From Hypomesus transpacificus (Eukaryota > Chordata > Actinopteri > Osmeriformes > Osmeridae): 64,000 bases of DNA. The stretch is from contig NC_061061.1 in NCBI RefSeq assembly GCF_021917145.1, positions 16,487,149 through 16,551,148 on the forward strand. Direction: 5' to 3'. A model generated the notes under the pieces. That model worked only from the letters and a program-made list of their open reading frames with translations. It made no database searches and had not been told where the DNA came from. Within the stretch, counting starts at the first letter, position 1. Every line of letters starts with the position of its first letter. Positions 1-64,000 of the stretch are shown here, one piece after another. The position numbers were made by a program, and so were the translations under genes.

Positions 1-3000
1 GGAATAATCCATCTATTTAGTCACAAGGTCAGTATGCCTATTCAGTATGGATCACAATTGGAGCATCCATTTTTCTTTTCTCACTTTTCTATCTCTCTTT
101 TCTATCTCGCTATGAGTTGGTATTGAAAGCCTATAATGTAGCTAGACGTAGAACAAAGTGGTTCGGAGGGAGCTTCAAGAACGTACATATATGTAATGGA
201 ATGTGGTGTCTCTAGATATGATACCCTGCACATGTGTACAATAGTACCATGTATGTATGGTACATGTATAGTACATACATGTATGTATGTTATCCAGGAA
301 GAGAACTATGGCCTATAAGCCTGAGACATTGTTAGTAGAGTTGAATTCCTCCAGCCGATTTCCCCTGATGCAGCAATGTTTGGTCTGATAGATTCTTTGT
401 TTACCAGCTTGTTCATCTATTGTAAGTTAGTCATTTGGTTGGTTATTGTATTCTTTGTATAACTACGAAGAACCACATTTAAGTATCATGGTAAATCAAT
501 TCAATTTGATAACTTTGGAAGATGGTTAACCATATTCAGCCATACATAAGATAGTGGTCAAACATCACTCACCCACTCATAATCTTCTGTCGTTGTCCTC
601 AAGGAATCCATGCTCACTAGTAAGCAGCCGAGTACCTGAAATGTTCATAGAATCACACATACACACATGCAAATCTATTTTACTCTTTGCTTTGGATCTC
701 CACTGTTTCAAGCCATCAATAGAAAAAACAGAAGTCTATGTTTCGGGAACCGAAACTTCTTACATCTTTGTCACATTAAACAGGAATGGGAAATATTGTG
801 ACATCGCATCAGAGAAAATAAATGCAGTCAACACGTAAATTGACACAGTGATATACTGTTGGCAATGCACAACTGGACTGTCTTTGGCCACACACTGATA
901 ATATCTGTTTTGGTGAAATGTAGCTATACTTATCCACTTGCAGCCCTAAAGGCTGGAGAGGTGACCTTCTCAAATGTAAAATTAGAGATAATTGACTGAT
1001 TGATTCTTTGCATTTAAAAAGTAATGTATGCTGTTATGCCTACATTCTCAGTGTAGCCTGATAGACCGCATGAAAAAAACAACAACAAAAAACACATCGT
1101 ATTGACTTGCCATTTTGTTAACCTTTTCCTGCCAGGGGAAGTGAAAATGCAGAGACATATTTTTACCACTTTTCAGAAAAAATTTTGCTCTGATGTCCAG
1201 TTCTACTTTCATTTTTTATTAGATTCGATGGAAGCTTACAACTTTCAGTAAAGACAAATCCGAGCACATGTAAATAGATCTCACAGAAAACTGCATACTT
1301 AACCCTTTCCTGCCAAAGCCAAAATTCTGAACATGGTGTCTGGTTAGACGTACAATAACACTGGAAGACATATTAACTGGGAAGATTTATTTGACACATT
1401 GTGATGGCATGTTTAATAAGATCACATAGCACAACACGTGACATTACTAAAACTGCACCATCCCTGCCAGTAGATAATTACTGATGATTTAGTTCACATT
1501 TTTAACTATACACTAAAGACTACCATTGACACTTATTGCACCAGCTAAACAAGAATAAGTCTAAAAGGTACTTTTTATCACCTTAGAAATATAACTAAAG
1601 TGGATCAGTTTCTCTCCAAGACTGATACCGACAGACTCGTGCATGCTTTTATCGTTGGAATTTTAGATTACAATGTGAAATAAGGTGCACAAAGTGTTAA
1701 GGCCCGTGGGAGGGAAAATGTCATTGTGCAACCTCACAGCTGTGGCAGTACATTTCCTTCCTCTATCCAGTCACTGGTTGGCACTCAAATAAGGTGTGTA
1801 CTGCATGTTACAGAAAGACTTCAAATTAATAAAAAAAAATGTATGTCAATGAAGAAAAAAGTTTATGACAAACATTCTTTTTATCCAAATGCACATGTTG
1901 TTTTCTGGGTGTTTTTTATCCTTCAATTATTTACAAGTAAAACTAAATCAAAAAGAGGGATTGGTAGGGACATTCTGAAGTAGTCGGTTCAATTAACGTG
2001 AACAAACCGACAGAATGTGTTCACACAATACACCAGATAAACTGAACAAGGCTCATATTGAATGTTTCTGATAAAAGCTACATTTTTCTTGAGCACAAAA
2101 AAAAAGACTTCAAAAATAATTAGCAACCATTTGTCAGTCAGACTAAACCATTTGTGAAATAAGCTAAGCTCTGCCTTGGATGTGTCAGCGTATCGTGTGT
2201 TTTATTTAGATTTACCTGAAACCTGAAAAGGGAGGGATAAGAGTGCAAACATACGTGGAAGAGCTAATATTGAGCGTCAACATGAGCTACACCAAGTACT
2301 ACACTAGTGTGAGGTTCACATTCCAAACAGAGATTGGACATAATGGTTTCTGTCGATGTTTGCAGAGCTAGTCACTGTGTTAAACAGAATACTTCAGTGG
2401 TAGTTGTTGACTGCCTTACTCCTGTATACATTTTCATCTGGATCAATAAAGTTAATTGATTTAAACATTTACACCTGGTGCGAAGTTGGAAGCTGTGAAA
2501 TCTGTGACTGAACTCAAAGCAACAATTTGGTGACTGTTTGGTCAGTCAAGGACATCACTACTGTAGAGTGACCTCAATTAAGAATTGTTGTTGATGAGTA
2601 AACATTCAAATACAGATATTGCTCTGACATCATTAATAAACACTAACACAGCTACAGTTCACACAGAATGCAGTCATATTTGTATGTCAATTTCACAGTC
2701 AAATTTTACAAACATAATACTGTCCCACAGACCCCTTGAGTACGTATATACGAAACCTAACCATGAAGGGGCATGTGGTGTTTCATGAAAGGCAAAACGT
2801 GCATTTCCACCCTATGCCTCTCCCTTCATGATAACGACACACGTCACAACAGGAGTCATGAACACTTCACCACATCTCTACACCCCAAAACCAAACTTCT
2901 CCCTTTTGACTTTACAAGGTATTCCGGCAGGCAGACCCTTGGTCCTTTCGCAACGCCTTAACACCACAAAATGGACTTCCCTGTGACCTATCAAGTCCCG
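1..3000. other. Intergenic, no gene recognised
   Basis: AT-rich sequence with only short open frames that resemble no protein I know. It holds a small TA/GTAC-rich simple stretch near 225-290 (repeated 'GTACATG' and 'TATGTATG') and A-rich tracts. It could contain 3' untranslated sequence or regulatory sequence of a neighbour outside the window. Confidence 0.6.
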
Positions 3001-3009
3001 TTAAAATGA

Positions 3010-3031
3010 TGACGTCACTGCAGGTATAACA
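3010..3031 (+). promoter_or_regulatory. CRE and TATA-like box ahead of cnfn
   Basis: A perfect palindromic CRE (TGACGTCA) lies at 3010-3017, followed at about 3024 by the TATA-like GTATAACA. The likely untranslated first exon of cnfn ends at 3117 with a good donor (CAG|GTAAGA). The spacing suits a core promoter starting near 3050. This is inferred from motifs only. Confidence 0.45.
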
Positions 3032-3363
3032 GAGGAGTGCACTCCCATTTGGCGATTTCTTCAAGGGCGCCCAGAATAATCGGACACCTTATTGGAGGCA
3101 GGGATCAACCCAAGCAGGTAAGAAGTTTCAGACGACTTAAATTACAATCACTTGGATTACGGAAATATATCAACAGTCGTATCTCATTTCCTCTCATCCA
3201 CTCGATTTCCCTGTTGTTATCCCTATCCCTTTCCTTCATCTCTCTCTCACCTCATTTCCAAAATGTTCAGTTTTCTCCCTAATTTCTCGTCACTACTTCT
3301 TCCCCTCTTCTACCTTCCTTCTCTTCACTATAATCCTTCTACCACCCTCCCTCTTCCCCAGTC

Positions 3364-4142
3364 ATGTCGTATCAGACAGAAGTGATCAGCTCCCAGCCAC
3401 AGGTCACTGTTACAAGCTACACCATCTCCTCCAACACTGCCGAATGGAGCTCCAATGTGTGTGACTGCTGTGAGGACTGCGGTATCTGTAAGTGTGTATA
3501 TGTGTGTGTGCGTGTAGGGTGAAGTGCCATGCCCAAGGACACAACGTCATTTGGCACGGCCGGAATTCAAACCGGCAACCTTCTGATTACAAGTCCGATT
3601 ACCTAACCGCTCAGCCACCTGACTCCCTGTGATACGCTGATACGTCTTTCTCTCTCCTGCGCAGGCATCTGCGGGACATTCATTCCCTGCATCCTGGCCT
3701 GTAAGGTGTCTCAGGATCACGGAGACAGCTGCTGCCTGCCCTTCCTCCCTGGAGCCATGATAGCCCTGAGGACCAGCATCCGCAGCAAACACCACATCTC
3801 CGTAAGTCACGTCCCCCTCAGCAGTCCCAGCCCTAAGGTTTGGGTCACACCAGACGGGGGGGGAAACCGCCACTTAACATAGTCAGCGCCATTGTGATTG
3901 TGATTGGTGAGTTTATGAGCGTGGGAACAGTTTCATTACTTTTTAGATTGTGATTGAATGAGAGGGAGACCACTTATGCTGCGGTCAAAAGTCAAATAAA
4001 GAATTGTCTAATCAGCTGCAACCGTCATAAACTGTCACGTGCTGATCCCCAGGGCTCCGTGTGTGATGACTGGGTCGTCATGTCCTGCCTGCCTCTCTGT
4101 GGACTATGTCAGATGGCTCGAGAGCAGAAGTCTAGAGGATGA
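3364..4142 (+). CDS. cnfn: Cornifelin (PLAC8 family)
   Basis: Coding exons 3364-3487, 3665-3801 and 4053-4142 join in phase (1, 0) to give 116 residues, close to the 112 of human cornifelin. An untranslated first exon probably ends at 3117, and the coding exon follows a CAG acceptor two bases before the ATG. The protein is a cysteine-rich PLAC8-domain protein. It has a CDCCEDCGIC cluster near residues 35-44, a CCLPFLPG segment, and the C-terminal VCDDW and SCLPLCGLCQMARE motifs typical of the family. Cornifelin is a component of the cornified envelope of stratified epithelium in mammals, and fish paralogues are expressed in skin and gut. It is the first gene of a block matching human 19q13.2. 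An antisense SINE fragment sits in the first coding intron. The alternative is another cornifelin-like PLAC8 paralogue. Confidence 0.88.
3515..3627 (-). mobile_element. tRNA-derived SINE fragment in cnfn intron
   Basis: Antisense copy of the SINE repeated through this window. The tRNA-like head ('GGCTGAGCGG' A box and 'GGTTTGAATTCC' B box, read on the minus strand) and part of the body are present. The 'GCGTCTGCTAAATGA' tail is missing, so the copy is truncated. Confidence 0.8.
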
Positions 4143-5377
4143 TTGGTCGGAGGCCTGGGACAAGATAGGATTTAGAGACCGTCAAGCATCCATTGGAGGC
4201 TGAGGAACACCATGTGTCTCATGGCACTTGTGGTCTGGTCTGGTCTGTCTGTAAGGGGAAATTCTGGGTGAAGTTGCACATCCGCAAAACAAGACCACAT
4301 GCAGTCAGTGTTGTTTCATCATAGGCCGCAAAAACCCTATGAATTTATAATACATGGAAAATTTACAAATGTATTAAGTGAGACGAGGAGAAATTGCAAG
4401 TTTGAAGAACAAATAAGTACGTGTGGAATTATCAGTAGGAAAGCAACTTGAAAAATAAAAGATTGCCAGTAGAAATCAGACTTCAACTGTCCCATTAGAA
4501 AATGTCTTAGTAATTTTGATGACTACACTAATCACATGTTTATTGTTACCTAAACCATGTCACATTGAGACAATATATGTTTAAATTAAATGTAATTAAA
4601 TAAATGTTCTTTGGTGAAAATACGATGATAGTTATCATTCAAATCCAACTGCTTTTTTTCTTATACAATAAGTTTCAGTTTTAAATGCTCCTATTCTCTG
4701 TAAATGACACAGTTCCCTCTCCTGTGATTATTGCTTGTTATTTGCCCATCTTCCTCTTTTTATTGCTGCAAAACCTTGTTTGCCACGGATAAGGAAAGAG
4801 ACGAGCTTCAGGATTATGTCGGAAAGGACCAACAACAGGAGACAACTTGAGGTACGGCTCTTCAGAAACATAATTTATCTTCATATCTTTATGGACAAAT
4901 ACTTTTTTTCTAGGTCAATTAACACTTGAACTGATCATAAAATGGATCATGACTAGAGATACACATGAACACAAATACATTGTACATAAGGAAACATGAA
5001 ATATTGTAATTGAAACAGCTTTCTAAGGCAATTACAAATTAATCTCTTAGAGGAATGCCTATCAATTGTTAATTTGTGGTCAATTAGCGAACAATAACAA
5101 AATATGTAAAAAAAAAATATGTTACATAATTGTAAGATGTTGTACTGACTAGTCATTGAAAATATTATTGTGTTTAATACCTACACTTTTTACTTTCTCT
5201 CTCAGAAGACATTGCCACTGTCTACTGCTCATCAGCTCAGGAGAGACATAAAAAGCAACAAACTCCTTATTATAGCCAAGGTTGCGCAAACACAATATCT
5301 CTGGGTTCAAGACCCATGTCAGTTCAGTTCATGAAGTTCATTCATGAATGAATGAAGTTTTTTGTTGTTAATTTTAG
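4143..5377. other. Intergenic region between cnfn and the TLR
   Basis: Contains the cnfn 3' untranslated region and AT-rich spacer. It also has two possible leader exons of the TLR or of a small separate gene: one ending at 4851 before GTACGG, and one starting at 5206 after CTCTCAG. No protein family is recognised. Confidence 0.5.
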
Positions 5378-5424
5378 CACATTATTTTCTTGACCACGAT
5401 TTAACTGTTTGTCACTCAACCAAG

Positions 5425-8322
5425 ATGAAGCGTTCTACAAGCCAGATGATTGCATTAGTGGGAGTTGGACTTTCCCTTGTGCAGTTTACACTGTCTTATA
5501 GTTACAGAAATTGCATCGAGGACCCAAACTCATCCCGTCAAAACTTCAGTTGCACCCGACGCTGGGTGGGGAACATCTTTGAGGACATTGTAGTTGACAT
5601 TCCCCCCTCTGCCACCACACTAACAATCTCCTACAACAAATTTAAAAACATACCTGACAACACCTTTGCTCACCTTCCTAACCTCACAACCCTCGAGATA
5701 AATGACAACTACCAATTAAGTACCATTGGCGAGCAGGCCTTTCACAACCTGGATCATCTTCAAAGCCTTAACCTATCCTGTAACGATCTGTCACAGCTCA
5801 ACAGTTTAGTGTTTCAAAATCTTTCTAATCTCACTTTTCTCTCCCTGTCTAATAACAAACTAAAGGGGCTTAAAAAAAACATATTCTCTCGATTGACCAA
5901 TTTGGACACACTAATATTAAGGAAAAACCATCTGTCCAATTTCTCAGAAGTTGCTGAATCTGTGACTCACCTGCATAAATTAAAGAAACTTGACCTGTGC
6001 TTTAATGAACTAACGTCTATAAGGCATTCTACAGTCACAAGTTTACCCAAGAGCCTCACAACCCTATATCTCTGTAGGAACCAACTATACACATTATCTT
6101 GTGCAAAGACATTCCTTGGAAACATCAACCTGTTGGATCTTTCCTATAATGAACAGCTCAAATCTACAGCTTTTAAAAATGTGGATCTTAGGCATATTAA
6201 TTATCTGCGTTTACGTTCAACTAATGTCACAATTATGAACCTGTTGAAAGTCAGTAATGTCAGAGCAAATCAAATAGACTTTTCTGGTACAGGCTTGAGC
6301 AGCAATTCACAGCTGGAGGAATTCTGTAAGCTGTTAAGAAGTAAGGTCAAACATGTCAAGAAGATGATGCTTGGAAACAATGGGATCAGGACTTTGTGGG
6401 AAAACACGTTGTCCAGCTGTCCACCAATTACCATTACCTTGGACCTTTCCAGTAACTGCCTGAGGAATATAAGCTGTCTGAAATTTCTTAAAGGACAGGA
6501 CCAAATACAGAGCTTCAGTGTTGAACATAACCATCTCACTACCCTAAGGTCGTGCAAACGAATGCACCCCTCTCTAAAAAATATGAAAGAAATAAGCTAT
6601 CGATACAATCGCATACTGAAGGTAAATGACTTTGCTTTTCACCAAACCCCAAATATAAAGACTTTAGAGCTCAACATAAACACAATTGCCTATCTTGACC
6701 GTAAGGCTCTAAAGGGGCTGAAAACCCTTGAAACACTTCGTTTGGACAACAACCTCTTAACAGATCTGTTTAATGACACCTTTGAAGATCTGCTTAGCCT
6801 ACAAACTCTGAATCTTCGTAACAACCGCATAGCTGTTATTTTTGACAGAACGTTTTTTTCCCTGACAAACCTCACAACCTTAGATCTTGGGGGGAACAAA
6901 ATCAGTCAGTTTCAGAAGTTGGCCCTAGAAGGACTCAAAAGTCTGAAAAAACTCTACCTGGATGGCAATAATTTAAAGCAGATAGACAGCACTCAATTCA
7001 GAGCGTTTCAAGACACACTTCAAGTGCTCGACCTACAAAGGAATCTGATTAGATACCTCTCTGAATGTGTTCATTCTCCATTTGTGAACTTAACCAAGCT
7101 CCGGGATCTGAAACTGGATGGTCAGATGCCCTATGGCATCACCTTGTTACCTCATGCTTTCTTTCGTGGCCTGAGTTCCCTGACGGCCCTCTACCTTACT
7201 AATAATCATATCAACAACTTTGCAACAGATGCTTTCGATGATCTGACAGGCTTAAATTTCCTCACGTTGGACAACTCTTGTGCAGGGGTGGTGCTGCTGC
7301 AACCAGGCGTCTTCAAAAACCTGCGTAACTTGCGCAAGCTGATAGCCGAGAACATGGGCATCCAGAACTTTTCCAAAGAGGTTTTTGGGAATTTGACATC
7401 TTTGCAGGTCTTGCAGCTCAACCATAACGTGATGCCGACCTTAGACGTGGATGTACTGGAGGCACTGCCAAAGCTGCGATACCTGGACATACGTAACATC
7501 CCTTTCAGCTGTACCTGCCCCAACAATAACCTGCAGAACTGGACAGTACAAAATACACAAGTTCAGATAGTTTACCTCTACAATTTGACCTGCCCAGAAG
7601 AGACAAATATCCACTTTGTCAACTTTGACACCAAGGTTTGCTTCATTGACCTCGGGCAGTATCTCTTCATGAGCACGTACATTGTGATTATTCTAACAAT
7701 GCTCATCCCTATCCTTTACACCAAGCTGTATTGGAAAATGAAGTACAGCTACTATGTGTTCAGGTCCTGGTTTAGCGAAAGCTGGCGCCGACTAAGGGAG
7801 GAAGAGGAAGTGTATGAATATGATGCATTCATCTCTTATAACTCTGCAGATGAGTCATGGGTGCTGGAACATCTGCTGCCGAATTTGGAGGGGAACGGGT
7901 CCAATTTTAAACTGTGTCTGCATCACCGTGACTTTGAGCTGGGTCGTTATATCGTCGACAACATTGTCTCTGCTGTATACGGCAGTCGCAAGACTATCTG
8001 TGTGGTCAGCAAGGACTTCCTTCGCAGTGAGTGGTGCTCACTAGAGATCCAGCTGGCTAGTTACAGGCTGTTCCATGACCTTCGAGATGTCCTCCTTCTG
8101 GTATTCCTCGAGCCCATCCCTGAAAGACAGCTGTCTGCCTACCACCGCATGAGAAAGGTCATGCTGAAGAAAACCTACCTTCAGTGGCCTGAGGCAGACT
8201 GCAGTGACCCAGTGCAAGCCCAGGAGCTGTTCTGGAACCATCTGAGGAGAGCTCTCAGTACTGGGAGTAGCAGGGTTGAGGAACTGGGGGAGAAGTGGAG
8301 AGAGGATAAGAATGCCACGTAA
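5425..8322 (+). CDS. tlr21: Toll-like receptor, TLR11 family (TLR21-like)
   Basis: A single exon codes for 965 residues. The frame is open upstream to a TTG, but a TTTTAG splice acceptor ends at 5377 and the first ATG is at 5425, followed by a signal peptide (about residues 1-26), so that start was chosen. The ectodomain has about two dozen leucine-rich repeats with many N-glycosylation sites. A C-terminal cap starts with FSCTCP near residue 692. A membrane helix spans about 746-771, and a TIR domain begins at YEYDAFISYNS (about 797). Box 2 is HHRDFELGRYIVDNI, and the rest of the TIR matches TLR13/21/22 proteins. Receptors of this group sense nucleic acids; fish TLR21 senses CpG DNA. The BB-loop proline is replaced by leucine (Leu839). 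The TLR11 family is firm. The choice of TLR21 over TLR13, 22 or 23 is tentative and rests on N-terminal resemblance and recalled synteny. Confidence 0.8.
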   Translation: MKRSTSQMIALVGVGLSLVQFTLSYSYRNCIEDPNSSRQNFSCTRRWVGNIFEDIVVDIPPSATTLTISYNKFKNIPDNTFAHLPNLTTLEINDNYQLSTIGEQAFHNLDHLQSLNLSCNDLSQLNSLVFQNLSNLTFLSLSNNKLKGLKKNIFSRLTNLDTLILRKNHLSNFSEVAESVTHLHKLKKLDLCFNELTSIRHSTVTSLPKSLTTLYLCRNQLYTLSCAKTFLGNINLLDLSYNEQLKSTAFKNVDLRHINYLRLRSTNVTIMNLLKVSNVRANQIDFSGTGLSSNSQLEEFCKLLRSKVKHVKKMMLGNNGIRTLWENTLSSCPPITITLDLSSNCLRNISCLKFLKGQDQIQSFSVEHNHLTTLRSCKRMHPSLKNMKEISYRYNRILKVNDFAFHQTPNIKTLELNINTIAYLDRKALKGLKTLETLRLDNNLLTDLFNDTFEDLLSLQTLNLRNNRIAVIFDRTFFSLTNLTTLDLGGNKISQFQKLALEGLKSLKKLYLDGNNLKQIDSTQFRAFQDTLQVLDLQRNLIRYLSECVHSPFVNLTKLRDLKLDGQMPYGITLLPHAFFRGLSSLTALYLTNNHINNFATDAFDDLTGLNFLTLDNSCAGVVLLQPGVFKNLRNLRKLIAENMGIQNFSKEVFGNLTSLQVLQLNHNVMPTLDVDVLEALPKLRYLDIRNIPFSCTCPNNNLQNWTVQNTQVQIVYLYNLTCPEETNIHFVNFDTKVCFIDLGQYLFMSTYIVIILTMLIPILYTKLYWKMKYSYYVFRSWFSESWRRLREEEEVYEYDAFISYNSADESWVLEHLLPNLEGNGSNFKLCLHHRDFELGRYIVDNIVSAVYGSRKTICVVSKDFLRSEWCSLEIQLASYRLFHDLRDVLLLVFLEPIPERQLSAYHRMRKVMLKKTYLQWPEADCSDPVQAQELFWNHLRRALSTGSSRVEELGEKWREDKNAT

Positions 8323-8820
8323 CACAGTGAGAATTATGAAGAAAATGAAACCATGGATGATGAAAGACAACACCTGCTGCCTTGATGGAGCACCTGTTTT
8401 CGGTCCCTAAGGACTTGATCAGCACAGCAACAACCTAAAATGTGACCCTAAGGCATTATAGTCACAATATTAACCATTTACAAATGAGCTTGTAATCAAT
8501 GTAATTTACTCCCTTGGCAATGACAGAAAAGAAAGATCAAAGATGATGTATTTCACTCGTTTTATTACAGATGATATACATGTGCTAAGTGTGTCTGGTA
8601 ATCTGAGTAATTCCAGTAGGTTCAGGAGGCAAAAAAGACAGGCATTGAATGCTTTAAAGTTTCCTTTGAATTCACATGCATTTAAGCTCAGCGACAAAAA
8701 AATGCCTGACCCACTATTACTACTTAAAATGTACATTTCCTCTTCTCTCCACAACGTAAAACTCACACTTTTTTTCTTTAACATGTTTCTATGACATTAA
8801 AACAATATTCTGATACTAAA
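8323..8820 (+). other. TLR 3' untranslated region
   Basis: AT-rich sequence after the TLR stop codon, with an ATTAAA-type polyadenylation signal near 8795. The following ~220 bases up to the prr19 stop codon probably hold the convergent prr19 3' end. No further gene is seen. Confidence 0.45.
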
Positions 8821-9042
8821 TATAGTCATAATTGTGTTTTCAATGTCGACTGTTGTTTACTACATATTACAAAGATGAAAAATACTTTGGCCTTCAAATC
8901 ATCTCTGCATACTTCATCACATGAACACAGGGTGTATTGTTATCTGTAAACAATAAGTTTTGATGGTATATTCCCTCACAATATAAAATGGTTTAGGCAC
9001 TGGGCACAGGTTTGTCTGTGGGTGGGTCTAGTGGATGTGGAA

Positions 9043-11983
9043 TCAGTACAGTCTCATTGGGGGAAAGGACCATTTTTCTGGACTGGGGAAGGCTGGCAGG
9101 AAGGCCCTGGAAGGGGACAGGCCTCTCTCCAGCATGTGGGACGGAGGGTAATAGGCCATGTCGGGACAGTGGGACACGGGTGTGGGGCTGGGTGGGGGTC
9201 GGTTGAAGCGGTAGAAAGGGTGGAGCTGGCGATTCTCTGACGAATGTTGAGGTGGAGCAGATGAGGAAGAAGAGGAAGGACGTAAACGGCTCCTGTCAAG
9301 TTCAAAAGGATCTCGACGCCGCAGATGTTTAGGATCGCCCTCTGGTGTCCACATACGGTTCTGCACGAAAGACTGCCTGCTCCTGTCATGCAACTGAAGC
9401 CCACCACCTCTCTCTATCGCTGTTCCTGTTTGGTTGGAAAAGCTTAAACCCGGGTCATACCTCCAGTTATCAAAGCAATCCTCCCTCAGTGTCTCTCTCG
9501 CTCCCCTCGTCAAGTGTTCGTCCCAGGGGCGAGGAGGACAAGCTTGCCCCCCCCGCTGTGTGGCGGAGGGAGGATCAAACATGTGGTGGGGCGACGACGC
9601 ACCAGATGGCAGGATGTCCATTTGAAAACTGGAGGAGGCGGGCGGTCTGAATAACTCCCCAAAAAGATCTCCCACATGCTCCACAGTATGGTTGGTGGCC
9701 CATGGAACAGACTGAAATCACACAAATAGGAAAGCAATGGTCGGTTCCCATACATTATCTATCGAAATTCAACACCAAAAGTTTAAGTCAGAGATACTTG
9801 CACAGAGCAGGAAAGAAAACAACACTGTTGTATGTGTGGGATTTATGCAGACAGATTTCATGTAGACATTTAAATCTGTTATATCCTGACAAATCATCGG
9901 GGGCTGAGCACCCTGAATGTTCCTGCTCTCACCGTGCCCTGGCCCCGCTGTGACTGTCCATCCATCTGTGACTGAGGTGGAGAGACCCTGAGGGGACACA
10001 GCTGTTTCCTCCTCCTCTTGAGCCCTGGTGGTCTCTGTGGCTCCAGACTGGAGGACTGCTCCATGCCTGTCTCTGCGGAACCAGACGGACCTGTGGTTAG
10101 CAGAACACATAGAATATATATTTTTGTTTAAAGGAGTAGTAGCAGCAGTGGTACTACGGTAATTTGTAGTTAAACTACTAGTAGCAGTAGTCAGGCAGTG
10201 AGTTAATGTGTTTTGGGAGAGTGGCGTTGAAAGTTACATTTACATTTCGTCAATTAGCAGACGCTCTTATCCAGAGCGACTTACAGTAAGTACAGGGACA
10301 TTCCCCTGAGGCAAGCAGGGTGAAGTGCCTTGCCCAAGGACACAACATCTTTTGGGACGGCCGGGAATCGAACTGGCAGATTACTTTATCTGAATCCTTC
10401 AGATTACTAGCCCGATTCCCTAACCGCTCAGCCACCTGACTCGCTGATATCCCTACCTTCCCACCTGACTGGGTAGGGATGTTTTGGTTAGAAAAATTGC
10501 GTACCTACCCAGCCTTTAATATCCAGTAGATCATACACACATTTGATAACTGGGCCAGTGCCTCACCTGCTGGTTGGGTCCCACTGACCCGATCAACAGC
10601 AGGGGGTCTGCTGCTCAGGCCCTGGGGCGCCCGGACGGGCCTGGTACCGAAGCTGAGACGCCGCTGCACCTTGAGGAGGTTCTCCTGGAGCTGAGGGCCA
10701 TGCCTGTCCCTGAGGGCCTGCAGAAGCACCTCCCTGCTCTCCACCAGCAAGTGTCTCCGACTGAGAAGGGGCAGCTCCAGAGACCTGCAGAGACGAGCCG
10801 CCACCGCGCTCACAGGGTTGGGCCTGCGCGCTTGATCTGTCTGCTGGGGGTCTAAGCTCGCACTGACCCGGGTGTCTAAGGAGGCCTGGGCTGGTTGGGG
10901 GCTGGGGCTGCCTGACTGTGTGCAAGGCTGTAGATATCCAATGTTTTGAGGGGTCTCCTTCTGACTGAGGGCATTCACTTGTGTGTCCTTGAGCCTTGAG
11001 TTTTCTTTCTGCCCTTTGAGGGGAAGTAGATATTTGAACACAGTTTCAGGAACCACGTGCCTTCCCTCTTTGCTTTCAACTGCCGGTTTGTGGAAGGGGC
11101 TGTCTGTTGATGAGAGTAGAGCAATGTCGCAGTCTGATGACGTCGCAGGGCCCTGTTGTCTCTGACCTGGAGTGATGCCGGATCCATAGCTGTTAGAACG
11201 GCTGGCTAAATTCCCCTCCTCTTCTACAGAAACCTGAATACATGTATTATTGTTTGGTACAATTCCATGTGCATCCCCACCTGAGCAAGCTGTGATGTCC
11301 AATGTAGATTTGCAGTTGCTCCTGACTTTTGTACTAGTTGTGGCCCTTTCGGTCTTCCTGTTATCTGAAGCTTTATCGGTTTTGCAAACACCAACTTCTT
11401 CTGTGTTGCAAACTGGCCCAGGAGAGGAGGGGAAAATGGGAGAGTTCAGAGCAGGAGGTAGAGGTGCGCTGTGGTTCTTCTTCCCTCCCCAACGCCGCCC
11501 AGTTTCCAGCTTCCTCTGCTCACCCAGCAAGCGCTCGATGTCAATGGACTTCACCTCATGGTTGAACAGGCCGTGGTGCCCAGTGAGACGGCTGTCTGTG
11601 ATGATGCTAGGCTCCTGCGCGGAGGGGAAGACTCGGGCAAACGGGGCGTCTTTTCGTGAAGGAGGGCAAGTGATGCTTTGACAGCAGCCATGACAGTGGT
11701 CCCTCTCTTTATGGTTTTGGTGAAGACGGTGGTGTTGCGATATTTTCTTTGATCCTTCTCCCTCGCATCCTCGTACATGGTTCCTTTCCTTGCGTGTTTT
11801 CAGTCTTTTGACTTTGTGCTTTTGGCTATGTTTGGCATCTGTGTGGCCTGTGCAACATGTGTATTTTGAGGTGCATCTCATAATTGGGCTACAGCTTTTT
11901 CCTGAAGTCTTCTGGTGCTTTCTGAAGATATGAAGTATATTCTGCTTGTCAGTTAAGACTTTCCCATGTGAGTTGCTCATCAT
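9043..11983 (-). CDS. prr19: Proline-rich protein 19
   Basis: Exons on the minus strand are 11983-10567, 10090-9933 and 9711-9043. They join in phase (1, then 0) to give 747 residues, about twice the human length (356). The exon begins after a GCCAG acceptor at 12004. The ATG at 11983 is the first in frame, although an upstream exon could add residues. Landmarks shared with mammalian PRR19 are a basic KTRKERN motif near residue 62, GLFNHEVKS at 138-146, a late segment RHLLVESREVLLQALRD, and the extreme C-terminus WSFPPMRLY. In mouse, PRR19 works with the cyclin-like CNTD1 to promote meiotic crossovers. The gene is head to head with pafah1b3, as in human. A complete antisense SINE lies in the first intron. 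The extra length comes from low-complexity Ser/Pro/Gln-rich sequence. Confidence 0.85.
10235..10442 (-). mobile_element. Complete tRNA-derived SINE in prr19 intron
   Basis: Antisense on the + strand, so same orientation as prr19. The tail (TTAGCAGACGCTCTTATCC on the + strand) is followed by the body (AAGTGCCTTGCCCAAGGACA) and the tRNA-like head ending GCCACCTGACTC. It is one of the best-preserved copies in the window. Confidence 0.85.
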
Positions 11984-13843
11984 TAGGTGGATGACAACTG
12001 GCAATAGATAGATGGAAGAAATAGCACAGCATTAACAAATTTGTTTGAATAATTTGTAGTTATTCTTGGGAATTACATTTATAAGCGAATATATATATAG
12101 CACAGAAATCAAGATACTGTAGCTTGCTTCCTTACTATTCTTCCAGACATTAGATTTTCAGAGGCGATAGAAATCATGGTAAAATGATACCAGTATTTTT
12201 TCACACTTAAAATAAGCATCTACCATTAGCGGTTGGATCGATCTCAATGTCCGACGTGGTGTTAGCTTAGCATTATGCTAGAAACACTACAGCACTGTGC
12301 TTCTAGCGCTAGAACCTATGTCGCTTTGGATAAACCGTTTGCTAAATGAATCAAATTAAAATTATTTAAAGGATACTTTAACAGTAGTTCACTGAACTGT
12401 AGTCTAACTTCTTACTCACGGTCATTTGACTACTGTAGTTGCTGTAGTCTCGATCATTAGTCACCCAGCTAGCCTAATTAACTCAATTGGCGCAGGTGCA
12501 AAACAATTTGCTACAGTAATTACTGTAGAATAGCCAATATTAGACACGCCGCAAGTACCGCACAGTACAGTGGTGCGTAGTCCAGTAGTAGCTTGTTGAT
12601 GAAAATGTCAAAACATTCAACCTATTTCGTTACATGTGGTTTCTGAATTCACCCAACATTATACGGATATACCTAATTGACGTTGCTAGCTATAGATGAC
12701 AAGCAAAAATGAAACGATACAATAAACGAAGTCCTGGGGTCGTGCTAAACAATGAAACATTGATTTTCGTTTGAATTGTCGGTTGCGGGGCAACATTCAG
12801 TTCGCTCTCTTCCTAGCAACTTTGGTTGATCAACTAGAGCCAGGAGGGGGATAAGCGTGAGTTGTTTTGGCGTACTATTAGACCACTACATTCATTTGAC
12901 TGGATTATTTAAATGCAAACGTTAAAAAGGGGGTTAGTCTGACAAAAATCACTCAACATCTTTAAATCCTAGTTCAGTAATGTCATACACTCCCCAGTTT
13001 ATTTTATTTTCATCTCTTAAATTTGGTTGGGGATTTATAACTTAATCATTAGGCCAGTTTGCTCTCATGGAGAAGTAATTAAAGAAGATTCCCATACAAG
13101 CCTGCGCCATAGTGTAAATGGTGGGGCACCAGCAGACAGCAGACTCGTGAGGAGCGTGTGTTAGTACCGCCCTTTCAGCTCGGCAGTCTATGAATGGACG
13201 AGTCCAAGACGGACCTCTTTAATATTTATGTAGCTATCAGATAATTTAAACTTGTCGGTCCTATTGTATTGCACATAAACATCAATTAAATTGATTACTG
13301 ACATATATATACAAACATGAAATCCTTCAAAGGGAAACCTTCGTCAGTAGACATAAGCTAAAAAAAATGTTCGAACTGGCCAACTCCCCCACTTTGGTTA
13401 ATGGTAAATTCGGCCCTGAAATGATTTTTTACTTTCAGGAACTACTGAAAAATAAACCAAGCTCGACAAGGTAGTGCGTTCATTTACTTGTTTTGAAACA
13501 AATGAAACCGTTTATTAATTATGGTTGTTTCACCCATGCATCCAACGGCTAGTGCACGTCTTACGTTTGCATTTTGCATTGTCAGGCTACTCGCTAAAGC
13601 AGAGCAGTTCTACTGGCATCCTCACATGGCAAAGGGATCGTTAGCTTGATCGCTAGTTAGCTAGCTCTCAATGCCACAATCCACAACGTTAGGCTAACTG
13701 TCCAGTTTCCTTGCATTTACCAGTGCTTTTCATGTATAAAACCCATGGATGATTTACGTAGTCCATTAACTACTACGTAAACCACGATGTGCACACAGCC
13801 GGGCAAACACGGCTATCTTTGTTTTTCTTTTCAGTAACCAAAG
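11984..13843. other. Divergent prr19/pafah1b3 intergenic region
   Basis: About 1.9 kb separates the two head-to-head genes and should hold both promoters and the prr19 5' untranslated exon or exons. A SINE tail remnant lies at 12319-12356. No TATA box is obvious next to pafah1b3. No other gene is seen. Confidence 0.5.
12319..12356 (+). mobile_element. SINE tail remnant
   Basis: A short match to the SINE 3' tail (CGCTTTGGATAAA, then TTGCTAAATGAATC) without head or body. It is a decayed remnant or the tail of a related family. Confidence 0.5.
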
Positions 13844-15667
13844 ATGAGCGCAGGAGAATGTAACCCCGCCGCCACACCCACCTCTTGTGTGGACGTGCAA
13901 GGAGATGGACGATGGATGTCTTTGGTGTGTTGTTTATCTGGTCTTAAGATACGTCTTAACCATATTATCTAAAGTAGTCCCTTATTACAGCTCAGGACAT
14001 CTCCTCAATTAGGCTACCTACAATTTCATATATGTTGTGACATATATTTGTTTTTGTCTGAATTCCTTGCAATAGACAATATGACTTGTGTAATTTGTTA
14101 TTTGAATCAAGTAATCGTCCATTTTCACCATTTTTACCTGGAGGTAGAGAGCATGCTTTAACAACCACTGGTACTTGTTTGTAAACTCGCATGCATACGA
14201 TACTGTAGATATTGATTTTAATCTGCTGATTGTTGCAATTGCCAGTTTTTAGATGTATTAACATACCTGTTGTTCATGTTCATAGCACAATCGCTTTGTT
14301 TCGGACAGCAAGGGCAAGGAACCTGACGTCCTGTTTGTTGGGGACTCTCTTGTACAGCTTTTGCACCAATTTGAGGTAATATACAGTACATGTTCATTGA
14401 CTGTATTCCAATTTTCAATCTAAACCTCGTTCCCAGGTCAATTATCTACATTTCAAACCAAAGGGCTCCCACTCCTATATGGTTCAAACATGTTGTGAGG
14501 CTCTTTTTGTACATGTGGAGAAAGCCAGACTCTTTACATTTGTGAAAACTTTGAAGTTGTCTTTTGATGTTTTATTACATGTAGTCTAATATTAATTACT
14601 ATTAATACGATATCCGTCAATCTGGTTCAAATGATTTGAAATTATGTGTCCTTGTTTTTGTCAGGTGTGGAGAAAGTTGTTTTCTCCCCTCCACACTCTA
14701 AACTTTGGTGTAGGCGGTGATGCCACACAGCACGTCTTATGGAGGCTGGGCAATGGAGAGTTGGACCACATCAGCCCGAAGGTATGCATAGGGGAGTCAG
14801 ATGGCTGAGCGGTGAGGGAGTCGGGCTAGTAATCAGAAGGTTGCTGGATCGATTCCCCGCCGTGCCACATGATGTTGTGTCCTTGGGCAAGGCACTTCAC
14901 CCTACTTGCCTTGCCTACTTGACTAGATGTGAATGTAGTGGTGACAACCTCAACTTAGCATGTCCCTAGACCAAAAAACATTGTAATCATTAGTCCACAT
15001 GCTTTGTAATCAAGGATCATTTTCATTTTAGTAATGAAATTGCCAGCTTTACTACTATGGTGTTCTTTGCTGTTTATTCATAGGTTGTGGTTCTGTGGGT
15101 GGGCACCAACAACCATGGCCACACTGCAGAGCAGGTCTGTGGAGGCATCATGGCTATTGTCCAGCTCATCAAGAACAAGCTGCCCAATGCCCACACCCTC
15201 GTTCTGGTAGGTTTGTGACCCTGCTGTCTGTCTTGTCCTTTTGCTCTGTGGATTTTGTGAGCTCGGATAGTTTTCAGATTGTGGTTGCTATTCATAAAAT
15301 TTGAAAAAAAAAATGTTGACAGTTTGTTTATAGCTGTCCGATACTGTCTGCTCTCAGTATTCGTCGGTCACGTCCTGTCAGTCTAATCTTTCATTGTCAC
15401 CCACAGGGATTGCTACCCAGGGGTCGGTTGTCCAACCCTCTGCGAGAGAAGAACAGCCTGGTTAACCAGCTAGTCCAGGAGGGTGTGTCTTCACTCCCCC
15501 ACGCCTCCTTTCTCAACGTGGACCCCGGCTTTGTGCTGTCAGACGGAAGCATCTCCCACCAGGATATGTACGACTACCTCCACCTCACACCCAAGGCCTA
15601 CCACGCCGTGTGCACGCCCCTACATGCACACGTCAAGACCCTGCTGGAGAGACCGGCAGAGAACTGA
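13844..15667 (+). CDS. pafah1b3: PAF acetylhydrolase 1b catalytic subunit 3
   Basis: Five exons (13844-13924, 14286-14375, 14665-14781, 15084-15206, 15407-15667) are all phase 0 and encode 223 residues (human PAFAH1B3: 231). It is an SGNH/GDSL esterase that removes the sn-2 acetyl group of platelet-activating factor. It acts in the cytosol as a dimer with PAFAH1B2 and the LIS1 subunit. Visible catalytic residues are Ser48 in VGDSLV, the Gly block (NFGVGGDATQHVLWR), Asn in WVGTNNHGHT, and Asp193 and His196 in MYDYLHL. The N-terminus keeps VQGDGRWMSL. Intron 3 carries a truncated SINE. PAFAH1B2 is the alternative, but adjacency to prr19 supports PAFAH1B3. Confidence 0.93.
14791..14910 (+). mobile_element. 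Truncated tRNA-derived SINE in pafah1b3 intron 3
   Basis: The sense-oriented head (GGGGAGTCAGATGGCTGAGC) and body end at the CACTTCACCCTACTTGCC segment. The conserved tail is missing. The element starts ten bases after the exon 3 donor. Confidence 0.8.
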
Positions 15668-18480
15668 AGACCCCCCCCCCCCCGCCTTACACTTGATACC
15701 CACTTTCCAGAACATACACACTACTGTAGTCTCCCCCCTTTCCCTCCCCCTGCCCTTCAGTCCTGAGGAATGTGATGGTGTACAGTTTTTGGTCCCAGCA
15801 ACACACTGTTAAGATCGATGTTCCTTGTTTTAACTCGATCGACAAGGCCCTGGGGGTTTCCTCCAGAGATCAGTGCTGTGCTGATCAGCGCTGTTCAGTG
15901 CTGTGCTGATCAGTGCTGTGCTGATTAGTGCAGTGCTGATTAGTGCTGTGCTGATCAGTGCTGTGCTGATCAGTGCTGTTCAGTGCTGTGCTGATTAGTG
16001 CTGTGCTGATCAGTGCTGTGCTGATCAGTGCTGTTCAGTGCTGTGCTGATTAGTGCTGTGCTGATTAGTGCTGTGCTGATCAGTGCTGTGCTGATCAGTG
16101 CTGTGCTGATCAGTGCTGTGCTGATTAGTGCTGTGCTGATCAGTGCTGTGCTGTGCTGATCAGTGCTGTGCTGATTAGTGCTGTGCTGTACCAAAAACAT
16201 GCCTCTTGCTCTCCTTCCCCAAGGCCAGGCTTGTTCACCACTGTGCTGCTCTTCATGGGACCGTTACTTTCGATCAAATTGTAGAAGCTCTGAAATAAGC
16301 TCCTGTTGTTTTGCTTGTCAGTAACAGCTGATGTTTTTTTTCTTAGGTTACTGGTAGAAGATATTAGAATTTGTCAAAGAAATTATGATCTCATCGCTAT
16401 CCCATAAAATAGTTTTATTCCATTATATTCACATTTCTTGTATATTATCTTTTTCCTCCCTGTTTTGGACTTCTGTCAGTTTTGTTAAGTAAATGTTATT
16501 TTTGGTTAAGGCAGAGACTGAACGCCAAAAGGATGCCACAATGTCATTGAATAGGGCAATGCTTCACTCTTTTGACAGTGATTATACCTGTCTCGTACTT
16601 GTTTATGCTTTTTCAGCCGTTTGTATCGAACCTTGCCATTTGTTTTGATTCTGTTTGCAATCTGGGACGAATGTGTCTGTACAAGATTGTGTTGATAGTA
16701 TGTTGCTTCATGAAGAGAAAAGGTATGATTTTTTGTGTGTTACATTTCCCTGTAAGACTGTATGTTAAGTGCTTCTGTGGGCCTATCAGGGCCCATCTTG
16801 CTTGATAAGCGAGGTGTTGCCTCATTTCAACAACAGTTATGTGAGTAGAGCTGTGATGGCTGTGATGGCAAAACATTAAAATGATCTGAAAGTTTAGCAC
16901 GTGTGGAAAGCTTTTTTGGGGGTTTCTTGTTCATGTGTGGTCTGGTGGCCTAATTTTGTTTTGTGGATGTTAGAGATGGGAGAGGAGATATATCATGTTT
17001 GTCTCCTTATCACTATTTAGTTTAGTTTTACATGGTTGCCCACTTATGCCAAAGCACTGCAGCAGAGAAAAGTACACGGTTGAAGACCTCTATTCAAAAT
17101 AGATTGATGGTCATTGCTGAATAAGATGATTATCATATTCTGCAGAAATATCTCATGAAAGATAAGATGTATTTTAATCATGACCAATTTGTATCAAAGT
17201 TGTTTACTGACAGATTCGTGATTTGGGTTTGTGAGTTTGGGAAATGTGAATATTAAGCCATAATAGTTCAATCTAATACTAAAGCTCTTGCATAGGTTTA
17301 GTGGGCCTACTCCTCAGAATCAAATCAAATTTATTTGTATAGCCCTTTTTACACGCAAGCATGTCAGTCAGTGCCTTGAATTAGTAGCAAAACTGTAATA
17401 GCTGCAAGGCATGTCCTTGTGATTCTTTGGTGAGCAAAACCTTGGGAGTGCAGTGAATTGAACTTTATAACAGAAGAGCTAAAAAAAGACAATTTTGCCT
17501 GGGAGAGACTTATCCATAGGGTAGCTACAAAACTTCAGTGTGTTCAGTTCAGTTCCCTCAAACCTGTGGGTTCAGCATGAGCAAGAAGACAACCAACGTA
17601 AAAAAAACTTATGGCATTCTTTATCAGTACTGGTGTTAACACATTTAAAATATCTACAAAGAGTATGTTTTATGCTTATAAGCACGTTAGCTTGTTTAGG
17701 TGACAAGGTCTTTCATATCTCCCCGCAGGGACCTTGGTACGGTTTGTTGTCAGTTTCTGTCATCTGCTTAAAGATTTAAAAATGTCTCTTCATGGGGGAT
17801 CAAAAGACCTAAGCGTGCTTTCTTTCTATGAAAGACAATGTGGACTGTGCACCTTGTTTAGTAGTGGGATTGTATTGCATGGAGGTGAGGAGTTTAAATC
17901 AATCTTAGCGTAACCGTGTAGACAGCTCGCTCAGAGCAGGTAGGAATTTTCTTTACTCTAAGTTGTCCTGAGGGCAGAAACGTTTCCACCTACTCCGTGC
18001 GATCAGAAACTCCACCATCCGTAACTGGAAACTCATCAATTAAACTCAAATAGGATGTCCTGCCGCTGAAGAATGTTTTGTGATAGTGCTTGTTAATAGT
18101 CTGCTTTCATTGCTTGAGCGAAGAATAGCATAACAGGATGTTCTATCAGATCTGCAATGTCTTATCCCATATCAGTTTTTGCCATGTTGGGTCATTGTCA
18201 TAAAGGGCCCACATCTGTGCATCTTCCAAACATCACTCAACAGTAGTATGAGATGTTGTGTTGGCATGTGTCCAGTCTTAAATGCCCTGAGTCTGTGCAC
18301 GCATTAAGACAGGTGTGAATGTGTGAGGGCATGCTTCAGTTTACAGTATTGGCCAGACAAACAGGAGACAGAAAGGACAGCTAACCGGTTGGTTTCATCC
18401 CGTGAATCAACATGGCCAGCAGCAACCTTCATAAAGGACTGAACAAATTACTTATTTCATCCAGTAGCCTAGGTTCTGCA
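15668..18480. other. pafah1b3 3' region and intergenic spacer
   Basis: Holds a poly-C stretch just after the stop codon, the 15-base tandem array (separate entry), AT-rich sequence with an ATTAAA near 16874 that may end the pafah1b3 transcript, and a dispersed repeat end ('CAAATTTATTTGTATAGCCC' at about 17326). No convincing gene is seen on either strand. Confidence 0.5.
15868..16192 (+). repeat. 15-base minisatellite (GCTGATCAGTGCTGT)
   Basis: About 20 units of a 15-base sequence whose variants read GATCA or GATTA, some with an inserted GTTCAGTGCT. It begins about 200 bases after the pafah1b3 stop codon, so it may be transcribed in its 3' untranslated region. Its length gives long open frames on the minus strand that are not genes. 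Confidence 0.9.
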
Positions 18481-18483
18481 GGG

Positions 18484-18491
18484 TTTATAAA
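18484..18491 (+). promoter_or_regulatory. TATA box of the CXCL17-like gene
   Basis: TTTATAAA lies about 50 bases ahead of the ATG at 18537, which would give a short 5' untranslated region of about 20-25 bases. The motif and its spacing are the only evidence. Confidence 0.5.
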
Positions 18492-18536
18492 CACAGAGAG
18501 CAAGTGGAACATTGTAACTGGACGCACGGATTCATA

Positions 18537-19688
18537 ATGTTTTCTCCAGTGTTACTGTTCTTTTTTGTATTTATTATTTTCGCTGATGGAGGTCAAGGTA
18601 CTGAATATTTGTTTTACTCAGAGTTGTTAACGTATTTTTTAAATATTGTTTTTTATTATGGTTTAGGTATATAATTTTCCTAATTTCACTGTCACTATTA
18701 ACTATGTTAAAGTAGCATATGTTTAAATGTCTGTTCCCCTTTTATATCATTGTCTAAATAAATACATTTATTAATGGCACATATTTTGTGTACCCTCGAT
18801 TTTCCCGTATTTGTGAAGGTGGAACCACACTGGAAGAGCCACAGAGGGACAATCTGGAGACGGTCCAAACAAAAGACAGTAAGGAAATGACCTGTAATAC
18901 CAGCGTTGGCGTTACTATGTAGCTTCGTTGATACCAGGGTAACTGGAGTAGGTTATCTGAGGTTGAGATTGTTGTGTTGCAGCCGCTACTGAGGTAGTAG
19001 AGTTCCGGAGACCCGTGAAGCAGAACGGTTCTTCTGGAGAGCCCAGTCGTCGGTGTGACTATGACAGTGAGTGACACGGATGCCAGGAACATCTTCTAAC
19101 AACAGATCGAGATTGACTTTGGTAAATGATTCCTTATTTTGTGTTCTCAATGTGACCCAGGACGGACAGGAGGGAAAGTTATCGCGAGTTTATTTTGCAA
19201 GGAACATGTCAAATCCTCCAACAAGCCCAGAATGAACTGTGAGTAACCATGGTCTTGGAGAACTATATTTTTTTATTTCAACATGTTAACTTATATACAT
19301 TAAAAATGAAATGAAATAAATTCATATTTCAAGAGGTGAATTCAAAACCAACAAATTCAGTGATGTTCAAATTTCAATATTAGGTCTATAAGGTCGCCTT
19401 TCAAAATTCAAAACATGTCACTGATTTGCTTCCATAGAGCTGTGGACTGCCGTAAAACGATACTAATATTATAATGTTTTATGGTCTTACAATCTTCAAA
19501 ATGTTTGTTTAAGCAAATTAGCTTCCCTGTCCATTTGTAATCCTGTGTTCGGCTTCTTCTCTCGGGCTTCCCATAATCACAAAGTTGCTCAAAAGTGCCG
19601 GAGGAATGGATTCCGGAGTCTGAAGACCTGTCGAAGAGAGTTGAAGAAACAAAAGAAAGACCAGGGCAAATCCACCATTCCCATTTAA
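18537..19688 (+). CDS. Small secreted basic protein, candidate CXCL17
   Basis: Five exons (18537-18597, 18819-18878, 18983-19066, 19161-19238, 19585-19688), every intron phase 1, encode 128 residues. Exon 1 is a signal peptide (MFSPVLLFFFVFIIFADG). Residues 21-48 are acidic. From 49 on, the chain is very basic (24 Lys/Arg, 6 acidic) with cysteines at 65, 81, 99 and 110. It ends in Thr-Ile-Pro-Ile. Human CXCL17 (119 residues) is likewise secreted, basic and cysteine-containing, and ends Leu-Pro-Leu. An aliphatic-Pro-aliphatic C-terminus is reported to drive its receptor GPR25. The gene lies next to a CEACAM-like gene within the cnfn/prr19/pafah1b3 block, the same neighbourhood as human CXCL17. 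Sequence identity is low, and four cysteines replace six, so orthology is inferred. A TATA box and an AATAAA frame the gene. The exon 1 donor (G|GTACTG) is weak. Confidence 0.65.
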
Positions 19689-19854
19689 AGACATTTACTT
19701 TCATAAACTATGCCTCCATAACCATGTTTTTGTATCATGATATATTCCATTCAAAAGGAGCATGTCCCATTTACAAATATACAGCATATATTCCATATTA
19801 ATGCTAAGAGGTGTATTACCACATACTTGCATAAATACCGTCATCCTTGTTTGT

Positions 19855-19860
19855 AATAAA
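19855..19860 (+). terminator. Polyadenylation signal of the CXCL17-like gene
   Basis: AATAAA lies 167 bases after the stop codon on the + strand, followed by an A-rich run. It is the first canonical signal downstream. Confidence 0.6.
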
Positions 19861-20047
19861 CTTATCGAAAAAAAATGTATCTTTGGCATTCAGGTGTCTT
19901 TGGTTTGTCCTGAGGGGCAGCATATATGCTAATGTTAAAAAAAGGTTACACTACACACAAAGTTCCAGTTTGACCACGAGGAATGTAACCAATATTGCAC
20001 CCTGACCTAGACTACTGTTAAAAATAACAAACTTTTAGACACAAAAC

Positions 20048-20053
20048 TTTATT
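20048..20053 (-). terminator. Polyadenylation signal of the CEACAM-like gene
   Basis: TTTATT on the + strand reads AATAAA on the minus strand, about 535 bases past the stop codon of the CEACAM-like gene. It faces the signal of the convergent CXCL17-like gene at a distance of under 200 bases. Confidence 0.5.
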
Positions 20054-20588
20054 TCAGAACACAGAGAGTATAACAGGACACTTTAGTTTGCACGTCTTTC
20101 TTTGTATTTCACCTCACACTCTGCTCCCTTTCCTTTTGTTCTCTTTCCTACAAACATTCCCAAAGGATGGTTCTAGTGGCGCTATGGGAATGTATGACAA
20201 GGAAATCAGTCAGTCGACCTGCTAATATATGTAGCTGATTCTGAACAAACTCGTCTTCGATATGAACATGTTCTAACACATTTAAAATGTTAACACAATA
20301 GTAAATATTTGACCATACATTTTTTGAAATGTTACGGGAAGCTGAGCTTCACTTGCAGTCTTAAAGAAATCGCCACTGGTCTAAGCAATATGAACGAAAC
20401 TACACCATCTTTGTTTTGTTGGTTTGTGATTTTGGCTCAGTTGTGATGTTGAAAATGCAAATCCAGTCTTTTACAGATCAGTGGAAGAGAAGTTAAGGGA
20501 GGAGAGTGGATAGAGGGAGGAGGTGGAGGTCTATCAAACAAGTGGTCTTGGTATTGGAATAGTTTCTCCATGTTTCTTACTGAGGGTC

Positions 20589-23500
20589 TCAGTGGGACCA
20601 CAGGTCATTGACCACAGGGACGAAGAGAGCGACCAGAACCATCAGCATCAAACCAGCGCTTGAGTGGAGTGGGACGACTGAGTTTCCTGAGAGAGAGACC
20701 AGGCAGAGGAGAAAGGAGGGAGAAGGTGGAGAATTATTTACATTCCCAACTGTTAGTTGTTTGAGGTTTATTGGCGCTGTGTTGGGTTTGACTGTTATTG
20801 ATGTGATGCCCGCTGTGGAGGGTAGGGATAGTGTCAGGCAAAGTGTCAACGCGGTTCCTTCCGTACAGTGACAGATTCAACATGTTCTGATATAAATTGC
20901 AATATAGAACAGTGCTTGCTGAACAATACCGTAGGGAGCATACTGTAGTGTGCCTATGTTTTCTAGCCTTCCTGCTCCTGAAAACAAGTGGATAAAAGAA
21001 ATGTTTTTGAGATTATCTATGTATTTTGGATCAATTACACTTACCAATAACAGTGAGTTTCTGAGAGGCTGTGCTGTTCTTGTTTGTGATGTTGTTGAAG
21101 GCGACACAGGTGAACTCTTCATTATTGTGTGAGGTCAGCGGGCCAGACTCATAAACTGAGCCAGTGGCCACTTGGGAGCCATTAAACAACCAGGTGTAGG
21201 TGCTGGGGGGCTGAGAGGAGGCTGTGCAGGTGAGGGTCACATTCTGGCTCGTCAAATTCAACCATGGGCCCATTATGACGGGAGTATCTGGCCCATCTGA
21301 AACATAAAGCTGATTATTAGACAGAATCACTACTGTATTGGCCTGATGCCGGTACATTTCATCAAGGCCATGGAGTCAACATTTGGGGGGACGAAATCTA
21401 CTGGGGAGTCTGAGGGTCCCCCCCGAAGACATTTTACTTTATGAATATAATTAAATTTTTAATGATAATTTCGGACAGCATGCGTGGTTGCCTGTCGTAG
21501 TGTAGCACACTTATTTATTATTTATATTTTTACATATTGGGGGGGACATTTTGACCAGATTTGAATATTGGGGAGGTGTGTCCCTCCCAATATATATTGT
21601 GATTACAGCCCTGCATTATGTTACATTTACATCTAGTCATTTAGCAGACGCTCTTATCCAAAGCGACTTACGATAAGTACAGGGACCTTCCCCCCGGAAA
21701 TCTAAACTTCAGATTGATAGCCCGATTCCCGAACCGCTCAGCCATCTGACCCTAACAGGTAACAGGAGATTCATCACCATTGTGATGATTCCCATGAAGA
21801 CCACAAAATAATCCATTCATCAGCACAATGATCAGGTAAAGTGTTCAACTTCCTTCAGACAGTCAGTAGGCCTAAGGACTTTCAGGCTTAGAAACTTTCT
21901 AAATGTATTCCATCGCAACTCATGTCTTGGAGTACAAACGCTTGACATCATCATGGTAATCAAACAATTGAGTAAACACGAGCTAGCACGTTACAGAATC
22001 AGAATTCAGTTTATTCACCATGTATGTTATACTAACACGGAATTTACTGTGGCAGGGAGGTGCCAACAATAATCATATACGAATCTTAAATGAAGTGAAA
22101 GTACAAACGTTTAACTATTTCTAAGAACTAAACAATTTAACAATGAAACAATTTAAATATAAAGTATATATAAGAATAAGAATGAGCAGCATGAGTGGTC
22201 AACAGTGCAATCAGATACTGAGATAAGGTGGCTTATGCATAGTGCAATTGCCATTAGATGGACTTATAATAGTTCAATAAATGAATGAATGTCAGTGGGA
22301 GTCCTAGGCCTTGTTGAAGAGGACAGTAGCAGATGGAAAAATACTGTTCTTATGGCGTGAGGTTTTGGTCCTGATGGACCAGGGAGTGTCCACGGTGGGA
22401 GGGGTCGGCCACAATCTTCCTTGCTCGCCTCAGGATCCTCGAGGTGTGCAGATCCTCGAGGGATGGCAGATTGCAGCCGATCACCTTTTCAGCCGTGTGG
22501 TTGATACGCTGCAGTTTGCTCTTGTCCTAGGCAGTGGCAGCAGCTGCGCAGCAGCGTACCAGATGGTGATGGAGGAGGTGGGGATGGACTCAATGATGGC
22601 TGTGCAGAAGTGCACCATCATTGTCTTTGGCAGGTTGAATTTCTTCAGCTGCTGTAGGAAGTACATCCTCTGTTGTGCTTTCTTGGTGAGGGAGCTGATG
22701 TTCAGTTCCCACTTGAAGTCCTGGGAGAGGATAGTGCCCAGGAAGCGGAAGGACTCCACAGTGTTGACTGGGGAGTCACTCAGGGTGATGGGGGTGAGTG
22801 GGGCTGTGTTCTTCCCGAAGTCCACAACCATCTCCACTTTCTTGAGAGCATTGAGCTCTAGGTTGTTCTGGCTGCACCGGTTGTCAGCTTCCCACCTGTA
22901 ATCAGACTCGTCCCCATCAGAGATAAGCCCAATGAGGGTGGTGTCGTCCGTAAACTTCAGGAGTTTGACAGACGGATGACCGGAGGTGCAGCTGTTGGTG
23001 TACAGGGAGAAGGGCAGAGGGGAAAGGACGCAGCCCTGAGGAGATCCAGTGCTGAAGGACCGGGAGTCAGAGACTTGTGTTCCCAGCTTAACGCACTGCT
23101 TCCTGTCAGACAGGAAGTCTGTGATCCACCTGCAGGTGAAGTCGGGCACGTTCAGCTGGGAGAGCTTGTCCTATAGCAGGGCGGGACTGATGGTGTTGAA
23201 GGCAGAGCTGAAATCCACAAACAGGATTCTGATCCACTAACAGGATCCCGCACCTTCTCTCTTGATTGTTCAAGCCAGAGAACACTTTGCCAACCATCCC
23301 TGCCAAGTCAACACAAGTTCATTCATAATGTTTTTGTCATGGGGTTTACACTACACACAAGGCACTTTTGGCAATATGCTGGTAAGAGTCACTGTTTCCG
23401 TAGAAACAAACCGAATACACTGAAACACACTATCATGGCGTATCACCAGACACAGCACCATGACGGGACAAATTTTAACATGCATTCATTTGGAAGACTT

Positions 23501-24855
23501 TCAGAGCATGACAACTTACAGCTAATGTTCAGACTTATAGACTGTCTGACCATGTCGTGACTGATGCCATTGGAGACGTTGCACCTGAACGGCCCCGTGT
23601 CATAGCGGGTTACCATAGGGATGCTGACAGTAGAACCGCCATTGGTCAGCTGAACCAGACTGGCATTGACCTCAGAGCTGCCATTAAGCCAGAGGTAGGA
23701 GAGGGAGGAGCCAGTGGTGACAGAGCAGGTGAAAACTGCTGTGTCATTTAGCTCCACCAGGTCGGTGGCATCGGCCCTCAGGATGGCGTTTGAAATGGGC
23801 TCTGTGAGGAGAAGAGAGCAGACGTCATTGTCCTATATACCCACACAGGTTACATCCTTTTTCTTGAAAACGTACAATATATATTTTCTTTCTGCTTTGG
23901 ACAGATACATACATTATGACCTGTTTAGGGTTGAGCTTCCGTAAAACCTTGCCATAGTTCTTGGTAACTGTAACCATGGCAATTGCTCGGAAAAGTACGG
24001 TGTGGCCAGGTTGTTGAACTTTGGATAAACTCCTAGCCCAGGCCTACCCTTCATTTATGACAAGTATACATATAGCAAATATAGCTTCACAATGATATCA
24101 GTTAGCACTGGCATTGAAACACAGACTAACAGGCAGACAGACGGGCATTCAGAAGGCAAGGCAGAAAGAAAGAAAGACAGACAGACAGGCAGACAGACAT
24201 ATATAGGCCAACTGAACATCTTACCTTGGACCGACAAAATCACATTCAGTTCTATGGATGGCCCTTGAATCAAATATATTCCTGAATCTGCCACCTGGAC
24301 TGATCTTATGGAGAGAGCCAAAAGGGTTGAATTGAAGGTGATCCGGCTTGCCCATGTAGGATTAGGAAAGGAACCCATGGGGTACCACTGCATGATGAAT
24401 GTTGATCCATGAAACCACATCCCTCCTTGGATGGATGTCTCAGGGTACACCTGCAGTGTGACATTGCTGTTCACAGCTGCATGATTCAGAGACGCGACTA
24501 TCGTCTGACCACTAACATCTGAAAGGATAAGGTGTCATTAGGCTTTGATTGCAATAACTAGATTCTGTTAAATGATACATTTGACAAAATATCAATCTAA
24601 GTTGGTTATGTCTACTGTATATATTTAGACATGTATATTTTCCTTTAAACAAACATTTCATTTACAAACAAATGTATGTATGCATGATCTGTCACCTGTT
24701 GGAGATTGAATTTAAAAAGTACATCAAACATAACCAATCTCATCACTGATCTCTCACCTAATGGAAAATAAACCTTTAAAGGTTTTTACCAGTGATTCAG
24801 AATTACCTTTACTGGTGGTTAGACACAGCAGGAGACACAGCACAGAATACTCCAT
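20589..24855 (-). CDS. CEACAM-like immunoglobulin receptor
   Basis: Minus-strand exons 24855-24807, 24518-24225, 23801-23520, 21296-21045 and 20686-20589, all phase 1, give 324 residues. Exon 1 is a signal peptide (MEYSVLCLLLCLTT). Exon 2 is an N-type V-like domain without the usual cysteine pair, as in CEACAM N domains, and contains VADSGIY. Exons 3 and 4 are C2-like Ig domains with Cys-Trp-Cys cores (FTCSV..YLWLNG..FRCNV and LTCTA..YTWLFNG..FTCVA) and many N-glycosylation sites. Exon 5 gives a hydrophobic stretch (AGLMLMVLVALFVPVV) ending six residues later (NDLWSH). This leaves no signalling tail and suggests a GPI anchor or a tail-less receptor. CEACAMs mediate cell adhesion and microbe binding on epithelia and leukocytes. 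A LINE remnant and a SINE lie in intron 3. Other fish Ig receptors cannot be excluded. Confidence 0.78.
21621..21752 (-). mobile_element. tRNA-derived SINE, internally shortened
   Basis: The antisense copy has both the tail (TTAGCAGACGCTCTTATCC) and the tRNA-like head end (CCGCTCAGCCATCTGACC). The middle CTTGCCCAAGG section is deleted. It lies in intron 3 of the CEACAM-like gene. Confidence 0.8.
21990..23306 (-). mobile_element. Decayed LINE with reverse-transcriptase remnant
   Basis: The minus-strand frame 23149-22481 matches the C-terminal half of a non-LTR reverse transcriptase of the L2/CR1-like type common in fish. It includes a FTDDTTLIGLI segment at the catalytic Asp-Asp site, a VESFRFLGT motif and a KKAQQRMYFLQQLKKF motif. 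Upstream the frame is broken by an in-frame stop and a frame change, and no endonuclease is present, so the copy is 5'-truncated and dead. It inserted into intron 3 of the CEACAM-like gene in the same orientation. The downstream boundary near 21990 is approximate. Confidence 0.8.
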
Positions 24856-26842
24856 GTTACCTGCTGAGAAATGAGCGGCTTGATTTCAGTATCGTAGCCA
24901 CAATCCTTTTTCAATCAGCAAATATTTGTTCAAGATCATACAGTTACGGCTCAAAGGATAGAAATATAGCCTATTTTCAGCACACCTTTCCACGCCCCAT
25001 TATGCCCTGGTTATGGTAATGGTATTTGGGTTGACACACTGGGGTGTGTTTGTGTTTGTTAGTTATGTTTTTTAAACAGCTGCACAAGTTTGCAAAGTAA
25101 AACTGTGATTTTAACCACTTATATCAGCTACTTGAAGGGATTGGAAAGTTAACAGAGGTTTGATTGGCTAGAAAGTTGGCGGTTATGAAACAAATCCATT
25201 GGTTTTATTGTACAAATGATATCAACACAAACATCAATAGTGCAAGTGTATATTGTCTCTGTTCTGCAGCTTCACAGTTTATTGGGGGGTGGTAGTTATT
25301 TGCGTATGTTATATGTCTGATGTGTTGGTGAGAAAGGCCAACTTGAATACGTGTCAATGTTGGAATGACTTGAATAATGCAGAACTCTTCAGGATACAGA
25401 ACAGAGAGCCCGCTCAGAAGTACCTCCTTACTCCTGACATAGTATCTTGTCAGAAAAGCTGAGCTCAGCTCTCAGCTTCACAAGTGACTGGAAAGCTGAG
25501 ATGACTTAGGCAAAGAGGCCTGCAATCAAGTACTTCAGTAAACAACTGACTGAAGACACACAGAACTTTTGTCAGGATACAGAAGTTCTGTAACTAGGAG
25601 GAGACTGGCTGAAGGGGTTTAGACTTGATAGCTCTTGGTATTCTTGGTGTGTGTGTTTTAGCAGGGACAAGTGTTTCATTAATAATTCATACCTCCATTT
25701 CTGCAGTAGTTTTGCAATCATATCAGACTGTTATTATTCAGTTTCATGGTGTTAGCATATAATATCTGACATCATCCAATTTGATTCAGTGTTTGCGTTT
25801 CAGCACGATTTCCGTGTTAATTGACAAGGTGCCGTGTGTGACTACATTTGACAGAACGACTACAAACCCCTGAAGTGATGATAAGAAATTAGGTCAGAGT
25901 CAAGATCTGGTTCCAGTCTCTGAGATTTACAAATACATTTCAGATGAGAAAAGGGGAGAGGGGAAAGGATAGAAAAGAGAGGAGGAGCAAAGCAGAGGAC
26001 TTCTAGAGAGAAAAAGAAGAAATGGAAACAGACAAAGAAAGAGAGGCCAGGATTGCATCAGGATTGCCACGCCGTCTGGAATCTTAGGAATCCAAGAATT
26101 CTGCAGTGCTTTCAGCGAACATTCCACCCCAACACCCCCATGCCCCCCCCCAACCCACTCCCGGCGTATAAATAAGCTTCTATAACCATAAGAGAAACTC
26201 ATTGCTCCATCTTTCCCCCCTAGTGCCCCATTTGAACTTGAAAGCGGTTGAACGTAATTATATTGGTTGATTCTTGACTTGGTCACGTGTTGCATCCTCA
26301 GCGAAGACTTTAGCGGTGGTTCTATCTTGCGTTGGCCCTTGATCTCTGCTCTCTGTGCCCTTGAGGACTTGTCGTTTGACAGGCCCCACTCCCCTCAAAA
26401 AATGAAGCAGAGAGAAAAGCCATTATCAAAGTTGCCCACATCAAGGGCTCTTATGAAGATTTAGCTCCAGCGTTTACATTTTTTATTTTAGAAAAGGTTT
26501 CATTTTTACAGCATGAAATCAGACACATTGTCTAGGTTTCTTCCTCATTGTATGTAACACAACAAAACAGACATAAAGCTGTACTTCACATGACTATGGA
26601 TGGCATAATTAATATGTGAAAGGGCACTTATTGGCAATATACCCCCCAATCTCCCTTTTTTTTTATACAATGTTTACATCAATGACAAATGTATTGAACA
26701 AACAAGTAACAGTTCAGTGTGTTTCAGTTTGATTTGTATTTATCTACCTCCTTAAAAGGTCGGGGTTGTAACTTTCTGTTGTATAACATGTTTTAATGTT
26801 TACTCTGTGTGTGTGTGTGTGTGTGTGCGTGGTCGTCCCCAG
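24856..26842. other. Spacer between the CEACAM-like gene and the first prex1 exon
   Basis: Should contain the CEACAM-like promoter (minus strand). I searched it on the + strand for the missing first prex1 exons, which would encode the start of the DH domain, and found none. It holds a purine-rich stretch around 25945-26045, a C-run near 26143, a TATAAATA at 26167-26174 and a short GT repeat just before the exon at 26843. Confidence 0.6.
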
Positions 26843-62064
<35,222 letters not shown>

Positions 62065-62376
62065 GTGAGGGTTAGGGCAACCTAGACTTTTGCACCCATA
62101 GCCACGCTGTGTGAGGTTGACTCGCAGGAGGAGGAGTTGGAGAGAAGTGAGGGAGGAGAGAGGGAGGAGAGATGAATGGTGATTCATTCGCGCTAGCAGG
62201 AGAAGAGAAGTCAATAAATAAATCCATGAAAAAGAGAGCAGAAAGTTAACAGCTCAGTGACGTAATCCCGCCTGTCTTTGTGTTGCCTGCCCCTCCAGCT
62301 CAACAACAAACCTTCCCCCTCCTGTTCACATGATATATCCCCCACTGTACCACTCCCGTGTTCCCCCTCTAACTAA

Positions 62377-62566
62377 GGGAGTCAGGTGGCTGACCGGTTA
62401 GGGAATGGGGCTAGTAATCAGAAGGTTGCCAGATCGATTCCCGGCCGTGCCAAATGACGTTTTGTCCTTGGGCAAGGCACTTCACCCTACTTGCCACGGG
62501 GGAATGTCCCTGTACTTACTGTAAATCGCTTTGGATAAGAGCGTCTGCTAAATGACTAAATGTAAA
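62377..62566 (+). mobile_element. Complete tRNA-derived SINE
   Basis: Sense copy with head GGGAGTCAGGTGGCTGACCG, B box (GATCGATTCCCGG), body GGGCAAGGCACTTCACCC and tail GCTTTGGATAAGAGCGTCTG. It is very similar to the copy at 60691, which suggests recent activity. Confidence 0.9.
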
Positions 62567-63238
62567 CTCTAACCCCCTCCAGATGTGAGGAGTCACATCT
62601 AAAACACAGAACAGGGTCTAAAAACGACCACGGTGACCTTGCTTATGTCATGTGTCCTCCGTTGCCTGCGGTAACCATGTCGGGTTGGTTCAGATGGCGT
62701 TGGTGGGGTCCTGGGCCGCGGCCCACGGAGCCACACCCACCCCACCCACTGAGACGTGGTTATTGGTGGCTGGCAGGAGTGCAGGGGTGTAATACAGCTG
62801 AATGACTGGGCCTCCATCCCTGCCCACTGTGTAATTACTGTAGGACGAGGACCATGTTGTGTGTACACACACACGCACACATGCACTTAGGCTATACTGT
62901 ACACACACAGTCACACACACACATACTGTACTAAGTACAAGACACACACACATATACACACTATGCTGTACACACACTCTCACATGTATAGCGGTGTACA
63001 CACACACAGTACAGGTCACGAACACATACACGCACAGAGACACACTCACACACAGACACAGACACACACACACAGAGAGACACACACACTCACACGCACA
63101 GAGAATCTGGTGAGATCACCGTCTGGCTTCCCTGCCTGGGAAGTGGCAAAGACACACAGGAACAGCGAGTTAAGAGCCAGGGAGAGAAACTGGGTTGTTT
63201 GTGAGTGTTGTGAGTGCAGGAAAACTGCACAGAAAAAT

Positions 63239-63275
63239 TGCTTTGGATAAAAGCATCTGCTAAATGAATAAATGG
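63239..63275 (+). mobile_element. SINE tail remnant
   Basis: TGCTTTGGATAAAAGCATCTGC-like tail and TAAATGAATAAATG without the tRNA-like head. It is either a 5'-truncated SINE or the tail of a partner LINE. Confidence 0.55.
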
Positions 63276-64000
63276 AACAGACTGAGTGGAAGACATGGGC
63301 TGGCTGGAGGTGCAACACAGAGATACTATATTCCAAGGATGGACTGTATACCAAGGATGTTTAGTAGATTCTTCATGTTTACCAAGGATATAGAGTACAT
63401 TCCTATTGTATACCAAGGACAGAGAGAGAGAGGCAGACTGAGATAAATGGAGACAGAGAGAGAGAGAGAGTGAGAGGGGGATGGGGAGGGGGAGGGGGGG
63501 GGGGGGGGGGAGAGAGAGAGGAGGGACGCACCGCCGGAGAGCAGGAAGAAACAGGCAGGCTGCTGTGGGAGACGTGGCCTTGAAGAATTGCCACACGAAC
63601 CTGTGTGCTCGCGCGTGTGTGTGTGAGATGGGGACCAAAATGAAAGGCACACTCTTGGACGATTACATAATTGGCCCTTTAGTTCCATCTAAGGGATTTA
63701 GGGCCCCTGTGGAGAGGAACAGGATTTTTTTACAGGCAATATCTCGGCCACCACGCCCATCCTATTCACATCTAGTGGAATTCCTCTTATTTGGGTTCCA
63801 GCTTTCATTGTTGTGGCGTGATCCAAGCTGGGTGATAGCAATGAAAACAAAGCGTTTGTTTTCATTTGAGAGCCTGTTAACAATCGGGGTTCAAGATTCT
63901 CCTGATGCTGTTTAATCTGGTGTTTGGGCTCCACACTGTGCATCTCTTCAGAGCGGACGATAATCATGTTCGGGGCTTGTGACTGGGAAATACCCGGCTT

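Follow-up and report, generated by a model that had tools for sequence, protein, structure and literature searches.

A probable cxcl17 ortholog with four cysteines in the pafah1b3-ceacam interval of the smelt Hypomesus transpacificus

We found a five-exon candidate gene in the pafah1b3-ceacam interval of the smelt Hypomesus transpacificus. The gene lies at 18537-19688 on the plus strand of the window, the 64,000-nucleotide stretch of DNA that was analysed. It is probably smelt cxcl17, orthologous by position to the zebrafish gene (zgc:158701, B0S594; PMC12905490), without the second and third cysteines (C2 and C3) and with an extra acidic exon. Its product is most likely a small basic secreted protein that would activate GPR25. 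We regard orthology as likely on the grounds of position, cysteine register, and C-terminal tail.

CXCL17 was earlier held to occur in placental mammals only (PMC10792014). In 2026, two zebrafish genes were reported to activate GPR25 (PMC12905490). The EC50 of zebrafish CXCL17 on zebrafish GPR25 is near 100 nM, and removal of its last three residues nearly abolished GPR25 binding, activation, and chemotaxis; PMC12905490 describes the protein as having no significant overall similarity to mammalian CXCL17. According to the same source, the 'lamprey CXCL17' of earlier work is an interleukin-17. In the CXCL17/GPR25 literature, no other study of fish CXCL17 was found by title and abstract among the matches listed. 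A text match to '158701' in PMC11238053 was an item in the reference list and not the gene zgc:158701.

Gene order around the candidate

We found that the gene order in the window is CNFN, TLR21, PRR19, PAFAH1B3, the candidate, and CEACAM. The CNFN (cornifelin) exons (3334-4139, plus strand) are to the left of TLR21, approximately 14 kb upstream of the candidate, and encode a PLAC8 domain (6.9e-13). TLR21 is intronless and 92% identical to TLR21 of Osmerus eperlanus; the next matches were one protein without a name (77%) and, as the next with a name, a Coregonus protein (67%). There was no match of TLR21 to PDB sequences at E up to 1e-60. PRR19 is on the minus strand, upstream of the candidate (Pfam, 1.4e-10). 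PAFAH1B3 (14292-15667, plus strand) forms the left flank of the interval. We recognised four exon pieces of this gene, with the 5' part not traced, and these matched the gamma subunit of PAF-AH Ib (1.7e-84) better than the beta subunit (9.9e-77). The PAFAH1B3 stop codon is approximately 2.9 kb before the candidate ATG.

The right flank is a CEACAM-like gene (20589-24885, minus strand) that lies approximately 0.9 kb downstream of the candidate. An earlier note on this DNA had named such a neighbour. Pfam recognised two Ig-C2-like exons, and among PDB sequences one Ig exon matched carcinoembryonic antigen best (2.4e-23). A leader, an Ig-V-like exon, and a hydrophobic C-terminal tail were identified by eye.

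The candidate lies at the locus by which fish CXCL17 is recognised in PMC12905490, between pafah1b3 and ceacam and near cnfn, and zebrafish cxcl17 itself is placed there between pafah1b3 and ceacam1, near cnfn. In catfishes, CNFN, TLR21, PRR19, PAFAH1B3, and CEACAM are given as one block in identical order (PMC12896404). Human CXCL17 also has CNFN, PAFAH1B3, and CEACAM neighbours (PMC12905490, PMC8274849) and, like the candidate, is basic with an X-Pro-X end (Leu-Pro-Leu).

Three other features were seen around the CEACAM-like gene. By eye, its hydrophobic tail is short, has no cytoplasmic part, and resembles a GPI signal; zebrafish CEACAMz1 is likewise predicted to be GPI-anchored (PMC8274849). 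A reverse-transcriptase fragment (22484-23170, minus strand; RVT_1, 1.1e-8; ALKBH8_N, 9.6e-15), probably from a LINE, lies between two of the Ig exons. PREX1-like exons (41831-43584, plus strand; 5.8e-47 to human-type P-Rex1 chains) follow the gene.

GPR15 ligand is another small basic ligand. We set it aside as the identity of the candidate because of the locus.

Structure of the candidate gene

The candidate has five exons on the plus strand, and all of its introns are GT-AG and in phase 1. Exon 1 (18537-18597) contains the ATG and a hydrophobic, signal-peptide-like segment, MFSPVLLFFFVFIIFADGGQ, and ends at the donor AAG/gtactg. Exons 2 to 4 are symmetric. Exon 2 (18819-18878, 60 nt) encodes an acidic stretch of 20 residues. 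Exon 3 (18983-19066, 84 nt) ends with SRRCDYD, which includes Cys65 (C1) and, at the site of zebrafish C2, Tyr67 (codon TAT). Exon 4 (19161-19238, 78 nt) encodes ASLFCKEH, with Leu79 at the site of zebrafish C3 and Cys81 (C4). Exon 5 (19585-19688, stop codon included) encodes Cys99 (C5), Cys110 (C6), a predicted basic helical hairpin, and the Ile-Pro-Ile end followed by the stop. A TATAAA box (18486-18491, plus strand) is approximately 50 bp 5' of the ATG, and an AATAAA polyadenylation signal is at 19855-19860 (plus strand).

The product is 128 amino acids long, has cysteines at 65, 81, 99, and 110, contains no Trp, and ends in KSTIPI. Its overall pI is 10.1, similar to that of mature Dr-CXCL17 (10.5; PMC12905490). 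Residues 21-45 have a pI of 4.1 and residues 46-128 a pI of 10.8; by exon, exon 2 is acidic, exon 3 is balanced, and exons 4 and 5 are strongly basic. Our analysis reproduced exactly the five-exon, phase-1 model of the earlier note, with its GT-AG introns, length, and four cysteine positions, and also found the TATA box (TATAAA at 18486), the acidic and then basic chain, and the Ile-Pro-Ile C-terminus (STIPI) that had been described. Skipping of exon 2 would keep the frame and give a protein of 108 amino acids. Because zebrafish CXCL17 has 109 amino acids and four exons (PMC12905490), exon 2 might be a cassette that is optional or restricted to this lineage.

We compared several features of the model with chance. 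On the Kyte-Doolittle scale, the hydrophobicity of the candidate start was reached by 1 of the 821 ATG starts with 24 open codons on both strands of the window, namely the candidate itself. The signal peptide claimed previously is described here as a strongly hydrophobic, signal-peptide-like N-terminus that may be cleaved. The terminal pattern C-x10-C-x15-[ILMV]P[ILMV]-stop occurred once in the window; 60 synthetic windows generated by a first-order Markov model and searched on both strands contained two hits (0.033 expected per 64 kb). In contrast, X-Pro-X-stop by itself is no evidence because it is frequent both in the window (22 occurrences) and in synthetic sequence (19 per window). Within the pafah1b3-ceacam interval there was one further open segment of at least 15 residues ending in X-Pro-X (19914-19970), and it has no cysteines. 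A tblastn search of the window found no second copy of the candidate.

Splice sites were scored with a splice-site matrix. The candidate sites were in the 87th to 97th percentile of plus-strand GT or AG dinucleotides, with the exception of the exon 5 acceptor. The exon 1 donor was fair (90th percentile of GTs). The exon 5 acceptor ranked at the 50th percentile of AGs, although a long pyrimidine tract precedes it and, by eye, no other AG comes in between.

A model put together by eye from short exons, on sequence alone, might be spurious and the DNA non-coding. No stop codon interrupts exon 2 in any of the three frames or exon 1 in two of them, and therefore their openness is hardly informative. 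However, the rarity of the terminal pattern in synthetic windows, the signal-like start (1/821), the consistent phase-1 junctions, and the expectation of a known gene in the pafah1b3-ceacam interval all argue against this explanation, and we consider it highly improbable.

Cysteine register and sequence similarity

We found that the cysteines of the candidate are in register with those of zebrafish CXCL17. Zebrafish CXCL17 has cysteines at 47, 49, 60, 62, 80, and 91 in the order CXC-CXC-C-C (PMC12905490). Counted from the C-terminus, these are at distances of 62, 60, 49, 47, 29, and 18, and the candidate cysteines are at 63, 47, 29, and 18. Three of the four coincide exactly (-47, -29, and -18), and the remaining one is off by one residue. 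By the hypergeometric calculation, the probability of at least three exact matches was 4.3e-4 for 104 positions and 7.9e-4 for 85; it was 2.5e-4 or 1.2e-3 by random draws (20,000 each), and 5e-5 or 2.5e-4 if the fourth cysteine was also near; the measure was chosen after reading PMC12905490, and therefore these values are support and not proof. Three references were compared. Zebrafish CXCL17-like (si:dkey-112a7.5) shared two of the four distances (-47 and -29; P ~0.02), and human CXCL17, which has six cysteines, shared none (0/4).

The gaps between the cysteines tell the same story. From C4 to C5 (18), from C5 to C6 (11), and from C6 to the end (18), the candidate gaps equal those of zebrafish CXCL17; from C1 to C4 the gap is 16 in the candidate and 15 in zebrafish (PMC12905490). 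The C4-C5 gap crosses the exon 4/5 junction, which has the weakest acceptor, and so gives independent support for that splice. The cysteine register supports orthology to zebrafish CXCL17.

Other properties are also shared with zebrafish CXCL17, including the pafah1b3-ceacam interval, a signal-peptide-like start, a basic mature chain, and an aliphatic-Pro-Ile end (PMC12905490). In contrast, zebrafish CXCL17 has four exons, 109 residues, six cysteines, and a Leu-Pro-Ile end, and the candidate has five exons, 128 residues, four cysteines, and Ile-Pro-Ile (PMC12905490). Zebrafish CXCL17-like is secreted, as the candidate would be, and resembles it in being small and basic with an X-Pro-X end; it differs in that it is on another chromosome with other neighbours, has a CXC-C-CXC-C pattern, and is 95 amino acids long (PMC12905490).

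Searches by sequence similarity found no relatives of the candidate. Pfam contained no matching family up to an E of 10 (HMMER filters on). The mammalian CXCL17 profile PF15211, a comparison that the earlier note had asked for, did not match the candidate in that search; as a control, human CXCL17 matched it at 6.7e-53. The best E among PDB sequences was 2.2, and human CXCL17 had no sequence match in PDB below E 0.5. Among 5.8 billion proteins, nothing was found at E up to 10, and only five candidates shared words at all. That search considered only proteins with exact shared 5-residue words, and therefore the null result says little about distant relatives. The database includes many fish proteins, Osmerus eperlanus TLR21 among them, and so the result does count against a close annotated relative. 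In a control search with CNFN, small fish proteins were present; none of the 60 cluster representatives listed carried the name Osmerus. A clear match to another secreted family had been named previously as evidence against CXCL17, and none was found in Pfam (E up to 10), in PDB, or in the 5.8 billion proteins.

These results might also indicate that the candidate is a small basic secreted peptide unrelated to CXCL17, whether antimicrobial or not, that lies between pafah1b3 and ceacam and ends in Ile-Pro-Ile by chance. That nothing similar turned up in Pfam, PDB, or the large database, and that X-Pro-X-stop is abundant, are what such a peptide would predict. However, chance would then also have to account for the register with zebrafish CXCL17 (P of 2.5e-4 to 1.2e-3, with one of the three references tried), the interval shared with zebrafish CXCL17, the similar pI, and the length without exon 2 (108 amino acids, compared to 109). 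We consider an unrelated peptide quite improbable.

By the definition in PMC12905490, a fish CXCL17 is secreted and shorter than 200 amino acids, ends in X-Pro-X with a large aliphatic X, and has six cysteines as CXC-CXC-C-C, a pattern that published fish homologs 'typically' carry. The candidate has 128 amino acids, a rare hydrophobic N-terminus, and IPI-stop. It has four cysteines and no CXC. Because the published cysteine pattern is absent and no Pfam or database relative was found, we class the gene, on position and register, as a probable cxcl17 ortholog that would work in a CXCL17-like manner, and not as a member of the family by the published definition. The fish CXCL17 orthologue proposed in the earlier note is partly supported, by synteny, the signal-peptide-like start, the basic chain, the Ile-Pro-Ile end, and the register; the cysteine count and the similarity searches go against it.

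Missing cysteines and possible function

The cysteine pattern had been described before only as changed. The change can now be stated more sharply: relative to zebrafish, the candidate keeps C1, C4, C5, and C6 and lacks only C2 and C3, with Tyr67 and Leu79 in their places and one extra residue between these two compared to zebrafish C2-C3. Since zebrafish CXCL17 and the mammalian proteins share the six-cysteine pattern (PMC12905490), the more economical interpretation is a loss in the smelt lineage.

The two missing cysteines are mutual partners in the AlphaFold2 model of zebrafish CXCL17, a low-confidence model that pairs 47-62, 49-60, and 80-91 (PMC12905490). In the human monomer model, C1 pairs with C6 and C4 with C5, and C2 and C3 are close with no bond predicted (PMC10628517). 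Joint loss of C2 and C3 would leave the other bonds intact on both of these models, which differ in those bonds. The human dimer model has bonds C1-C3, C2-C6, and C4-C5 (PMC10628517), and there the same loss would not leave the others intact. When the exon 5 peptide was folded alone, the prediction (mean pLDDT 76, pTM 0.38) was a helix-turn-helix with one cysteine per helix (Cys99 and Cys110) and a loose tail. This model would fit a C5-C6 staple and a free tail, and is a test of neither.

A true cxcl17 ortholog by descent could be decaying, or could no longer be a GPR25 ligand, with the absence of C2 and C3 reflecting relaxed constraint and not a working redesign. Two of the six cysteines are gone, no annotated protein of close relatives was found among the 5.8 billion, and the exon 5 acceptor is weak and the exon 1 donor only fair. 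However, the frame is open through all five exons, and the gene has a TATA box, a poly-A signal, the signal-like start, the tail, and four cysteines in or near register. In addition, the zebrafish model joins the two missing cysteines in one disulfide (PMC12905490); if two of six were lost at random, a bonded pair would be removed in 3 of 15 ways. Based on these results we consider decay unlikely.

We favor a working smelt CXCL17 and suggest, by analogy with zebrafish, how it might act. The gene would be transcribed, and the protein, after signal cleavage, would be secreted as a small basic protein, probably at a mucosal surface. A disulfide-stapled basic body (C65-C81 and C99-C110, if paired as in the zebrafish model) would be retained on glycosaminoglycans at the secreting surface. 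On lymphocytes, the orthosteric pocket of GPR25 would take up the flexible Ile-Pro-Ile end, and activation of the receptor would attract these cells by chemotaxis. Secretion, glycosaminoglycan retention, and insertion of the tail into GPR25 have been proposed, and in part shown, for zebrafish CXCL17 (PMC12905490). Compared to zebrafish, smelt CXCL17 would be without C2 and C3, the predicted inner disulfide, and would have added or kept the 20-residue acidic exon.

That C2 and C3 are the two cysteines missing hints at which disulfide is optional. An ortholog that lost both CXC motifs as a pair and kept the receptor tail and the C1/C4/C5/C6 spacing would be a natural experiment, in which the CXC motifs, to which CXCL17 owes its chemokine name, are dispensable and GPR25 can be driven by nothing more than a basic stapled body with an X-Pro-X tail; we give this interpretation an even chance. 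If true, the smelt ortholog would extend locus-defined cxcl17 to another teleost lineage. The absence of these two cysteines also argues for searches by locus, tail, and cysteine spacing. Because the candidate has four cysteines, a screen demanding six would miss the smelt gene.

The window also contains minisatellite arrays at 15868-16188, 27335-28034, 41241-41572, and 52028-52238, with units of 15, 19, 9/27, and ~25 bases, respectively. Some of these arrays carry long open frames that are probably spurious.
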